Positions 1-64,000 of a stretch of DNA of 64,000 nt are shown here, piece by piece. The notes under the pieces are model-generated. The model had not been told where the DNA came from. It did no database searches and was given only the letters and a program-made list of their open reading frames with translations. The position numbers and the translations under genes were made by a program. The stretch lies in contig NC_019977.1 of NCBI RefSeq assembly GCF_000328665.1, forward strand, positions 1,666,011 through 1,730,010. The letters run 5' to 3'. Source of the stretch: Methanomethylovorans hollandica DSM 15978. GTDB taxonomy: Archaea; Halobacteriota; Methanosarcinia; Methanosarcinales; Methanosarcinaceae. Each line of letters begins with the position of its first letter. Position 1 is the first letter of the stretch.

Positions 1-460
1 TAACACCTGCAATGGTCGCTGCGATCGCACTAATCAGCGTGTCCCTGTTTTTCACATGAGCCATTTCATGTGCCAGTACGCCCTCAAGCTCTTCTGTGGT
101 CAGAAGGTCCAATATACCTGTAGTGGCAGCTACAGCTGCATGCTTGGGATCTCTGCCGGTTGCAAAGGCATTGGGCATAGCCGTATGGACTATATAGACC
201 TTGGGCATGGGCATGTCTGCAAGGGTTGCAAGCTTCTTCACTATGTTGTGCAGTTGTGGATGTTCTGAAGCAGTTACCTCTTGTGCCTTGTACATGCGCA
301 GTACGATCTTATCACTGTACCAGTAAGTACCGAAGTTCATGATTATAGCAAATAAAAAGGCTATAATCATTCCCGAAGGCCCTCCGATGAGCCTTCCCAC
401 TATGACCAGCAGACCGGTCAAAGATGCCAATAACAAAGTTGTTTTTAGCATGTTTCCCAT
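1..460 (-). CDS. htpX: Protease HtpX homologue, C-terminus cut by window edge
   Basis: Membrane-bound M48 zinc metalloprotease that degrades damaged membrane proteins. The visible N-terminal 153 residues hold two hydrophobic segments (about residues 5-25 and 28-46), the conserved NAFATG stretch near residues 97-102, and the zinc-binding HEMAH motif at residues 131-135 (bases 56-70). The third zinc ligand and last membrane segments lie beyond base 1. The ATG at 458-460 is the first in frame. A 17-bp palindrome about 45 bp upstream is a plausible promoter or operator. The identification is firm; only the gene's 3' end is missing. Confidence 0.93.
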
Positions 461-503
461 ATTGTTTTTACCTCAAGGATCTCTTTTGAATTTCTCATAA
501 ATT

Positions 504-520
504 TACATATACTATATGTA
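504..520 (-). promoter_or_regulatory. 17-bp palindrome in htpX promoter region
   Basis: Arms TACATATA and TATATGTA surround a single central C, a perfect palindrome. It is TATA-like and lies about 45-60 bp upstream of the htpX start, the right place for a TATA element overlapped by a dimeric regulator's site. The regulator is unknown. Confidence 0.45.
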
Positions 521-590
521 TGTCCATCTATAAAAATAGATCTGCTCAGAATAAATATATAAATTTAGTGTAAAAAGTGGTATGTCACGC

Positions 591-860
591 TCACATCTCT
601 TCGATGGTGATGTTCTCCTCTTTTTCCATCTCAATGATAAGAGCTTCCAGTTCTTTCATTTCCTGCTCCATATCCTGTACCTCAGTGTCGGTTATACTTA
701 CATTGCCTTCCGATAATATCGCATCAGCAGCCGCAGTATTATTTGTAAGAGATATTTGAGATGAGGGTGCTTCAGAAGCAGTATCACTTTTATCTGCACA
801 TCCGGAAATTACAAGGCCACAGGCCATAATGACAAGGATATAAATACTAGCATATTTAAT
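591..860 (-). CDS. Small lipoprotein with apparent ATT start codon
   Basis: Predicted exported lipoprotein of about 89 residues: a hydrophobic signal segment ending in a lipobox (LVISGC, Cys at about residue 21), then an acidic, Glu-rich, probably helical tail (residues 50-89). The first ATG (825-827) leaves only four residues before the hydrophobic core reaches the lipobox, too short for a signal peptide. Extending the frame reaches ATT at 858-860, which sits 8 nt after a strong AGGAGG (near 869-874) and yields a proper signal (I/M-K-Y-A-S...). The frame is closed by the stop codon of the upstream gene (864-866), so the two genes are tandem in the same frame. Function unknown. Confidence 0.6.
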   Translation of the reverse strand: MKYASIYILVIMACGLVISGCADKSDTASEAPSSQISLTNNTAAADAILSEGNVSITDTEVQDMEQEMKELEALIIEMEKEENITIEEM

Positions 861-863
861 ATT

Positions 864-2153
864 TTATTCCTCCTGTGAACTATATTCTTCGGGACCACTT
901 TCAAATCGGGAAGCCCAGTGTTTGCTTTCTTCGCCAGTGACTGCCGTATATGTGCCTTCTCCTGAAAGTACAGTGCTTCCGTTTCCTTCGATTTTCAGAT
1001 CAAGTTCTGTACCTTTTATCATAACCGTAAGCCTGCTACCCGAAATGCTCACTTTGGCTGTAAGGTCAGAATATACCAGTGCTCTCTTTTGCTCAGCCTC
1101 AAGGGAATTATCTAGTTCCAGGACTATTTCAGAACCATTGCTGATCTTTATTTTTGCATCGCCTGCATGGTCCTTGATCACAAGCTGCGCATCATCTATT
1201 GTCATCTCTGCGGCTATATCTCCTGAAAGTACAGCAGTACCATTGCCTTTTGCCAGAAGTGTGCCATCACCATTAAGGGAAACTACTCCCTGCCTGTAAG
1301 TTTGAAGGATCCGAGATATCCTAGAGAGCACAGCATTTGCATCTTTGAGGTTCTCTGCCGAAGCACTCCAATATTTCCCTGAAGTGTCACCACCATTCTG
1401 ATACGTCTCTCTTGCACGTTCCCTATTCTGCCGGGCTTGTTCTATAAGACCATTGTATTCCAGGAGCAATTCTTCAAGTTCTGAAGTATCCTCTCCCTGA
1501 TTTTGAAGTATTTCCACTTCCAGCGAAAGGCGCTCTGAAAGAGAGGTGGACTTGTTCAGATAAATCTCAACTTTATCATCTACGAATTTTACCCTTGTCT
1601 TGTAGGCGTCTTTCACGGCATCTCTCCAGATATCATGAATATTCCTGGCCGACTTAGCGAGTTCCTTGGTTGTGGTAGCATTTTCAACAATATACTTTTC
1701 AGCATCAAGTTTAGAGATATGGTCATCGAGGTCAGCAATGATCTCATCGGCATCTTCTCTCTGAGATTCATCCACTTTCTCCTTAAGGTCTTCTAAATTA
1801 GATATTGTATAATCAATGGTTTCAAGCAAATAGGCCTGCCTTACCTCAAAAACTTCCTTTGAAGAAGCATTGATCTTACCACTGTTCATGTTGACATTTA
1901 TTTGCTGTAATTTTTCCTTTGCAGCAAAATAATCATCTCTGTTCTTTTGCTGTCTTTCAGTGGCACCTTTGTCATCCGGATCATCATTGCCACTTACCGA
2001 TACACGGTTCTGTTCCCCTCCCTGGTTCCCTGCTGCATTACCCTGGCTTCCCATCCCATTGTTGCCATTACCTCCTCCGGATGCAGCAAAGGCACCAGTT
2101 GAGAAAACACTCATCAACATCAGCATAATAGTAACGTAAGTAAATAATTTCAT
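864..2153 (-). CDS. Exported coiled-coil protein, DUF5667-like
   Basis: Secreted or surface protein of 429 residues with an N-terminal signal peptide (residues 1-23, ending AFA-A). A Gly/Asn-rich linker (24-60) is followed by a charged helical region (about 70-270) with the look of DUF5667 proteins of Methanosarcinales. A C-terminal region (about 295-415) has alternating beta-like segments in which GNGTAVLSG and GNGSTVLSGEG resemble each other, suggesting an internal repeat. It shares a transcription unit with the small lipoprotein downstream. The leader carries three tandem Shine-Dalgarno-like repeats. Role unknown; cell-envelope structure or stress is a guess. Confidence 0.7.
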   Translation of the reverse strand: MKLFTYVTIMLMLMSVFSTGAFAASGGGNGNNGMGSQGNAAGNQGGEQNRVSVSGNDDPDDKGATERQQKNRDDYFAAKEKLQQINVNMNSGKINASSKEVFEVRQAYLLETIDYTISNLEDLKEKVDESQREDADEIIADLDDHISKLDAEKYIVENATTTKELAKSARNIHDIWRDAVKDAYKTRVKFVDDKVEIYLNKSTSLSERLSLEVEILQNQGEDTSELEELLLEYNGLIEQARQNRERARETYQNGGDTSGKYWSASAENLKDANAVLSRISRILQTYRQGVVSLNGDGTLLAKGNGTAVLSGDIAAEMTIDDAQLVIKDHAGDAKIKISNGSEIVLELDNSLEAEQKRALVYSDLTAKVSISGSRLTVMIKGTELDLKIEGNGSTVLSGEGTYTAVTGEESKHWASRFESGPEEYSSQEE

Positions 2154-2161
2154 GACTTTCG

Positions 2162-2215
2162 TTTTTATCTCCCCTTGTATTTTTATCTCCCCTTATATTT
2201 TTATGTCCCCATGTA
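2162..2215 (-). repeat. Three tandem 18-bp repeats, each carrying a Shine-Dalgarno-like core
   Basis: Units at 2162-2179, 2180-2197 and 2198-2215 share the pattern TTTTTAT(C/G)TCCCC(T/A)T(G/A)TA. On the coding strand of the gene starting at 2153 the first two units read AAGGGGAGATAAAAA and the third ATGGGGACATAAAAA. The nearest core ends about 13 nt before the ATG. They could be ribosome-binding repeats, regulator sites or replication slippage products. Confidence 0.75.
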
Positions 2216-2252
2216 GATAGATATATTGATAAGCACTTTTAGTGGTTTAGTC

Positions 2253-2292
2253 GTTCTGTAGAAACCTACTACTGTAGAGATTCCTACAGAAC
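2253..2292. promoter_or_regulatory. Inverted repeat between two envelope genes
   Basis: Arms GTTCTGTAG (2253-2261) and CTACAGAAC (2284-2292) are perfect 9-bp complements separated by 22 nt. The element lies downstream of one minus-strand gene (ends 2314) and upstream of the next (starts 2153). It can be a transcript-end hairpin for the first or an operator for the second. Confidence 0.45.
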
Positions 2293-2313
2293 CAAAGAAA
2301 TCATTTTTTCAAA

Positions 2314-2568
2314 TTATGATTCACTGTTGCAGTAATCATAGTTGTGTTCATAGTTGTAAGCTTTGGGGTCGCATACACCGGTGTTTATACATTCTCCATC
2401 ACAGATTCTATCACGGTCGCAGTCTTCAATGCAATTCCCATTATTGGCCATCTTTCCTCCATTCCCGCCTTCTCCTGCTTTTCCAGACACTGCTCCGATC
2501 ACCAACATGCTCACGATCAGGAGTGCAACGGAAATATAAGTGATTGTTCGTATAGTTCTCAGTTCCAT
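2314..2568 (-). CDS. Small exported cysteine-rich protein
   Basis: 84-residue protein with an N-terminal hydrophobic segment (about residues 8-28, signal peptide or membrane anchor), a short Gly/Asn-rich linker, and a C-terminal module with six cysteines (NCIEDCDRDRICDGECINTGVCD and a further YDYC). The Cys/Asp spacing suggests a disulfide-stabilised or Ca-binding mini-domain outside the cell. The start is an ATG preceded by GGAG. It has no recognised family and precedes the DUF5667-like gene on the same strand. Confidence 0.6.
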   Translation of the reverse strand: MELRTIRTITYISVALLIVSMLVIGAVSGKAGEGGNGGKMANNGNCIEDCDRDRICDGECINTGVCDPKAYNYEHNYDYCNSES

Positions 2569-2776
2569 TTCTCCTTTGTTCTAGATAAGACGTTTTTCGT
2601 CAATTACTATGTAAGGATATTCAAATAAATACATACTTTACTTTATAGCTGTTTTTCTTTTATATGAAGAAGGATATAAGGGTTAATTTGCTTTATTTTA
2701 CTTGAATAAACTTTATAAATGCCCAGATGACAGATGATGGAAAAGATTTACATATCTTGTTGGTTAATATAAAATT

Positions 2777-3589
2777 GTGCCTTCCAAAAAAACTAAAAAT
2801 AGAATATATCATTTGTTGATACTTATATTCTTATGTTTGTTTGTTCTCCCAATGGCGGAGGCCGCGGAAGTCGCAACAGTCCATGGTGCAGTATATGATT
2901 GGGAGACCTTCAAGCTTCTGGAGAACACAATTGTTGAAGTGAACTCCACACCTCCGCAGTCACAGGTAGCCAAATATGGTCTCTACTCCTTTGATCTGCC
3001 GATGGGCATCTACATCCTCAAAGCAAGTTATTATGAGAATGGTGAACTGGCCTCATACAGAGAAGAAATGCTCAATATTACAGATGGAGGAGACTATCTG
3101 CTGGACATGTTGCTTCTACCGGCTTATCCTGAAAGCAATTTGAATGATAGTGACCTTCCGGAGATTCCGACACTGATAGAAGAAGAAAATCCCCTTCCGG
3201 GGAATAATGGCTCTAAAAGCACCATTTTCTTAATAGTGGCAGGCTCGTTGCTAATTGCAGGTGCAATCGTATTTTTGGTATTGAAAAAGAAACAAAGTTC
3301 TCAGAAAGCCTATCTGGAAACCAGTTTATATGAAACTGAATACTCAGGTTCAGAGAATACAACTGATGATGGTGTATCGCTGCCGCAAGACCTTCAACAG
3401 GTAGTCAACATCATAAAAGCCAATGGAGGACGTATTACTCAAAGAGAACTTCGTAACAAGATACATTATTCAGAGGCTAAAGTAAGCCTTATGATATCTG
3501 ATCTTGAGAACAGGGGCATTGTCGAGAAATATAAAAAAGGAAGGGGTAACATCATAGTACTCAAATATGCAGAACACCAAAATATATAA
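2777..3589 (+). CDS. Membrane-anchored winged-helix regulator with extracytoplasmic domain
   Basis: Predicted one-component membrane sensor of 270 residues. It has a GTG start, an N-terminal hydrophobic segment (about 10-29) and an extracytoplasmic beta-rich domain (about 33-110, GAVYDWETFKLLENTIVEV) resembling a carboxypeptidase-regulatory/CarboxypepD_reg-like fold. After a linker there is one membrane helix (about 150-172) ending in KKK, and a cytoplasmic winged helix-turn-helix (about 205-267, RITQRELRNKIHYSEAKVS followed by a RGIVEKYKKGRGN wing). The layout implies direct transfer of an outside signal to DNA binding. Targets are unknown; the divergent Cys-rich gene at 2314-2568 is a candidate. 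Similar proteins are common in Methanosarcinales. Confidence 0.75.
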   Translation: MPSKKTKNRIYHLLILIFLCLFVLPMAEAAEVATVHGAVYDWETFKLLENTIVEVNSTPPQSQVAKYGLYSFDLPMGIYILKASYYENGELASYREEMLNITDGGDYLLDMLLLPAYPESNLNDSDLPEIPTLIEEENPLPGNNGSKSTIFLIVAGSLLIAGAIVFLVLKKKQSSQKAYLETSLYETEYSGSENTTDDGVSLPQDLQQVVNIIKANGGRITQRELRNKIHYSEAKVSLMISDLENRGIVEKYKKGRGNIIVLKYAEHQNI

Positions 3590-3650
3590 TTGTGTTAAGT
3601 ACCTATGTTTTTCAAAATAGATAATCATTTCAAATAAAACGAGGCAGCAC

Positions 3651-4157
3651 ATGCGAGTTTCTATGGATATAGAATTACAGGATGCTCCAGGACAACTGGT
3701 GCATGCACTGAAGCCAATATCTGAGTTCAGGGGCAACCTGGTCTCTGTGGTACATCATCATGAGAAAAGAACTCCAAGAGGTACCATTCCTGTACAAGTG
3801 GTATTTGAGACAGAGTCCCTGAGCATAACTACTCTTATAACCAAGCTGGAAAATCTTGGTGTGGGAGTGATCCGGGTAAATGAAGAGAGGTATCTAGAAA
3901 GAGGGACAGTCGTGCTCATAGGTCATATAGTGCACACAGACCTGGAAGACACTATCGATACGATTGATAAAACTGGATATGCAGAAGTAGTTGAACTGCA
4001 TCTTTCTATGCCCAGCATAAATAAATCATCCTCTGCCTCATTCAAGCTTGATGCCGTCGGAAAGAAAGAATTGAGGGATGCAATATCATTGCTAAGGTCG
4101 ATAGCCCAGAAAAAAGACCTTGTGCTGATAGAACCCATTGAGAGTGAGATCCTGTGA
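3651..4157 (+). CDS. ACT-domain amino-acid-binding regulatory protein
   Basis: 168-residue protein that begins with an ACT-type sequence (MDIELQDAPGQLVHALKPIS, residues 5-24) and appears to hold two ACT-like halves (about 3-80 and 83-165). ACT domains bind amino acids allosterically. The gene stops 9 bp before homoserine dehydrogenase, and that enzyme lacks the C-terminal ACT domain of many bacterial forms. It is therefore probably the detached regulatory subunit sensing threonine or methionine. The regulatory role is inferred from context. Confidence 0.8.
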   Translation: MRVSMDIELQDAPGQLVHALKPISEFRGNLVSVVHHHEKRTPRGTIPVQVVFETESLSITTLITKLENLGVGVIRVNEERYLERGTVVLIGHIVHTDLEDTIDTIDKTGYAEVVELHLSMPSINKSSSASFKLDAVGKKELRDAISLLRSIAQKKDLVLIEPIESEIL

Positions 4158-4166
4158 GGTCATAAA

Positions 4167-5162
4167 ATGAAAACAATAAAGGCATCAATAATTGGTTTTG
4201 GCTCTGTTGGACAGGGAGTGGCAAGAGTATTGCTCCGCAAGAAAGAGGAATTCAGATCAATTGGCCTTGAAATTATGGTTGTGGCAGTGGCAGATTCAAA
4301 GACTGCTGTAGTTGATCTGGAAGGTGTGGACCTTGCAACGGTGCTTGAGCGCAAGGAATCAGAAGGTGTGGTGGGTGATGCCCATATCACAGGCCATGAT
4401 ATCATCCGTGACATAGAACACGATCTGGTCATAGAAACAACTCCTACTAATATAGATACCGGTGGTGTGGGACTGCAGAACATGCTTACTGCATTCAGTA
4501 AAAAAAGGCATGTGGTAACATCCAATAAAGGACCACTTGCTTTAAAATACAGGGAACTTGCAGCACTGGCAGAGAAGTCTGGTTGCGCTTTCAGGTTTGA
4601 AGCAACCGTGGGAGGTGCAATGCCTTTGCTCAATCTTGTGAGGGATACTCTGGCAGGTAATGATGTTATCAGTATAGAAGGCATATTCAATGGCACCTGT
4701 AATTATATCCTTACTCGTATGATGGAAGAGCACGCAACCTATGAGCTCATGCTTGCAGAGGCACAGGAACTGGGTATAGCGGAAAAGGACCCTGCCTATG
4801 ACGTGGAAGGCATAGACACAGCATGCAAGCTTGTGATCCTTGCAAATGCTATTTTTGGAATAGATGCCACGTACAAAGATGTGCAGGTTACAGGTATCTC
4901 TCGCATCACTCCTGAGGCGTTGATGCTGGCCGAGACCGATGGTTATGTTATAAAGCTCATAGGAGAGGTCAACAAGCAGAGGATCCAGGTAGCTCCACGG
5001 CTTGTACCAATAGGCCATCCGCTAGCGGTAGGTGGAACTATGAATGTAGCCTCGCTGCAAACCGATCTTGCCGGACCCGTTATAGTTGTTGGCAGAGGTG
5101 CAGGTTCCATAGAGACAGCAAGCGCTATTCTCAGCGATATTGTTTCCATTTGCAAGGAATAA
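4167..5162 (+). CDS. hom: Homoserine dehydrogenase
   Basis: Reduces aspartate-4-semialdehyde to homoserine on the route to threonine and methionine. An N-terminal Rossmann motif ([13 protein letters not shown], residues 10-22) is followed by the conserved TSNKGPLA segment (near 116-123) and the catalytic-domain signature [12 protein letters not shown] and [12 protein letters not shown] (near 142-182). At 331 residues it is the short form without a fused ACT domain; an ACT protein is encoded immediately upstream. The tight spacing to both neighbours (9 and 12 bp) indicates an operon with the DNA ligase gene. Confidence 0.95.
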
Positions 5163-5174
5163 AAGCTGATCACA

Positions 5175-6860
5175 ATGACAAGCTTCAGGGAGTTCTGCAG
5201 GACATGTAAAGTCATAGAAGAAACAGCCGGATCTCTGGATATGACAGCTCTTGTGGCAGAGCTCTTCTCTCTTGTGACAAGTGAGGAGTTGCCGGTAGTA
5301 ACTCATTTTGTCATGGGCGAAGTCTTTCCCGCATGGAGTGATGAAGAAGTAGGCCTGGGCACAGGTATTCTTCTCAATGCACTTTCCAAATCATCAGGTC
5401 TGCCAGTGAAGGAAATAGAAGACGTAGTAAGGGAAACCGGAGATATAGGCAAGACTACAGTGAAAGTTCTGGGCAAAATATCTAAGGGGCAGGCTACTTT
5501 TTCTTCGTTTTTAGACTCACCTGTGGAACTAAGCATCATGGAAGTCTATGAAAGATTCAAGGACATAGCCCATGCAACAGGCAAGGGGTCCCAGACATCC
5601 AGGATAAAGCATCTACAATATCTTTTTAACTCGGCGTCTGCTGAAGATGTTGGGTATATAGCCAGGCTTGCCATAGAGGACATGAGGATAGGTGTGGGAG
5701 AAGGTATTGTCAGGGATGCCATTGCAAAGGCTTTTGAAGTTCCCGTAGCATCCGTTGAAAGAGGCTTCATGCTCACTAATGACATGGGAATTGTGGCTGT
5801 CACTGCAAAAGAAGGTGGTGATGAGGCTCTTTTAGAATTAGGATTGCAGATAGGCAGGCCTATAAAACTAATGCTTGCACAAGTAACACCGGATATTGAA
5901 ACTGCTATAAGGGAGCTGGGAGTTGTCGCTGCAGAGTGGAAATTTGATGGTGCCAGGGTGCAGATACATAAAAAGGGCGATGAGGTCATCCTCTACTCCC
6001 GGCGCCTGGAGAACATCACAGGCTCGCTTCCCGACATTGTATCGTCAGTAAAGAGGGCAGTAAAAGCTGATTCTGCCATACTTGACGGGGAGGCTGTGGC
6101 GATTGACGAAAATGGAAGACCGAAACCATTCCAGGAGATCCTTAAGCGTCTCAGACGTAAACATGATGTACAGAACAAGGTAAGACACATACCACTTATT
6201 CTTAACCTTTTTGACATCATGTACCTTGATGGTGAAAGCCTTATAGAGCTCCCCCTGCAAAAGAGACGGGAATTCCTTGTAGCCTCTGTAGAGAACGATG
6301 ATCTCGTCCGCGTGGACAGCCAGCTCATAACATCAGACCTTTCACAGATAGAAAACATGTATGAACAGGCATTGAGTGCAGGTCATGAAGGCATTATGAT
6401 AAAGAACCCTGCATCTCCATATTCACCGGGAAAGCGGGGAAAGAACTGGCTTAAGAAAAAACCAGTTATGGAAACTCTGGACCTTGTAGTAATAGGGGCG
6501 GAATGGGGCTATGGCAGAAGGACAAGTTTTCTTGGTTCTTATGCATTGGCCTGTCATGACCCTGACACAGGCCAGTTCCTGCCGGTAGGTAAAGTGGCCA
6601 CCGGAATATCTGATGAGCAACTGGCAGAACTAACAGAAATGTTCAGGGAACATGTCATTTCAGGATCCGGTACTAGTGTGGAGATCAGACCGCATATACT
6701 CTTTGAAGTGGCTTTCGAAGAGATACAGAAGAGCACGAACTATGAGTCTGGATATGCATTGCGCTTTCCACGGCTTGTACGTGTAAGAGATGATAAGTCA
6801 CTGGAAGAGGTTGACACGCTGGAACGTCTTGAGGACATGTACAGGACCCAGCGTAAATGA
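5175..6860 (+). CDS. lig: ATP-dependent DNA ligase
   Basis: Replicative and repair ligase of the archaeal/eukaryal LigI class (561 residues, usual length). An N-terminal DNA-binding domain (1-230) is followed by the adenylation domain with motif I EWKFDGAR (nucleotidyl Lys256), ILDGEAVA (motif III) and [10 protein letters not shown] (motif IV). Motif V is KNWLKKKP, and a C-terminal OB domain ends the protein. It begins 12 bp after hom, so the ligase appears to be co-transcribed with amino-acid biosynthesis genes. It has no PIP-like C-terminal box that I can recognise. Confidence 0.96.
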
Positions 6861-6936
6861 GCATTCATAAGGTCATTAGAGTGTACTTTTTTGTTTCAAA
6901 AAGTATTATACCTATCACCCCATAACTTACAATCAT

Positions 6937-7308
6937 ATGAAAAATAAGTTGCTTGTAAGTATAGTGCTGATATCTTTTCTGGCATTTTCTGGATGTACAG
7001 ACAAAGAAAACATGCCGGATACTGGCAGTAATACCAGTACAAATGTATCTGTAGATGACACAAAATACTTTGAAATATACATTGATAATTATGCCTTCCA
7101 TCCTCAATCCATCACTATTTCCCGGGGCGATACGATAAGGTGGACAAACAATGATTCAGTGCCATTCATTGTCAAAAGCAGTGTATTCCAGTCCCCCACA
7201 CTGACCAAAGACATGACCTTCACCTACACTTTCCATGAGAGACGTACATATAACTATTATCTTGCCACACATCCTTATACACAAAGTGGAACAATAGTGG
7301 TGGAGTAA
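6937..7308 (+). CDS. Cupredoxin-fold lipoprotein lacking most copper ligands
   Basis: 123-residue exported lipoprotein (lipobox LAFSGC, Cys20) with one plastocyanin/cupredoxin-like domain (about 44-122). Framework motifs are clear: ITISRGDTIRWTNNDSVP, a TFTYTF strand, and YNYYLATHPYTQSGTIVV. Against the family pattern (NxDxxxHTV and YYCxxHPxMxGTIVV), the first ligand His is Phe77, the Cys is Leu109 and the axial Met position is Thr115 or Gln116; only His112 remains. It is therefore unlikely to hold a type-1 copper site. It may be a structural or metal-delivery derivative. Confidence 0.8.
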   Translation: MKNKLLVSIVLISFLAFSGCTDKENMPDTGSNTSTNVSVDDTKYFEIYIDNYAFHPQSITISRGDTIRWTNNDSVPFIVKSSVFQSPTLTKDMTFTYTFHERRTYNYYLATHPYTQSGTIVVE

Positions 7309-7402
7309 AAAAACAGGTTCTGTCATATAATTTTCTTTTTTGGAAGAATTGAATAACTTGTGGCTATATATGACACGGAAATTGAGATGGAGAGGACATT
7401 CT

Positions 7403-8620
7403 ATGGTAAACGCCGAAAATACTAAAGAGAAGCTTGATCCCAAACTTTACATCCTTTCCATTTCCAAGTTATTCAAAGATATGGGCACAGGTATACTTGC
7501 TTTTCTTATACCTCTGTACATAGTTCAAACCCATAGCTTCTTTGCACCGGGAATTCCCGATGTTGTAAAAGCAGGCATAGTAGCCACAGTATTTGGATTT
7601 AGCAATGCATTTTCCCAACCATTTTCAGGCAGATTATCAGACAGGCTGGATAAAAGAAAGTCTTTTGTAATATTCGGCCTTGCAGGTTTCATGGTGGTCT
7701 CGGTGCTTTATTCTCATGTTTCTATGTTCGAGCACGTGGTGCTTCTAAGAGCAGTACAGGGGATAACCGTCGGTGCAACAGTACCTGCCATCGTGGCAAT
7801 GGTGACACATTTCTCAACATCCGGCACCAGGGGTAGAGCTATAGGCATATATTCAAGCATGAGGGGATTCGGTTATGGTATAGGTGCAATGATCGGTGGT
7901 ATAGTAGCTACCTATTTTGGATTCACTGCCGGATTCTATTTGTGTGCTCTTCTGGGTTTTATAAGTTTACTACTTGTGCAGTTATTCGTGGGTGAGACAC
8001 ATAACAGGCATGAAAAAAGAAGAACAAAAGACCAGAATAATGATGGAGCATCACAGTTCCATGCCCTGTCCTTTGCAATGTTCATTATAATGGTCGGGAT
8101 CATGATAATATTCGCTTTTCTCCCGGAATACGAGGTCCGCCTGCAAGCCTCGGAACTTTCTCTCAGTATTGCAGTGTCCGCATATGTCATTTCCAGAGTG
8201 ATACTGCAAACTCCCATTGGTGTGCTCTCTGACAGATATGGACGCAAAAGGCTGATACTATACGGCCTGCTCCTGAATATACCAGTAGTGCTGGGATTAG
8301 GATATGTAACCAGGGTAGAAGAGCTCATAGTGCTGCGTGCCTTGCAGGGACTTTGCATGGCTTCTGTGGAAACCCCTGTCATGGCCCTTGCAGTGGAACT
8401 TGCAGGAGGTGCTTCCGTAAGTTCACGGATAAGCTCCATCACCAGCGCACAGGCAGCAGGTACAGCTTTTGGTCCCCTTATAGGAGGATTCCTTGGAGGA
8501 TATGTATCTTTCACAATGCCTTTCTATGTATGCGCAGCCATGATGGCCATCTCACTGCTAGTGGTTATGTATATGGTTACAGAACCAAAACTCACTACCA
8601 ATGCCAGCCCTGATGCATGA
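7403..8620 (+). CDS. MFS transporter, drug/solute exporter type
   Basis: 12-helix major facilitator protein of about 405 residues. The loop 2-3 motif A is GRLSDRLDKRK and its echo in the second half is GVLSDRYGRKR; GVTGATVPAI-like and GTAFGPLIGGFLGG helices fit the DHA1/multidrug group. Upstream in-frame starts exist (TTG 7340, ATG 7370), but ATG 7403 follows GGAGAGG at good spacing and is preferred. The substrate cannot be read from the sequence. It is monocistronic as far as visible, converging on tldE. Confidence 0.85.
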   Translation: MVNAENTKEKLDPKLYILSISKLFKDMGTGILAFLIPLYIVQTHSFFAPGIPDVVKAGIVATVFGFSNAFSQPFSGRLSDRLDKRKSFVIFGLAGFMVVSVLYSHVSMFEHVVLLRAVQGITVGATVPAIVAMVTHFSTSGTRGRAIGIYSSMRGFGYGIGAMIGGIVATYFGFTAGFYLCALLGFISLLLVQLFVGETHNRHEKRRTKDQNNDGASQFHALSFAMFIIMVGIMIIFAFLPEYEVRLQASELSLSIAVSAYVISRVILQTPIGVLSDRYGRKRLILYGLLLNIPVVLGLGYVTRVEELIVLRALQGLCMASVETPVMALAVELAGGASVSSRISSITSAQAAGTAFGPLIGGFLGGYVSFTMPFYVCAAMMAISLLVVMYMVTEPKLTTNASPDA

Positions 8621-8656
8621 AGGTTATAATGAGAATTGGTATCTAAAGAGTTATGT

Positions 8657-9967
8657 TCAGCCGACAACACTCATATCAGCTATCCGAAGCGAAGGCGTTA
8701 CTGTGCCGCCTACTTGCCTCAGATCCTTACCGGCACCATTTATAGTCCTAAGAATATTGAAAACATTTCCTGACAGCATAAGAGATCTGATAGGACTTGA
8801 AAGCTCTCCTTTCTCGATGATGAAGGCATTCCGTGCTTCTACTGAAAAGTCACCTGATAGGTAATTAGCGGTATGTGCTCCGATGACCGTGTTAATGTAG
8901 ATCCCTTTATCCGTGTCTTCGATCACATTGCTTTGTTCATGTCCAATAATAAAATTGCGTGTCCCTACAGAGGGAGGTGAGGAATAGGAATGTCTTGAAG
9001 CGTTGCCTGTACTGCTTATACCTTCCTTGCCTGCAGTATAGGTATCATATAGATAGGACTTGAAAACACCTTTATCTATTACAGGAGTTGTCTGGGAAGG
9101 AATACCTTCATCATCCGCCATAGCTGTCTCAAGACCCCCTTCAAGAAGTCCATCGTCTGTTATAGATAACTTCTCACTTGCAATCATTTCTCCTTTACGT
9201 CCAATGAGACTGGACCTGCCTTTTTGAACATTGTCTGCATCAATAGCAGAGGAAAAGATACCTGTCAGAAGATCAGCAACTGCAAATGGATGCAGAATGA
9301 TCTCTGTACGGTGAGGTTCAATGGAAATACCATTCTTTGACATGGATGCAAGTTCAGAAGCAGCCTTGCCCAAATTGAAAAAATCAATGTCCATTTTTCT
9401 AGACATGTCGTATTCATAGGCAGTGGTAGGTTCTTCCTGACCAGTTATAACATCTACGAACCCGCTTATTGCTGTTCCTCTGTCCTCTACCTCTATGCCA
9501 TTACTATTTAATATCAAACGCCTGCTTACCACACGGGAAAACGAGCCTGCAGTTACAAGCACTTCAGGTAAAGATGATGCTCCTGCCAGCATGTTAGTGG
9601 AAAACTCTATACATTCGTCAAGTTCCATATCTTTGATACGGGGATCGAACGCACCCTTTATTTCGGGATACTTCCCATCAGTTGGAAAAGACTTCCATGC
9701 AGGATCCGTTCCTCTGATCCTGGCAGAGGAAACTGCTGTCCTTGCAGCTTCTTCCATTTTAGTGTCTATATTGGTACTTGAGAAACCAACAGCACCGTTA
9801 ACAACTGCACGAATTCCCATTCCTTTATTTATGTTTTCCCTGGAACCTTCGATCACGCCTTTGCGAATGTCTATACTGGTCATTTCGCTTTTGACCAGAT
9901 AGACCTCAGCCTCGTCGGCACCTGCTTTGAGGGCAGCACGGAGGGCTTTTCTTGCAATGTCATACAT
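8657..9967 (-). CDS. tldE: TldE/PmbA family metalloprotease subunit
   Basis: Non-metal partner of the TldD/TldE heterodimeric protease, which degrades unfolded peptides and matures some modified peptides in bacteria. 436 residues, usual length. Family stretches include IRKGVIEGSRENINKGMGIR near the N-terminus and SNGIEVEDRGTAISGFVDV, and it lacks the HExxxH of its partner, as TldE subunits do. Its ATG directly abuts the tldD stop codon (9968-9970), so translation is probably coupled. It closes the lonB-tldD-tldE operon. Confidence 0.92.
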   Translation of the reverse strand: MYDIARKALRAALKAGADEAEVYLVKSEMTSIDIRKGVIEGSRENINKGMGIRAVVNGAVGFSSTNIDTKMEEAARTAVSSARIRGTDPAWKSFPTDGKYPEIKGAFDPRIKDMELDECIEFSTNMLAGASSLPEVLVTAGSFSRVVSRRLILNSNGIEVEDRGTAISGFVDVITGQEEPTTAYEYDMSRKMDIDFFNLGKAASELASMSKNGISIEPHRTEIILHPFAVADLLTGIFSSAIDADNVQKGRSSLIGRKGEMIASEKLSITDDGLLEGGLETAMADDEGIPSQTTPVIDKGVFKSYLYDTYTAGKEGISSTGNASRHSYSSPPSVGTRNFIIGHEQSNVIEDTDKGIYINTVIGAHTANYLSGDFSVEARNAFIIEKGELSSPIRSLMLSGNVFNILRTINGAGKDLRQVGGTVTPSLRIADMSVVG

Positions 9968-11308
9968 TCAGACACCTCCGACAACAGCCTTTGAGATGCA
10001 AATATGAGGAGAACCATCGCTCACAGGTACCAGCTGTCCGCCTTTGCCACATCTCCCGGAATTCATTTTCAGATCATTGCCCACATGTGTAACATTGTTG
10101 AGGATCTCAAGGGTCTTTCCGGACAGAGATACATCTCTCATGAGGGTTGTGATCTCTCCTTTTTCAATGAGATATGCCTTTTCTGCATTGAACTGGAATA
10201 TGCCTTCACCAGTGTTGACCTGTCCGCCTCTGGAACCAATAAGGTACATTCCATCGCCTATTTCCTCAAGCATTTCTTCAAAGGTGGATTTGCCATTATC
10301 AAGATATGTATTGCTCATGCGCACTATAGGCATGGAATATCCCTGACACCTGCTGTGTCCGGGTTCGCCTCCAAGCTTTGCTGAAGTTTCTCTGGAATGC
10401 AGATAAGAACTCATAACACCATCCTTTATGATGGTAGTCTTTTGTGATTGTGCCCCTTCATCATCGAACGGGAAATAACCATATTCATGAAGCGTAGGAT
10501 CATCCACTATAGTGATAAGGGGTGAAGCTATCTGTTTTCCAATCATATTCTCAAGTATGGAACTTCCCTCAAGCACCAGATCAGCTTCTGAAGCATGACC
10601 TACAGCCTCATGTACGAAAACTCCTGCAAGTTCTTGATCAAGTATCACAGGCATATTACCTCCCTTTGCAGGCTTGGCATGTATGAGCTGAAGGGCTTCG
10701 TTAGCTGCATTTGTTGCAAGCTCAAGAGCATCTGTTTCATCGAATATCTCATATCCTTTGACACCGAACTTGCTTTCCCTTCCTGCCTGGTAAATGCCAT
10801 TCTCTGAGGCCACTGCACTAACAGCAAATCCGGATCTTATAAGCTCGTATTCACAATCCAGACCGTCAATGTTGTTATAACACACCTTGACTTCAGATTC
10901 AGAGTAGACGGCACTTGTGCTGCTTATCCCCTCAAGTTTTGCACGCTTGCTCATTTCCTTGAGCAGTGCTACTTTTTCTTCAATGGATATATCCCTTGGA
11001 TCGACCTTTATGCGAGGAAGGTCTTTTAAAGTTGGTTTGCCTACCGTCTTGAGGTCTACTTTTTCTTTGGGATTGCGGGAATTCATACTAACAGCGAGCT
11101 CAGAAGCAGCATTTAGTGCTTTCTTCTCATTGAAATAGCCATCAGCTGAAGTAAAACCCCATGAACCACCACACAGAGCGCGTATGCCTCCTCCTCTTGT
11201 ATAGTTCACAGATATCTCTTCAACGTTTCCATTGTCAATAATTATGGACGTAGTGGTAGCATCTACCACCCTTACGTCGTAAAAGTCAACATTTTTCATG
11301 GGAGTCAT
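9968..11308 (-). CDS. tldD: TldD family zinc metalloprotease subunit
   Basis: Catalytic subunit of the TldD/TldE peptidase. The zinc motif HEAVGH(ASEAD) is intact in the middle of the protein, followed by the conserved DDPTLHEYGYFPFDDEGA and GQVNTGEGIFQF regions. The chosen ATG (11306-11308) is the first ATG in frame; a TTG at 11336-11338 would add ten residues and overlap lonB by 14 nt, and an ATG at 11299 is also possible. Either way the gene overlaps or abuts lonB, implying one transcript for a membrane protease and a peptide-clearing protease. Confidence 0.92.
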   Translation of the reverse strand: MTPMKNVDFYDVRVVDATTTSIIIDNGNVEEISVNYTRGGGIRALCGGSWGFTSADGYFNEKKALNAASELAVSMNSRNPKEKVDLKTVGKPTLKDLPRIKVDPRDISIEEKVALLKEMSKRAKLEGISSTSAVYSESEVKVCYNNIDGLDCEYELIRSGFAVSAVASENGIYQAGRESKFGVKGYEIFDETDALELATNAANEALQLIHAKPAKGGNMPVILDQELAGVFVHEAVGHASEADLVLEGSSILENMIGKQIASPLITIVDDPTLHEYGYFPFDDEGAQSQKTTIIKDGVMSSYLHSRETSAKLGGEPGHSRCQGYSMPIVRMSNTYLDNGKSTFEEMLEEIGDGMYLIGSRGGQVNTGEGIFQFNAEKAYLIEKGEITTLMRDVSLSGKTLEILNNVTHVGNDLKMNSGRCGKGGQLVPVSDGSPHICISKAVVGGV

Positions 11309-11324
11309 ATTAAAACCAATATCC

Positions 11325-13277
11325 TCATGTGGGAACAACTTCAGGAATATCGAGGTTAAGCTTAAGGTTTGTTAGTTTCGAAAGCTTCTCTACTATTCTC
11401 TGTTTATCGACTCCCACAAGGCTGTGCTCTATAACTTCTATTATGTTAGTTACAGGCACTATTTCGATCTTATCCTTATAGGCTTCTTCTATAAGCACAT
11501 CATCCTCATTGGATTTAGGAATGATGACTTTCTTTATCCCTGCCAAAGCTGCAGCCTCTATCTTGTAGGTTGCACCACCAATTGGTAGTACGTCACCTCT
11601 CACAGAAAGCGACCCAGTCATTGCCACAGACTGATCCACGGGTATGTTCTCCAGGGCGGAGATCACAGCAGTAGCTATGGATATCGATGCACTGTCGCCT
11701 TCCACACCTTCATAGGTCCCTATGAACTGTATGTGGATATCATGGTTTGATGTATCTTTTCCAGTGATATTCTTTATCACAGCAGATACATTCTGGACAG
11801 CTTCTTTAGCTATATCCTTAAGCATACCGGTGGCGATAACACGTCCTTCTGAACTTGATTGAGCTGGCGTCACTTCAGCCATTATAGGTAACACTATGCC
11901 AGAGTCTCCCCCCATTACGGCAAGACCGTTAACCCTGCCCACGGCCGAACCGTTCTTCTGGAACAGCTGATAATCTTTGCGCCTTTCAAGATAGCTATCG
12001 GCCAGTTGCTGTTCAATGGAGCGGGCCATCTTCTTTGCAGCCAATACATGTTTAGCAGTGGTCACCACAGCCTCCTCAGCATGAGCAATATCTCCGGCTA
12101 CTCTTACAAGACCGCCGAGATCCCTTAGCTTCAGGGTAAGGTGTCCTTTTCTTCCCGCCCTGCGTCTGGCTTCCCTGATAACCTCATTGACTGCAGACTT
12201 GTCAAAAGGAGGTATATGTCCATCACGCATTACCTCCTGGGCTACGAAACGTACAAGATTCCTGCGGTTCTCGAGATCATCCTCCATGGAATCCCGCATG
12301 AATATTTCATAGCCGTATCCCTTGATCCTTGATCTGAGGGCAGGATGCATTTTTTCCACTGCATCGAGATTACCTGCAGCCACCATGATAAAATCACATG
12401 GTACAGGCTCTGTCTTTACGAGGGCTCCGGAACTGCGTTCTGATTGTCCGGTAATGGCATATTCTTTTTCCTGAAGCGCTGTAAGCATACTCTGTTGCGA
12501 TTCCAGGCTTAGAGTATTGATCTCATCTATGAACAAAACACCCTTGTGCGATTTATGTATATCTCCGCTCTCAACCCTGTCATGCGCAGGAGTTTCAAGT
12601 CCTCCTGACTGGAAAGGATCGTGGCGTACATCACCGAGGAGAGCTCCTGCGTGAGTGCCTGTTGCATCGATGTAAGGAGCATGTTCTTTGTTGTAATTAT
12701 TAACAACAAGTTTAGGTATCATCATCTCTTCTTTTGGGAGCAACTGGCGTGTAAGCAGAAGTATCATTATAGCTGCTATGATCCCCCACAATAGTTGGTC
12801 CACATAGAAAGAATATATGATTATACCAAAAACCAGTAGCATCATCAGCATGTTCCTGGATTGGGCCTTTTTCTGGGCTTCCAGTTTATGGGCCATGACT
12901 ATTTCTCTTCCCTTACCAGCGGGTACAGTCCTTATCTTGGGATTGTTCTGGTCCTCAGGATTAGGGTAAGCAAGGATATCCTGAAGTTCTTCTTTGGGTA
13001 AAAGTTCTGCCATAGCCTTCGCCAGTAAAGATTTACCGGTACCGGGGGTCCCTATCATCATTACATGTCGGCGCTGGCTAGCCGCCTTCTTGACCACTGT
13101 CACAGCATGTTCCTGCCCGATGATCTGATCAATCAACAGTTCCGGAACATCTATGGAGTCCGTAGTGTTGAAATCAAAATCATAAAGTTCGTTTTGATCA
13201 ATAGTAGTCATCTCTGTATCCATGATTTGCTCACAGTTATGATTTCTGTTGTCAACCTGACTATTCCTTTTGTCCAT
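11325..13277 (-). CDS. lonB: Archaeal membrane-bound ATP-dependent protease LonB
   Basis: Quality-control AAA+ protease of the archaeal membrane, 650 residues. Walker A is GTPGTGKS (Lys82). Two adjacent hydrophobic segments (about 143-160 and 162-178) inserted in the AAA module anchor it to the membrane, as in other LonB. Walker B is VLFIDEIN (247-254). The C-terminal Lon protease domain has the Ser529 (EGDSAS) and Lys572 (YKIEAA) dyad. The first ATG was used; an internal start near MDTEMTT is possible. It is first gene of an operon with tldD and tldE. Confidence 0.95.
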   Translation of the reverse strand: MDKRNSQVDNRNHNCEQIMDTEMTTIDQNELYDFDFNTTDSIDVPELLIDQIIGQEHAVTVVKKAASQRRHVMMIGTPGTGKSLLAKAMAELLPKEELQDILAYPNPEDQNNPKIRTVPAGKGREIVMAHKLEAQKKAQSRNMLMMLLVFGIIIYSFYVDQLLWGIIAAIMILLLTRQLLPKEEMMIPKLVVNNYNKEHAPYIDATGTHAGALLGDVRHDPFQSGGLETPAHDRVESGDIHKSHKGVLFIDEINTLSLESQQSMLTALQEKEYAITGQSERSSGALVKTEPVPCDFIMVAAGNLDAVEKMHPALRSRIKGYGYEIFMRDSMEDDLENRRNLVRFVAQEVMRDGHIPPFDKSAVNEVIREARRRAGRKGHLTLKLRDLGGLVRVAGDIAHAEEAVVTTAKHVLAAKKMARSIEQQLADSYLERRKDYQLFQKNGSAVGRVNGLAVMGGDSGIVLPIMAEVTPAQSSSEGRVIATGMLKDIAKEAVQNVSAVIKNITGKDTSNHDIHIQFIGTYEGVEGDSASISIATAVISALENIPVDQSVAMTGSLSVRGDVLPIGGATYKIEAAALAGIKKVIIPKSNEDDVLIEEAYKDKIEIVPVTNIIEVIEHSLVGVDKQRIVEKLSKLTNLKLNLDIPEVVPT

Positions 13278-13376
13278 TGATTCTGCATATATAGATGCAC
13301 ATATAAAATAAATGTATTCCTTTATATTGCAAAACTATATGAATATTAAAGCTGATATGCAGGAAGTGTTCAGAGA

Positions 13377-13817
13377 ATGAAATCCATTATTCATATACTT
13401 ATTGCTTTCATGTTTGTAATGATATTCAGCTCATTGCCGGCAACTGCGGCAACGGAAGATTCACCATATATACATTACAGACAAATGACAATGAACTTCA
13501 GTGGAACCGATGCCACGGTTACTCTTTTGTTTAAACTCGATACATTTGCACAGGCTTACACGTTACTCATGGGAAGCCATAATCTTAAGGGCGATATAAG
13601 GAAGATGTTCTTTGAATTCGACGAGGTGACCGTGTACCAGATAGGTAAAGACTATGCTACCCTCAGGATAAACAATGTCTCACAGTTAAGTGACGGATAT
13701 TACCTGCATAATTCAAGAGCTTTAGGTTCAAGTGTAGATATGCTCACGATGGTCTATCCAAGCGGTGCAAGTAAGCAGATGTCCAATGCAAAACAAACAT
13801 CGAATATCTTTTACTGA
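13377..13817 (+). CDS. Exported protein of unknown function
   Basis: 146-residue protein with a clear signal peptide (residues 1-24, ending ATAA) followed by a single, probably beta-rich domain (about 28-146) without cysteines or recognisable motifs. It lies divergently from lonB, with about 100 bp of AT-rich DNA between them that must hold both promoters. An envelope-stress role alongside LonB is possible but unsupported. I do not recognise the family. Confidence 0.6.
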   Translation: MKSIIHILIAFMFVMIFSSLPATAATEDSPYIHYRQMTMNFSGTDATVTLLFKLDTFAQAYTLLMGSHNLKGDIRKMFFEFDEVTVYQIGKDYATLRINNVSQLSDGYYLHNSRALGSSVDMLTMVYPSGASKQMSNAKQTSNIFY

Positions 13818-14178
13818 TCACGCTCTTTGTTTCTTGTTTACTTTCCTGTTTACGCTACTGCTCGCTTTTATGAAATTGGATAAGCTCGTATAATGTAATA
13901 TTTGGGTGTGCAGCCGATGTACTAAATTCTGTTGATTAAGCATGCGGCACATGCCTGCTGGCTGCACTTGGTGCAATGATGAAATAGACATTATAGTTTC
14001 AAAAATAAATTGATAGAACAATGTCTTTTTCTGGTGAGCTGCAAATTTTACTACGCAAAGAAAAGAAAACAAGTGAACTATATATAATAGCTCCCACTTT
14101 GAATAGGTAGATAGCTTTTTCTGATTATATGGAACAAAAGGTTTATCTGCTATGACAATGTATGGGTGGTGCCGATAA
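13818..14178. other. Gene-free stretch with structured-RNA candidate upstream of tRNAs
   Basis: No convincing coding region. It contains an outer inverted repeat GTGCAGCC (13908-13915) / GGCTGCAC (13960-13967) enclosing a smaller hairpin GCATG-CGGCA-CATGC (13940-13954), which could fold as a small RNA. TATA-like runs at about 14078-14087 and 14141-14147 (TTTATCT) are candidates for the tRNA-Val promoter; the latter would give a short leader. Confidence 0.4.
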
Positions 14179-14252
14179 GGGCTCGTGGTCTAGTTGGTTA
14201 TGACGTCGCCTTGACATGGCGGAGGTCCTGAGTTCGACTCTCAGCGGGCCCA
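14179..14252 (+). tRNA. tRNA-Val (GAC)
   Basis: Cloverleaf with acceptor arms GGGCTCG / CGGGCCC and an anticodon stem TCGCC/GGCGG around loop TTGACAT (anticodon GAC). The T arm GAGTTCGACTC and discriminator A are present; CCA is not encoded. It is first of three closely spaced tRNAs on the same strand. Confidence 0.93.
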
Positions 14253-14323
14253 TCAGCAAAACGAAGAACAGTTAAGTTTAAATCGGAAAACAGCATTAAG
14301 GTGCTATGCTGGCCCCCCCTAAG

Positions 14324-14400
<77 letters not shown>

Positions 14401-14408
14401 AATAATGC

Positions 14409-14480
14409 ACATCAGTAGTGTAGCGGTTATCACCTGGCGTTGCCAACGCTAGAACCCGGGTTCGAATCCCGGCTGATGTA
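14409..14480 (+). tRNA. tRNA-Gly (GCC)
   Basis: Acceptor arms ACATCAG / CTGATGT, anticodon stem TGGCG/CGCTA with loop TTGCCAA (anticodon GCC), T arm CCGGGTTCGAATCCCGG and discriminator A. It begins 8 nt after the tRNA-Phe CCA, so the two are probably cut from one precursor. A T-run follows as a likely terminator. Confidence 0.92.
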
Positions 14481-14596
14481 TAATAATTTATTTTTTTTTT
14501 GCATATATATTTATAATTACAACTAATTATATTAATGAATGATTTAGGAATGAATAAAGAGACGAGATTGTATCTTCATTCATTAAAGATCCAATC

Positions 14597-14630
14597 ATAG
14601 ATACGTAAGTATTATAGATACGTAAGTATT
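14597..14630. repeat. 17-bp perfect tandem duplication
   Basis: ATAGATACGTAAGTATT occurs twice head to tail (14597-14613 and 14614-14630), in the spacer between tRNA-Gly and the 3' end of rubrerythrin. Each unit contains the palindrome ATACGTAAGTAT-like core (imperfect). It may be a regulator site or a slippage duplication. Confidence 0.7.
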
Positions 14631-14753
14631 ATGCATACATCCGTGACAACTTTAAACAACAATATAAAATAAGAAGTTAATAGAGAGTATTCTTACCGAA
14701 CTCTCTTTATAAATGCTGCTAAGTCTCAGAAAAAAGGTTGTTTTTCTCTGCAA

Positions 14754-15245
14754 TTAGTCGATTTTCTCGAACTTGGATGCAGGTGCTCCACAGACAGGAC
14801 AGTTACTTTCAGGTTTACCTTCGTGAGTATGACCGCAGACGCTGCAGACATAGTAGTCAACCTCTTCGTTCTTCCCGATCTCAGAAAGCGCTTTTTCGAA
14901 TAGTCCGGCATGTATCCTTTCCACTTTATTGGCCACTTCAAAGCTCCATTGAGCCCTGTTATCTCCTTCAGTCTTTGCCTCCTCAATGAATTTCGGATAC
15001 ATACTTTCAAATTCGTATGTCTCACCATTAATGGCTTCTTTCAGATTGTCCATTGTAGTTCCGATCCCACCCATACGCTGCAGGTGGTTCAATGCATGGA
15101 CTGTTTCAGCAGCAGCAGCAGCTCTAAAAAGTTTAGCTATTTGAGAGTAACCTTCATCATCTGCTTTTTTTGCAAAAGCAAGGTATGTCCGATTTGCCAT
15201 TGATTCGCCAGTAAACGCTGCCTTTAGATTATCCTTTGAGCTCAT
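14754..15245 (-). CDS. rbr: Rubrerythrin
   Basis: Non-haem di-iron peroxidase that removes hydrogen peroxide in anaerobes. 163 residues: a ferritin-like four-helix domain with Glu ligands in FTGESMANRTYLAF (about 13-26), AAAETVHALNHL (about 44-56) and ESMYPKFIEEA (about 79-89). A C-terminal rubredoxin domain has CSVCG and CPVCG Zn/Fe knuckles (about 133-152). The start ATG follows GGGGAGATATA at ideal spacing. A 28-bp imperfect palindrome lies about 130 bp upstream. It works with the catalase and peroxiredoxin encoded later in the window. Confidence 0.96.
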   Translation of the reverse strand: MSSKDNLKAAFTGESMANRTYLAFAKKADDEGYSQIAKLFRAAAAAETVHALNHLQRMGGIGTTMDNLKEAINGETYEFESMYPKFIEEAKTEGDNRAQWSFEVANKVERIHAGLFEKALSEIGKNEEVDYYVCSVCGHTHEGKPESNCPVCGAPASKFEKID

Positions 15246-15569
15246 TATATCTCCCCATACTTTAAAATCTTTACTTTTGATTACATTCAGTTTTCATATG
15301 TTTGCCAAAATATGAAAATTGGAAATTCAAAACGCATTTGTGAGATTTATTTACTTAATTTTGATACTCGAATTGAACGAAAATAAATTTATTTCAGTTC
15401 ATCTGACCAAAATATTTTCACCATGCCGATTGATTTATCACAATTACGATTTGGCATAGATTTTATGCAATGCTATTATTAAAATGTATTCCATATGGTA
15501 AATAGAGACACTACAGAGGATTCTGATTAACCCTTTGTTTTTTATGTCACCATAAATTTAAAGTGGAAT
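15246..15569. other. AT-rich gene-free stretch upstream of rubrerythrin
   Basis: No coding region seen. It holds an imperfect 28-bp palindrome at 15374-15401: outer arms TGAAC/GTTCA, inner core AAATAAATTTATTT (15381-15394, a perfect palindrome). This is a candidate promoter/operator for the rubrerythrin gene. The rest is low-complexity A+T. Confidence 0.5.
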
Positions 15570-15887
15570 TTATTTTTGGTATTTCTGTTTTTGTTTCATT
15601 TCCTCCAGGTTCATGTGCTTTAGCATGTCCCGAATTTGAATGAATGAAAGTAGCACCCAAGCAGAAAAAACAAAACTACTTTTCTGCTGCTTTCTGATAT
15701 AGGAATTCTCACCGAGTGCAGAGAGAACCATTAGGACCATGGCAGATGAGATAATCCAGTTCAGAACAGAGTATGTAGGCAGCAAGATCAATAGATATGT
15801 AGTTATTCCTAAAATGCCGGATAATTCTCCTCTTAACAGAGTGATACCTTTCAATATTACCGCAAGGAGTATCAATATTGATACCAA
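15570..15887 (-). CDS. Possible small membrane protein, start unresolved
   Basis: About 105 residues with three hydrophobic segments (roughly 2-18, 25-42, 43-60) and a Lys/Gln-rich basic tail (MKQKQKYQK). The frame has no ATG at its beginning: TTG at 15885-15887 is the nearest start, and the frame stays open upstream to about 15950 without ATG or GTG. A neighbouring frame (stop at 15872) starts with MSFKEKIHF and is also basic-hydrophobic. A frameshift or a decayed gene is therefore possible. Family not recognised. Confidence 0.4.
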   Translation of the reverse strand: MVSILILLAVILKGITLLRGELSGILGITTYLLILLPTYSVLNWIISSAMVLMVLSALGENSYIRKQQKSSFVFSAWVLLSFIQIRDMLKHMNLEEMKQKQKYQK

Positions 15888-16272
15888 AGAAAGAGTGGGA
15901 TTAACTTTTTCTTCCTGCCATAAAGGATGTACAGGAAGTGTATCTTTTCCTTAAAGGACATAGCTGAAAAATACCTCCTCAAAAGAAGTGATGAGATTTT
16001 TCCCGGCCAGCGGAAGAGTCTACAGGCCAGTATTTTCCTCATACAGCAACACATTGATACTAACAGAGTAGGGAATGTGGGGAAAAAGGGGATTACAACT
16101 ATCTTTCCGCAATTCCTGACAATGCTGCTTTGGTTCCTTGTTCTTATCCTTAATCATAGAATTGCGCAATAAAAGAATTCACTTGAAATAGATATATAGA
16201 AACATAGAGGATAAGTAGACCTATAGCCTCTATACTGATTAGGTTTATTTGTCGTACTGCATTCAAAATAAC
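15888..16272. other. Gene-poor stretch, possible frameshifted 5' part of the membrane gene
   Basis: Short open frames exist on both strands (81 codons on plus from 15927, 60 codons on minus to 15872), but none shows a family motif, good ribosome site or credible composition. The minus frame may be the displaced N-terminus of the gene at 15570-15887. The promoter of arsC must lie in the last 100 bp, where TATAGAAAC and TATATAGAA-like runs occur. Confidence 0.3.
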
Positions 16273-16734
16273 ATGGTTCACAGCGATAAGAAGATTAAAG
16301 TGCTTTTTGTATGCGTGCACAATAGTGCCAGAAGCCAGATGGCAGAAGAATACTTAAGAAGGATCGGCAAAGAACTATTTGAAGTAGAGAGCGCCGGGTT
16401 TGAACCCACCAGTGTAAACCCACTAGTCATAGCTGCTATGGAGGAGGATGGTTTCGATCTCAGCACAAAGAAGACCCAGGCTGTCTGGAACCTTTTCAGG
16501 GAAGGGAAATTTTACAATTATGTGATCACCGTGTGCGACAGGACCCATGAAAAGGAGTGTCCGATATTCCCAAAACCTTTCGTTCAGTTAAAATGGTCAT
16601 TCCCTGATCCTGAATCGTTCTCTGGCACTGACAGCGAGAAGATGGAACAAATAAGAGCTCTCAGAGATGCCATCCGGACCAGAATAGAACAATTCGTCGA
16701 AGAGATCACCAGATCCTCACAGATAGATGCCTGA
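16273..16734 (+). CDS. arsC: Arsenate reductase ArsC (low-molecular-weight phosphatase family)
   Basis: Thioredoxin-coupled arsenate reductase related to low-molecular-weight tyrosine phosphatases. The CX5R anion loop CVHNSAR spans residues 14-20, and two further cysteines in ITVCDRTHEKECP (Cys88, Cys96) match the disulfide-relay pair of Bacillus-type ArsC. Asp in FPDPESF is the usual general acid. ATG 16273 is preferred to the TTG 24 nt upstream. No arsenic regulator or pump lies beside it; the thioredoxin at 36.5 kb is a possible reductant. Confidence 0.88.
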   Translation: MVHSDKKIKVLFVCVHNSARSQMAEEYLRRIGKELFEVESAGFEPTSVNPLVIAAMEEDGFDLSTKKTQAVWNLFREGKFYNYVITVCDRTHEKECPIFPKPFVQLKWSFPDPESFSGTDSEKMEQIRALRDAIRTRIEQFVEEITRSSQIDA

Positions 16735-16823
16735 AAGAATTCATTTAAACCCCGATATGTATATAAATGGCTGCTGATGGCCGATACGTTCAGCAGCCTG
16801 AATAGGATCTTGAGCAGTGACTG

Positions 16824-17717
16824 TTATCTGGATAGTTTTCCAAAATGCGTTTCAAATCTCTCCTGCATCATTTCCCAGGTAGGCAACTTCACCTGACAGC
16901 CGATGACCTCCACTACAAAGGAGGCGACCGTTGCACCGATTCTGCCGCAGGTTTCCATGTCATAGCCCCTTGTAAAGGCTAACAGGAACCCTGCCCTGTA
17001 TGCATCACCGGCACCGGTAGGGTCAACGGCTTTCACAGGCACCACGGGTATGCAATATTGTGCATCTTGCGTATGTATCCTGCTTCCCCGGGAATCGTAG
17101 GTCACCACAATGGTTCCGATCCTTGCTTTAAGTTCCTCTAAGGAACGGCCGGTCATCTCACAGACTCTCTTTATCTCATGACGGTTAGTGAAAAGTATAT
17201 CCGTGTGCTCCAGAATGGTTTCCAGGTCCTTGCAGTTATAGGTTATGAGATCCTGCCCCGGATCAAAGGACACAAAGTTTGCCTTCTTTGCTATCCTTGC
17301 ATTAAAGGAGCATTCAGATGTCGCAAGATGTACAAAATCAACCTCCGGAGGTTCCAGCTCTTTCAGAAGAGTAGATGCACCCCAGTGGAAATACGTGCTC
17401 TGATTGTGGTCTCTGTCAGTAAAGACAAAAGCCTTTGTAACTTTCTGACCTTTACATCTGTATAATAATGATAGATCAACACCCAAAGAAGTGAGATATT
17501 CCTCGTACCCCGAACTTCCAAAATCCTCTCCTGTAGCAGATATCAGCTGACCTTTACCCCCAAGGGTGGCAATACCCACTGCAATGTTGGCAGCCCCTCC
17601 TCCAAAATACTCATGGTAATCAGTGATCGGGTAAGATTCATTATGGCAGGAAATGTGCTCCACATCAAAAAGCAGATCTATGGCTGCATGCCCTACGACA
17701 GATATTGTCCTGTCCAT
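16824..17717 (-). CDS. PfkB-family sugar/nucleoside kinase
   Basis: Ribokinase-fold kinase, 297 residues, close in layout to archaeal nucleoside kinases (MJ0406 type). The N-terminal substrate signature is YFGGGAANIAVGIATLGG (about 38-55); the C-terminal ATP/anion-hole signature is DPTGAGDAYRAGF (catalytic Asp near residue 241). It is the last gene of a minus-strand run HerA-DUF357-UPF0212-kinase with short gaps, so it is probably co-transcribed. The substrate is not settled by the sequence; nucleoside or sugar are both possible. Confidence 0.88.
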   Translation of the reverse strand: MDRTISVVGHAAIDLLFDVEHISCHNESYPITDYHEYFGGGAANIAVGIATLGGKGQLISATGEDFGSSGYEEYLTSLGVDLSLLYRCKGQKVTKAFVFTDRDHNQSTYFHWGASTLLKELEPPEVDFVHLATSECSFNARIAKKANFVSFDPGQDLITYNCKDLETILEHTDILFTNRHEIKRVCEMTGRSLEELKARIGTIVVTYDSRGSRIHTQDAQYCIPVVPVKAVDPTGAGDAYRAGFLLAFTRGYDMETCGRIGATVASFVVEVIGCQVKLPTWEMMQERFETHFGKLSR

Positions 17718-17732
17718 ATTTACTTCTCCCCT

Positions 17733-18074
17733 TTACTGGAACTCCTCAACATCAACTACCTTCAGAGGAACATCCCTCAATGCCCTTCCAATGACGGATT
17801 TAGCTATCCTTGATGCGTGCTCCTCACTTTCCGCATCAAAGACCTTCATCTCAAGGACCAGGCCGACAATTGCAGTGTTCGCTGTAAGGAATACACTACT
17901 GAAGGCCTCCTCACATGCAGGACAATATGTGCTGCCAACGTCCACTTCCACAAAATCGAGTTTAGGGTTAAGTCTTTTGCCAGCTTCGGAGATCGCCACT
18001 CCTATGGCATCATCCGGACTGTTCACATCTCTGACCAACCAGGCAGCTTCAATTACAACATTATAATTTGACAT
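17733..18074 (-). CDS. UPF0212 (DUF555) protein
   Basis: 113-residue archaeal protein of unknown function. The sequence YNVVIEAAWLVRDV, a CPAC motif (about residues 50-53) and FLTANTAIVGLVLEMKVF match the UPF0212 family, at the usual length. It has a single CxxC rather than a full zinc ribbon. It lies 15 bp from the kinase downstream and 50 bp from DUF357 upstream, within one apparent operon. Confidence 0.88.
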   Translation of the reverse strand: MSNYNVVIEAAWLVRDVNSPDDAIGVAISEAGKRLNPKLDFVEVDVGSTYCPACEEAFSSVFLTANTAIVGLVLEMKVFDAESEEHASRIAKSVIGRALRDVPLKVVDVEEFQ

Positions 18075-18124
18075 TTAATCGTCTCCGGGAAATTGGGTTC
18101 TGTCACTTATCAGGATCCATAGAT

Positions 18125-18406
18125 TCAAATGGTGAACAATGTATCATCATCCACCCTGAACACTCCAAGACGTGCCCCGGCATCCAGCCAGGCGTGCCCG
18201 TAGCTGAAACATATCAGGGCGTTCACAGGGTCTTCATGATGTACAAAGTATATACCATCCTCGTAATATGATCTTGCCATCGTATGAAAGTCGTTTGCGA
18301 CAGCATACATATGCGAATCCTTAATAGGTGCAAACTCTGCTTTTTCCAGCGCTTGCCTTAGTAGGTTCTCATATCTATTAACCTTTTCATTCAGATCAGC
18401 AGGCAA
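18125..18406 (-). CDS. DUF357 helical protein
   Basis: 93-residue all-helical protein of the archaeal DUF357 family (RYENLLRQALEKAE near the N-terminus, then a NALICFSYGHAWLDAGARLG helix). The start is TTG (18404-18406), supported by a GGGGGAC ribosome site 4 nt upstream. It begins 11 bp after herA, so coupling with that DNA-processing helicase is likely. The role is unknown. Confidence 0.85.
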   Translation of the reverse strand: MPADLNEKVNRYENLLRQALEKAEFAPIKDSHMYAVANDFHTMARSYYEDGIYFVHHEDPVNALICFSYGHAWLDAGARLGVFRVDDDTLFTI

Positions 18407-18417
18407 CTTAGTCCCCC

Positions 18418-20103
18418 TTATTTGCTAGCACCAAAGATTTTCTTAAATAGACCGCCTCCTTCTTCTGTTTTTAGTTCTCGTGACGGTTTTCTCTTAGGAG
18501 GAGGTGTTGTGCTGGTCTGAACAGGTATGTGCTCTTCTTCAATATGGTGTATTTCAGTATGATCTGGTTTTACCGGCTGCATATGTACAGACTCCACCGG
18601 GGATTTCCTGGCCGATATTCCCTGAGAAGAATTAAGGTTAACACTCCTCATAATGTTAACAGACTCACCACCGTGTTTGCTTTTACGCACCCTGATATCC
18701 ACAAGGATTGGCCGCTCAATGTCAGTGCTCACCAGCATGGCAACTCCGGGTGGCAGGCGCATGAGTTCATCCTCTACATAGGAGTTTACACCTTCCAGAC
18801 CTTTGCTGATAGCTTTCAGATCATTTGGATTGGTGACCTTCATAATTATCTGTGTGCCGCACTGCGAAAGAATGTTCTTGTCCACGCGTGCAGGCCTTTG
18901 GGAAATTACCATCATGCCAAGACCGAACTTACGGCCTTCGGAAGCAATGGTCCGCAACACATCGGAACTTAAGGACTTACTGAAACCTTTTTCAGGTGCA
19001 TAGTTATGAGCTTCTTCCACCACCAGCATTCCAGGAGGAATGGTGTTCATTTTACGAGCCTCGAACAACGTACTGCACAGACGTGCAACGATCATAGACT
19101 GGATATCCGGAGCCACACCTTTGAAGTCTATAATGGAAGCCCTGCCTGGCTGTACGAGATCTTCTATTGATGTGGGATTGGTCGAAAGTATGCCAGTTTC
19201 CCTGATCTCTTCAAGCAGGCTGATGACATTCCACTTTGCCTTGCTGTCATTGTTCTTGACCTCGAAGATTATCTCGTCCAGAGTATATGTTTCCATCTCG
19301 GATTTGATCTTATCAATGGTCTCGTACAATATGCCGATATGTGTGCTGGTGAAATTGTTGGGAAATGCTTCACTCAATTCCTTTGCTGTAAGATTCATGC
19401 CGTTAAGCCGAAACACTTCATCAGCTTTGGGATTCAGGCTTTTGTTGGCAGGAGTGTATACTGTAACATACTGTGCGTATGATCTTGGAGACACCTTGAA
19501 TCTGTTAGCAACTTCTGGCTTGATGATACCCTCTTCTTTCAGTGATGCATATTCACTATGCGGATCGATTATCAGCAGGGGTACTTTGCGGTCCAGCATC
19601 TCTTCGAGGAGCACTCCTGCAGTATAGGACTTACCACTTCCTGTCTTTGCAAGGATGCTGCAATGTTTCTGTACAAGACTGTTAACATTAAGATGTACAG
19701 GTATATCCGTGCCTTCCAGCATGCCTATGAACATTTCTTTCCCTGACAGACCCAGGGAACTGCATATGAGCTCATTATTAGCCTTGTAAATAGGATCCCC
19801 TGGGCTAAAGGGAGTGTTGGGTGATCTGAGCAGACCAGAATCATCCCGTTTTCCAATAACTGTTACATCAGCGATTATCCGGTTCCCGCTTTTATCTTTG
19901 CGGCTTCCGTTCTTTGCTTCCTCGATAGAATAACTATCTCCAAAACGGGTAATAGATAGCACCTGTGCAAGTACCCAGCCATCGATCTCATGCCAGGCTT
20001 TTATATATCCTCCCTGATGCACAGTGGTACTGTCCGATAACAATATTCTGAAGCTGGATGTACCAGCTTCTCCGAATATCACGCCAACTGCATCTCGAAC
20101 CAT
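18418..20103 (-). CDS. herA: HerA-like DNA helicase/translocase
   Basis: Hexameric bidirectional DNA translocase that works with NurA in archaeal end resection. 561 residues: an N-terminal HAS-barrel (about 1-85), Walker A AKTGSGKSY (Lys158), Walker B MLVVEEAHN (middle), and an SQRPARVDKNILSQCGTQI sensor/arginine-finger region. The C-terminal tail is Pro/Lys-rich and low complexity (about 490-550). No nurA or mre11/rad50 gene is next to it here; its partners in the operon are DUF357, UPF0212 and a PfkB kinase. The ATG follows GAGGG. Confidence 0.93.
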   Translation of the reverse strand: MVRDAVGVIFGEAGTSSFRILLSDSTTVHQGGYIKAWHEIDGWVLAQVLSITRFGDSYSIEEAKNGSRKDKSGNRIIADVTVIGKRDDSGLLRSPNTPFSPGDPIYKANNELICSSLGLSGKEMFIGMLEGTDIPVHLNVNSLVQKHCSILAKTGSGKSYTAGVLLEEMLDRKVPLLIIDPHSEYASLKEEGIIKPEVANRFKVSPRSYAQYVTVYTPANKSLNPKADEVFRLNGMNLTAKELSEAFPNNFTSTHIGILYETIDKIKSEMETYTLDEIIFEVKNNDSKAKWNVISLLEEIRETGILSTNPTSIEDLVQPGRASIIDFKGVAPDIQSMIVARLCSTLFEARKMNTIPPGMLVVEEAHNYAPEKGFSKSLSSDVLRTIASEGRKFGLGMMVISQRPARVDKNILSQCGTQIIMKVTNPNDLKAISKGLEGVNSYVEDELMRLPPGVAMLVSTDIERPILVDIRVRKSKHGGESVNIMRSVNLNSSQGISARKSPVESVHMQPVKPDHTEIHHIEEEHIPVQTSTTPPPKRKPSRELKTEEGGGLFKKIFGASK

Positions 20104-20162
20104 TTTTCCCTCTTATAGTGATTTGATCATATTACTTTAAGTAAAAATATTTGTTTATGTAA

Positions 20163-20209
20163 TTATTAGCATTATTATTATTATTATTACTATTATTATT
20201 ATTATTATC
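20163..20209. repeat. ATT trinucleotide microsatellite
   Basis: About fifteen ATT units with two single-base interruptions (a GC at 20169-20170 and a C near 20190) between herA and dphB, both on the minus strand. It lies in the region that must hold the herA promoter, so length changes could alter expression. Confidence 0.85.
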
Positions 20210-20254
20210 TATGTTTTTTAATATATAGCTTGTACCCTATAATAGCATACGCCA

Positions 20255-21058
20255 TTATTGGTTATGAACTTCCAGTATTGACTTAGGGGCATGAGCCAGC
20301 TTTACTAAAGACTCAGCTTCCACAAAATGTGTATCTGCCGGAATAATCATTATATGAAGTGGTGCACCGAAATCGAAGTTTTTCAGCCTTTGAATGTGGT
20401 CTGCTGCAACCGCCGGGAAGTCTGATCCGGCTCTTGCGATGCCTACAGCTATTCTGTCCTGCAGTATGTTTGTACTTCTCTTTGCTTCCACCTGCAACAG
20501 AAGGTCCAGTGCCTGGTTCACTGTCATATAACCTTTTTCTTTATCGATATCAAGGAAAACAAGGGTATGCAGGCCATGCTCAAGATTCTGGAGAACAGTA
20601 TCATAAGGGGTTTCCGAAATTACTGTTTTTCCCCGGCTGCTGGTATATGGATGGGGAACAGTAACAGCTTTTCCAAATCTGTAGTTTTGCAAGCCCGTAA
20701 GCCCACATACAGCGGATGAGATAGAAGAACCGTGCACAAGCTTTGTAGTGATACCCATTTCCATAGCGCGCAGGCGCAGGTCAACGTGGGTAGTCGAGAC
20801 CATTGTATCCCCCCCTGTAAGGAATACCACATCTTCATTTATGGCATGTTCAAGCCAGTTGGGATACTGTTCCACTTCCTCCCGTGTGAGAACTGTTATT
20901 TTCTTATTGTATAGTCCTTCCATCTTTTCCAGGGTAGTACCCATAAGCCTGGATGTGTAAAACTCTGCATAGACTCTGTTTGCGCGGGCAATAGCTTCGA
21001 GGCCTTTCAAAGATATGTCTTTCTCGTCAAAAAGCCCCAATCCAATGAAGGTCAACAT
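20255..21058 (-). CDS. dphB: Diphthine synthase
   Basis: SAM-dependent methyltransferase in the second step of diphthamide formation on elongation factor 2. 267 residues, usual length. Family motifs: LTFIGLGLFDEKDIS at the N-terminus, VVFLTGGDTMVSTTH (about 76-90) and the SSAVCGLTGLQNYRFG region (about 113-128). It is a tetrapyrrole-methylase fold protein. No other diphthamide gene is adjacent. It is divergent from the thermosome gene. Confidence 0.96.
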   Translation of the reverse strand: MLTFIGLGLFDEKDISLKGLEAIARANRVYAEFYTSRLMGTTLEKMEGLYNKKITVLTREEVEQYPNWLEHAINEDVVFLTGGDTMVSTTHVDLRLRAMEMGITTKLVHGSSISSAVCGLTGLQNYRFGKAVTVPHPYTSSRGKTVISETPYDTVLQNLEHGLHTLVFLDIDKEKGYMTVNQALDLLLQVEAKRSTNILQDRIAVGIARAGSDFPAVAADHIQRLKNFDFGAPLHIMIIPADTHFVEAESLVKLAHAPKSILEVHNQ

Positions 21059-21120
21059 AACCGAGAAATGGAATTAATGATTTAAATGTTTTGACCATGC
21101 AAAAACGCACATACACTTAT

Positions 21121-21136
21121 CGAAATGCTTTTATAG
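21121..21136 (+). promoter_or_regulatory. Thermosome promoter (BRE + TATA)
   Basis: CGAAA (21121-21125), a good B-recognition element, is followed by TTTTATAG (21129-21136). Transcription would begin near 21160, giving a leader of about 60 nt that ends in a strong AGGAGG (21205-21210) before the ATG at 21220. Confidence 0.65.
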
Positions 21137-21219
21137 AACCATATACAGTTAATTCAATTCATACGTAAAAAAGATACATTCAAATAAGTTCATCATCTGG
21201 ATTCAGGAGGTTCGAAATT

Positions 21220-22869
21220 ATGGCACAACAAGGCATGTCAATACAAATGGCAGGACAATATGGAGGCCAGCCGGTATATATCATTAATCCAACAACTGAA
21301 CATACACAGGGTAAAGATGCCCTTTCCATGAACATTAACGCCGCCAAAGCGGTTGCAAAACTGGTGCGTTCCACCTTAGGACCAAAAGGCATGGATAAAA
21401 TGCTGGTCAACATCCTTGGTGATATTGTTCTGACCAATGATGGTGCCACCATACTCAAGGAAATGGAGATCGAGCATCCCACAGCAAAAATGATCGTCGA
21501 GGTTGCCAAGACACAGGAGGACATTGCAGGGGACGGTACCACCAGTGCTGTTGTATTAGCAGGCAGTCTGATGGATAAAGCAGGAGATCTTTTAGAAAAA
21601 GGAATTCATCCGATCGTTATCTTCAAAGGATACAACCTTGCTACCGAGAAAGCCATCGAGATCCTGGAGAACTTTGCCATAAAAGTAGACAAGGACGACA
21701 GAAAGACACTTGAAAAGATAGCAGAAACCTCTATTACAGGAAAAGCTCCAGAAGCGTCTTCAGACCATCTGGCAAAGGTATGTGTCGATGCAGTACTGGC
21801 AATAGAGGAAAATGGCAAGTATAACATAGATGAGAAGATAGTGATCAGGAAAGAGGCTGGCGGCAAGATCACCGATACAGAGGTAATACAGGGCATTTAC
21901 ATCAACAAATATCGTCTTCACCCTGACACCCCTGCCAAAGTTGAAGGTGCAAAGATAGCACTTCTGGATATGCCAATAGAGTTCGCCAAGACAAATACAA
22001 AGTCAAAGATCCAGCTTGGCAGTGTGGAGGAAATGTTTGCATTCAGAGATCAGGAAATGATCAATTTCCATAAAATGCTGGACACGGTCATAGCAACAGG
22101 TGCCAACGTAGTCTTTTCTTCCAAGAACATCGATGACAATGCAGTTCATTACCTCATGAGGCACAACATCTTCACCTGCAGAAGGCTGAAAGATGAAGAT
22201 ATGGCAGTGCTTTCCCTTGCCACGGGCGCCAAGCTCGTAAGGAACATGAAAGAAATAACTGCTGATGACCTAGGATCTGCCGAGGTAGTGGAACAGGAGT
22301 CAGAATACGAAGAGAAGACACTTATCACTGGATTCAAAAAGTCCAATTCTGTTACCATTCTGATTAAGGCAGGCAGTGAGCATCTCACTGACAACATTGA
22401 ACGTGCATTCGATGATGCTCTTAACGTGGTGAAATCAGTACTTGAAGATAAAGCAATAGTGCCGGGAGGAGGAGCCTCTGAGATGCAGGTGGCACAGGGA
22501 TTGCGCTCTTATGCTTCTACTATAGAGGGACGCGAACAGCTTGCCATCCATGCCTTTGCCGATGCCATGGAAGAGATACCAAAAGCAATAGCAGAGAATG
22601 CAGGTTTGGATAAGATCAACATGCTGTTGCAGTTGCGTGCCGAATCAGGAAAGAATAAGAACAGTGGGATCAACGTGTATTCCGGCAAGGTAGAGGATAT
22701 GATAAAAAACAATGTAATTGATCCGCTTCGTGTAAAGACACAGGCCATCAAGTCTGCATCAGAAGTATCTGCCATGATATTACGCGTTGACGATATGCTC
22801 AGGGCCCAGGAAAGGGATATGCAGGACGTAAACCCTGCACACAATGTCCATAATTACAACATGGGATGA
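21220..22869 (+). CDS. ths: Thermosome (group II chaperonin) subunit
   Basis: ATP-driven protein-folding ring subunit, 549 residues. Signatures: [14 protein letters not shown] (about 47-60), [11 protein letters not shown] (about 72-82), [14 protein letters not shown] (about 104-117) and [13 protein letters not shown]-type hinge (about 406-418). The C-terminus ends HNVHNYNMG rather than a long Gly-Gly-Met tail. It has its own strong promoter and ribosome site and ends at a shared hairpin with the convergent DUF2119 gene. Confidence 0.97.
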
Positions 22870-22916
22870 ACTTATAAACGAGAGCCATATCAAAACGGCA
22901 GCTTTATCGTAACGAA

Positions 22917-22945
22917 ATGGTTTGTAAGGTTTACTTACAAACCAT
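22917..22945. terminator. Perfect 12-bp hairpin shared by convergent genes
   Basis: ATGGTTTGTAAG (22917-22928), 5-nt loop, CTTACAAACCAT (22934-22945). It lies 48 bp after the thermosome stop and includes the stop and last codons of the convergent DUF2119 gene, so it can act in both directions. Confidence 0.7.
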
Positions 22946-23516
22946 AGAAATTTCTGTAATCTTCCATTACCTTTTTTGTCTGCTCAGGATACCTTTTTGT
23001 GAGCTGCTCAATAAAATGCTCTTTGGATAAGCATTCTTTCATTTTTTCAGCGATTTTTGATCCATAATCCTTAGAGATGCGGTTTTCTTTCTGGATCTCA
23101 AAAGAAAGACATAGTGATTCTGCAGGGAAGTAGTCCTTTCTGATGACGGGTGATACAGAACCAAGAAGCACATCATTATCAAGCTGACTATATGCAGGAA
23201 CTCCGGTCTTGTGTATCCGGTCTGCACCTGTCAGCAGCTTTTGGTTCTGCTTTGAATATGAGTGGAACTCAATGTATATACTGGGTCTGAGTGCTTCCAC
23301 AGCTTGTATTATTGGCCTGCCAAGTGTCCTGTAGTAACTTTCTTCCAGGGTAGATACATATTTTTCTTTGCATATGATGGGTATTATCGCCAGAGAACCC
23401 ACAGCAGGAGGTGTAAGTCCTTCCAATATGTCGGAAGTGTCCATCCATTCATTACCATGCAGACCCCCAACGAAAAGTCTTATGGGATCACCATCACCCA
23501 GCATCTTATATTTCAT
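22935..23516 (-). CDS. DUF2119 protein
   Basis: About 193 residues, archaeal family of unknown function restricted largely to methanogens. Motifs: LFVGGLHGNEW near the N-terminus and IEFHSYSKQNQKLLTG in the middle; the GGxHGNE and EFHS elements resemble the zinc ligands of M14/AspA-type carboxypeptidases (H..E and H). An amidohydrolase-like or peptidase-like function is therefore possible. ATG 23516 follows GAGGTGG; an ATG 15 nt upstream has no such site. It overlaps the upstream methyltransferase gene by 11 nt, so translation is coupled. Confidence 0.8.
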   Translation of the reverse strand: MKYKMLGDGDPIRLFVGGLHGNEWMDTSDILEGLTPPAVGSLAIIPIICKEKYVSTLEESYYRTLGRPIIQAVEALRPSIYIEFHSYSKQNQKLLTGADRIHKTGVPAYSQLDNDVLLGSVSPVIRKDYFPAESLCLSFEIQKENRISKDYGSKIAEKMKECLSKEHFIEQLTKRYPEQTKKVMEDYRNFYGL

Positions 23517-24204
23517 CGGACACCACCTCATTGTGTTTTCCGTTCTTGCAGGCGATCACATATATCTCCTGTTTTTGTGGCTCTATGACCTGAAGAACTG
23601 TAACCCCGAGAGCCGCTATTGTGGATATAATGGGTTCCCGGGACTCACTTTTTTTTATCTTTATGACCTGCAGCAGTTTCCCACCCTCCCTGAGTAAGGG
23701 AAGCACTCTTTTAAGTGCCAAAAGAGAATCCCCGGGCTCCAGGGTCATGTCGCTTAATATGACATCCACTTTCTCAGATGACATTGCCTTAAGAGGAAGA
23801 GTAAAAACATCTCCGAACAATACACTCACATTTTCATGTTCATGCGTTATCCTTTCAAGCTCTGCATGAAAGTCTGTGCTGAACTCAATGCCGCGTACTT
23901 TTCCTGCTATCTGTGAAGCATAGAGCAAAAATCCTCCTGCGCTTGAACCCAGATCAAGGACATTGTCTCCTTCACAGATAATGCCGGAAGCTTCCTGAAT
24001 GAGCTTTAGCTTGAAATAGCCCTTGGGCATATCAAGTCCTTCAGCGACTTCGATAGAGTGATCGGTGCTGACATCCTTGGAAGGTTTAGTTACTATGTTT
24101 CCTCCCACTCGTACATTACCACGGATAATAGCATCCTTTGCACGTACTCTTGAGCTAAAATAACCCATGTCCACAAGATAGGTGTCAAGCCTCATGGAAC
24201 ACAT
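23506..24204 (-). CDS. S4-domain FtsJ-like RNA methyltransferase (TlyA-like)
   Basis: 232 residues. An N-terminal S4 RNA-binding domain (MRLDTYLVDMGYFSSRVRAKDAI, about 4-60) is followed by an FtsJ/RrmJ methyltransferase with the SAM motif VLDLGSSAGGF (about 83-93) and a DVILSDMTLEPGDS catalytic region (about 147-160). The arrangement equals TlyA, which 2'-O-methylates rRNA, but the family in archaea is uncharacterised and the K-D-K-E tetrad is not obviously complete. It is coupled to DUF2119 by an overlap. Confidence 0.85.
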   Translation of the reverse strand: MCSMRLDTYLVDMGYFSSRVRAKDAIIRGNVRVGGNIVTKPSKDVSTDHSIEVAEGLDMPKGYFKLKLIQEASGIICEGDNVLDLGSSAGGFLLYASQIAGKVRGIEFSTDFHAELERITHEHENVSVLFGDVFTLPLKAMSSEKVDVILSDMTLEPGDSLLALKRVLPLLREGGKLLQVIKIKKSESREPIISTIAALGVTVLQVIEPQKQEIYVIACKNGKHNEVVSDEI

Positions 24205-24325
24205 ATTTACGGATCAAGGAATATAAAATCATGCAACGGTAACAAACAGAGATATGTTATTAACGATTTAGTACATAAATCAAGCTGGATACATTAGTAT
24301 ATTCAAAGCTTAATGGAAGCATATT

Positions 24326-25240
24326 ATGCTGCAAAAGTTCACTTCCCTATTTCCGATCTGGGCTATCATTCTATCAGCAGTCGCACTTTTACATCCCGGG
24401 ACCTTTCTGCCATACAATAAAGCCATACCTTTTCTGCTGGGGCTTGTGATGTTTGGGATGGGCATGACACTGACTCTTCGAGATTTTCTGCTGGTCTTCA
24501 AAAGACCTAAAGTGGTGATCATCGGAACGGTACTCCAGTATACTCTGATGCCCCTGGCAGGTTTTTCCATTGCCAGGACCTTGGACCTTTCCCCTGAGCT
24601 TACAGCAGGCGTGGTGCTTCTGGGATGTTGTCCGGGAGGTACGGCTTCAAATGTGATATGCTATCTTGCAAAAGGAGATGTTGCACTGTCTATTGTGCTG
24701 ACATCTGTTTCTACATTGATCTCCTTTATTATGACCCCTCTGCTCACGTGGATCTATATGGGCCAGACCATCGAAGTGGATACATACGGCATGCTTATCA
24801 GCATCCTGCAGATCGTTATAGTGCCTGTTGTTCTGGGGATCGCCATTAATTCACTTCTCGGTGTCCGCATAAGGAATATACGGCATTTCTTCCCTGCACT
24901 TTCAATAGCAACCATCGTATTCATAATATCTATCATCATGGCCACGAACAGAGAAACTGTAATCTCGGCAGGCATCCTGGTCACGACTGCTGTCATTGTG
25001 CACAATCTGCTTGGACTTGCAAGCGGGTATGGCCTTTCCAGACTGATGGGTCTCAGTGAGATAGAGGCAAGGACCATTGGTATAGAAGTGGGGATGCAGA
25101 ACTCTGGCTTAAGCGTTGCCCTTGCAATAAAGCATTTCACAGCTGCAGCTGCACTTCCGGGTGCTCTGTTCAGCATCTGGCATAATATCTCAGGGTCTTT
25201 TGCAGCTTCTTATTGGGCAGAAAGAAACATATCTGAATGA
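24326..25240 (+). CDS. Bile acid:sodium symporter (BASS) family transporter
   Basis: About ten-helix membrane protein, 304 residues. Family features include the GMGMTLTLRDF segment, the crossover GCCPGGTASNVICYLAKGDVALS (about 106-128) and the second crossover region EVGMQNSGLSVALAIKHF (about 253-270). It is sodium-coupled by family; the substrate in archaea could be pantoate, keto acids or other organic anions. The next gene follows by 33 bp on the same strand. Confidence 0.92.
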   Translation: MLQKFTSLFPIWAIILSAVALLHPGTFLPYNKAIPFLLGLVMFGMGMTLTLRDFLLVFKRPKVVIIGTVLQYTLMPLAGFSIARTLDLSPELTAGVVLLGCCPGGTASNVICYLAKGDVALSIVLTSVSTLISFIMTPLLTWIYMGQTIEVDTYGMLISILQIVIVPVVLGIAINSLLGVRIRNIRHFFPALSIATIVFIISIIMATNRETVISAGILVTTAVIVHNLLGLASGYGLSRLMGLSEIEARTIGIEVGMQNSGLSVALAIKHFTAAAALPGALFSIWHNISGSFAASYWAERNISE

Positions 25241-25273
25241 TGTATTCATATATCCGTACTCAGATAAAGGAGA

Positions 25274-25972
25274 ATGACGTTGTTAAAAACATTGATATTC
25301 GATATGGATGGAGTGCTTGTGGATTCCATGCCATACCATGTTGAGGCAATGCAGCACATCTTTGACCAGATGGGTGTGTACATGGACCAGCAGGTTATCT
25401 ATGAAAGAGAAGGCGAAAAGACCATCGACATTATACGTCTGCTACTGGAAAAAGCAGGCATTGATAACGGCAGGTTCGATCTTGAATCAATAGTTGAGAA
25501 ATATATTGAAGAGTTCAATATTATAGTTGTACTGAATGCCTTTGAAGGCATGCCGGAATGCCTCGAGGTGCTCAAGAACAGATATGCACTTGCAGTGGTT
25601 TCCGGTGCTGATAAACCAATTGTGCACAGTGTTCTGAATAGCTTATATCCAGGACTTTTCAGCGTAGTGGTCACAGGAGATGATGTTGCTAACGGCAAGC
25701 CAGCTCCTGATCCTTATCTTAAGGCGTTGGAGATGCTGAATATGCAAAAGAATGAGTGCATTGTAATAGAGAACGCTCCTGTAGGCATACAGGCTGCAAA
25801 AGCTGCAGGCCTTTGCTGCATAGCGGTTCCTACTTACCTGGATCCCCAGGAGCTCCATCAGGCAGATCTTGTTGCAATGGACCACGATCTTCTCATTGAT
25901 CTCCTGCTTAATCTGAACTCAGCTACCCCGGAAGCTTGCATAAAAGAGTGTGCTCACTCTGTGAAATTGTAA
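25274..25972 (+). CDS. HAD-superfamily phosphatase (beta-phosphoglucomutase/GPH-like)
   Basis: 232 residues. Motif I DMDGVLVDS (about 10-18) carries the nucleophile Asp, motif II VVSGAD (about 111-116), and motif III/IV NGKPAPDPYLKALEML with IENAPVGIQAAKAAG (about 136-180). A helical cap follows motif I as in subfamily IA. The substrate is unknown; a sugar phosphate is likely. Its last 19 bases overlap the convergent Old Yellow Enzyme gene. Confidence 0.88.
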   Translation: MTLLKTLIFDMDGVLVDSMPYHVEAMQHIFDQMGVYMDQQVIYEREGEKTIDIIRLLLEKAGIDNGRFDLESIVEKYIEEFNIIVVLNAFEGMPECLEVLKNRYALAVVSGADKPIVHSVLNSLYPGLFSVVVTGDDVANGKPAPDPYLKALEMLNMQKNECIVIENAPVGIQAAKAAGLCCIAVPTYLDPQELHQADLVAMDHDLLIDLLLNLNSATPEACIKECAHSVKL

Positions 25973-27048
25973 TTGCATTTTATCCCGGTTTCATCAGAAC
26001 ACAGGTTACAAGAGACACATTTTGCGATCTCTGTCTCTCCTTTTTTTAGTTTCATCACCAGATCAGGTTCTGCTATCAATGGCCTGCACAGGGAGATCAT
26101 ATCAGCATATCCTTCCTTAAGCAACATTTCCATTACCTGCTTCGATCTGATGCCTCCCACAAGGATCACGGGCACATCGACCTGCTCTTTTATCATTTTA
26201 GCATATTCCCGGTAATATGCTTCCTTTTTTGGTGAATTGATCTTGGTCCTGAAAAGCTCACCCCCGGCTTCTGCAATGCCTCCGCTGACCTCTATGGCAC
26301 ATACACCATTGTCTGCAAGGATCTTTGCTATCTCTATACTTTCAGGAGATTCAAGAGAATGTTTATGGGAATCGGGTTTAAAACCATCGGTAAAGTTCAG
26401 TTTGACCAGGATCGGATAATCTTCACCTGCCAGTTCCCTGGCACGTGAGATAATGTCAAGGATCACCTGTGTCCTCTTTTCAGTGGAACCGCCCCATCTG
26501 TCCTTGCGCCTGTTGGTGTATGAGGATATGAAATTGCTGAGCAGGAAACCGTGTGCACAATGCAGCTGGATACCATCGAATCCTGCTTCCTTTGCACGCC
26601 TGGTAGCCTGCGCAAAATCCTCAATGGTTTCCAGCACTTCTTTCCCGGTCATTTCCTCAGGTGTCATGCCCTTTGTAGTTTCGATAACCGCAGAAGGCGC
26701 CAGCATATAAGGGTTATCGGCAGTGACCATGGTCTGCCGTCCCCCATGTGCTATTTGCAGGACTATCTTACTACCATGTTCATGCACCCTTGAAACTATC
26801 TCCTTATAGGGCCCGATGAACCTGTCATCATAGATACCCTGTTGCAGATCATCGCTTTTACCCTTCGGATTAACATAGGCATATCCGGTTATGATAAGCC
26901 CTACTTCATTGAGAGCAAGTTCCTCATACAGGTCGCCAATGCGTGAGGTAGGAGTACCGTCGGGCTCTGCCATCCATTCGTGTGTGGCAGATCGGACAAA
27001 ACGGTTAGGGATCTTGATACCGGCTATATTTATGGGTTCGAACAACAT
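25954..27048 (-). CDS. NADH:flavin oxidoreductase / Old Yellow Enzyme family
   Basis: FMN-containing TIM-barrel ene-reductase, 364 residues. The N-terminal LFEPINIAGIKIPNRFVRSATHEW, the QLHCAHGFLLSNFIS active-site stretch (about 181-195) and C-terminal VGGIRSKQVMEMLL phosphate-binding loop are typical. The C-terminus has CVSCNLC plus a later Cys (about 343-356), reminiscent of the Fe-S segment of 2,4-dienoyl-CoA reductases although the second Rossmann domain is absent. Physiological substrate unknown. Confidence 0.9.
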   Translation of the reverse strand: MLFEPINIAGIKIPNRFVRSATHEWMAEPDGTPTSRIGDLYEELALNEVGLIITGYAYVNPKGKSDDLQQGIYDDRFIGPYKEIVSRVHEHGSKIVLQIAHGGRQTMVTADNPYMLAPSAVIETTKGMTPEEMTGKEVLETIEDFAQATRRAKEAGFDGIQLHCAHGFLLSNFISSYTNRRKDRWGGSTEKRTQVILDIISRARELAGEDYPILVKLNFTDGFKPDSHKHSLESPESIEIAKILADNGVCAIEVSGGIAEAGGELFRTKINSPKKEAYYREYAKMIKEQVDVPVILVGGIRSKQVMEMLLKEGYADMISLCRPLIAEPDLVMKLKKGETEIAKCVSCNLCSDETGIKCNYNFTE

Positions 27049-27369
27049 AGATATAATTGTTTCTTCCAGGAAGTTATAACTTTTTCTTTTTCAGAATCTG
27101 CAGAGATCATAGCTACGACCTGAACTGTGTGCAGATGCAACCACAGGGTATACATGATACAAATAGTAAAAAAAGTAAATAGAGTTCGCAAAGATGGATG
27201 CTATTCCCGTGCTCTGTAAACTCAGTGACTCAAATATAATGTGCTGTTTTCCATAAAGCCGATTTGAGCTTTATTCTCTTACAAAGGATATGCTGATGTC
27301 AGCTTAAGTCCTGCTTCCTTACGGATTTCCCCGGAGTATTCGGGTCCTGTGTGAGCCTATAGAACCTGT
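27049..27369. other. Gene-free stretch with a short C-terminal gene remnant
   Basis: No intact gene. On the minus strand at 27279-27356 a 25-codon open piece reads AHTGPEYSGEIRKEAGLKL then TSAYPL and a stop, with a stop directly before it and no start codon. It resembles the end of a degraded coding region. The remainder (27049-27278) is featureless apart from A-rich runs. Confidence 0.3.
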
Positions 27370-27927
27370 TCAGTTTGTCAGTTTTAAACCTGCTGCTTTG
27401 GCTCTGGCCATCAGTTCAGCATTACCTTTCACCGAACCGGGTTCGCTGTATCCTGCAGCTATGATAGTATCAATAGTTTCTATGCCCATGAAATTCTGAA
27501 TGCTCTGTGCAAACTCATTGAACACGGCTGCATATAGACCAGAATCAGGTGCTCCATGGGAACCAACGAGCACAGCTTTTATCCCGGGTTTTACACGGGG
27601 AGAGAAATCGGAATTTACAAGAGAATAGCATCTGTCCAGGAACAAACGCATCTGTCCGGTGAACTGGCTGAAATATATGGGCGAACCAAATACAATGGCA
27701 TCTGCTTTTGCCACAGAGTCCAGGACACGGGTCAGATCATCCTGTAGCTTGCACTTATCATGTATCTTGCAATGGCCACATCCCTGGCAGCCTTTGAATT
27801 CCAGTTCATTGAGATAGATTATCTCTGTTTCAGCACCTGCCTCTGCAGCTGACTCAATGGTTTGCCTGACAAGTGTAGCTGTATTTCCGTTAATGCGTGG
27901 ACTTCCGATAATACCTATAGTCTTCAT
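27370..27927 (-). CDS. isf: Iron-sulfur flavoprotein (Isf family)
   Basis: NADPH-dependent FMN reductase-fold protein with one [4Fe-4S] cluster, 185 residues. The compact cysteine motif CQGCGHCKIHDKC places Cys at 47, 50, 53 and 59, the positions reported for Methanosarcina Isf. FMN loop motifs GSPRINGNT (8-16) and FGSPIYFSQFTGQM (about 95-108) are present. The family accepts electrons from ferredoxin and reduces O2 or H2O2 in methanogens. It is divergent from an HxlR-type regulator, its probable controller. Confidence 0.92.
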   Translation of the reverse strand: MKTIGIIGSPRINGNTATLVRQTIESAAEAGAETEIIYLNELEFKGCQGCGHCKIHDKCKLQDDLTRVLDSVAKADAIVFGSPIYFSQFTGQMRLFLDRCYSLVNSDFSPRVKPGIKAVLVGSHGAPDSGLYAAVFNEFAQSIQNFMGIETIDTIIAAGYSEPGSVKGNAELMARAKAAGLKLTN

Positions 27928-28049
27928 GTAATCTCCTCCGAAACATATTGAAATGAATTACCGGTTAAGGGCATTCTTCCATTATATTCTATTAGTCTTC
28001 TATTCTATGGAGATTAACTATATTTATATATCATACAATCATTTAGTAT

Positions 28050-28060
28050 AGTAACTTACT
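28050..28060. promoter_or_regulatory. Palindromic operator candidate in the isf/HxlR intergenic region
   Basis: AGTAACTTACT is a perfect palindrome around a central C. It lies 12 bp before the HxlR start and downstream of the TATA-like run at about 28019-28034. HxlR regulators commonly bind dyads of this kind in divergent promoters. The match to any specific consensus is not claimed. Confidence 0.4.
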
Positions 28061-28071
28061 GATTTGATATT

Positions 28072-28446
28072 ATGCAAAATATAGAACTTGTGCATGGCAT
28101 GCAAAACCACTGTAATTGTCCTATCGAGTCAACCTTGAATGTGATAGGTGGTAAATGGAAACCCATGATACTCTGTCTTCTGGCCAATGATACTTTACGT
28201 TATAATAAGATCCAGCAGCTCATACCTGAAGTGTCTCCAAAGATGCTGACAAAACAGCTGAGAGAACTTGAATATGATGGATTGATATTGAGAAAAATGT
28301 ATCCTGAGATCCCCCCAAAGGTCGAATATTCCATAACAGATTTTGGAAGGACCGTGCTTCCGGTATTAAAAACACTGCTGGAATGGGGAGCAGAATATAT
28401 GGGTAAGAAGTGCATTGCAACTACGCATGTTAATACAGATTATTAA
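28072..28446 (+). CDS. HxlR-family winged-helix regulator
   Basis: 124-residue DNA-binding protein. The HxlR hallmark CPIESTLNVIGGKWKPMILCLL (Cys16, about 16-37) is followed by the recognition helix region VSPKMLTKQLRELEYDGLI and a wing PPKVEYSITDFG. The N-terminal Cys is the redox-sensing residue in YodB/HypR-type members, which respond to quinones, aldehydes or disulfide stress. It is divergent from isf and 138 bp upstream of flavodoxin, so control of both is likely. Confidence 0.93.
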   Translation: MQNIELVHGMQNHCNCPIESTLNVIGGKWKPMILCLLANDTLRYNKIQQLIPEVSPKMLTKQLRELEYDGLILRKMYPEIPPKVEYSITDFGRTVLPVLKTLLEWGAEYMGKKCIATTHVNTDY

Positions 28447-28524
28447 CCTAGATTATTGAATAAACTTCAAAATATCATAATCGCTCTTTTTATTAACATT
28501 TTCATACAAATAACACATACTTTA

Positions 28525-28540
28525 CGAAACTTATATATAT
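28525..28540 (+). promoter_or_regulatory. Flavodoxin promoter (BRE + TATA)
   Basis: CGAAAC (28525-28530) followed by TTATATATAT (28531-28540). The ATG at 28585 is preceded by AGGGGAGATG (28571-28580), a strong ribosome site. Placement and sequence are close to the archaeal consensus. Confidence 0.7.
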
Positions 28541-28584
28541 GTTCAGCAATTAATAAATAAATATCAAATAAGGGGAGATGCAAT

Positions 28585-29079
28585 ATGAAAACACTCGTTA
28601 CATACATGAGTCAGACAGGAAATACAAAGAAGATAGCTGAAGCCATCTATGGTGAACTTGAAGGGGAAAAGGACATAAAGCCAATCACTGAGGTAAAGGA
28701 CCTGCAGGGATATGACCTTGCATTCATAGGTTTTCCTATAATGCAGTTCGATATTCCGCCAGTGGTAAAGGACTTTGTATCAGCTAACACTAGCGGGAAA
28801 AAAATTGCAATATTCATGACACACGCTGTTCCTGAAGGGTTCGAAGCCATCCATTCGTGGACCGGTTCCTATGAACAGGCTGCAGCTGGTGCAGACATCC
28901 TTGGAAAATTTGATTGCCAGGGAGAGCTTGCACAGCCAATAATCGATATGCTGTTAAAGGCCGATGACCCCCAGATGAAAGCCTTTGGAGAGATGGGCCC
29001 TTCCACAAAAGGACAACCGGATGAATCCCGGGTCCAGAAAGCAAAGGCATTTGCAAAGGAAGTACAGGCAAAGGTCTGA
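28585..29079 (+). CDS. Flavodoxin-family protein
   Basis: 164-residue flavodoxin-fold electron carrier. The phosphate loop SQTGNTKKIAEAIY (about 9-22) binds FMN; FIGFPIMQFDIPP (about 48-60) and IFMTHAVPEG (about 77-86) form the isoalloxazine-binding loops. It has its own strong promoter and a hairpin terminator just after the stop, so it is a single-gene unit. With Isf and HxlR it forms a small redox-response neighbourhood. Redox partner not identifiable. Confidence 0.9.
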   Translation: MKTLVTYMSQTGNTKKIAEAIYGELEGEKDIKPITEVKDLQGYDLAFIGFPIMQFDIPPVVKDFVSANTSGKKIAIFMTHAVPEGFEAIHSWTGSYEQAAAGADILGKFDCQGELAQPIIDMLLKADDPQMKAFGEMGPSTKGQPDESRVQKAKAFAKEVQAKV

Positions 29080-29090
29080 TATTGCGAAGA

Positions 29091-29128
29091 TGGAACGGAG
29101 TTTTCAAAACTCCGGACGTTCCATTTTC
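29091..29128 (+). terminator. Hairpin terminator after flavodoxin
   Basis: TGGAACG plus GAGTTTT pair with AAAACTC and CGTTCCA (29091-29123) around a 4-nt bulge, followed by TTTTC. It starts 11 bp after the flavodoxin stop codon. Confidence 0.6.
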
Positions 29129-29360
29129 AATTGAACATAATTTAATTTACATAGGTATATAATGGATTTTGTGATTCTTTTAATTTGTAAAGATATCCAG
29201 TAGATTTATGCCGGATGTGTCGGTGCAGGGTCAGATAGTGAGGATCATGCAGCATATCCAGAAGGTTATAACATGCTTACTTTTTTCCCACATCCTTAAA
29301 GAAGATATAATTAAAGGTCCCTTCTTCAGATGCCTTTTTGTGTAGAAGATTCCAAAGATT

Positions 29361-29789
29361 TCAGCAAATGAAGTATTCCTTCTTGGAACGGATATACAAC
29401 AGCACCGGAATGGACGTTATCAACGAGCTGGTTGCTATTATGATCAAAGAGTTAAACGTTATTGGAGGAAATATAAACAAGGAGAGAAATCCATTGACAG
29501 CTTCGAACAGAAGCCAGGGCAGTCCGAGCGTCCAGGAGATCTTTTTGAGCTTATAGAACCCGTATGTGATAACGAGTCCTATGACCCCGAATATAAAAGC
29601 TACCACAGTGCCCAGAAGTCCATATATCATTTTTCCGAATATGAAAGCCGGCATCTGAGGCATTGTCTGTAGCAAGTGTCCAATTGCTCCCAATATTAGT
29701 AATGTAAGCACCATATTAAACCCGGTTGGCCTCTTTAATTCCTTTGATAGCACATTACATCCCGGACCCACTACAGTTTCAGTTGACAC
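29361..29789 (-). CDS. Small integral membrane protein, Yip1-like topology
   Basis: About 142 residues with four hydrophobic segments (roughly 25-42, 50-75, 82-105, 113-133) and a basic C-terminus (RSKKEYFIC). The GTG at 29787-29789 follows GGTGAGG at correct spacing and is chosen over an upstream GTG (29801). The segment NMVLTLLILGAIGHLLQ and pattern of helices resemble Yip1/DUF-type membrane proteins, but I cannot assign a family firmly. It stands alone between flavodoxin and the radical SAM gene. Confidence 0.6.
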   Translation of the reverse strand: MSTETVVGPGCNVLSKELKRPTGFNMVLTLLILGAIGHLLQTMPQMPAFIFGKMIYGLLGTVVAFIFGVIGLVITYGFYKLKKISWTLGLPWLLFEAVNGFLSLFIFPPITFNSLIIIATSSLITSIPVLLYIRSKKEYFIC

Positions 29790-30050
29790 GTTAATCCTCA
29801 CCTTTTAAACTTTTCACACAAAGTAATCCATGTTAATATAAAATACTATTGTACTGCATAAACTACCTCTAATGTTATATGAGTTTTTTTGTTTTTTTCT
29901 TACTTTATATTTAATTCAAATTACAATAATGCCTAAACTAATATGATATAAAAAGATATAATGTAGGTATTCTTAGAAGCAAGCCCCGGAATAGAAAGTA
30001 TGAAGTATTTCGCAAGATAGTTCTAAAGCATCAATCTTACTGGTAGAAAC

Positions 30051-31031
30051 ATGAAACCCGAAATAAAATCAGAACTTATTGCAGCAGGTTCCGTGGATAT
30101 GGATCCCATCCTGCTGGGCCGCACCACCATACCTACTGCAGGTCCCGGTGCAGGAAAAAAGGCATTTTTCTTTAGTTCCAGTGGTCACCGGGTACGCCTT
30201 GGGATCAACTCCGAATCTCCTCTTAAAGGTAAAAAAGAAAATGAAGAGCTTGTGATCACGAAAAATGGCCAGGAGATCGCCCGTGGATTCATAGAAGAAG
30301 AGATAATCCATTGTCCGGACCAGGCTTTCATCACCATGTGCGAAAAATGTATATTTGACTGCAAGTTCTGCCCTGTGCCCAAACTGCAGGGGAAAGTCAA
30401 GACCATGGACGAGATGCTTGCAATGATAGAAAAGGCCCATGCCACAGGCAGGATGCATGCGATATCTATCACATCAGGTGTAGAGATCTCTCCTGAAAAA
30501 GAAGTTGACAGAGCTGAGGAGCTCATCAGCAGGCTCAGGGAAAGATATACCGTGCCCATAGGTGTTTCAGTGTATCCCACTAAAGATTCCACCCGCAGGC
30601 TCAAAGATACCGGTGCCGATGAACTCAAATACAACGTAGAGACCATGGACAGGGATATCTTCAGCAAAGTGTGTCCGGGAGGTGGTCTGGAAGATGTGCT
30701 TGCCGGACTGCGGGAAGGTGTGGAGATCTTTGGACGCAATAAAGTTTGCTCGAATTTTATAATCGGCCTGGGAGAAACCGATGAATCTGCCATGAAAGGC
30801 ATTGAGGAGCTTGTGGCCATGGGCGTGGTCCCCATTCTCAGGGCCGCCAGTCCTCACCCCTTAAGAATTGGAGAGGTATTCATTGAAAGACCATCTGCTG
30901 ACAGGCTCATGCGTCTGACCCGCTTCCTGCGTGAGAAACTGGACGAATATGGTCTGCGTGCCGATACATTCCGGACAATGTGCCTTCCATGCACAGGATG
31001 CGATCTAAATCCGCATTCGGATCTGGAATAA
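30051..31031 (+). CDS. Radical SAM protein, biotin-synthase-like (COG2516 type), with extra C-terminal Cys cluster
   Basis: 326-residue radical SAM enzyme. The cluster motif CIFDCKFC (Cys100, 104, 107; CX3CX2C) is preceded by an additional Cys97. A BioB-like barrel follows (ITSGVEISPEK, GVSVYPTKDSTRRL, NFIIGLGETDES, ASPHPLRIGE). The C-terminus has MCLPCTGC (Cys311, 314, 317), suggesting an auxiliary Fe-S centre. It resembles biotin-synthase-related archaeal proteins of unknown function rather than BioB, PylB or HmdB proper. It is monocistronic, divergent from the membrane gene at 29361-29789. Confidence 0.82.
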   Translation: MKPEIKSELIAAGSVDMDPILLGRTTIPTAGPGAGKKAFFFSSSGHRVRLGINSESPLKGKKENEELVITKNGQEIARGFIEEEIIHCPDQAFITMCEKCIFDCKFCPVPKLQGKVKTMDEMLAMIEKAHATGRMHAISITSGVEISPEKEVDRAEELISRLRERYTVPIGVSVYPTKDSTRRLKDTGADELKYNVETMDRDIFSKVCPGGGLEDVLAGLREGVEIFGRNKVCSNFIIGLGETDESAMKGIEELVAMGVVPILRAASPHPLRIGEVFIERPSADRLMRLTRFLREKLDEYGLRADTFRTMCLPCTGCDLNPHSDLE

Positions 31032-31045
31032 AGGGAAATGAAGAA

Positions 31046-31600
31046 TTACTTCAGGCTGTTTTCAAACTCATCTTTGAGGACAGCATATATGCAGCCATCC
31101 TGCACAACATCATTTTTGATAATATTGTTCTTCAGGACAGCTTCAAGCCTGAAGCCTGCCTTTTCAAGAACTCTCCTTGATGCTGTATTTCTGGCAAAAG
31201 GCTGTGCATAAACTCGTATTATGTCGAAGTTCCCGAAGAGGTATTGTGTAATGCACCTCACCACTTTTGTCATGATACCTTTTCCCCAGTATTCCTCAGC
31301 CAGATAATAACCCAATTCTGCGTTCTTCCGATGTACATTCTCCTTAAAATAAGCAGCTATGCTTCCTGCCACAACACCATCTACAACAATAGCAAATGCC
31401 CTGGAAATGCCTCCGCTATGTTTAGCGTTGTGAATGAATTTTCTGGCATCATCTATGGAATATGGATAAGTGAATCCATCCCGTAAATTATCGGATATTT
31501 TTTTGTTGTTCGCAATGAATACAAGTCCCTCAGCATCTTCCTCGTCCCATGGCCTCAGAATGAAATCATCGGTCACTATTCTGGCATTATCCTTCTTCAT
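31046..31600 (-). CDS. GNAT-family N-acetyltransferase (RimJ/RimL type)
   Basis: 184 residues with the GNAT fold. The N-terminal LRPWDEEDAEGL, the AELGYYLAEEYWGKGIMTKVV acetyl-CoA-binding region (about 92-113, with the Q/RxxGxG-like EEYWGKGI) and the ARNTASRRVLEKAGFR C-terminal motif are typical of RimJ/RimL protein or small-molecule acetyltransferases. The target is unknown. It precedes nothing on its strand and converges on the radical SAM gene. Confidence 0.9.
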   Translation of the reverse strand: MKKDNARIVTDDFILRPWDEEDAEGLVFIANNKKISDNLRDGFTYPYSIDDARKFIHNAKHSGGISRAFAIVVDGVVAGSIAAYFKENVHRKNAELGYYLAEEYWGKGIMTKVVRCITQYLFGNFDIIRVYAQPFARNTASRRVLEKAGFRLEAVLKNNIIKNDVVQDGCIYAVLKDEFENSLK

Positions 31601-31642
31601 GGGAATTCCTTTCTGACAAATATGAAATGAACATATATTCGA

Positions 31643-31873
31643 TCAGCGTATCCTTTTTTCAATGATCTCAGGCCAGATAGAAGCTGATACTATCATGCTC
31701 AAAACAAAAACGAACACCATGCCTGCAATGATATCCACCTGACTATACAGAGGCACAACCCTGGAGCTATTGACAGTTACAGCAAGGCCGGCAAAAATGA
31801 TCACAAGCAAAAGTGAAGAAAGGATGCTGGCAATAAGCGCATGTTTTCCTTTATTGTCTGAACTTTTATCCAT
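31643..31873 (-). CDS. Small two-helix membrane protein after copA
   Basis: About 76 residues with two hydrophobic segments (roughly 13-35 and 44-66) and a charged C-terminus (EIIEKRIR). The ATG at 31871-31873 follows GGTGAT; earlier starts at 31882 and 31885 are possible and would place it 1 bp after copA. Co-transcription with copA suggests an accessory role in copper handling, but it carries no Cys, Met or His cluster. No family recognised. Confidence 0.6.
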   Translation of the reverse strand: MDKSSDNKGKHALIASILSSLLLVIIFAGLAVTVNSSRVVPLYSQVDIIAGMVFVFVLSMIVSASIWPEIIEKRIR

Positions 31874-31886
31874 ACCGATCATCACC

Positions 31887-34658
31887 TTATTTTATCCGGC
31901 TCCTTTTCATGAGCAGCGAGTTCGTGGTGACGGATACGGAACTCATGGCCATGAAAGCCGCAGCAATCTCGGGAGTTATCAGTATCTTGTGGAACAGCGG
32001 GAACAGTACTCCGGCAGCAATAGGTATGCCGATACTGTTGTATCCGAAGGCCCAGAACAAGTTCTGCTTTATCTTGTCCATAGTAAGCTTGCTAAGAGTG
32101 ATAGAAGCCACCACATCCCGTAAGTCGTTCTTGATGAGCACGATACCTGCTGATTCCATGGCAATGTCCGTGCCTGCACCCATGGCAATGCCGATATCAG
32201 CCTGGGTGAGTGCCGGAGCATCGTTGATACCATCGCCTACCATGGCAACTATGCGTCCTTCCTCCTGCAATTGCTTTATCCCGGAAGCCTTGTCCTCAGG
32301 CAGCACTTCAGCAAGCACTCTGTCGATACCTGCTTCTTTGGCAATTGCTTCAGCGGTCCTGCGGTTGTCACCGGTGATCATCACAACCTCTATCCCCATT
32401 TTCCGAAGTTTTTGCACGGCTTCCCCGGAGTTCTCCTTGAGAGTGTCCGCAACGGCAACGATCCCTATGACCTGTCCACCCTTAGCGACGATCATGGCAG
32501 TCTTGCCCTCTGCTTCAAGCTTTTCCATATCCTTATTGATAACTGAGGTATCAAGGCCATTGTCTTCCATGAGCCTGCGGGTCCCAAGCAGTATCCTGCT
32601 GCCATTTACTGTAGCTTCGATACCTTGTCCTGCGATCGATCTGAAATCCTCCGCATTTCCAATGTCCACCTGCTTCTCCTGAGCTTTCCTTACAATTGCC
32701 TCCCCCAGAGGATGCTCCGATCCCTTCTCGGCAGCTGCTGCGATTGCAAGCACTTCTTTCTCATCATGGCCTGCAGTAAGCACAATATCAGTAAGCTCGG
32801 GCTTGCCTTTTGTGAGAGTGCCTGTCTTGTCAAAAACAATAGTATTGACTTTCTGGGTAAGCTCCAGAGCCTCTCCACCCTTGATGAGGATACCATTCTC
32901 AGCGCCTTTACCAGTGCCCACCATTATGGCTGCAGGCGTGGCAAGCCCCACGGCACAGGGACAGGATATGACCAGCACTGTAATGGAAATAAGTAATGAG
33001 AACAGGAAAGGACTTGTTATACCTGAAACTGTGGTTACGTCATATCTTTCGTATCCTATGAAGAACCAGAAGAAAAATGCTGCAAGCGCAATGACATGTA
33101 CTGCCAGGATGAAGTTCCCTGCCACCACATCAGCGATGCGCTGGATGGGAGCCTTGGATGTCTGGGCATTCTCCACCAATTCTATAATCTGCGCAAGGGC
33201 AGTGTCTGCACCAACCTTTGTGGCCCGAAACTGCAGATATCCACTTTTATTGATGGTAGCACCGATCACAGTATCTCCAGCTGTTTTCTCCACCGGAATG
33301 CTCTCCCCGGTTATCATGGATTCGTCAATAGCAGAACTTCCCTGTACCACCACTCCGTCTACAGGCAGTTTCTCCCCGGGCCTTACAACCACAATATCCC
33401 CTACCTGTACATCTTCCACAAGTATTTCCTTTTCCTCTTCGCCAGCAAGTACACGTGCAGTCTTAGCCTGCAGGCCGATAAGCTTCTTGATGGATTCCGA
33501 TGTCCTGCCCTTCGCCCTGGCTTCCAGATACCTGCCCAGGACGATGAACGCAATAAGCATGACAGCAGTATCGTAATACAGATGATGATAGCCAGGTCCC
33601 AGGTCCAGGAACGAAGATGCCACACTGATCACGTAGGCTGCTCCGGTACCAGTAGCTATGAGCAGGTTCATGTCCGTGACCCCGTGTTTCAGGCCTTTGT
33701 AAGTGCCTTCGAAGAATTGCCTTCCCGGAAATACCATTACGATCGTCGTGAGCAGGAAGAGCACGAGGTCATTTGTAAGGATATCCGGCACAAAGGATAA
33801 CAGCCGCGGGAATCCCATTTTCATGCTGCCGAGCATTACCGGGATGACCATACCGCCAGCTATGAGCAGGTTCCTTTTCTGCTGCCTGATCTCCTCTTCC
33901 CTTTCCTGGCGTTCCCTGTCTTCCAGGACTTTTCGGTTCACTTCCAGGGATGCTGTGTATCCTATGCCGTCAACAGCTGCTTTCATCTGGTCGGGAGAGA
34001 CCAGGGAAGCATTGTATTCCACATGGGCTTTCCCAAGGGAAACACTCACGCTCACGGACTCCACACCATCGAGCTTTCTAAGCACCTTCTCAACGTTCAG
34101 GGCACACGAGGTGCATGTCATGCCTTCTATCTTAAGGTTCAGATTGTCTCTTACCACTTTGTATCCGATGGCTTCAATGGTGTTTTCCATCTCCTTGAGA
34201 CCCACAAGTGCGGGATCATAGGAAACATACGCTCTTGCCATGGGCAGGTTCACAGCAGCAGAAGCCACACCCTCCAGCTTTTTGAGGGTGCGCTCGATAT
34301 TAAGAGCACAAGCAGAGCATTGCATCCCTGATACTTTCAGGGTGATCTCCTGAAGTTTACCCGGTTCGACCTTTTTTCTATCCTTATCTTCTTTTTCGTC
34401 TTCTTCAGGTATGGGTAAAGGACATGTCTGCTGCGCATCAGCGGCAGCACATTCCTCTCCGGTCTCATAACCTGCTGCCACTACTGCCTGTTTTATAGCC
34501 TCAAGGTCTGTTTTTGCCGGGTCTAATTCAACAGCAGCGCTTTCATCTTCCAGTTGCACTTCCACGGAACTGACCCCGGCTACTTTGGAAATTGCCTCTG
34601 TCACCCGCTTGTGACAGTGCATGCATGTCATGCCGTAAACTTTGAATTTGGTCTTCAT
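31887..34658 (-). CDS. copA: Copper-exporting P1B-type ATPase with three HMA domains
   Basis: Pumps Cu(I) out of the cytoplasm. 923 residues: HMA domains at about 3-70 (MTCMHC, Cys12/15), 107-172 (MQCSAC) and 174-240 (MTCTSC), with an acidic/basic linker at about 80-105. Eight membrane helices follow, including the CPC ion motif in [12 protein letters not shown]. Further motifs are TGES, DKTGTLT (phosphorylated Asp610), the [10 protein letters not shown] His-Pro motif and [10 protein letters not shown]. Three N-terminal HMA domains exceed the one or two usual in prokaryotes. It is preceded by copZ on the same strand. Confidence 0.96.
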
Positions 34659-34678
34659 GCAACCTTATATTGGAAATA

Positions 34679-34888
34679 TTAAACTACAACATCATAACCG
34701 GCATCAACAACAGCTTTTTTTATATTACTGATATCAGTTGCAGCGGCATCATATTCAACAGTTGCCTGTTTTTTTGCCAAGTCAACTGTTACGCTTTTAA
34801 CTCCTTTGACCGCCTTTATGGCCTTCTCTACAGTTGCCTGGCAGTGTCCGCACATCATTCCTTTTATGTTGATCGTTTCTTGCGTCAT
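34679..34888 (-). CDS. copZ: Copper chaperone, HMA domain
   Basis: 69-residue heavy-metal-associated domain. The Cu(I) motif GMMCGHC (Cys at about 13 and 16) lies in the first loop and the ferredoxin-like beta-alpha-beta pattern is complete (VKSVTVDLAKKQATVEYD). It delivers copper to CopA, encoded 20 bp downstream; the two are surely one transcript. No copper repressor (CopY/CsoR-like) is visible beside it. Confidence 0.93.
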   Translation of the reverse strand: MTQETINIKGMMCGHCQATVEKAIKAVKGVKSVTVDLAKKQATVEYDAAATDISNIKKAVVDAGYDVVV

Positions 34889-35198
34889 AATATCACCAGT
34901 CTGGTAATTATGAATTCATTTGTTATTTGAGGGGCAGACTATAATATCCTTATGCAAGTGCAATAATACATATTCCTCTTGCTGCACGATGCTAAGATCG
35001 ATCCTCAATCAAATATTCCTTTACCCCTTTCCAGAGGGACTGTCAATCCACTGATATACGACCCACGGAGCATTAAAAGCGTGTACGGGAAACAGCAATA
35101 TCAATAAATCGTCTTGATCCACAATGATGGCGTCATAGCCAGGTTCCCTGTAGTACGAATATCAACAATTTGATCCAAGATTTGTATCGTTTCTAAAT
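34889..35198. other. Gene-free stretch with a short open remnant
   Basis: Upstream part (34889-34980) must hold the copZ promoter. On the minus strand at 35021-35161 a 46-codon open piece reads REPGYDAIIVDQDDLLILL and continues FPVHAFNAPWVV, hydrophobic and protein-like, but it begins at a stop codon and offers only a GTG (35120-35122) as a start, without a ribosome site. Probably a relic or chance frame. Confidence 0.25.
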
Positions 35199-36287
35199 TC
35201 AGCCCACTCTGATAGCAGCTTCTATAGCTTCCTTCCACGATGCCAGATCTGCACAATCAATTTCAGAAAGGTTATTCTCCTTCATATTTCCCATGAGGAG
35301 GAGTTTACTTCGGCTCAGAAGGCCGCCACCCTTTAGCTCAGTGCCCAATATGTTTTTCAGGCTTATTTCGTCTGAACCGCCTGAAGAATGAATTTTTGTT
35401 ATTCTTTTGTTAGTGAGTATTAGAAAAGCATCTTTCGTTCTTTCGAACTTCAGCAAATGTTCTCTACGTACGTATTCCTGCTGCAGGCATTCCAGCATCT
35501 CCACTGCATGTTCCAGTTTCCTGGCCCGCATGCTCATAACTGTAATCTGTATACCTCCCAAAACCAGATGCAACGAAGACATTTCATGTGCCCATCCCAG
35601 CATATCCTTCACCTCTATCGAGTGAAGTACCTCTCTTCTTTTAGAGATAAGAGAGTTTGCATTTTTTATAAGAAAGATGCGCTTGTTGGTACAGGCCATT
35701 AGGACCCTTTCACCTCTAAGAAGCACTTCTGTCTCTCCAAGTGTCTTTTCTCCTTGTTTGAGAACAGTACCTTCAATGGTTCCAATCTCTCTGTTTTCAG
35801 ACAGAGCATGCTGCTGTATCCTTCTATCCGGATCCTTAGGCATGTAATGCTCCAGCATCTTTAAGAGCAGCGGACCGTCGATCAGTTTCACATTATGATC
35901 TCCAGCTTCTTTTTGAGCCTCCTTTGTGAAACCTGAGGTAGTAGCTATGATGACTCCATCGACATTATCTCTGTAGCGCAAGCTGCTGTATTCTCTTACC
36001 TCCTTTACACCCACCGGCTCAGCATAGCGTTTGGCTTGTACGATCCATGTATGGGACAAGCCAAAGTTCTCGATGGAGATCATGATATCCACTCCCGTAT
36101 CCCTTGACCTCTGGGTTACTTCTGCTCTGTATCCCATCTGTGTGAATAAATGGCCGAGCAACTCCTCGAACTCATAGGGCTCCAGACCCAGCAGTCTATT
36201 AAATGTCCAGATGTTCATAGTATCGACCATTTTATATGTTCTAAATATATAGGGACAGGAATATATGTAACTGTTTGTTTCACTCAT
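35199..36287 (-). CDS. Mrr-type restriction endonuclease-like protein fused to two PH-like repeats
   Basis: 362 residues. The N-terminal Mrr/REase_Mrr domain (about 27-150) has a PD-(D/E)xK layout: Glu42, GVDIMI (Asp67) and IVQAKRY (Gln84, Lys86). The C-terminal half contains two bacterial-PH-like repeats, each with a TNKRI signature (200-204 in CTNKRIFLIK and 292-296 in LTNKRITKIH). There is no partner methylase or DNA-recognition subunit nearby. The start may instead be the ATG at MVDTMNIW (residue 20), just after a TATA-like run. A solitary methyl- or foreign-DNA-directed nuclease is likely; the PH part may sense membranes or mediate assembly. Confidence 0.78.
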   Translation of the reverse strand: MSETNSYIYSCPYIFRTYKMVDTMNIWTFNRLLGLEPYEFEELLGHLFTQMGYRAEVTQRSRDTGVDIMISIENFGLSHTWIVQAKRYAEPVGVKEVREYSSLRYRDNVDGVIIATTSGFTKEAQKEAGDHNVKLIDGPLLLKMLEHYMPKDPDRRIQQHALSENREIGTIEGTVLKQGEKTLGETEVLLRGERVLMACTNKRIFLIKNANSLISKRREVLHSIEVKDMLGWAHEMSSLHLVLGGIQITVMSMRARKLEHAVEMLECLQQEYVRREHLLKFERTKDAFLILTNKRITKIHSSGGSDEISLKNILGTELKGGGLLSRSKLLLMGNMKENNLSEIDCADLASWKEAIEAAIRVG

Positions 36288-36298
36288 ACTTATATTCT

Positions 36299-36388
36299 CT
36301 CTTCTGACCCCGTATATGATAGAGGTTGATCAGAAGAGGATTTGCACGATAGTTGCACAACCACACAAAACTTTATTTCCTATCGTGC
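36299..36388. promoter_or_regulatory. Two consecutive 9-bp inverted repeats between Mrr-PH and thioredoxin
   Basis: First: CTCTTCTGA (36299-36307) / TCAGAAGAG (36330-36338). Second: GCACGATAG (36344-36352) / CTATCGTGC (36380-36388). All arms are perfect. They lie in the divergent promoter region and could be operators or two stem-loops in the thioredoxin leader. Confidence 0.55.
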
Positions 36389-36470
36389 TATATTGAACAA
36401 TTACCTGCTGATTAACATTACAGGATCAGGTTTTAAATCCAATGGAGCAAATCATTTAAAGTTGAGCAAT

Positions 36471-36866
36471 ATGGACGATCTTGAAGCGATCAGAAAGAAA
36501 AGGCTTCAGGAACTTCAGCGTTCCCTCGAAGCACGTCAATATCCGGCAGAGCCAGTAGTTGTAACAGACACCGGTTTTGATCAGTTTGTATCACAATATC
36601 CTTTGACGGTGATAGACTGCTGGGCACAATGGTGTGCTCCCTGTCGCATGTTATCTCCCATCATTGACCAGCTTGCCTCAGAACTGCAGGGCAAGATTGT
36701 CTTTGGCAAGCTTGATACTGACCAGAATCCTGTGATTGCACAAAAACTGAGAATAACAAGCATTCCCACATTACTGATCTTCCGACAGGGTAACTTAGTT
36801 GACCGTATTTCAGGGGCATTACCGAAACATCTGCTTTTACAAAGATTAAAACCAATTATTAATTGA
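36471..36866 (+). CDS. trx: Thioredoxin with charged N-terminal helix
   Basis: 131-residue thioredoxin. Active site WCAPC (Cys55, Cys58) and cis-Pro loop TSIPTLLIF are intact. The first 25 residues (MDDLEAIRKKRLQELQRS) form a charged helix extra to the fold, similar to the N-terminal helix of archaeal PDCD5-like DNA-binding proteins. The ATG at 36471 is chosen because upstream sequence (from 36342) is the repeat-rich leader and not protein-like. It precedes the marker-14 gene by 27 bp; it may supply reducing power for ArsC or peroxiredoxin. Confidence 0.9.
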   Translation: MDDLEAIRKKRLQELQRSLEARQYPAEPVVVTDTGFDQFVSQYPLTVIDCWAQWCAPCRMLSPIIDQLASELQGKIVFGKLDTDQNPVIAQKLRITSIPTLLIFRQGNLVDRISGALPKHLLLQRLKPIIN

Positions 36867-36893
36867 TCTCAATCATAAATAGGAGTGTGTAAT

Positions 36894-38333
36894 ATGGGTC
36901 ATAAACCAAGAATCGTAGAAAGTCCTTCAGTACGGCTGATCGAACTGAAATCAGCTTCCACTGCCTACTTTATTGTAGCGTCTGTGGAAGTAGGTAACAC
37001 CACTACCAAATGTATCCTCACAGCCACTAACCTGGAAGACGGAAAAACACGTCTGATCAACAAGATAGTCACCATGACCCGTGATGTAAGGGCACCTAAG
37101 ACCGGCGAGGAAATATTTGGCCGGACCCTCAGCGGTGTGGAGCTTACGCGGCAATCCATTGCAGAACTTGTAAGAGATACGCTTCTCAAAGCAGTGGACT
37201 CAGCAAATCTGGACATAAAGACGGATATTCATTTTGTGGTACGTTCTACAGGTGTTGTGGCAGGTTTTGATGCACCTGAAGAAGTGGGTGAGTTCATAAA
37301 GGCACTGGCTGATGGCTGCCTCATGGCAGGTGTGCCCCCTAATCGCATGACACCCCCTATGTCGGTATTCAATATGCATGAGAAGTTCCGCAAATACACC
37401 AAACTGGAAAAAGTTGTCTTTGATGGAGCCGTTGCAAGTGTCACACCTCCCAAAGGAGCTACCGGTGTGGAGATCGTGGCCAACGAAATGGAAGGAGAAC
37501 TTGCAACTGCAGGTATCAAAGAAGGTGCAAAATGGGTGGATGTGGATTTCCGTAACCCTTGTATCTCCATGGACTTTGGTACCACACTGGATGGCAGGAT
37601 CATAGGCCAGGAATTACCCTATGCGAGGACAATCGGTAACTTCTGCGGTTATGCGGGTGCTATACCGGATGCGCTTATCAAAGGCACAGGTAAGGTCGAT
37701 GCCAAAAAAGGCACTGCTCTTGAGATCGCTCAGAACATCTCCCTTGGTAAAGTTTCGCTCATGCTGAAAGGTAAACAGATAAAGGAATACTCCGAAAAGA
37801 TCCAGCAATATATACGTATTGAGAAAGTGCCTTCGGGCTTTAAAAGATACGGGAGTGTACCAGTGAACCCTCAGGCTGCAGAGGAGATAGGTGTTGTGCT
37901 CATAGGCTGTGATGTAGGTATTAACGGCTCAGATATGGACAAGCTCATGGCAATAGGTGCTGAGATAAATGAGAAACACGGCCTTAACTTCCTGTTCGCT
38001 GTAATAGATGACGTAATGGCCCGTGTTGTACAGAGGCTTGTAAAAGTGGCACAGGAACATGGACTTATTTTTGAGAACACTGCTATAGGCGTCACCGGAC
38101 GCGCAGCAATAACCGGCAATAAACCGAAACTCATCCTGAAGTACCTGGAGGAGCTTGGCCTTAACCATAAAATAGAGGAGAATGTCGTATTTGTGGACGA
38201 TGGTCTGGCAAGGGGTGCTGCTGTCATGGCGCGGTGTATGAACTCCCTGGGGACGACTTTCAATCCTCTTGGGGGTAGAAGAGGCGGAAAATGTATCCTT
38301 GCCCAGCGTGTTAAATTACAGTCTGGAAAATAA
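36894..38333 (+). CDS. Methanogenesis marker protein 14
   Basis: 479-residue ASKHA-like (acetate/sugar kinase, actin-like) protein found only in methanogens and relatives. Features: an N-terminal phosphate-loop-like SVEVGNTTTKCILTAT (about 27-42), SMDFGTTLDGRI (about 226-237) and VFVDDGLARGAAVM (near 445-458). The fold resembles reactivases of corrinoid proteins; the exact role is undetermined. ATG 36894 sits 8 nt after AGGAG. A short GTG extension is possible. It ends at a hairpin terminator. Confidence 0.9.
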   Translation: MGHKPRIVESPSVRLIELKSASTAYFIVASVEVGNTTTKCILTATNLEDGKTRLINKIVTMTRDVRAPKTGEEIFGRTLSGVELTRQSIAELVRDTLLKAVDSANLDIKTDIHFVVRSTGVVAGFDAPEEVGEFIKALADGCLMAGVPPNRMTPPMSVFNMHEKFRKYTKLEKVVFDGAVASVTPPKGATGVEIVANEMEGELATAGIKEGAKWVDVDFRNPCISMDFGTTLDGRIIGQELPYARTIGNFCGYAGAIPDALIKGTGKVDAKKGTALEIAQNISLGKVSLMLKGKQIKEYSEKIQQYIRIEKVPSGFKRYGSVPVNPQAAEEIGVVLIGCDVGINGSDMDKLMAIGAEINEKHGLNFLFAVIDDVMARVVQRLVKVAQEHGLIFENTAIGVTGRAAITGNKPKLILKYLEELGLNHKIEENVVFVDDGLARGAAVMARCMNSLGTTFNPLGGRRGGKCILAQRVKLQSGK

Positions 38334-38339
38334 GTATTT

Positions 38340-38358
38340 GGGAAGGAATAACCTTCCC
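38340..38358 (+). terminator. Hairpin after marker protein 14 gene
   Basis: GGGAAGG (38340-38346), loop AATAA, CCTTCCC (38352-38358): a perfect 7-bp G+C-rich stem 6 bp after the stop codon. No T-run follows directly, so termination strength is uncertain. It also faces the convergent polX gene. Confidence 0.5.
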
Positions 38359-38426
38359 TGTGAACATTTACATAATGGCCAAAAATACCAGGCGATAAAA
38401 AAGCTGTTATTATCCTTCATTCCGTC

Positions 38427-40151
38427 CTAAGGAATGCCTAAGAGCTTGCAGAGTTCTTTTAGATCTAAAGTATTCACTACATCTGCGGGTTTAACCCAAG
38501 CCCTTCTTGCAGTACCAACTCCATATCTTATGTTGGCAAACTGATCGGGCGAATGGGCATCTGTATTGATAGCAAGTTTTATTCCCATTTCCATGGCCAT
38601 CATTGCATAGTTGCCATTAAGGTCAAGTCTCTGGGGAGAGGAATTGATTTCCAGGACTTTTCCGAATTCAAGAGCTGCTTCCATGATCTTTTTCATGTCC
38701 ATCTCAAAGGGTAGCCTCTTTCCGAATTTTCGGCCGGTGGGGTGCGCTAGGATATGTACATGTTCATTCTCCAGTGCAGTTACTATTCTCTTTGTCATGG
38801 TCTTACTATCCTGTTCGACAGCACCATGCACAGCAACTACAACAATGTCAAGCTGTTCCAGCAAATCATCACCGTAGTCAAGTGTTCCATTGGGAAGTAT
38901 ATCGCACTCTGTACCTGAAAGTATCCGTATACCATCGATGCTTGCGTTAAGCTGCTCTATTTCTTTGACGTGTTCCATCAATCTCTTTTCCGAAAGACCG
39001 CTTGCGATCCTGGAAGATCCGGAGTGATCAGTGATAGCTATATATTCATACCCGAGAGCTCTGGCTGCAAGCGCCATTTCTTTGATGGTGTTCCTACCGT
39101 CACTCCAGTTGGAATGTACGTGAAGATCACCTTTGATGTCACCGATCTCTATAAGCCGAGGGATCTTTCTTTGCATTGCTGCTTCTATTTCTCCCCTGTC
39201 CTCGCGCAGTTCAGGTGGAATGAACTGAAGGCCGAGCATCTCGTACTGTTGCTCTTCCGCAGAAAAAGGCATTTGTTCTCCGGTTTCAACGTTCTTTAAT
39301 CCATATTCACTGAGATGCAAACCCTTTGCGAGGGCTATATTGCGCAATTTTACATTATGATCCTTCGAGCCTGTGAAATGCTGAAGCAGGGAACCGAATG
39401 AATCATCTTTAACGATCCTCATGTCCACCTGGATATGTTCTTTATATATGACAGAACCTTTAGTAGTTCCCTTCTCAAGGATCTCCTGTACATTATCCAT
39501 AAGTGTAAAAGCCTCTATGGCTCTTTCCGGCTCATTGGAGCAGGCTATGAGATCAATATCCCCCACAGTTTCTTTCCATCGCCTTATGCTGCCCGCTATC
39601 TGGACCTCCCGGATCAATTCCCCATCAACGAGCTTTCTGGATATTTCTTCGGCTATAGGCAATGCCAAACCCAAAGGGAACCTTCCGGTATTGCCTTCTG
39701 CAAACTGGCGTTTAGCTGCAATAAGGACATTCTCTTCCATCTTAACACCCATTCCAGGGATCCTGCGTATCCGGTGTTCTTCTGCAGCTCTGAGCAATCC
39801 TTTCAGATCTTTCACGCCTAGTTTTGTGTACAGCAGATACGCGGTCCTGGGGCCGATTCCCTGCACGGCAGTGATCTCTTCTATTTTTTCCGGTATCGTA
39901 TGTCTGAGCTCTTCATAGGCCATGAATGTGCCTGTTTCAAGCATTTCCTTTATTTTTGCCTCTATTGCCTCTCCAACACCGGGAATATGGGCAAGATCAT
40001 CTTTTTTGCACAGGACATTTAGATCCTCTTCCAGCTCCTCAATATGTCGTGCAGCTTTCTGGTATGCTTTTATCTTGAAAACGTTCTCTCCTTTGAACTC
40101 CAGCATATATGCCATTTCATACAGGAGCTTTGCCACTTCAGCGTTATCCAT
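38427..40151 (-). CDS. polX: Family X DNA polymerase/exonuclease PolX with PHP domain
   Basis: Gap-filling repair polymerase with 3'-5' exonuclease, 574 residues, standard length. The N-terminal pol-beta part has helix-hairpin-helix motifs (HIPGVGEAIEAKI, VQGIGPRTAYLL) and the palm metal motif GSIRRWKETVGDIDLI (about 186-201). The C-terminal PHP domain begins DLHVHSNWSDG (about 341-351) with ITDHSGSSRIA, LSGTECDIL and AINTDAHSPDQF metal motifs. All expected His/Asp residues appear present. Immediately upstream lies DUF166 on the same strand. Confidence 0.95.
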   Translation of the reverse strand: MDNAEVAKLLYEMAYMLEFKGENVFKIKAYQKAARHIEELEEDLNVLCKKDDLAHIPGVGEAIEAKIKEMLETGTFMAYEELRHTIPEKIEEITAVQGIGPRTAYLLYTKLGVKDLKGLLRAAEEHRIRRIPGMGVKMEENVLIAAKRQFAEGNTGRFPLGLALPIAEEISRKLVDGELIREVQIAGSIRRWKETVGDIDLIACSNEPERAIEAFTLMDNVQEILEKGTTKGSVIYKEHIQVDMRIVKDDSFGSLLQHFTGSKDHNVKLRNIALAKGLHLSEYGLKNVETGEQMPFSAEEQQYEMLGLQFIPPELREDRGEIEAAMQRKIPRLIEIGDIKGDLHVHSNWSDGRNTIKEMALAARALGYEYIAITDHSGSSRIASGLSEKRLMEHVKEIEQLNASIDGIRILSGTECDILPNGTLDYGDDLLEQLDIVVVAVHGAVEQDSKTMTKRIVTALENEHVHILAHPTGRKFGKRLPFEMDMKKIMEAALEFGKVLEINSSPQRLDLNGNYAMMAMEMGIKLAINTDAHSPDQFANIRYGVGTARRAWVKPADVVNTLDLKELCKLLGIP

Positions 40152-40184
40152 CTTAAATAGATAATGAGAAAGTTACACAAAAAT

Positions 40185-40862
40185 CTAATGTTCTTTTTTA
40201 AGGTTGGCCTTTTCAATGGCCTTTGCAACAGCATCCTTATGCAGTTGCGCAGATTCATGGATACCGCCTTGGTTGCCCCGCACGGCACGGCACGGGTATT
40301 GCTGTATCAGCAGTCCGGCTTTAGCAGGTGCCTCTTCTATAGGCGTTCCTTTCAGTGCCTCTGCCATGTGCCAGGTGCTGCCACAGGGTGCTCCCCTGAT
40401 AACTTGTACTTGATCCACTTTTCCTTCGTGAGTGATGATATCCAGGAGAGGTCTCGATAATTTGTCAGTGAACTCACATATAGCAGGATTTGCGCTGAGG
40501 GTGCAGCAGATATCTTCCACTTCTATGTACATTCCATATTCTTGTGCGATCTGCTCAAGTTCCTGCACAGGTGCCTTTGAGGCACCTCCAGGAACGATGA
40601 GGCTGCGGACTCCGTGTCTGCCGGCAAGCCTGGCTATGGCAGGCGTAAGGTCCGGGTGCAGGGAATATGTTATCAGGATCTCTGCGTTGAACACTTTTTC
40701 ATCCATATGCAATTCTTCAAGGAACTCATCTGGATCGTCTATGAACTCAGGTAGATATTCAGGTACCTCTGCAGAGATTACTCCCAGGTCCGTTTTGCCA
40801 AGTATGGTATCTATCAGCCTTTTACCATACTTGCCTCTTGTAATCACACCAATATTCGTCAT
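40185..40862 (-). CDS. DUF166 family protein
   Basis: 225-residue archaeal, methanogen-enriched protein, sometimes labelled thymidylate-synthase-related. It begins TNIGVITRGKYGKRL, has an LIVPGGASKAPVQELEQ segment (about 92-108) and several conserved cysteines (EDICCTLSANPAICEF and GAPCGSTWHMA). The role is unproven and the link to thymidylate synthesis is historical annotation only. It precedes polX by 33 bp and is divergent from the cation ATPase gene. Confidence 0.8.
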   Translation of the reverse strand: MTNIGVITRGKYGKRLIDTILGKTDLGVISAEVPEYLPEFIDDPDEFLEELHMDEKVFNAEILITYSLHPDLTPAIARLAGRHGVRSLIVPGGASKAPVQELEQIAQEYGMYIEVEDICCTLSANPAICEFTDKLSRPLLDIITHEGKVDQVQVIRGAPCGSTWHMAEALKGTPIEEAPAKAGLLIQQYPCRAVRGNQGGIHESAQLHKDAVAKAIEKANLKKEH

Positions 40863-40938
40863 GTATGTTTTTCCTGAAAGGAGATATAGTAATCAGATAA
40901 AGTTAATTATTTATCTTTTGGGCAGGCTCTTTGTTTTC

Positions 40939-43584
40939 ATGGGAGAAAAAAGATGGTGTGCCATTCCAGCTGAGGATGTCTTTTCGTTGATCGGAAGCGA
41001 TCAGGATGGCCTAAGCGATCAGGAGGCCAGTATAAGGCTTGCGAGGGACGGATACAATGAGGTGACGTCCAAGAAAGAACATGGCCCTATCTATCGTTTT
41101 CTTAAGCAGTTCGCGAGCCCTCTTATCTATCTGCTGCTGATAGCTGCGGTCATCACTCTGTTCCTTGGGAAGTATGCAGATGCTGTGGTCATTGTATTGG
41201 TGGTACTGGCAAATGCTATAATCGGTTTCATACAGGAAGGCAAGGCGCAAAATGCTCTGGAATCATTAGCTAAGTTACTGGTACCTGAAGCACGGGTATT
41301 AAGGGATGGTGTCAGCAAGGTATTGCCAAGCAGGGAGCTTGTGGTAGGAGATGTGGTGCTGCTGGAATCAGGAGACAGGGTCCCTGCAGACCTGCGCCTG
41401 TTCTATGTGAAGAACCTGAGGGCAGATGAAGCGATCCTCACAGGAGAGTCATTACCTGTGGAAAAGAACGCCTCCGCCATTGATAGTGATTGTGTTTCCT
41501 ATGGTGATCAGAAGAACGTATCTTTTGCCGGCACCCTCATTTCACAGGGCCAGGGAAGGGGTATCGTTGTGGCAACAGGTAATGACACACAGATAGGCAG
41601 GATCTCCAAATTTATCAGGGAAAGCAAGGAGATCTCAACTCCCCTGCTGCGTAAGATGGCACGGCTCAGCCTCATCCTTTCAGTTGTGATCGTAGCTATT
41701 GCGACACTTACCTTTGCTGTGGGTCTTTTGCAAGGATATGATACCGTAGAAGTATTCATGGCGTCGGTTAGTCTTGCAGTCGCTGCTATTCCCGAAGGGT
41801 TGCCTGCAGTCATTACCATTTCCATGGCCATAGGTGTCAACAGGATGGCAGCAAGGAACACGATCATCCGTACGGTACCTGCGGTAGAGACCCTGGGAAG
41901 TGCTACTGTTATCTGCACTGACAAGACCGGTACTCTCACCAGGAATCAAATGACAGTGACACAGGTATACGCTGCAGGCAAGACTTATACTATAACAGGT
42001 ACGGGTTATTCACCTGAAGGTGATTTCCTACTGGATGAGATCAAAGTTGATCCGCTTCAGGATAAAGCCCTTGTGGAAACCCTTAAGGCGGGTGTGCTCT
42101 GCAATGACGCTTCTTTCAAAGGGACAGATAACATAGATGGTGACCCTACGGAAGGTGCACTACTCGTTTCCGGCCTTAAGGCCGGTAAGTTCCATATTCC
42201 CCGCAAGGACGTAGTTCCCTTTGAGCCGGAACAAAGGTTCATGGCCACACTGCATGAAAAGGAAGACGGTTCACGGATAATATATGTAAAAGGTTCCCCT
42301 GAAACGGTCCTTGACATGTGTGTCTCACAGTTTGACGGAAATTACCTTGTTCCTGTAGATACGGAAGGTATTATGCAGGCTGCCGAGCAGATGGCCTCAG
42401 AGGCGCTGAGAGTTCTGGCTATGGCTTACAGGGATGTTCCTAAGGATGTAGCGGGCATTGAAGCAGAGGATATAGGAGATCTTGTATTTGTAGGACTGCA
42501 GGGCATGATGGACCCCCCAAGAGATGATGTGATGGAGGCCATAGCAAAATGCAAAACTGCAGGCATTCGAGTAATAATGATCACAGGAGACCATTTGAAA
42601 ACTGCCTCTGCCATTGCAAAAAAAATAGGAATAGAATCATCAGGTGCTCTATCTGGAGGCGATATGGAGAAAATGTCAGATGAGCATCTGAGCGAAAAAT
42701 TGGATTATGTTTCGGTGTTTGCACGCACCTCTCCGGAAGATAAGTTAAGAATAGTAAAGTTACTACAGAAAAAAGGTGAGGTCGTGGCTGTAACAGGGGA
42801 CGGGATAAACGATGCTCCTGCCCTTAAAACAGCGGATATCGGCATAGCCATGGGCCAGACAGGCACAGAGGTGGCAAAAGAGGCTTCTGATATGGTACTA
42901 GCAGATGACCACTTTTCGTCCATTGTAGCCGCTATCGAAGAAGGCAGAGATGTCTACAGCAAGATCCAGAAGATCATATTATGGACACTGCCTACGAACG
43001 GTGGACAGGGATTATCCATAGTGATAGCGGTGTTGCTGGGGATCACATTGCCCCTGGTGCCCCTGCAGATCCTATGGCTCAATACGGTGACAGCTATCGG
43101 ACTTGGTGTTCCCATCACTATGGAGCCAAAGGAAAGGGGCATACTGAAAAGGCCGCCAAGGCCACCTAAGGAATCTATCCTCGTTCCTCTGATCAAGAGA
43201 AGGATCATATTTGTATCCTTGCTGATAGTTGCTGGTGCCTACCTTACATTCTTCCTGAAGATGGGAAGAGATGGGGATCTTACTGCAGCACGTACTGTTG
43301 CTTTGAATACGATAGTGTTCTTCCAGATATTCTATCTGTTCAACTCCAAGTCAATGTATGAGTATGTCTACAAGGATCTGCTATCTAACAAGTACATGCT
43401 GCTGGGTATTGGTATAGTTGTGTTGCTCCAGTTGCTGATAACTTATAATGGCGCTCTGAACTCTATATTTTCCACAGCGCCTCTTCTGGCCGTGGACTGG
43501 CTGATGATCATAGCGGTTTCCAGTACAGTCTTCTTCCTCATAGAGCTTGAAAAATATCTGTACAAGAAGCACTATATCTCATAA
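40939..43584 (+). CDS. P2-type cation-transporting ATPase with altered ion-site residues
   Basis: 881-residue P-type pump of the SERCA/PMR1-like group: an N-terminal cation-ATPase domain, TGES, PEGLPA in M4 (285-290), DKTGTLT (phosphorylated Asp328), [16 protein letters not shown] and ten membrane segments. Compared with SERCA, M5 reads NGGQ (687-690) where N-V-G-E771 is expected, and M6 reads NTVTA (715-719) where N-L-V-T-D800 is expected. Two acidic Ca ligands are thus absent. The cation may be Na, K, H or another. The ATG at 40939 is chosen; the long open frame upstream is the reverse of DUF166. A TATTTATC promoter lies about 30 bp before. Confidence 0.88.
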   Translation: MGEKRWCAIPAEDVFSLIGSDQDGLSDQEASIRLARDGYNEVTSKKEHGPIYRFLKQFASPLIYLLLIAAVITLFLGKYADAVVIVLVVLANAIIGFIQEGKAQNALESLAKLLVPEARVLRDGVSKVLPSRELVVGDVVLLESGDRVPADLRLFYVKNLRADEAILTGESLPVEKNASAIDSDCVSYGDQKNVSFAGTLISQGQGRGIVVATGNDTQIGRISKFIRESKEISTPLLRKMARLSLILSVVIVAIATLTFAVGLLQGYDTVEVFMASVSLAVAAIPEGLPAVITISMAIGVNRMAARNTIIRTVPAVETLGSATVICTDKTGTLTRNQMTVTQVYAAGKTYTITGTGYSPEGDFLLDEIKVDPLQDKALVETLKAGVLCNDASFKGTDNIDGDPTEGALLVSGLKAGKFHIPRKDVVPFEPEQRFMATLHEKEDGSRIIYVKGSPETVLDMCVSQFDGNYLVPVDTEGIMQAAEQMASEALRVLAMAYRDVPKDVAGIEAEDIGDLVFVGLQGMMDPPRDDVMEAIAKCKTAGIRVIMITGDHLKTASAIAKKIGIESSGALSGGDMEKMSDEHLSEKLDYVSVFARTSPEDKLRIVKLLQKKGEVVAVTGDGINDAPALKTADIGIAMGQTGTEVAKEASDMVLADDHFSSIVAAIEEGRDVYSKIQKIILWTLPTNGGQGLSIVIAVLLGITLPLVPLQILWLNTVTAIGLGVPITMEPKERGILKRPPRPPKESILVPLIKRRIIFVSLLIVAGAYLTFFLKMGRDGDLTAARTVALNTIVFFQIFYLFNSKSMYEYVYKDLLSNKYMLLGIGIVVLLQLLITYNGALNSIFSTAPLLAVDWLMIIAVSSTVFFLIELEKYLYKKHYIS

Positions 43585-43599
43585 AGTATAACCGATACA

Positions 43600-43609
43600 T
43601 TTATATATA
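43600..43609 (+). promoter_or_regulatory. TATA box of the zinc-ribbon gene
   Basis: TTTATATATAA-type element following ACCGATACA. It is 31-41 bp before the ATG at 43641, giving a very short leader with GGTGA (43632-43636) as the ribosome site. Confidence 0.6.
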
Positions 43610-43640
43610 AATTTTTATTTATATTTTTTTTGGTGAAATA

Positions 43641-43769
43641 ATGGCTGAGATCAACCAGTCTATGGTGTATTTCAAATGCAGCTCATGCGATTATGTCTTT
43701 GAGTCAGACCCTGAATTTTTCGGGGTAACTTGCCCACAGTGCGGAGGCAAGAATACTTATCGTATCTGA
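43641..43769 (+). CDS. 42-residue zinc-ribbon protein
   Basis: A complete small gene: MAEINQSMVYFKCSSCDY..., then VTCPQCGGKN and a stop. Two CxxC knuckles (Cys13/16 and Cys31/34) form a zinc ribbon; the preceding MVYFKC strand is like RNA-polymerase-subunit-P or ribosomal zinc ribbons, but the protein is not RpoP as far as I can judge. It has its own TATA box and ribosome site. It lies 46 bp before thymidylate kinase. Likely a nucleic-acid-binding or complex-stabilising protein. Confidence 0.8.
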   Translation: MAEINQSMVYFKCSSCDYVFESDPEFFGVTCPQCGGKNTYRI

Positions 43770-43815
43770 GCAGTTATGTATAATAATAAGTCCTGTCTTT
43801 ATTGACACTCATTGA

Positions 43816-44433
43816 ATGAAAGGCAAACTAATTACTTTAGAGGGCATCGATGGCTCCGGTAAGTCTACTATATGCAGGTTACTGCAGGATGACCTCGGAT
43901 TTGAGGGTTGTATCTTCACCCGGGAGCCTACTACAAGCTGGTTTGGTGATGCTGTAAACCGTGCCCTTCGCAGCGATACGGACCATATAGCGGAACTCAT
44001 GCTCTTTCTGGCAGACCATGCTGATCATATTTCCAGGCTTATTCGCCCTTCCCTTGAGAATGGGGACAATATTATATCAGACCGTTATTCTGCAAGCAGG
44101 TGTGCCTACCAGGGAGCTACACTTCAGGATATTTTTGAAGATCCACTTGACTGGGTGCGCTTTCTGCATAAAGGCTGGACCATCGATCCTGATCTGATAA
44201 TTCTTTTTGATATCGATCCGGAAGTGGCTGTAAAGCGCTGCGGCGACCGTGGGGAACGCTCGAAGTTCGAGAAGATGGAGTTCCTGAAAAAAGTACGCAG
44301 CAATTATCTGCGCCTTGCAGCAGAAGAGCCCGGAAGGTTCGTTGTGGTCAATGCGGACAGACCCTTAAATGAAGTACAAGAAGAAGTATTCAGGATCATT
44401 GCACATGCAGTAGGAACCGGGAATAAAGAGTGA
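43816..44433 (+). CDS. tmk: Thymidylate kinase
   Basis: Phosphorylates dTMP to dTDP. 205 residues, usual length. P-loop GIDGSGKS (about 10-17), the TREPT motif (about 35-39), the DRYSASRCAYQGA substrate region (about 94-106) and a LID region GDRGERSKFEKMEF are present. The start ATG follows the zinc-ribbon gene by 46 bp and the two probably share a transcript. It ends upstream of an A/T-rich run. Confidence 0.94.
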   Translation: MKGKLITLEGIDGSGKSTICRLLQDDLGFEGCIFTREPTTSWFGDAVNRALRSDTDHIAELMLFLADHADHISRLIRPSLENGDNIISDRYSASRCAYQGATLQDIFEDPLDWVRFLHKGWTIDPDLIILFDIDPEVAVKRCGDRGERSKFEKMEFLKKVRSNYLRLAAEEPGRFVVVNADRPLNEVQEEVFRIIAHAVGTGNKE

Positions 44434-44495
44434 AAAAATATTAAAAATCGTTTTTCGTTTGAAAGTGCTTTTTTTCCTTTTCCCGGCTCTAAGGA

Positions 44496-44771
44496 TCACA
44501 GATCGTTCGCATCAGCGAACTTGATAAGGGTTTCTCCCAGGTCCCTTATATATTTGGGATTGAGGTTGAAACGGCTCCTTTTCTGGCCGGCTCGTTCTTT
44601 TGCTATCTCTACATATTCATTGTCATATTTCTCACTTTTAGCAAGGCCAATAGTGAGGAACCATCCTCCTCCCATTTTGATCTCTGCAAAGCCTTCTTCT
44701 ATTGTTATCTCAGATTTGGTATCTGATGTAGTATCGATCTCTTCCAAGTACGTCACCTTTATTCTCGTCAT
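44496..44771 (-). CDS. Conserved hypothetical protein coupled to HisA-like gene
   Basis: 91-residue soluble protein (MTRIKVTYLEEIDTTS, GGGWFLTIGLAKS) without cysteine or recognised motif; predicted mixed beta/alpha. Its ATG overlaps the stop of the HisA-like gene (44768-44771), so translation is coupled and function in the same pathway, possibly methanofuran or one-carbon metabolism, is likely but unproven. Confidence 0.65.
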   Translation of the reverse strand: MTRIKVTYLEEIDTTSDTKSEITIEEGFAEIKMGGGWFLTIGLAKSEKYDNEYVEIAKERAGQKRSRFNLNPKYIRDLGETLIKFADANDL

Positions 44772-45478
44772 TGCTGTGCCATGTACAGCGGTATTGAACC
44801 GTTATGCAATGCAGTTGCCACAAGGGCACCCTTTATGCCTATACTTTCAAGCTTGTCGATATCATGGATATCTTTCACACCGCCGCCAAGCAACACATCG
44901 TGATGGGAGATGGAGACAATATTACTTAAGAATTGTGAATCCACTCCGCTTGATGTGCCTACTCTGTCCATGTCAAGGACAATGATATTCCGTATATCGA
45001 GAGCATTGAGCTCATGCACGATGTCAGTAGGCTCTTGAGGCATGTGGGGATCGGATGTAAGTACTTTCCCATGCTTTTTATCAATGCTGACATTCACTTT
45101 CCCTGGAAGGAGAGCTGCAACTTCTTTTATTGTCTGAAAGGATGATGTTTCGGTTCCAAGGATGATGCCATCTGCAAGGGAACTTGCCTCTATTGCTTCT
45201 TCAACTGAGGAAATGCCCGGGTCAAGCATTGTAGTGACCCTGGAGGATATTTGCCTGATCACCGGGAAGTTGGTATTGTGATGCCCTGCTCCCTGCAGTA
45301 TATTAAGGTCTGCGATGTAAACTTCTTTTGGATTTATTTCTTCTATGAGCTTTATGGGCTCTGAGGTGGTACAGATGTGGCTCGTAAGATGCACTGGACG
45401 ATAGTTCTTCCGATCCCCGCCCTGAGCATGAACCACATTTATATTATATAAATCTAGTACAAAAACGATACGAAACAT
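44768..45478 (-). CDS. HisA/HisF-like TIM-barrel protein of methanogen type
   Basis: 236 residues. Begins FRIVFVLDLYNINVVHAQGG, the HisA-type N-terminal strand and loop, and keeps EVYIADLNILQGAG, MLDPGISSVEEAI, LDMDRVGTSSGVD and LLGGGVKDIHDI phosphate-binding loops. Close homologues are found near methanofuran/tetrahydromethanopterin genes of methanogens and methylotrophs and are not histidine enzymes. It is divergent from mfnB, and the mfnB promoter overlaps its first codons, suggesting joint control. The reaction is unknown. Confidence 0.85.
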   Translation of the reverse strand: MFRIVFVLDLYNINVVHAQGGDRKNYRPVHLTSHICTTSEPIKLIEEINPKEVYIADLNILQGAGHHNTNFPVIRQISSRVTTMLDPGISSVEEAIEASSLADGIILGTETSSFQTIKEVAALLPGKVNVSIDKKHGKVLTSDPHMPQEPTDIVHELNALDIRNIIVLDMDRVGTSSGVDSQFLSNIVSISHHDVLLGGGVKDIHDIDKLESIGIKGALVATALHNGSIPLYMAQQ

Positions 45479-45483
45479 ATATT
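45468..45483 (+). promoter_or_regulatory. mfnB promoter overlapping the HisA-like start
   Basis: ACGAAAC (about 45467-45473) and CATATATTA (45474-45482) form a BRE-TATA pair; ATG of mfnB is at 45526. In the opposite direction TATTTTATAG (45504-45513) lies about 30 bp before the HisA-like ATG (45478). The two promoters interleave within 50 bp. Confidence 0.55.
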
Positions 45484-45525
45484 AACTGATAAACATTCTC
45501 ATGCTATAAAATAGAGGTTATTATC

Positions 45526-46224
45526 ATGAAATTACTAGTCAGCCCAATAAACAAAGAAGAGGCAATCGCTGCACACAATGGTGGTGCTGACATCATTGAT
45601 GTAAAGAATCCCAAAGAGGGTTCTCTGGGCGCCAACTTCCCCTGGGTTATCAGATCAGTGAAAGAGGCTATCGGATCTGAAAAACCCATCAGTGCAACGA
45701 TTGGGGATTTCAATTACAAACCGGGCACTGCATCCCTGGCAGCTTTGGGTGCTGCTGCTGCAGGCGCTCAATATGTGAAGGTTGGTCTCTTCGATGTCCG
45801 GACCGAAGATCAGGCTCTTGAGATGCTTACCAACATTAACAGAGCGGTCAAGGATTATGATCCATCCAAAAAAGTTGTTGCATCCGGTTACTCGGATTAT
45901 AAGCGCATAAACTCTATTTCTCCTTTTCTGCTCCCGGCCATCGGTGCGAAAGCCGGAGTGGACGTGGTGATGGTCGATACTGGTATAAAAGATGGCCGGT
46001 CCACCTTTGAATTCATGTCCGAGGAAGAGCTCATGAGATTTACAGGCTCTATCCGTGATGTTGGTCTGGAATCTGCTCTTGCAGGCACTCTCAAGTTCGA
46101 AGACCTCCCTGTGCTCAGGCGCATCCGGCCAGACATCATTGGCATTCGTGGCATGGTATGTGGCGGGGACCGTACTGCCTGTATTCAGCAGGAACTTGTT
46201 GAAAAACTCAAAAATATGATTTGA
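45526..46224 (+). CDS. mfnB: (5-formylfuran-3-yl)methyl phosphate synthase
   Basis: Condenses two glyceraldehyde-3-phosphate molecules into the furan precursor of methanofuran. 232 residues, TIM barrel, former DUF556. The Schiff-base lysine Lys27 (DIIDVKNPKEGS), Lys85 (YVKVGLFD), Asp151 and Lys155 (MVDTGIKDG) match the catalytic residues known for the Methanocaldococcus enzyme. GMVCGGD near the C-terminus binds phosphate. Strong own promoter. This gene is diagnostic for a methanofuran-making organism. Confidence 0.96.
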   Translation: MKLLVSPINKEEAIAAHNGGADIIDVKNPKEGSLGANFPWVIRSVKEAIGSEKPISATIGDFNYKPGTASLAALGAAAAGAQYVKVGLFDVRTEDQALEMLTNINRAVKDYDPSKKVVASGYSDYKRINSISPFLLPAIGAKAGVDVVMVDTGIKDGRSTFEFMSEEELMRFTGSIRDVGLESALAGTLKFEDLPVLRRIRPDIIGIRGMVCGGDRTACIQQELVEKLKNMI

Positions 46225-46441
46225 ACAGTTCCGGTATTTCCGGATATTTTCTACTTTTGTCTTCTCTTTATTTTCGATTTTTTATTTTTATTTATTTTAT
46301 TATTTTAAGAAATGGTCATTCGATCACAACCAGTATCTGATAAGTATTGGCCCCACGGATAAGCTCCATATATGCCCATGATATTGTAGTGCCATCATTT
46401 CTACAAGGGAATTCAGAAAGTTTAAATATGTTCTTAATAGT
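46225..46441. other. Spacer with epimerase promoter and a doubtful antisense small frame
   Basis: TTTAAATA at about 46417-46424 with GAAAG before it is a good promoter for the epimerase gene. On the minus strand a 48-codon frame (46316-46462, TTG start) reads CRNDGTTISWAYMELIRGA in part. It looks protein-like but has no ribosome site and overlaps the epimerase start, so it may be a relic. Confidence 0.35.
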
Positions 46442-46483
46442 ATGCTTCGTAAAAATGAACAATGTGTTTGGAGAGGTGGAAGG

Positions 46484-47440
46484 ATGAGATCGGATTCATC
46501 TAAAACAGTGCTCGTTACGGGCGGTGCCGGGTTTATAGGCAGTCATGTTGTGGACAGGCTCTTGGACGACGGCCACAATGTGGTTGTTTTCGATAACATG
46601 ACCTCCGGTAAAATGGAATTTATTGCACATCATTTAAATGATCCGCGTTTCAGGTTCATCAATGGGGATATGCTCCAGCCGGAGCAGATTCAACAGGCAT
46701 GTAATGGCGTTGATCAGGTATTTCACCTGGCAGCCAATCCTGATGTAAGGATCGGGGTTTCTGACACCCGGATGCATTTGGATCAGAATGTTCTGGCCAC
46801 ATACAACCTTCTGGACGCCATGCGCAAGCAACATGTGAAGGAAATAGCTTTCACTTCTTCCTCCACTATCTATGGAGAGGCACACATCATTCCAACCCAG
46901 GAGAACTATGGTCCATTGATCCCAATTTCTATGTACGGTGCTTCCAAACTTGCCTGCGAGGCGATGATCACTGCCTACTGCCATACATTTGATATGAGAT
47001 CCTGGATATTCAGATTTGCAAATATAATAGGTGACCGTGGCACCCATGGTATCATAGTGGACTTTATCTATAAGCTTAAAATGGACCCTGCTCACCTGGA
47101 GATCTTGGGTGACGGGAAACAATCCAAGTCCTATCTTCACGTAAGGGAATGTGCGGACGCCATGATGCTTGTTGTCCTTAAAGGCATCGACCAGGTCAAT
47201 ATCTTTAACATCGGCTCCGAAGATGTCATCTCAGCCACCCGTATCGGTGAAATCGTAGCTGACGAGATGGGACTGCATCCGAAACTCCTGTACACAGGAG
47301 GATCTCAGGGATGGAAAGGCGATGTGCCAAAAATGATGCTGTCTATCGAAAAATTAAAAGCACTGGGATGGAAACCCGGTATGGGTAGCGAAGAGAACGT
47401 GAGAAAGACTGTTGTATCCTTGCTTGAAACTATGGAATAG
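46484..47440 (+). CDS. NAD-dependent epimerase/dehydratase (UDP-glucose 4-epimerase-like)
   Basis: Short-chain sugar-nucleotide epimerase of the extended SDR class, about 318 residues. Rossmann motif TGGAGFIGSHVVD (about 12-24), VFHLAANPDVRIG (about 79-91), Ser/Thr in FTSSSTIYGEA and the catalytic Tyr/Lys in SMYGASKLACEA. It probably interconverts UDP-Glc/Gal or their N-acetyl forms for surface glycans made by the cluster that follows. ATG 46484 follows GAGAGGTGG; an ATG 42 nt upstream is less well placed. Confidence 0.9.
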   Translation: MRSDSSKTVLVTGGAGFIGSHVVDRLLDDGHNVVVFDNMTSGKMEFIAHHLNDPRFRFINGDMLQPEQIQQACNGVDQVFHLAANPDVRIGVSDTRMHLDQNVLATYNLLDAMRKQHVKEIAFTSSSTIYGEAHIIPTQENYGPLIPISMYGASKLACEAMITAYCHTFDMRSWIFRFANIIGDRGTHGIIVDFIYKLKMDPAHLEILGDGKQSKSYLHVRECADAMMLVVLKGIDQVNIFNIGSEDVISATRIGEIVADEMGLHPKLLYTGGSQGWKGDVPKMMLSIEKLKALGWKPGMGSEENVRKTVVSLLETME

Positions 47441-47522
47441 ACCGAGTCAAAGAATTTTTTAATAGAGATCACATAAGCACAAACATATGTATAAACATTA
47501 GAGATGTATATTATATAATAAT

Positions 47523-47768
47523 ATGACTATTTATGCCAGGCTTGTCAGTGATCGTAAAATACAACTTCCGGAATGTGTGATCCAAAAAATGGATCTATCA
47601 GTGAACGATGAGATTATTGTGCAAATCGAAGACAACAAATTGATCCTTACCAAAAAAGAAGAAAATCAGACAAATCTTTTTGATGGATCACATGAAGACA
47701 TCTGGAACAATACTGATGGCGAAGAGTATTTGAAAGATGAAGGCAATGGCGCGGATAATAGCAGCTAA
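47523..47768 (+). CDS. SpoVT/AbrB-domain (MazE-like) protein
   Basis: 81 residues. The N-terminal 45 residues (RLVSDRKIQLPECVIQKM, DEIIVQIEDNKLILTKK) form a swapped-hairpin AbrB/MazE DNA-binding domain; the tail is acidic and Asn-rich. Such proteins are transition-state regulators or antitoxins. No toxin gene follows on the same strand; the convergent HTH gene ends 4 bp away. A chromosomal regulator is therefore at least as likely as an antitoxin. Confidence 0.78.
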   Translation: MTIYARLVSDRKIQLPECVIQKMDLSVNDEIIVQIEDNKLILTKKEENQTNLFDGSHEDIWNNTDGEEYLKDEGNGADNSS

Positions 47769-47772
47769 TGAA

Positions 47773-48117
47773 CTACAGAATATCAGTATTCTGATCGCTT
47801 TTACACTGATAATTGCAACCGGAACCTGATTCTCGTAGCATTGTACAAATACCACAAATGCGCTGTGAGAGATCTTGACCCTTGCCATTGCTCAAGTCCT
47901 GAGCAATTGATCTGATAGCGATTTTTACATCATCTTCGAACTCTATTCGATATCCTCTCTTCTTGGAAATGTACTGAGAAATTGCAGATGGAGCCATGTC
48001 CAGCAGACGGGCAGTTTCCTGCTGAGAAACTCCAAGCTTTACCAGCTCTTCAGCTATAGCTGCTCTTATAGCTGGCAGTACATCCCACACTATAGTTTGG
48101 CAAGGTAACTTCATCAA
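47773..48117 (-). CDS. HTH transcription regulator with C-terminal four-cysteine motif
   Basis: 114 residues. A helix-turn-helix (about 28-52, GVSQQETARLLDMAPSAISQ) of the XRE/TrpR-like kind is followed by a basic wing and a C-terminal cysteine set Cys88, Cys91, Cys101, Cys105 (CGIC, then C..xxxC). That spacing could bind a Fe-S cluster or zinc, making it a redox- or metal-responsive regulator. It faces the glycan operon across the 48.1-48.4 kb spacer and may control it or itself. Start ATG at 48117 or 48114. Confidence 0.8.
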   Translation of the reverse strand: MMKLPCQTIVWDVLPAIRAAIAEELVKLGVSQQETARLLDMAPSAISQYISKKRGYRIEFEDDVKIAIRSIAQDLSNGKGQDLSQRICGICTMLRESGSGCNYQCKSDQNTDIL

Positions 48118-48350
48118 AGTATAATTTGTACCTTTAGATTAAATCATTGTGGCCATATAGACACTTTCAGTTATAGATGCATATAGTAAGTAAAAGAGCT
48201 GTACTATTTAATATACATATATATATAAATAGCAGTATACTATACAACAACTTACTTAATAAATAAGAGCCTTATGTATGCTTTACTGAGGACTAAGTGA
48301 ATTATAAAGAAACATTTATATTGCTTTGCATGGATAGATATTTAGATAAT
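48118..48350. promoter_or_regulatory. AT-rich divergent promoter region before the glycan operon
   Basis: Holds a long alternating TATATATATAAATAG run (about 48217-48231) flanked by AGTAAGT (48185-48191) and ACTTACT (48250-48256), a symmetric pair of 7-bp half-sites. A second TATA candidate (ACATTTATATTG, about 48313-48324) precedes the short frame at 48351. The arrangement suits control by the Cys-motif HTH regulator next door. No gene is visible. Confidence 0.45.
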
Positions 48351-48434
48351 ATGCACATAGCGATACTAGGCGAATGTGAGGTTTACGATAAGTATGCCAC
48401 CTTCCGGCTTTTAATGCGGGGGCTAAATAGTTGA
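48351..48434 (+). CDS. Possible 27-residue leader or glycosyltransferase fragment
   Basis: ATG frame reading MHIAILGECEVYDKY... and ending in a stop that overlaps the TTG start of the glycosyltransferase by four bases. The peptide looks like the first strand and helix of a GT-B glycosyltransferase and may be the relic of one. Alternatively it serves as a translational-coupling leader. There is no independent support. Confidence 0.35.
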   Translation: MHIAILGECEVYDKYATFRLLMRGLNS

Positions 48435-50005
48435 CCATAGTTGCTGTAATTCCTGCTTATAATGAAGAAGTGTATCTGCGTGATATCATCAAAAAAGCAA
48501 GATCTTATGTTGATGAGATCATAGTTGTGGATGATTGTAGTGACGATGCCACTGCATTCATTGCCACCAGTATGGATATCACTCTTGTACGGCATGATAA
48601 ATCCCTTGGCAGGGCAGAGGCTTTAAAAACTGGTTTTCATGAGGCATATAAACTTAATCCAAAGATCATTGTAACCCTTTATGCAAACGGATGCCATAAT
48701 CCTGATGAGATACCCAAACTTCTGGAGCCGATCTTCTGGTTACAATCTGATGTTGCTACCGGTGAATTGAAAGGCCATGAATGCATACCTGTGATCCTTA
48801 TCGATAAAAATGGAAAAAATCAACAGGCAGCTATAGAGGAAGTATGTGATATTTCTGGAAACCGGTTTGCAGGATTCAGTGCTTTTTCATCCAATACCTT
48901 TAATGTTCTTAAGTTCAATGAAACAAATTTTCCTGTCGAATTCTCTCTGCTCAAAGACGTACAGGATGCGGGTCTTGATGTAAAAGGTGTGGAAGTATCG
49001 ATTTTTGTCAGTGATGAATATGCTGTTCTCCATGAACGCAAGATAGGCGTGGTTATTCCCGCCTACAACGAAGAAAAACTTATCAGGATCACAGTGGAAA
49101 GCATTCCTCCATATGTTTCGAGGATATTTGTGATCAATGATGCAAGCACTGATTCGACCGCAAAGGTGCTGGAGTCTATTAAAGATCCACGGTTGCATGT
49201 CATCACACATGAAACAAATCAGGGCGTGGGTGCGGCTATTTTGCATGGGTATAAGCGCGCTCTGAAAGAGAACATGGAAATTGTCGTGGTCATGGGGGGA
49301 GATAACCAGATGAACCCAGACCAGCTCCCTAAACTACTCATGCCTATTGTTCAGGGCAAGGCAGATTATACCAAAGGCAATCGTCTTATGAGCAAGGAAT
49401 TCAGGGGTGGGATGAGCAAATGGCGTTTGTTAGGTAATTCCGTTCTTACCATGATCAATAAGATCAGCAGCGGATACTGGCACATCATGGACCCTCAGAA
49501 TGGTTATACAGCGATCTCCAGAAAGGCTCTCTCTGGTATTGATATTGACACTCTGTTCACTTACTACGGATACTGTAATGATATGCTTGTGAAACTCAAT
49601 ACATTTGGTTTCCGTACAATGGATATCACAATGCCTGCCCGCTACGGTCAGGAAAAATCTTCCATCAAGTACAGTAGATTCATGTTCCGTGTTTCCGTTA
49701 TGCTTTTCAGGAAATTCCTGTGGCGTCTTAAGATGAAGTACATGATATTGAGTTTCCATCCTTTGGTGTTCTTCTATACTCTCGGAATGATACTGGTACC
49801 TCTGGGTTTGCTCTTCGGGAGCTACATCTTTGTAGCCAAATTGTTACTCGGGTGGCCAGTGTCACCGAATTCCCCATTGCTGGATGCCCTGTTGCTGATC
49901 ACTGGAATACAGTTCACATTGTTTGCTATGCTGTTTGACATGCAGGAATCCGATAAATCTATGCAAGGCGGTGAAACAGATGTACGGAGTGTATCCTGGA
50001 ACTAA
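48431..50005 (+). CDS. Tandem GT2 glycosyltransferase with degenerate first domain and membrane tail
   Basis: 524 residues, TTG start. Domain 1 (about 1-195) starts IVAVIPAYNEE and has VVDDCSDDAT, but where GT2 enzymes carry a D-A-D-G metal motif it reads YANG (84-87), so it is probably inactive. Domain 2 (about 204-420) has VVIPAYNEE, VINDASTDST and MGGDNQMNPDQ (288-298), the expected donor/metal site. Two hydrophobic segments follow (about 437-475 and 480-510), as in dolichol-phosphate sugar transferases. It heads the glycan operon and likely transfers the first sugar to a lipid or elongates it. Confidence 0.85.
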   Translation: MTIVAVIPAYNEEVYLRDIIKKARSYVDEIIVVDDCSDDATAFIATSMDITLVRHDKSLGRAEALKTGFHEAYKLNPKIIVTLYANGCHNPDEIPKLLEPIFWLQSDVATGELKGHECIPVILIDKNGKNQQAAIEEVCDISGNRFAGFSAFSSNTFNVLKFNETNFPVEFSLLKDVQDAGLDVKGVEVSIFVSDEYAVLHERKIGVVIPAYNEEKLIRITVESIPPYVSRIFVINDASTDSTAKVLESIKDPRLHVITHETNQGVGAAILHGYKRALKENMEIVVVMGGDNQMNPDQLPKLLMPIVQGKADYTKGNRLMSKEFRGGMSKWRLLGNSVLTMINKISSGYWHIMDPQNGYTAISRKALSGIDIDTLFTYYGYCNDMLVKLNTFGFRTMDITMPARYGQEKSSIKYSRFMFRVSVMLFRKFLWRLKMKYMILSFHPLVFFYTLGMILVPLGLLFGSYIFVAKLLLGWPVSPNSPLLDALLLITGIQFTLFAMLFDMQESDKSMQGGETDVRSVSWN

Positions 50006-50156
50006 TCACGCATCCTATTTTCATTTAGAATGATGGTTAAGACAAATACGATAAATTCCGTTACAATAATACTAAGAGATGATCATACTCAAACGTACAG
50101 GGCCTACAGGCGGAAAAACCAATTCAATCTAAATATTTTGCTAGCGGTGATATCTG

Positions 50157-51866
50157 ATGTCTTATCTTGATAATCTCGATTTTTCTCTTCCCCGGTTTCG
50201 CCAGATATGCGAAACAATATCCAGGAACTATCCAACTATTACAGTATTAGAGTATTTTGAAAACCCCCGATCTGATAAATTCATCATTATGCGTCATGAT
50301 ATTGACCGTTTTCCGGGAAATGCATTGAAAACAGCAAGTATAGAACATGAACTTGGGATCAAGGCAACATATTATTTCAGATCCAATAAGGGTGAATTTC
50401 ACAAAAATGTAATAAAGCAGATCAAAGAAATGGGTCATGAGATAGGATATCACTATGAGGTACTAAGTGAGACTAATGGTGATCCAGAAAAAGCTATTGA
50501 ATTGTTCCAATCTAATCTGAAAAAATTAAGAGAGATATGTGACGTTAAAACGATCTGTATGCACGGAAGGCCTCTGTCAAGTTTCGATAACCGTGATCTC
50601 TGGAAAATATATAACTATAAAGATTACGGGATCATAGGTGAAGCCTACTTATCCGTAGGTGATGAACTTAATTATTTCTCTGATACCGGCAGATGCTGGG
50701 GACTTAAGGACAATATGAGGGATTACATTCCCGGAAATGAGCAGCATATAGATATTGATAGTACCGGCAACCTCATCAAACTCATTGAAAGCAAAGAACT
50801 AAATAATTTATATATTCTGACACATCCTGAAAGGTGGTCATCTGACATATTTTCATGGGGTGCATATTATTCAATGGATCGTGCTGTTAATCTTGGGAAG
50901 AACATACTGATCAAGTATGGTGGAAGGAAGAACCGTCTGCATGTGGATCGGAGTTTATCGATAACCGTTGATATTGAAGACTGGTATCATATACCTTCAG
51001 TTTGTGGGTCTGACTTTTCAGTTTATAAAGATGTTAAAGAATTCTTTGAAAAATGGGAAGGCAGATACGACTACTTAAGTGAACCTACAAAAAGGGTTCT
51101 GAATATACTTGATGAATTCAATATGACAGCTACGTTCTTTATAGTAGCGGATGTTGCAGAACATTATCCCGGACTGATAGAATCCATTGCTGCAAGGGGC
51201 CATGAGATCGCATGTCATGGAGCTGATCACAGGTGCAGCATCAATCCAAACACAAAAAAACCTTTGCTGACTATAGAAGAGTTCGAACAGAGCACAGAGG
51301 AAGCAAAGAGAATACTGGAAAAGGCTTCGGGGCAGGAGGTAATTGGTTTCCGTGCACCTAACGCAGCAGTGACAGGGCAGATGCTCGATTCACTTCGAAA
51401 AATGGGTTTTAAGTATGATTCATCAGTAGCTGTGAATTCTTTGTACAATAAAACCGATTCTTCATTGAATTTTGTTTCAACTGTTCCTTATTATCCTGCA
51501 ATGGGCAGCCTTGAACCCGCTACTACCGGGGACCTTATAGAGTTTCCATGGTCATATTATGACGTTGGGATAAAGATACCTACATCCGGAGGGCCGATGC
51601 TGAGGTTCTTGGGTGCTAATCTCATCCTGAAAGGAATCAGGCAGAGCTTGAATAGGGGACATACAATATTTTACTTTCACCCCATAGACATCTGCAAAGA
51701 AGAGTTTCCAAAAGTGGGAAAAGGACGGCCTTTTTATTGGATAATTAAAGGAGATATTGTTGAACAAAGGATCCGTTATATACTTCGGAATTTAGATGAC
51801 GTGAAGGTAGTTCCATTGAGAGATCTGGCAACCAAGTTAAAACCAGTGGGTGATTCTGAGTGTTAA
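50157..51866 (+). CDS. Two-domain CE4-like polysaccharide deacetylase
   Basis: 569 residues with two NodB-like halves. Domain A (about 8-255): RHDID (46-50), GHEIGYHYE (His99) and an ILTHPERW segment, lacking the second metal His four residues on. Domain B (about 266-560): VDIEDW (271-276), CHGADH (His354, His358), GFRAPN (Arg399) and FYFHPID at the end, i.e. a canonical NodB set. Domain A is paralogous to the whole of the next gene. It probably N-deacetylates an N-acetylhexosamine residue; cytoplasmic since no signal peptide is seen. Confidence 0.85.
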   Translation: MSYLDNLDFSLPRFRQICETISRNYPTITVLEYFENPRSDKFIIMRHDIDRFPGNALKTASIEHELGIKATYYFRSNKGEFHKNVIKQIKEMGHEIGYHYEVLSETNGDPEKAIELFQSNLKKLREICDVKTICMHGRPLSSFDNRDLWKIYNYKDYGIIGEAYLSVGDELNYFSDTGRCWGLKDNMRDYIPGNEQHIDIDSTGNLIKLIESKELNNLYILTHPERWSSDIFSWGAYYSMDRAVNLGKNILIKYGGRKNRLHVDRSLSITVDIEDWYHIPSVCGSDFSVYKDVKEFFEKWEGRYDYLSEPTKRVLNILDEFNMTATFFIVADVAEHYPGLIESIAARGHEIACHGADHRCSINPNTKKPLLTIEEFEQSTEEAKRILEKASGQEVIGFRAPNAAVTGQMLDSLRKMGFKYDSSVAVNSLYNKTDSSLNFVSTVPYYPAMGSLEPATTGDLIEFPWSYYDVGIKIPTSGGPMLRFLGANLILKGIRQSLNRGHTIFYFHPIDICKEEFPKVGKGRPFYWIIKGDIVEQRIRYILRNLDDVKVVPLRDLATKLKPVGDSEC

Positions 51867-52636
51867 ATCTTCAGGAACTTGATTTTACTACCGAGAAGTT
51901 CCGCCAGCTCTGCTCTGCCATAGCTGATAATTATACGTCTATCACTATAGAACAATACCTAAACAGTAGAGATGATCTTCCAGAGCGGTTTGTTCTGATG
52001 CGTCATGATGTTGATGGGAAAGCAACTCCTTCATTGAGGACAGCGGTCATAGAAAAAGATTTCGGTATACGTGCAACATATTACTTCAGGGCGAAAAGAA
52101 ATATCTACGTCCCGGAGATCATACAACAGATCGAAGGAATGGGGCATGAGATAGGATATCACTATGAGACCTTGAGTGACTCAAAAGGTGACTATGAAAC
52201 AGCAATAAAGATGTTCGAGGAAGAAACAAACCGATTCAGAAGCATTTGCACTCTTAAAACCATCAGTATGCATGGAGCCTCTCTGTCAAGGTATGATAAC
52301 AGGGATTTGTGGAAAGTATATGATTTCAGAGATTATGGGATCATCGGAGAGGCGTACTTATCACTGGGAGAAGAGTTAAATTATTTTACTGATACAGGAA
52401 GGGGCTGGAATTCCAAGAATAATCTGAGAGATTTTATTCCGGGTAGGGATCAAAAGTTCTTTGCCGAGACAACTGATGACCTGATCAGATTGATAGAGAG
52501 CGGAAAAATGCAAAATATGTATATCACACTGCATCCGGATCGATGGACATCGACTACCTTCACGTGGGTTTCATTCTGGTTCCAGGATCTTGCTTTCAAT
52601 TTTGCAAAAAAGATATTGAGGATGACGAGAAAATGA
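51860..52636 (+). CDS. Stand-alone CE4-like protein, paralogue of preceding domain A
   Basis: 258 residues beginning LNLQELDFTTEKFRQLC and aligning from end to end with domain A of the preceding gene: RHDVD, ATYYFRAK, GHEIGYHYETLSDSKGD, SMHGASLSRYDNRDLWK, GIIGEAYLSLGEELNYF, TLHPDRWTS. It lacks the second histidine of the NodB metal site (HYETL). GTG start overlapping the upstream stop by 7 nt. It arose by tandem duplication and may pair with domain A. Confidence 0.82.
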   Translation: MLNLQELDFTTEKFRQLCSAIADNYTSITIEQYLNSRDDLPERFVLMRHDVDGKATPSLRTAVIEKDFGIRATYYFRAKRNIYVPEIIQQIEGMGHEIGYHYETLSDSKGDYETAIKMFEEETNRFRSICTLKTISMHGASLSRYDNRDLWKVYDFRDYGIIGEAYLSLGEELNYFTDTGRGWNSKNNLRDFIPGRDQKFFAETTDDLIRLIESGKMQNMYITLHPDRWTSTTFTWVSFWFQDLAFNFAKKILRMTRK

Positions 52637-53310
52637 AGATCATCGACACCATCCAACATAAACTGATCTTAAAAATGGGATTTAAGTATTACGATGAAGA
52701 CAAGTACCTGATCCGAAAATGTCTGCAGTACTTCAATGGAAAAAAACCAAAAGTTCTAGATGTTGGCTGTGGAACAGGGCATCATTCATTGCTATTTGAA
52801 AAATATGGGGCGAAGGTAACTGCTTTTGATTATGACGAAAGTGTGATCGAAAAGGCAAAAGAAAACAAGATAAAAAGTAATTCAAATGTAACTTTTCTGG
52901 TTGCTGATGGACGATATCCGGAAAAATATTTCACTGAAAAATATGATATTATATTTATGGCTGGCTTCTCAATATTTGGCATCGATCTAAATAAACCAAT
53001 AATGACTAAATATCTGTCTATGCTCGATGAAGGAGGCATATTGGTCTTAGTGCATAATTCCAATCTAACGGGGCTTGTCAGGAAGACAAACTGGAAAAAT
53101 CATAAAATAGAAGATATGAGATCTTTCTTTGAAAGTGTAGGTGGCAAAGTCGAAAAAATATATTTTTACGACAGGCACGTCACTATAAAGATCTTACGCA
53201 GTTTTGCCATTACAGGCCTATCTACCAAACTACATATTCTTATATCCAAAATAACGAAATTACCCTGTGCTATACTTTTCATTGTGAGCAAGAGTGAGAA
53301 GCGGAATTAA
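52633..53310 (+). CDS. SAM-dependent methyltransferase
   Basis: 225 residues. Class I methyltransferase motif VLDVGCGTGHHS (about 40-51), acidic motif II TAFDYDESVI, motif post-I VTFLVADGRYPEKYF and a DIIFMAGFSIFG strand are present. The ATG at 52633 overlaps the previous stop (ATGA), so it is coupled to the CE4-like gene; an upstream extension in the same frame is antisense to nothing and merely overlaps that gene. Likely methylates a sugar hydroxyl or amine of the glycan made by this operon. C-terminal basic-hydrophobic helices (about 185-215) may touch the membrane. Confidence 0.85.
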   Translation: MKIIDTIQHKLILKMGFKYYDEDKYLIRKCLQYFNGKKPKVLDVGCGTGHHSLLFEKYGAKVTAFDYDESVIEKAKENKIKSNSNVTFLVADGRYPEKYFTEKYDIIFMAGFSIFGIDLNKPIMTKYLSMLDEGGILVLVHNSNLTGLVRKTNWKNHKIEDMRSFFESVGGKVEKIYFYDRHVTIKILRSFAITGLSTKLHILISKITKLPCAILFIVSKSEKRN

Positions 53311-53352
53311 CAATATAAAAAATTATACTTAAATTTTGACAACGGTGAAACA

Positions 53353-54429
53353 ATGAGAATACTTTTTAATGTTGGTCATCCTGCTCAAGTTCATTTCTTC
53401 AAGAATGCAATAAGGATTCTTGAAGGCAAAGGGCATGTTTGTAAAATGACGGCAGTCGCCAAAGATGTATCTTTAGATCTATTGGATGCTTATGGATTCG
53501 AATACGAGATAGTGGGAAGTGCACGCCCTACGTTGTTTTCCAAAGCTGTGGAGTTATTGAAGATAGAGAACAAACTCTACAAAATTGCCCGATCCTTCAA
53601 ACCCGATATGCTGGTGGGCGGTTCCGGTAATGCATATAGTACCCACGTTGGCAAACTTATCCATAGACCTTCTATAGTTTTCGAGGACTCAGAAAAGGGG
53701 GCCATTGAACACCTTTTGACAGACCGTTTCGCATCTGTTATATTTACTCCGACCTCATACAAAAAGAAGATTGGTGATAACCAATTATTTTTGAACGGAT
53801 ACAAAGAGCTGGCTTATTTACATCCCAATCATTTTCATCCTTCACAGGCTCCTCTTAATGAGCTTGGTCTAACTGCAGATGACAGATTTGTGATCTTCAG
53901 ATTCGTCACATGGAATGCGGATCATGACATTGGTCATCATGGTATAGAAAATAAAGTTAAGTTTGCTCAAGAGCTTGAAAAATATGGGCGTGTGCTGATC
54001 ACTTCTGAAGGAAAACTGGAGCCGGAGTTAGAAAAATACAGAGTGCGCGTCTCTCCGGAAAAGATACATGACCTGTTATACTATGCCCAGATGTTCGTAG
54101 GAGATAGCCAAACTATGACAACTGAGGCTGCTGTATTGGGTGTACCTGCTATCCGCTGTAATTCTTTTGTCGGAGATGATGATATGTCCAATTTCATAGA
54201 ACTTGAAGACAAATATGGCCTTATTTTCAATTACAGTGATTCTGAAGAAGCATTGAAAAAAGCACTTGAACTTGTAAAAATGCCTAGCCTCAAGGAAGAA
54301 TGGAGCAAAAAGAGAGAGAAACTACTGAATGACAAGATCGATGTCACTGCATTTATTGTGTGGTTCATCGAGAATTATCCGGAAAGTATAAAGAGAGCAA
54401 AAGAAGGTGTTCCTTTTAATTCCAACTAA
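53353..54429 (+). CDS. DUF354 GT-B-fold protein
   Basis: 358 residues of the DUF354 family, a GT-B-like fold related to UDP-GlcNAc 2-epimerase. Start MRILFNVGHPAQVHFF, then VGGSGNAYSTHVGKL, the EDSEKGAIEHLL segment and the donor-site-like MFVGDSQTMTTEAAVLGVPAIR near residues 250-275. It is common in archaeal surface-polysaccharide clusters; its reaction is unknown. Here it precedes WecB by 9 bp, which suggests successive steps. Confidence 0.88.
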   Translation: MRILFNVGHPAQVHFFKNAIRILEGKGHVCKMTAVAKDVSLDLLDAYGFEYEIVGSARPTLFSKAVELLKIENKLYKIARSFKPDMLVGGSGNAYSTHVGKLIHRPSIVFEDSEKGAIEHLLTDRFASVIFTPTSYKKKIGDNQLFLNGYKELAYLHPNHFHPSQAPLNELGLTADDRFVIFRFVTWNADHDIGHHGIENKVKFAQELEKYGRVLITSEGKLEPELEKYRVRVSPEKIHDLLYYAQMFVGDSQTMTTEAAVLGVPAIRCNSFVGDDDMSNFIELEDKYGLIFNYSDSEEALKKALELVKMPSLKEEWSKKREKLLNDKIDVTAFIVWFIENYPESIKRAKEGVPFNSN

Positions 54430-54438
54430 GGTGATAGC

Positions 54439-55506
54439 ATGAAGATAGCAAGTATAGTCGGTGTCAGACCTCAGTTTGTAAAAGCATCCGTAGTTTCTAA
54501 ACAATTAAGAAAGGAACATGAAGAGGTTCTGATCCATACGGGTCAGCACTATGACTATAAGATGAATAACGTTTTTTTCAGTGAATTAAATATTCCAGAA
54601 CCTGAATATTTTCTTGGAATAGGTTCAGGTTCCCATGGATATCAAACCGGAGAAATGCTGAAGAAAATAGAAGAGGTTCTAATCAAAGAAGAGCCTGATA
54701 TCGTTTTAACGTACGGGGACACTAATTCGACACTTGCCGGTGCTCTCTCGGCTGCAAAGCTGCATATTAAAAACGCACATGTGGAATCCGGGTTGAGAAG
54801 TTTTGACAGATCCATGCCTGAAGAGATCAACCGTATCTTGACGGACCATTGTTCTGATCTATTATTCTGTCCAACCAAAAATGCAGTTGACAACCTTAAA
54901 ACGGAAGGGATAACTACCAATGTCTATCTGACCGGTGATGTCATGGCTGATTCTCTGCTATACAATAAAGAAATAGCAGAGGAGAGATCGACGATCCTGT
55001 CTGATCTGGACCTGAACAGCAAAGAATATGCAGTAGCCACAATACATAGAGCAAGCAACACAGATAACAGGGAGAATCTGACAAACATCGTTGATGCTTT
55101 TTCGCAACTGGATGAAACTATTGTATTCCCGGTGCATCCACGGACCCAGAAATTGTTGAAAGAGTATGGCCTCTACGAAAGTTTAAGTTCATCTGTGAAA
55201 CTGGTCGAACCCCTCGGATTCCTTGATTTCATAAAGCTGATGGCTCATTCAAAAATGATACTTACCGATTCAGGCGGGATCCAAAAAGAGGCATATATTC
55301 TGAAGATCCCATGTATTACGTTAAGGGAAAACTCAGAGTGGGTTGAGACCATTGAAGATGGCTGGAACGTTCTTGTCGGAACGGACAAAGAAAAGATATT
55401 CCAGGCAGTCAATTCCTTCCATCCCTCATTAAAATTGCACAAGGACAGATTTGGGAATGGAGATGCAGCTGAAAAGATCGCTGCTATCATTGGAGGTCTG
55501 CAGTGA
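54439..55506 (+). CDS. wecB: UDP-N-acetylglucosamine 2-epimerase
   Basis: Converts UDP-GlcNAc to UDP-ManNAc. 355 residues, standard length. Motifs: IVGVRPQFVKASVVSKQL, TGQHYDYKMNNVFFSEL, YGDTNSTLAGALSAAK, HVESGLRSFDRSMPEEINR (about 113-131), and the DSGGIQKEAY donor loop (near 276-285). No UDP-ManNAc dehydrogenase (WecC) or sialic-acid synthase is in the window, so ManNAc or a derivative is probably used directly. The stop overlaps the next ATG (ATGA). Confidence 0.95.
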   Translation: MKIASIVGVRPQFVKASVVSKQLRKEHEEVLIHTGQHYDYKMNNVFFSELNIPEPEYFLGIGSGSHGYQTGEMLKKIEEVLIKEEPDIVLTYGDTNSTLAGALSAAKLHIKNAHVESGLRSFDRSMPEEINRILTDHCSDLLFCPTKNAVDNLKTEGITTNVYLTGDVMADSLLYNKEIAEERSTILSDLDLNSKEYAVATIHRASNTDNRENLTNIVDAFSQLDETIVFPVHPRTQKLLKEYGLYESLSSSVKLVEPLGFLDFIKLMAHSKMILTDSGGIQKEAYILKIPCITLRENSEWVETIEDGWNVLVGTDKEKIFQAVNSFHPSLKLHKDRFGNGDAAEKIAAIIGGLQ

Positions 55507-56558
55507 TGTTGGATCAGAATTCCGAACTGTGGGAAACATTTACCAGAAAAGAAGAGTACTCTCCGGTTAAATTAGATAAACATCAGAGATTTAATTATGC
55601 CAATAGTAAAAATAAAAACGCATTTGAGCCCGTTGTTTCTAAGTTTTTGGTATCTGAAGGTTTGAGCGCGGAATATCCCGAAAATAAAAGATTTGCTGTC
55701 TGTCTGACCCATGATATTGATGATATCTATCCCCCGTCCTCTCACATCCTGTCTTCTTTTTTTTATTGTTTGAAGGCATTAGATTATAATTCATTTAAGC
55801 CACAGATAGCATGGAAAATAAAAGGAAAAGAGCATTCCCCATACCTGAATTTTAGCGAGATCATGGACATAGAAAAGAAATATGATGCAAAATCTTCTTT
55901 TTATTTTATCACAGAAAAGAAAGATCCCGTAAGATTCAGATACGACATTGAAGAGATAGGCCATGAACTGGGAAACATTCTGGACAACGGGTGCGAAGTA
56001 GGATTACATGGCGGTTACTATGCGTATAATAGTCTTGAGAGTATGAAAGAAGAAAAATCGAGATTAGAGAACACTTTAGGGAAAAAAATTATCGGATACA
56101 GGAATCATTATTTAAGGTTCAAGATCCCGGATACCTGGGAGCTATTGGCAAAGGCTGGTTTTAAATATGATTCTACGCTGGGATATGATGATATGATCGG
56201 ATTCAGAAATGGTATGTGTCATCCTTTCAAACCATACGATCTGAATAAAAACGAACCTATAGATATACTGGAACTGCCATTGGTCATTATGGACGGCTCT
56301 TTGTTCTCCTATGCAAAGTCCTTAGATGAAGCCTTTGAATATGCTAAAAAGCTCATCGACACAGTAGAGAGATATAATGGAGTTATCACTCTTTTGTGGC
56401 ATAATAGTCCTTTCAGCTGGCCGATCCGGAAGAATTGGAAAATATTATACGAAAAAATACTTAAATATTGTTATGATAAAAATGCATGGATAACCAGTGG
56501 TGAAGAGATCTATAACTGGTGTATGAAAGAATGTAAAGTGCAATTTTATCAATCCTAA
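55503..56558 (+). CDS. CE4-like polysaccharide deacetylase superfamily protein
   Basis: 351 residues, a third member of the CE4 group in this operon but of a different subfamily. LTHDIDD (about 70-76), an inserted helical stretch (80-115), YFITEKKDPVRFR, CEVGLHGGYYAYNS (His near 163; no second His four residues later), and a C-terminal ITLLWHNSPF, the His of NodB motif 5. Translation is coupled to wecB by a 4-nt overlap. It may deacetylate ManNAc- or GlcNAc-derived residues. Confidence 0.8.
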   Translation: MMLDQNSELWETFTRKEEYSPVKLDKHQRFNYANSKNKNAFEPVVSKFLVSEGLSAEYPENKRFAVCLTHDIDDIYPPSSHILSSFFYCLKALDYNSFKPQIAWKIKGKEHSPYLNFSEIMDIEKKYDAKSSFYFITEKKDPVRFRYDIEEIGHELGNILDNGCEVGLHGGYYAYNSLESMKEEKSRLENTLGKKIIGYRNHYLRFKIPDTWELLAKAGFKYDSTLGYDDMIGFRNGMCHPFKPYDLNKNEPIDILELPLVIMDGSLFSYAKSLDEAFEYAKKLIDTVERYNGVITLLWHNSPFSWPIRKNWKILYEKILKYCYDKNAWITSGEEIYNWCMKECKVQFYQS

Positions 56559-56661
56559 AAAATATCCACACTATACAATGAAGAGTGCAGATATGTTACA
56601 AGTGTTCTGAGATAATTCTATTGAAATCAAAATAATAAAAACGGTCCAAGCAGGTGTTTTC

Positions 56662-57840
56662 GTGATACCAACTGACAAAAAGGCGTTATTTATAATACAT
56701 GCATACAATAATTTTCAAAAAGAATCCATTAACAGTACATGCAATTATTTCAAAAGCTGTTCAGTGTTAGTCAGGTCCAACCCTATCTCAGAGTTTTCTA
56801 AATACATCAAGGTGCCATTTTTGGAAACTTTCAAACTGGATTATAAGATTGATCTTAATGACGTTCCTCCAAATATATCTGTTCATCCAACACCGGTCTT
56901 ATACACTCCTCTTAATTCACAGTACAAGAAACTTGGGGAGAAGCACTTCAAAGCTGCTGAAACATCAATTAAGAAAAATAACATAGAATTCGATCTTATC
57001 CATTCTCATTTCACATGGTCCTCCGGATATGCCAGTGCAAAACTTAAGGAAAAATACAATGTCCCTTTTGTTGTAACGGGTCATGGATATGACATCTATA
57101 GCTTGCCCTTTAAAGATGAAGAATGGAAAGAAAGAATTGAATATGTACTTAATTCGGCAGATAGGATAATAACTGTAAGCAATAAAAATCTGTCCTATAT
57201 TAAGAAACTGGACGTTAAAACGCCTGTTCATATTTTACCGAACGGGTACAGGCCGGATAAATTTTATCCAATGAATATGGAAAAATGCAGAAAGGCTTTA
57301 GGTTTACCTCTCGATAAGAAAATAATAGTCGCAGTAGGCAATCTGGAAGAAATAAAAGGCCACTATTACCTTGTAGAAGCTATGGCAGAAGTGATAAAGC
57401 ATAGAAAAGATGTGCTTTGTTTCATAGTCGGCGGCGGCAAACAAGAGAGAAATCTCAGGAGGCAGATAAAGAATGCAGGCTTGGAGAACCATGTGAAGCT
57501 TCCGGGAAGTAAATTGCATAATGAGATCCCTAGGTGGATGAATTCCTGCGATCTATTCGTATTACCAAGTTTGAACGAGGGCAATCCGACAGTTATGTTC
57601 GAGTGCCTGGGTTGTGGAAAACCTTTCATAGGAACAAAAGTAGGCGGTATTCCGGAGATCATTGTTTCTGATGACTATGGACTGCTGGCTGAGCCGGCAA
57701 ATTCAGAAAGACTTGCAGAGACTATTTTGCTGGCATTGGATAAAAACTGGGACACAACTAAGATCAAAGCATATTCTGCACAATTTACATGGGCCGAGAT
57801 CGGAAAGAATATAGTGGATATATATAAGACACTTCTCTGA
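56662..57840 (+). CDS. Glycosyltransferase family 4
   Basis: 392-residue GT-B enzyme. N-terminal domain with IHSHFTWSSGYASAKL and VTGHGYDIYSLPF; the C-terminal GT1/GT4 domain has ILPNGYRPDKFYP, VAVGNLEEIKGHYYLVEA and the donor motif LPSLNEGNPTVMFECLGCGKP (near 300-322, split ExxxxxxxE). GTG start after AGGTG. It probably adds a later sugar in the operon's glycan. Last plus-strand gene of the cluster. Confidence 0.92.
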   Translation: MIPTDKKALFIIHAYNNFQKESINSTCNYFKSCSVLVRSNPISEFSKYIKVPFLETFKLDYKIDLNDVPPNISVHPTPVLYTPLNSQYKKLGEKHFKAAETSIKKNNIEFDLIHSHFTWSSGYASAKLKEKYNVPFVVTGHGYDIYSLPFKDEEWKERIEYVLNSADRIITVSNKNLSYIKKLDVKTPVHILPNGYRPDKFYPMNMEKCRKALGLPLDKKIIVAVGNLEEIKGHYYLVEAMAEVIKHRKDVLCFIVGGGKQERNLRRQIKNAGLENHVKLPGSKLHNEIPRWMNSCDLFVLPSLNEGNPTVMFECLGCGKPFIGTKVGGIPEIIVSDDYGLLAEPANSERLAETILLALDKNWDTTKIKAYSAQFTWAEIGKNIVDIYKTLL

Positions 57841-57905
57841 TGATCTTGTATAAATATTTGTTTAAATATTAAAGCAACTATTATCCTCCAAGAAGAATTA
57901 AGTCC

Positions 57906-58511
57906 TTATTTAACGACCCTTGTAAGTTCAGTTGCCTTTACCAGCATTCCTTCAGATCCCCTCTCGCTAATCTTTTTGGCAGGAACTCCTGCGATCGAGA
58001 TAGCAGGCTCCAAGAAAGATTTATTAACGACAGAATTGGCACCTATAGCTATTCCATCAGCTATTGCTATCTGTCCAAATATTTTGGCTCCGGGGCCAAT
58101 ATAAACATTATCACCGATTTTGGGTGCTACGTCCTCGTATCCTGCTTTAGTTCCAATGTTAACGCAGGCGTGCAACCTGCAATTTGCTCCAACCCGTGTG
58201 GCTTTGTTGACGACTATAGTGCCTCTGTGAGCAATACTTAATCCAGGACCAAAAACATTCAGAGGTATGGTGAAACCTAATTTTATGCTCAGTAAGTAAT
58301 ATTTTCTTTTTAATAGCAGAAGGTATAGTTTCCAGAAGATAGACTTCTTACAATTTTGGTAATACTCTACCTTCCTTAAAAGCCTCTGGAATGTCCAAAT
58401 GTAATCATATTCGAAATTTTTAGGTTTTTTACCTTTTCTTGATAAGGCTATTCTATCCGCTTCTAAATAAAATTTGTAGTCATCTTTAGACAAGATCAAT
58501 GTGAACACCAT
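57906..58511 (-). CDS. Serine acetyltransferase-like hexapeptide acyltransferase
   Basis: 201 residues. A helical N-terminus (1-75) is followed by a left-handed beta-helix with hexapeptide repeats (about 80-175: IPLNVFGPGLSIAHRGTIVVN, CRLHACVNIGTKAG, VYIGPGAKIFGQI, AIGANSVVNKSFLEP, AGVPAKKI). The His in SIAHRG and HACVNIG are typical catalytic positions of CysE/WcaB-like sugar acetyltransferases. In this setting it likely O-acetylates the glycan. Convergent with the GT4 gene. Confidence 0.88.
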   Translation of the reverse strand: MVFTLILSKDDYKFYLEADRIALSRKGKKPKNFEYDYIWTFQRLLRKVEYYQNCKKSIFWKLYLLLLKRKYYLLSIKLGFTIPLNVFGPGLSIAHRGTIVVNKATRVGANCRLHACVNIGTKAGYEDVAPKIGDNVYIGPGAKIFGQIAIADGIAIGANSVVNKSFLEPAISIAGVPAKKISERGSEGMLVKATELTRVVK

Positions 58512-58771
58512 TTGAGTTCCATTTTATTATAGTATTTGCTGTTACCGCGTACTCTACCACATTCATAATTAAATTAGTTTGTATTCGGATATAAATTTGT
58601 CTCTCTTGAATACGCATTATTAAAAATATAGCCTTATACCTATTTTGTTGAGCCTTGAAGTACTTTCGAGCAACAGATTTAAATAAATTCTCATAATTTA
58701 TCATATTGTATTCTTAAAGCCACTCTAACTGCTTCAGGTAGATTCTGTCCCGGAAAAAGAAAGGTGATGAT

Positions 58772-59326
58772 ATGCAATTCCAAAATCCGCAGAAACAAGA
58801 ACCAAATATAAGTGAAAAGGCATGGATATCCGAAACAGCCATCATTATTGGAAATGTCTATATTGGCGACAATGTCTTTGTGGCGCATAACGCTATCATC
58901 CGGGCAGATGAACCGGGCTCTTCAATAGTTATTATGGATGGGTGCAATGTACAGGACAATGTGATCATCCATGCTCTGTCCCATTCTCAGGTTCTTATCA
59001 ATCCTGATACATCCCTTGCCCACGGGTGTATAGTGCACGGTCCCTGCCAGATAGGAAAAGGCTGTTTCATAGGCTTTGGTTCAGTGGTCTTTGATTGCAT
59101 GATCGGAGATGACACACTTGTACTGCATAATGCTACTGTGCGAAAAGTAAGTATCCCGGATGGAAAAGTGGTATCAGATGGTATGGCCATTAATAAGCAG
59201 GATGCGGTAGAAAATCTGGATGATATTACATCTGACCTGATAGAATTCAAAGGTTCGGTAATCATGGCCAACATCAACCTGGTGCATGGCTATCAGGCCC
59301 TGGAAATGAAGGTCGAAAGTAAATAA
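58772..59326 (+). CDS. CamH-type gamma-class carbonic anhydrase homologue
   Basis: 184-residue left-handed beta-helix protein. The three metal His are in place (His67 IIHALSH, His84 and His89 AHGCIVHG), with Arg44, Asp46 and Gln61 matching the catalytic set of Methanosarcina Cam. It lacks the signal peptide and the acidic proton-shuttle loop of Cam, as CamH does. It probably hydrates CO2 in the cytoplasm or acts as a carrier-protein scaffold. ATG follows AAAGGTGATG. Confidence 0.88.
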   Translation: MQFQNPQKQEPNISEKAWISETAIIIGNVYIGDNVFVAHNAIIRADEPGSSIVIMDGCNVQDNVIIHALSHSQVLINPDTSLAHGCIVHGPCQIGKGCFIGFGSVVFDCMIGDDTLVLHNATVRKVSIPDGKVVSDGMAINKQDAVENLDDITSDLIEFKGSVIMANINLVHGYQALEMKVESK

Positions 59327-59387
59327 TTAAAAATCATTTAAAGGAAACTTGTTTTGTCTTTTTGCAGATAAGTGGAAGAGGTATATA

Positions 59388-59666
59388 TCAGATATATTTT
59401 CCTTCCATCCTATCTATCACCATCTTTCCCTTATCTGTCAGCATATACTTTTTCCATGTAGTTTTAGTAGGGGTCAAACACTCTATCAGTCCCATATCTT
59501 CCAGTTCTTTCAAAGCGTGGCTGATATTCTGGGTAGACCTGTTGCTCTCATGTGCAATATCAGAAGCATTGGCAACCAAATGTTTATGCATATATTCCAT
59601 TAATATAAAGCGCCTGTCAACACTAATTATCCACTTGAGCAGTTCATCCAATGTGTTCTCGTTCAT
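59388..59666 (-). CDS. Winged-helix transcription regulator
   Basis: About 92 residues (MNENTLDELLKWIISVDRR, then SDIAHESNRSTQNISHALKELEDMGLI as recognition helix and a KKYMLTDKGKMV wing), an ArsR/MarR-like archaeal regulator. ATG 59664-59666 follows GGGAAG; an earlier ATG (59690) would add eight residues and is part of a 19-bp sequence also present at the tnpB start. The TnpB element ends about 45 bp upstream of the preferred start codon (20 bp before the earlier ATG), so its native promoter has probably been displaced. Confidence 0.82.
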   Translation of the reverse strand: MNENTLDELLKWIISVDRRFILMEYMHKHLVANASDIAHESNRSTQNISHALKELEDMGLIECLTPTKTTWKKYMLTDKGKMVIDRMEGKYI

Positions 59667-59683
59667 TATCTTCCCATCACAAT

Positions 59684-59702
59684 TACGCATTTAGTATATA
59701 TT
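59684..59702 (-). repeat. 19-bp sequence shared with the tnpB start (copy 1)
   Basis: ATATATACTAAATGCGTAA on the minus strand, identical to 60843-60861, which spans the tnpB start codon. Copy 1 lies just outside the right end of the element, 20 bp or less from it. Confidence 0.7.
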
Positions 59703-59709
59703 GATTAGC

Positions 59710-59860
59710 GTGACTGCTCCCACACCTAAAGCCTGTGGGCTTCTACGGTTTCGATACCGACAGATTGCAATCCCAATCTGAGAATATTGATGGCTGCATT
59801 ATGGTCTCTATCCATTACAAGATCACAGCTATCACATTTATGAACTCTATCGGCTAGTGT
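59710..59860 (-). ncRNA. Predicted omega/re-RNA scaffold overlapping tnpB 3' end
   Basis: TnpB elements make a guide RNA from the 3' part of tnpB and the right end; the guide is the flanking host sequence. Here the scaffold would end at the right-end hairpin and GTCAC (59710-59714), and the guide would start GCTAATCAATATATAC (59709 downward). The start of the RNA is a guess from the usual length. Confidence 0.4.
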
Positions 59861-60850
59861 TTTTTCAACTAGCAAACCACATCTTGAACACATCTTTGAT
59901 GTATTAGCAGGATTAACCAATACTACTACAGAACCAGCACTTTCAGCCTTGTACTTAGTCATATTGATTAACATGTTCCACGATACGTCTGCTATGCTTT
60001 TTGCAAGACAGTGGTTTTTAATCATGTTTTTAATATTCAAATCTTCAAAAGCAATAAATGAATAATTGCCCACAAGTTGTCTACTGATTTGATGTGCAAA
60101 ATTATACCGTTTGTTAGCTATTCTTTCGTGAACTAACTGAACCACTTTCCTAGCTTTCTGTCGTTCAGTGGTACCTTTAGAGGCTTTGGAAAGTTTGCGT
60201 TGGACTCTCGCAAGCTCTTTCTCTTCAGCTCTGAAGAAACGTGGATTTGGAATAAAGGTTCCATTCGACATGGTTGCGAAATTTGCAAGTCCAACATCAA
60301 TACCTACGACTTTATTCAGATCGGCGATTGGTGTTGGAGTATCTTCAACTTCAATTGTCAAGCACACATACCATTTATTGCATGCTGTTCTTCTAACAGT
60401 TATACGTTTCACATTGTCTTCTATTTGTCTATGGAATTTGACATATACATCTCCTATTTTGGATAGATAGATGTGATTGTTCTTTAATTTAAAACCCATC
60501 TGAGGATAAGTGAAACTATCATACCATCCTTTGCCCTTGAAACGAGGATAGCCTGGTTTCTCTCCATTCTTTACCCTTCTAAAAAAGTGTTTGAAGGCAA
60601 GATCAACACGTTCCTGTACTTCCTGAAGAGTCTGAGAAAACACTTCATTATACTCTGTATTCTCTACTTTCCACTGTGGTAGAAGATTGTTTAGTGCATA
60701 TTTAGATAATGTTTTTCCAGTTTCTTCATAAACTTGCTTTCGTTCAGCAAGAGTCCGATTATATACTTGCCTACATAATTCCAAGCTCCGCTCCATCTGT
60801 CGAATTTGAGATTTGGTTGGATAGATACGAAACTTGTATATCTTACGCAT
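59726..60850 (-). CDS. tnpB: TnpB RNA-guided endonuclease
   Basis: 374 residues, full length. The split RuvC triad is intact: Asp185 (GIDVGLANFA), Glu269 (AFEDLNIK) and Asp349 (MDRDHNAAINI). The C-terminal zinc finger has Cys321/324 (CSRC) and Cys339/342 (CDSC). An N-terminal helix-turn-helix (1-50) and Arg/Lys-rich recognition part are present. It is therefore probably an active ancestor-type Cas12-like nuclease. No frameshift or stop interrupts it, unlike many old copies. Confidence 0.93.
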   Translation of the reverse strand: MRKIYKFRIYPTKSQIRQMERSLELCRQVYNRTLAERKQVYEETGKTLSKYALNNLLPQWKVENTEYNEVFSQTLQEVQERVDLAFKHFFRRVKNGEKPGYPRFKGKGWYDSFTYPQMGFKLKNNHIYLSKIGDVYVKFHRQIEDNVKRITVRRTACNKWYVCLTIEVEDTPTPIADLNKVVGIDVGLANFATMSNGTFIPNPRFFRAEEKELARVQRKLSKASKGTTERQKARKVVQLVHERIANKRYNFAHQISRQLVGNYSFIAFEDLNIKNMIKNHCLAKSIADVSWNMLINMTKYKAESAGSVVVLVNPANTSKMCSRCGLLVEKTLADRVHKCDSCDLVMDRDHNAAINILRLGLQSVGIETVEAHRL

Positions 60851-60861
60851 TTAGTATATAT
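60843..60861 (-). repeat. 19-bp sequence shared with wHTH upstream region (copy 2)
   Basis: Identical to 59684-59702; here it covers the tnpB start codon (ATGCGTAA) and the 11 bases upstream. Confidence 0.7.
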
Positions 60862-60955
60862 ATGACTTATTCGCTTAAATACATAGCTTTTGTTAGTATA
60901 AGTGTACACCATTCATCCCACGACTAAAGATCGTGGGCTTTCTGGCTGCTTATTT

Positions 60956-61307
60956 CGTAAAAATACTATGCTTCATCCTAAAGTCCATTGGTATACCGTT
61001 ATATATACATTAGTAATATAAATAGTAATTTAAGAATACTGCACAATACCTATGACAGACAGCAGAGCAATTCCTTATAAAAACAAGTTTCTGACATCGC
61101 TAGATTAGCTTAAGAATCATTTCAGCAGGCTTGTCACCTACATATTAAAGGCGTTTATATTTCCCATTAATTTTCAAAAATACTTGTGAATAAATTAAAT
61201 AAAAAGAGATGAGATATAAAACAAAACCGCCAATATTCTGACTTTGATTTCCTGCAACTGGCGGCTTTGATCTCTTAAAGTTGGAGTTACGAGATACTAA
61301 TTCTAGA
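60956..61307. other. Gene-free stretch between TnpB element and catalase
   Basis: No coding region. It contains an inverted repeat CCGCCA (61227-61232) / TGGCGG (61259-61264) with AAAA before and CTTT after, a possible transcript-end hairpin of katA. The rest is AT-rich. Confidence 0.35.
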
Positions 61308-62783
61308 CTACCTGCTTTCTTCCACTTCAGTAAGTGATATGCCAAGGGCTTCAGCTACACCTTTCCCATAGGCAGGATCTGCCTTTAGGCAGTTCCCTAT
61401 GTGCCTTACTTTGATCATCTTTGGTGCATCACCCATAGCACGAGCAGTATTTTCAAACAAAACCTTTTGCTGCTCAGGACTCATGAGTCTGAATAATTTA
61501 CCGGGCTGAGTATAATAATCAGCATCATCTTCTCTGAAGTCCCACTGATATGCTGCTCCGTATAGCTCAAGTGGAGGTTCCTTAAACTCGGATTGCTCTA
61601 CCCATTCTCCATAACTGTTTGGCTCATAACCAAGAGTACTGCCGGCGTTGGCATTGACCCTCATTTGTCCATCCCTATGATAACTATTAACTGGACATTT
61701 GGGAGCATTTACAGGTATTTGGTGGTGATTGACTCCCAATCTATATCGCTGCGCATCTCCGTAGGAGAAAAGCCTTCCCTGAAGCATTTTATCAGGTGAA
61801 AGTCCAATTCCTGGAACAATATTTGCAGGATTAAAAGCTGCTTGTTCCACATCTGCGAAATAGTTATCCGAATTCCGGTTCAGCTCCAAATAACCAACTT
61901 CAATAAGCGGATATTCGTTTTTATACCATACTTTTGTTAGATCAAACGGATTGTATGGCATATTTAACGCTTGTTCCTGGGTCATTACCTGGATGAACAT
62001 CTTCCAGCGAGGGAAATCTCCACGTTCAATACTTTCATAAAGATCCCTTTGGTGGCTCTCTCTATCTTTAGCGACTATCGCCTCAGCTTCTTCATCTGTA
62101 AGATTTTTAATACCTTGCTGACACACAAGATGGAATTTTACCCATAACCGCTCGTTATTGCCATTGATCATGCTGTAGGCATGGCTTCCAAAACCATGCA
62201 TATGCCTATAAGAGTAAGGAATGCCTCTGTCACTCATTGTGATGGTAACCTGATGAAGTGCTTCAGGCAGTGAAGTCCAGAAGTCCCAGTTATTCTTTGC
62301 ACTTCTCATATTTGTACGTGGATCACGCTTGATCGCGTGATTAAGATCCGGGAATTTGAGCGGATCACGAAGGAAAAACACCGGAGTATTGTTGCCTACC
62401 AGGTCCCAGTTGCCTTCTTCAGTGTAAAATTTCATCGCGAAACCGCGGATATCACGTTCAGCATCTGCAGCACCGCGTTCTCCCGCAACGGTAGAAAAGC
62501 GCATAAATAAGTCAGTCTTCTTTCCGATATCAGAAAATATTTTGGCTTTAGTGTATCTCGTAATATCATGAGTTACAACAAATGTTCCAAATGCACCGGA
62601 ACCTTTTGCATGCATACGTCTCTCAGGGATTACTTCCCTGTCAAAATGTGCAAGCTTCTCCAAAAACCAAACATCCTGTAACAGCTGCGGACCACGGGGA
62701 CCGGCCGTTATCACATTCTGATTATCAGAAACAGGTGCTCCTGCCACTGTAGTCAGTTTTCCATTTAAATTCTTTCCGTTCAT
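61308..62783 (-). CDS. katA: Monofunctional haem catalase
   Basis: Breaks down hydrogen peroxide. 491 residues, small-subunit clade 3 size. Distal His in [13 protein letters not shown] (about 56-68), Asn in [12 protein letters not shown] (about 129-140) and the proximal haem Tyr in [14 protein letters not shown] (about 339-352) are all present. It starts with ATG after ATAGGAG. Bacterial-type sequence, probably acquired by transfer as in other methanogens, but an anciently kept gene. Groups with peroxiredoxin and a Fur/PerR regulator. Confidence 0.97.
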
Positions 62784-62874
62784 AAAAAACTCCTATACAT
62801 TAAACCCATTTTCTTACAATGCCACAAAATAAGCACAAAAATATAGGCTCAGACATTTCTAATGTCATGAGCCT

Positions 62875-63025
62875 TCAAGAGATCAATCCCTGAGCGGCAT
62901 CAATTAGATGTTCTCGATTACCTTGAACATTTCCGCTAATCAAGCAACCACTTATCGGCAAGTGCCTCTTTTAGTTCACCTGGAAATCCATCTACATCGA
63001 TGCCAAAGATCTCTATTTCTTTTAT
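62875..63025 (-). pseudogene. Frameshifted remnant between catalase and peroxiredoxin
   Basis: In the minus direction one frame reads KEIEIFGIDVDGFPGELKE then ALADKWLLD and a stop. Skipping one G just there continues as ISGNVQGNREHLIDAAQGL before a stop at 62875-62877. The two halves together look like one roughly 50-residue protein or domain with a one-base frameshift. No ATG, GTG or TTG begins the first half (only ATA after GGGG). Family unknown. Confidence 0.45.
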
Positions 63026-63063
63026 CCCCTTTTAATCAGCTTCACTTAACAGGGGCATTCGGT

Positions 63064-63738
63064 TCAAGACTCTTTCTTAAAGCAGATGAACCAGTCCAGG
63101 CAATACTTGCCCTCTTCCTTTTGCTCGACGCGCTCTTTTGCAACACCGCATGAACCCGGTGGAGGGATTATGACGTCTTCGCCTGGCTGCCAGTTGGCAG
63201 GGGTTGCAATACCTTCGGCATCTGATTTCTGCATAGCCAGCAATAGCCTCTTGATCTCAGCCATGTTCCTGCCGTTGGACAGAGGGTAATAAAGTACAGC
63301 TCTTACCTTTGCTTTCGGGTCAATGATGAAAACCGCTCTTACTGCCTGTGTATTAGAAGCATTGGGTTGTACCATCCCATATTTCTTTGCAACGTCCATC
63401 CTGATATCTTCGATAACAGGGAAGGTAACTTCCACATTCTTCATTCCCTTGAACTCGATCTTCTCTTTGATGGTCCTAAGCCATGCAATATGAGCATATA
63501 TACTGTCGATGGAAAGGCCAATTAGCTCTGTGTTGAGTTCCTTGAACTCTTTCTGCATGGAAGCAAAGGTCATGAACTCGGTGGTACATACGGGAGTGAA
63601 ATCAGCAGGGTGGCTGAACAGGATCACCCATTTACCTTTATAATCCTCGGGGAATTTGATCTCGCCCATTGTTGTCTTTGCTGTGAATGCTGGTGCATCG
63701 TCGCCTATTAAAGGCATAGTTACTCTTTCTTCATCCAT
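63064..63738 (-). CDS. Peroxiredoxin (Prx6/archaeal 2-Cys type)
   Basis: Thiol peroxidase, 224 residues. The peroxidatic Cys51 in HPADFTPVCTTEF is perfectly conserved, with the Arg in PLSNGRNMAEI downstream. C-terminal cysteines (PGSCGVAKERVEQ and KYCLDWFICFKKES) are those used for disulfide relay in archaeal decameric Prx. It begins 3 bp after the upstream regulator's stop region, with an ATG in AAATGGATGA. It likely draws reductant from thioredoxin. Confidence 0.95.
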   Translation of the reverse strand: MDEERVTMPLIGDDAPAFTAKTTMGEIKFPEDYKGKWVILFSHPADFTPVCTTEFMTFASMQKEFKELNTELIGLSIDSIYAHIAWLRTIKEKIEFKGMKNVEVTFPVIEDIRMDVAKKYGMVQPNASNTQAVRAVFIIDPKAKVRAVLYYPLSNGRNMAEIKRLLLAMQKSDAEGIATPANWQPGEDVIIPPPGSCGVAKERVEQKEEGKYCLDWFICFKKES

Positions 63739-64000
63739 TTATGTTATCCTCCTTACATTTCTTGCATTTTCCATAAAAGTTAGTGTTCACTGAATCGATA
63801 CTGAATCCTTCTATACCGCCAGCTATCTTCATTGAATAATCGAACAATTCTTCTGACTCAAAATCTTCTATCTTCCCACAATCCCGACATATTAGGTGAT
63901 GGTGCGGTACGAAATTAGCTTCAAACCTTGTTACCCCTTTTACGTTCACCTCCTCAAGCAATCCTCTCTCAGAAAGGAATTTGAGATTCTTGTAGACTGT
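63731..64000 (-). CDS. Fur/PerR-family metalloregulator, N-terminus cut by window edge
   Basis: Visible C-terminal 89 residues start TVYKNLKFLSERGLLEE (end of the wHTH) followed by the metal domain: FVPHHHLICRDCGKI (HHH, CxxC) and FYGKCKKCKEDN (CxxC structural zinc). Layout and company of peroxiredoxin and catalase indicate a PerR-like peroxide sensor. The stop overlaps the Prx start by 8 nt, so it is co-translated with its target. The N-terminus lies beyond 64000. Confidence 0.9.
   Translation of the reverse strand, partial: TVYKNLKFLSERGLLEEVNVKGVTRFEANFVPHHHLICRDCGKIEDFESEELFDYSMKIAGGIEGFSIDSVNTNFYGKCKKCKEDNING

Follow-up and report, generated by a model that had tools for sequence, protein, structure and literature searches.

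Why should a single archaeal glycan operon carry four deacetylase-like domains, of which only one retains the canonical metal pair? We addressed this question in Methanomethylovorans hollandica DSM 15978, using a stretch of 64,000 nucleotides of contig NC_019977.1 (referred to as the window; positions are counted from its first letter). Open reading frame positions and motif mapping placed four CE4/NodB-like domains within 50157-56558, spread over three genes: a fusion of two such domains (A and B), a paralogue of domain A (P), and a third protein of 351 residues. The initial annotation had proposed these four domains in three genes, and the reading frames, profile matches and predicted folds all agree with that count. 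The features of the cluster are as follows:

48431..50005, + strand: fused double GT2 glycosyltransferase; N-terminal half resembles polyprenyl-phospho-GalNAc synthase, C-terminal half resembles AglJ
50157-51866, + strand: A-B fusion, 569 aa
50157..50951, + strand: domain A (residues 1-265), CE4-like family with shifted His; invariant R46, H47, D48, D50 (50298-50306), H99 (50451-50453), Y100, E101, H136 (50562-50564) and H223 (50823-50825)
50952..51866, + strand: domain B (residues 266-569), canonical NodB/CE4 domain, TIGR03006-like; H354 (51216-51218), H358 (51228-51230), R-A-P at motif 3, H508
51860..52636, + strand: paralogue P of domain A, 258 aa, GTG start, 7-base overlap with the A-B gene; D50, D52 (52013-52015), H101 (52160-52162), H138 (52271-52273), H225 (52532-52534)
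52606..53310, + strand: SAM-dependent methyltransferase, start uncertain (52543 or 52606)
53353..54429, + strand: DUF354 (PF04007) protein
54439..55506, + strand: non-hydrolysing UDP-sugar 2-epimerase of the WecB/WbpI type (TIGR00236, 337.6 bits; cut-off 210.15)
55503..56558, + strand: VimE-like protein with a predicted CE4 fold, 351 aa, GTG start, 4-base overlap with the wecB-type gene; D71, D73 (55719-55721), H169 (56007-56009), R200-N-H202 (56106-56108), D264, H300 (56400-56402)
56662..57840, + strand: GT4 glycosyltransferase
57906..58511, - strand: hexapeptide acyltransferase at the cluster end, on the opposite strand and a putative member of the operon

At motif 2 the four domains read HYEVL from residue 99 (A), HGADH from residue 354 (B), HYETL from residue 101 (P) and HGGYY from residue 169 (the 351-residue protein). 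Motif mapping thus confirmed the earlier observation that only domain B keeps the NodB H-x3-H pair, as H354 and H358. The whole genome contains six matches to the CE4 profile PF01522, three of them at this locus. No hydrophobic signal or membrane segment was found in any of the three proteins.

Domain B matched PF01522 with an E-value of 5.4e-20. It also resembles the XrtA/PEP-CTERM polysaccharide deacetylase (TIGR03006; E 6.2e-38, 130.5 bits, below the cut-off of 276.2), and no XrtA system is in evidence at the locus. Domain A lies at the edge of PF01522 detection, with 24.1 bits in the genome search and 22.2 bits when the domain was searched alone (cut-off 23.1), and P, which is 50-52% identical to domain A across ~250 residues, falls under the cut-off at 14.7 bits. 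The 351-residue protein scored 19.2 bits against PF01522 and matched the NCBIfam VimE model (NF053580) with an E-value of 4.5e-34 and 117.8 bits, below the equivalog cut-off of 440; judged by these profile scores, it is a distant relative of VimE. WbmS was considered as a described relative and set aside: the Pfam WbmS-like match was weak and confined to domain B, and nothing useful was found in the literature.

Searching the PDB by sequence, with domain A, P or the A1 profile as query, returned weak CE4 matches only. We modeled P with AlphaFold2 from a 37-row alignment (pLDDT 86, pTM 0.86) and compared the model with the PDB using Foldseek. Its best matches were the CE4 enzymes PdaC, BA0150 and BA3943, at probability 1.0. 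The P model therefore bears out the CE4-like character first assigned to this family, although the TM scores were only ~0.4-0.55 and the rmsd was large. The model of the VimE-like protein (pLDDT 90, pTM 0.91) matched 3rxz best (E 5.6e-11), followed by PuuE, ArnD and many deacetylases, likewise at probability 1.0. Both P and the VimE-like protein are thus predicted to have a CE4 (NodB) fold.

To describe the changed metal site, we drew on 94 non-redundant members of the A family, taken from methanogens, other archaea and bacteria and sharing 46% identity on average (minimum 32%). R46, H47, D48, D50, E63, R75, H99, Y100 and E101 are invariant in 94/94 of these, as are H136, G137, W149, E162, Y173, W181, D189, H223 and W227. 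The RHDxD and HYE motifs, H136-G and H223 are also kept in 12/12 haloarchaeal/Spirosoma A relatives. At the former second-His position of H-x3-H, the A family carries L, M, V, Y or F. The VimE-like family has its own invariant set, T69-H70-D71, D73, H169-G170, R200-x-H202, D264 and H300, and the second His of H-x3-H is absent throughout the A, P and VimE-like families. When the VimE-like profile was aligned to domain B, H169 fell on H354, Y173 on H358, and R-N-H202 on the R-A-P of motif 3. Aligning the A profile to domain B globally gave nothing useful past motif 2; strand order suggests that H136 of domain A also sits at motif 3. In the P model, the strand formed by residues 132-137 is followed by H138, and the candidate residues lie at the C-terminal ends of successive strands, as they do in the VimE-like model.

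Compared with CE4 enzymes (NodB, PF01522), the His-shifted families share the fold, the motif-1 Asp, the first motif-2 His and the motif-5 His. They differ in that the H-x3-H motif is missing its second His and, as aligned for the VimE-like family, an invariant His replaces the motif-3 Pro. The A and VimE-like families have therefore both lost the second motif-2 His and carry an invariant His at motif 3, and the three altered sites are not three unrelated losses. A possibly related geometry has been described in ChbG: the zinc ligands of kpChbG are D11, H61 and H125, and H125 does not align with CE4 in sequence but spatially overlaps the second CE4 His (PMC9402603). We liken the A and VimE-like families to ChbG/YdjC (PF04794), with its Asp, His and third His on a later segment, as a structural analogy only. 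By this analogy, the metal site of A, P and the VimE-like protein would be built from the H-D-x-D Asp, the His that opens the former H-x3-H motif, and the motif-3 His (H136/H202) on the next strand, although the invariant E101 could be the third ligand instead of the motif-3 His. Profile comparison (hhalign) with a 12-sequence ChbG alignment gave the A family an E-value of 0.68 and the VimE-like family one of 0.014 across 10 columns; neither was significant, in a comparison that is weak as a test since the canonical domain B failed there too. YdjC was absent from the 148 searched genomes of the phylum.

Within the phylum, 85 of 393 genomes have an A-family member, and the family extends to several bacterial phyla. 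Pfam fails to detect most of the members tested, and A-family genes on annotated plasmids carry the name "hypothetical protein". We surveyed the genes within six of A on the same strand at 94 non-redundant loci; because of contig ends, the counts are lower bounds. DUF354 was the commonest neighbor, at 68/94 loci at least. A FemAB-class gene was present at no fewer than 44/94 loci, at 38 of these in position -1, +1 or +2, and in relatives this neighbor also resembles the XrtA-associated FemAB TIGR03019. The remaining neighbors were GT2 (at least 37/94), hexapeptide acyltransferase (at least 28/94), DegT aminotransferase (at least 25/94), nucleotide-sugar dehydrogenase (at least 22/94), ATP-grasp (at least 20/94), Gfo/Idh (at least 16/94), PIG-L (at least 13/94) and VimE-like (at least 12/94). 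The A family therefore sits in a recurring cluster, and the suggestion that such a cluster holds an undescribed CE4-like family whose metal site is altered is borne out. What changes is the reading of the third gene, which the initial annotation had left anonymous and which is now placed as a distant relative of VimE, from the Wbp/Vim pathway.

Individual loci illustrate this context. On plasmids of Halobaculum and Halolamina, genes for an acyltransferase, a DegT aminotransferase, a Gfo/Idh/MocA protein and a nucleotide-sugar dehydrogenase are followed directly by A; in Halobaculum, a PF01663 phosphodiesterase-like gene, DUF354 and a VimE-like CE4 gene lie 3’ of A, with a GNAT gene close by. 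Pairs of A and VimE-like genes recur in haloarchaeal operons, and most haloarchaeal A operons have a GNAT gene nearby. On a Spirosoma plasmid, A lies between DUF354 and wecB, at a locus that also encodes an N-acetyl sugar amidotransferase, HisH, HisF2 and a FemAB-like GNAT. The A-B fusion with an adjoining P gene is present in further Methanomethylovorans genomes and beyond the genus, with Methanosarcina among the other genera of the family that have it. Given this recurrence across genomes, the four-domain arrangement is, on comparative grounds, more than chance.

The window itself contains neither a 3-dehydrogenase nor an aminotransferase. A predicted module for UDP-2,3-diacetamido-sugar synthesis lies 55 kb beyond it in the same genome (G000:C2, ~1784.6-1790.7 kb), with genes for a 6-dehydrogenase, a UDP-GlcNAc 3-dehydrogenase (515 bits; cut-off 450), a DegT aminotransferase, a hexapeptide acetyltransferase and a WbuX-like amidotransferase. 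At one locus of another genome from the methanogen phylum (G136, locus L224), a single run of genes encodes acetyltransferase, aminotransferase, 3-dehydrogenase, GT2-GT2, A, DUF354, VimE-like protein, GNAT and GT4. These genes are 44-59% identical to their counterparts in the window and the module, except for GT4 at 26%; the GT2-GT2 gene preceding A is 46% identical to the one at 48431..50005. By sequence identity and gene order, the L224 operon unites two halves that are separated in the window genome, the GT2-A-DUF354-VimE set and the pathway module. No 6-dehydrogenase was found in L224; a uronic acid is therefore not required, and whether the sugar is one may differ between species. Within the organism's own family, the 3-dehydrogenase was present in 41/41 A-positive versus 11/21 A-negative genomes (Fisher 3e-6, uncorrected for phylogeny), and among 393 genomes of the phylum in 64/85 A-positive versus 64/308 A-negative ones (3e-20, uncorrected for relatedness).

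These associations resemble the Wbp/Vim system. VimE of Porphyromonas and Tannerella is CE4-related, like the window protein, and its neighbors likewise make UDP-2,3-diacetamido-2,3-dideoxy sugars. VimE is proposed to remove one acetyl group from a 2,3-diacetamido sugar, and VimA, of the GNAT/FemAB class, to add an amino acid after deacetylation; VimE itself is only a putative deacetylase (PMC7468200). Counterparts of the WbpA/B/E/D set of the VimE pathway are present, as genes, in the window genome, and the logic of a deacetylase adjoining a FemAB/GNAT gene recurs in many relatives, next to genes of the A and VimE-like families. Unlike Wbp/Vim, however, the window genome has no match to the FemAB/GNAT family PF13480, and a second deacetylase-like family (A/P) accompanies the VimE-like protein. 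We therefore rejected FemAB as the missing partner in this genome; the re-acylation step fails there, and a freed amine would have to meet another fate.

Taken together, we consider it probable that A, P and the VimE-like protein all work in the cytosol as CE4-fold N-deacetylases of a 2,3-diamino-sugar pathway, with a metal presumably held by the Asp, the first His and the motif-3 His. The reaction, its exact substrate and the order of steps we infer from the predicted fold, the invariant residues and the gene linkage. The cluster would make a surface glycan with a 2,3-diamino sugar. A Wbp-type module (3-dehydrogenase, aminotransferase, N-acetyltransferase and 6-dehydrogenase) would convert UDP-GlcNAc to a UDP-2,3-diacetamido sugar or its uronic acid, the C2 of which the window epimerase could invert. 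A, P and the VimE-like protein would then N-deacetylate the 2,3-diacetamido sugar, as a nucleotide sugar or in lipid-linked form. Since the three proteins carry no export signals, cytosolic action on a UDP-sugar or lipid-linked sugar is most likely. In relatives, the freed amine may be re-acylated by the FemAB/GNAT-type transferase. In Methanomethylovorans it may be left free, or the local methyltransferase or an acyltransferase may modify it by methylation or acylation, the genes at 52606 and 57906 being candidates.

The loss of the second metal His from A and P, and the fusion of A to an intact CE4 domain, could also mean that both are catalytically dead NodB domains with a regulatory or scaffolding role toward domain B, perhaps within an A/P heterodimer; there are precedents for CE4 pseudoenzymes, and one, BA3943, was among the fold matches of P. 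We regard this as very unlikely. The complete alternative Asp/His set is invariant across the A family, and strong purifying selection acts on A and P (dN/dS 0.07-0.16 for A and 0.07-0.10 for P, with 0.03-0.05 for B), which argues against the pseudoenzyme role raised in the initial annotation. The tree places P in a single clade, with the A-B fusions in a sister clade within Methanosarcinaceae, and A and P commonly occur apart: there are Methanosarcina loci with P and without A, Methanococcoides loci, among others, with A and without P or B, and haloarchaeal A genes that stand alone in biosynthetic operons. Because A and P each occur without the other in many genomes, no obligate A/P heterodimer is needed, and on the tree and loci we rejected that idea.

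Two other readings accept A, P and the VimE-like protein as functional but assign them different roles. The His-shifted families may be metal-independent CE4-fold hydrolases, or catalyze another reaction such as deformylation or ureide or ester hydrolysis, in the manner of PuuE. PuuE and ArnD are among the top fold matches of the VimE-like protein, and PuuE lacks the second His and needs no metal (PMC10967932). Yet PuuE also lacks both motif-1 Asp residues (PMC10967932), whereas H-D-x-D is invariant in the A and VimE-like families, both of which have the extra invariant motif-3 His, and their operon partners make N-acetylated diamino sugars; we therefore think this reading unlikely. It is similarly doubtful that these proteins tailor a finished or lipid-linked polysaccharide as ordinary CE4-type deacetylases, with no tie to 2,3-diamino sugars and a linkage that reflects only shared surface-glycan islands. 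The absence of export signals speaks against such a role, as does gene order: in several archaeal families these genes lie on the same strand as those of the pathway module, often with overlaps. In its favor are the many glycosyltransferases around the locus, the lack of pathway genes in the window noted above, and the 21/85 A-positive genomes that show no 3-dehydrogenase at the threshold used.

The best reading of the A family is thus a conserved, mostly unnamed CE4-fold family with a predicted relocation of a metal His, tied to 2,3-diamino-sugar synthesis. The likely reaction, N-deacetylation in a 2,3-diamino-sugar pathway, would annotate A genes across many archaeal families and several bacterial phyla, would carry the Wbp/Vim linking-sugar idea over to archaea, and would show that loss of H-x3-H alone is not enough to make a CE4-fold protein a pseudoenzyme. 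More speculatively, and with low confidence, two CE4-fold families, both with the third metal His moved from motif 2 to motif 3, might each deacetylate one N-acetyl group of a 2,3-diacetamido sugar to yield a linker sugar, amino-acylated or N-methylated, for the surface glycoproteins or lipids of archaea. If true, archaea would have their own version of the Wbp/Vim linking-sugar pathway, one with a further deacetylase outside the described scheme.

The gene for the 258-residue paralogue of domain A, the CE4-like first half of the 569-residue protein, carries an in-frame TAG at codon 66 (IE-TAG-ELGI) in the related methanogen G007 (L041:11620-12396), and is full length if this codon is read as pyrrolysine. 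The G007 paralogue is possibly a pyrrolysine-containing CE4-like protein.

A contig binned as Desulfobacteraceae (L113, 419-1441) encodes the paralogue (66% identical) together with domain B, the canonical NodB/CE4 half, which is preceded by a truncated remnant of domain A. This arrangement reflects either lateral transfer with loss of domain A or a misbinned contig.

The genome of M. hollandica contains two archaeosortase-like (PF09721) genes. About 3 kb separate one of them from a further CE4-like gene, and a glycosyltransferase is encoded close by (L189, G000:C2:1480000-1499900). Just past the glycan cluster in the window is a gene assigned by the appearance of its sequence:

59726-60850, minus strand, TnpB-like IS200/IS605-type protein

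Haloarchaeal operons have a PF01663 phosphodiesterase/nucleotide-pyrophosphatase-like gene between the domain-A gene and the DUF354 gene (Halobaculum plasmids, e.g. L212:7792-9360). Methanogens repeatedly have a PaaK/F390-synthetase-like adenylate-forming enzyme near the paralogue or domain A (L118:10876-12207 and L056), a neighbour hinting that a carboxylic acid is activated to form an amide.
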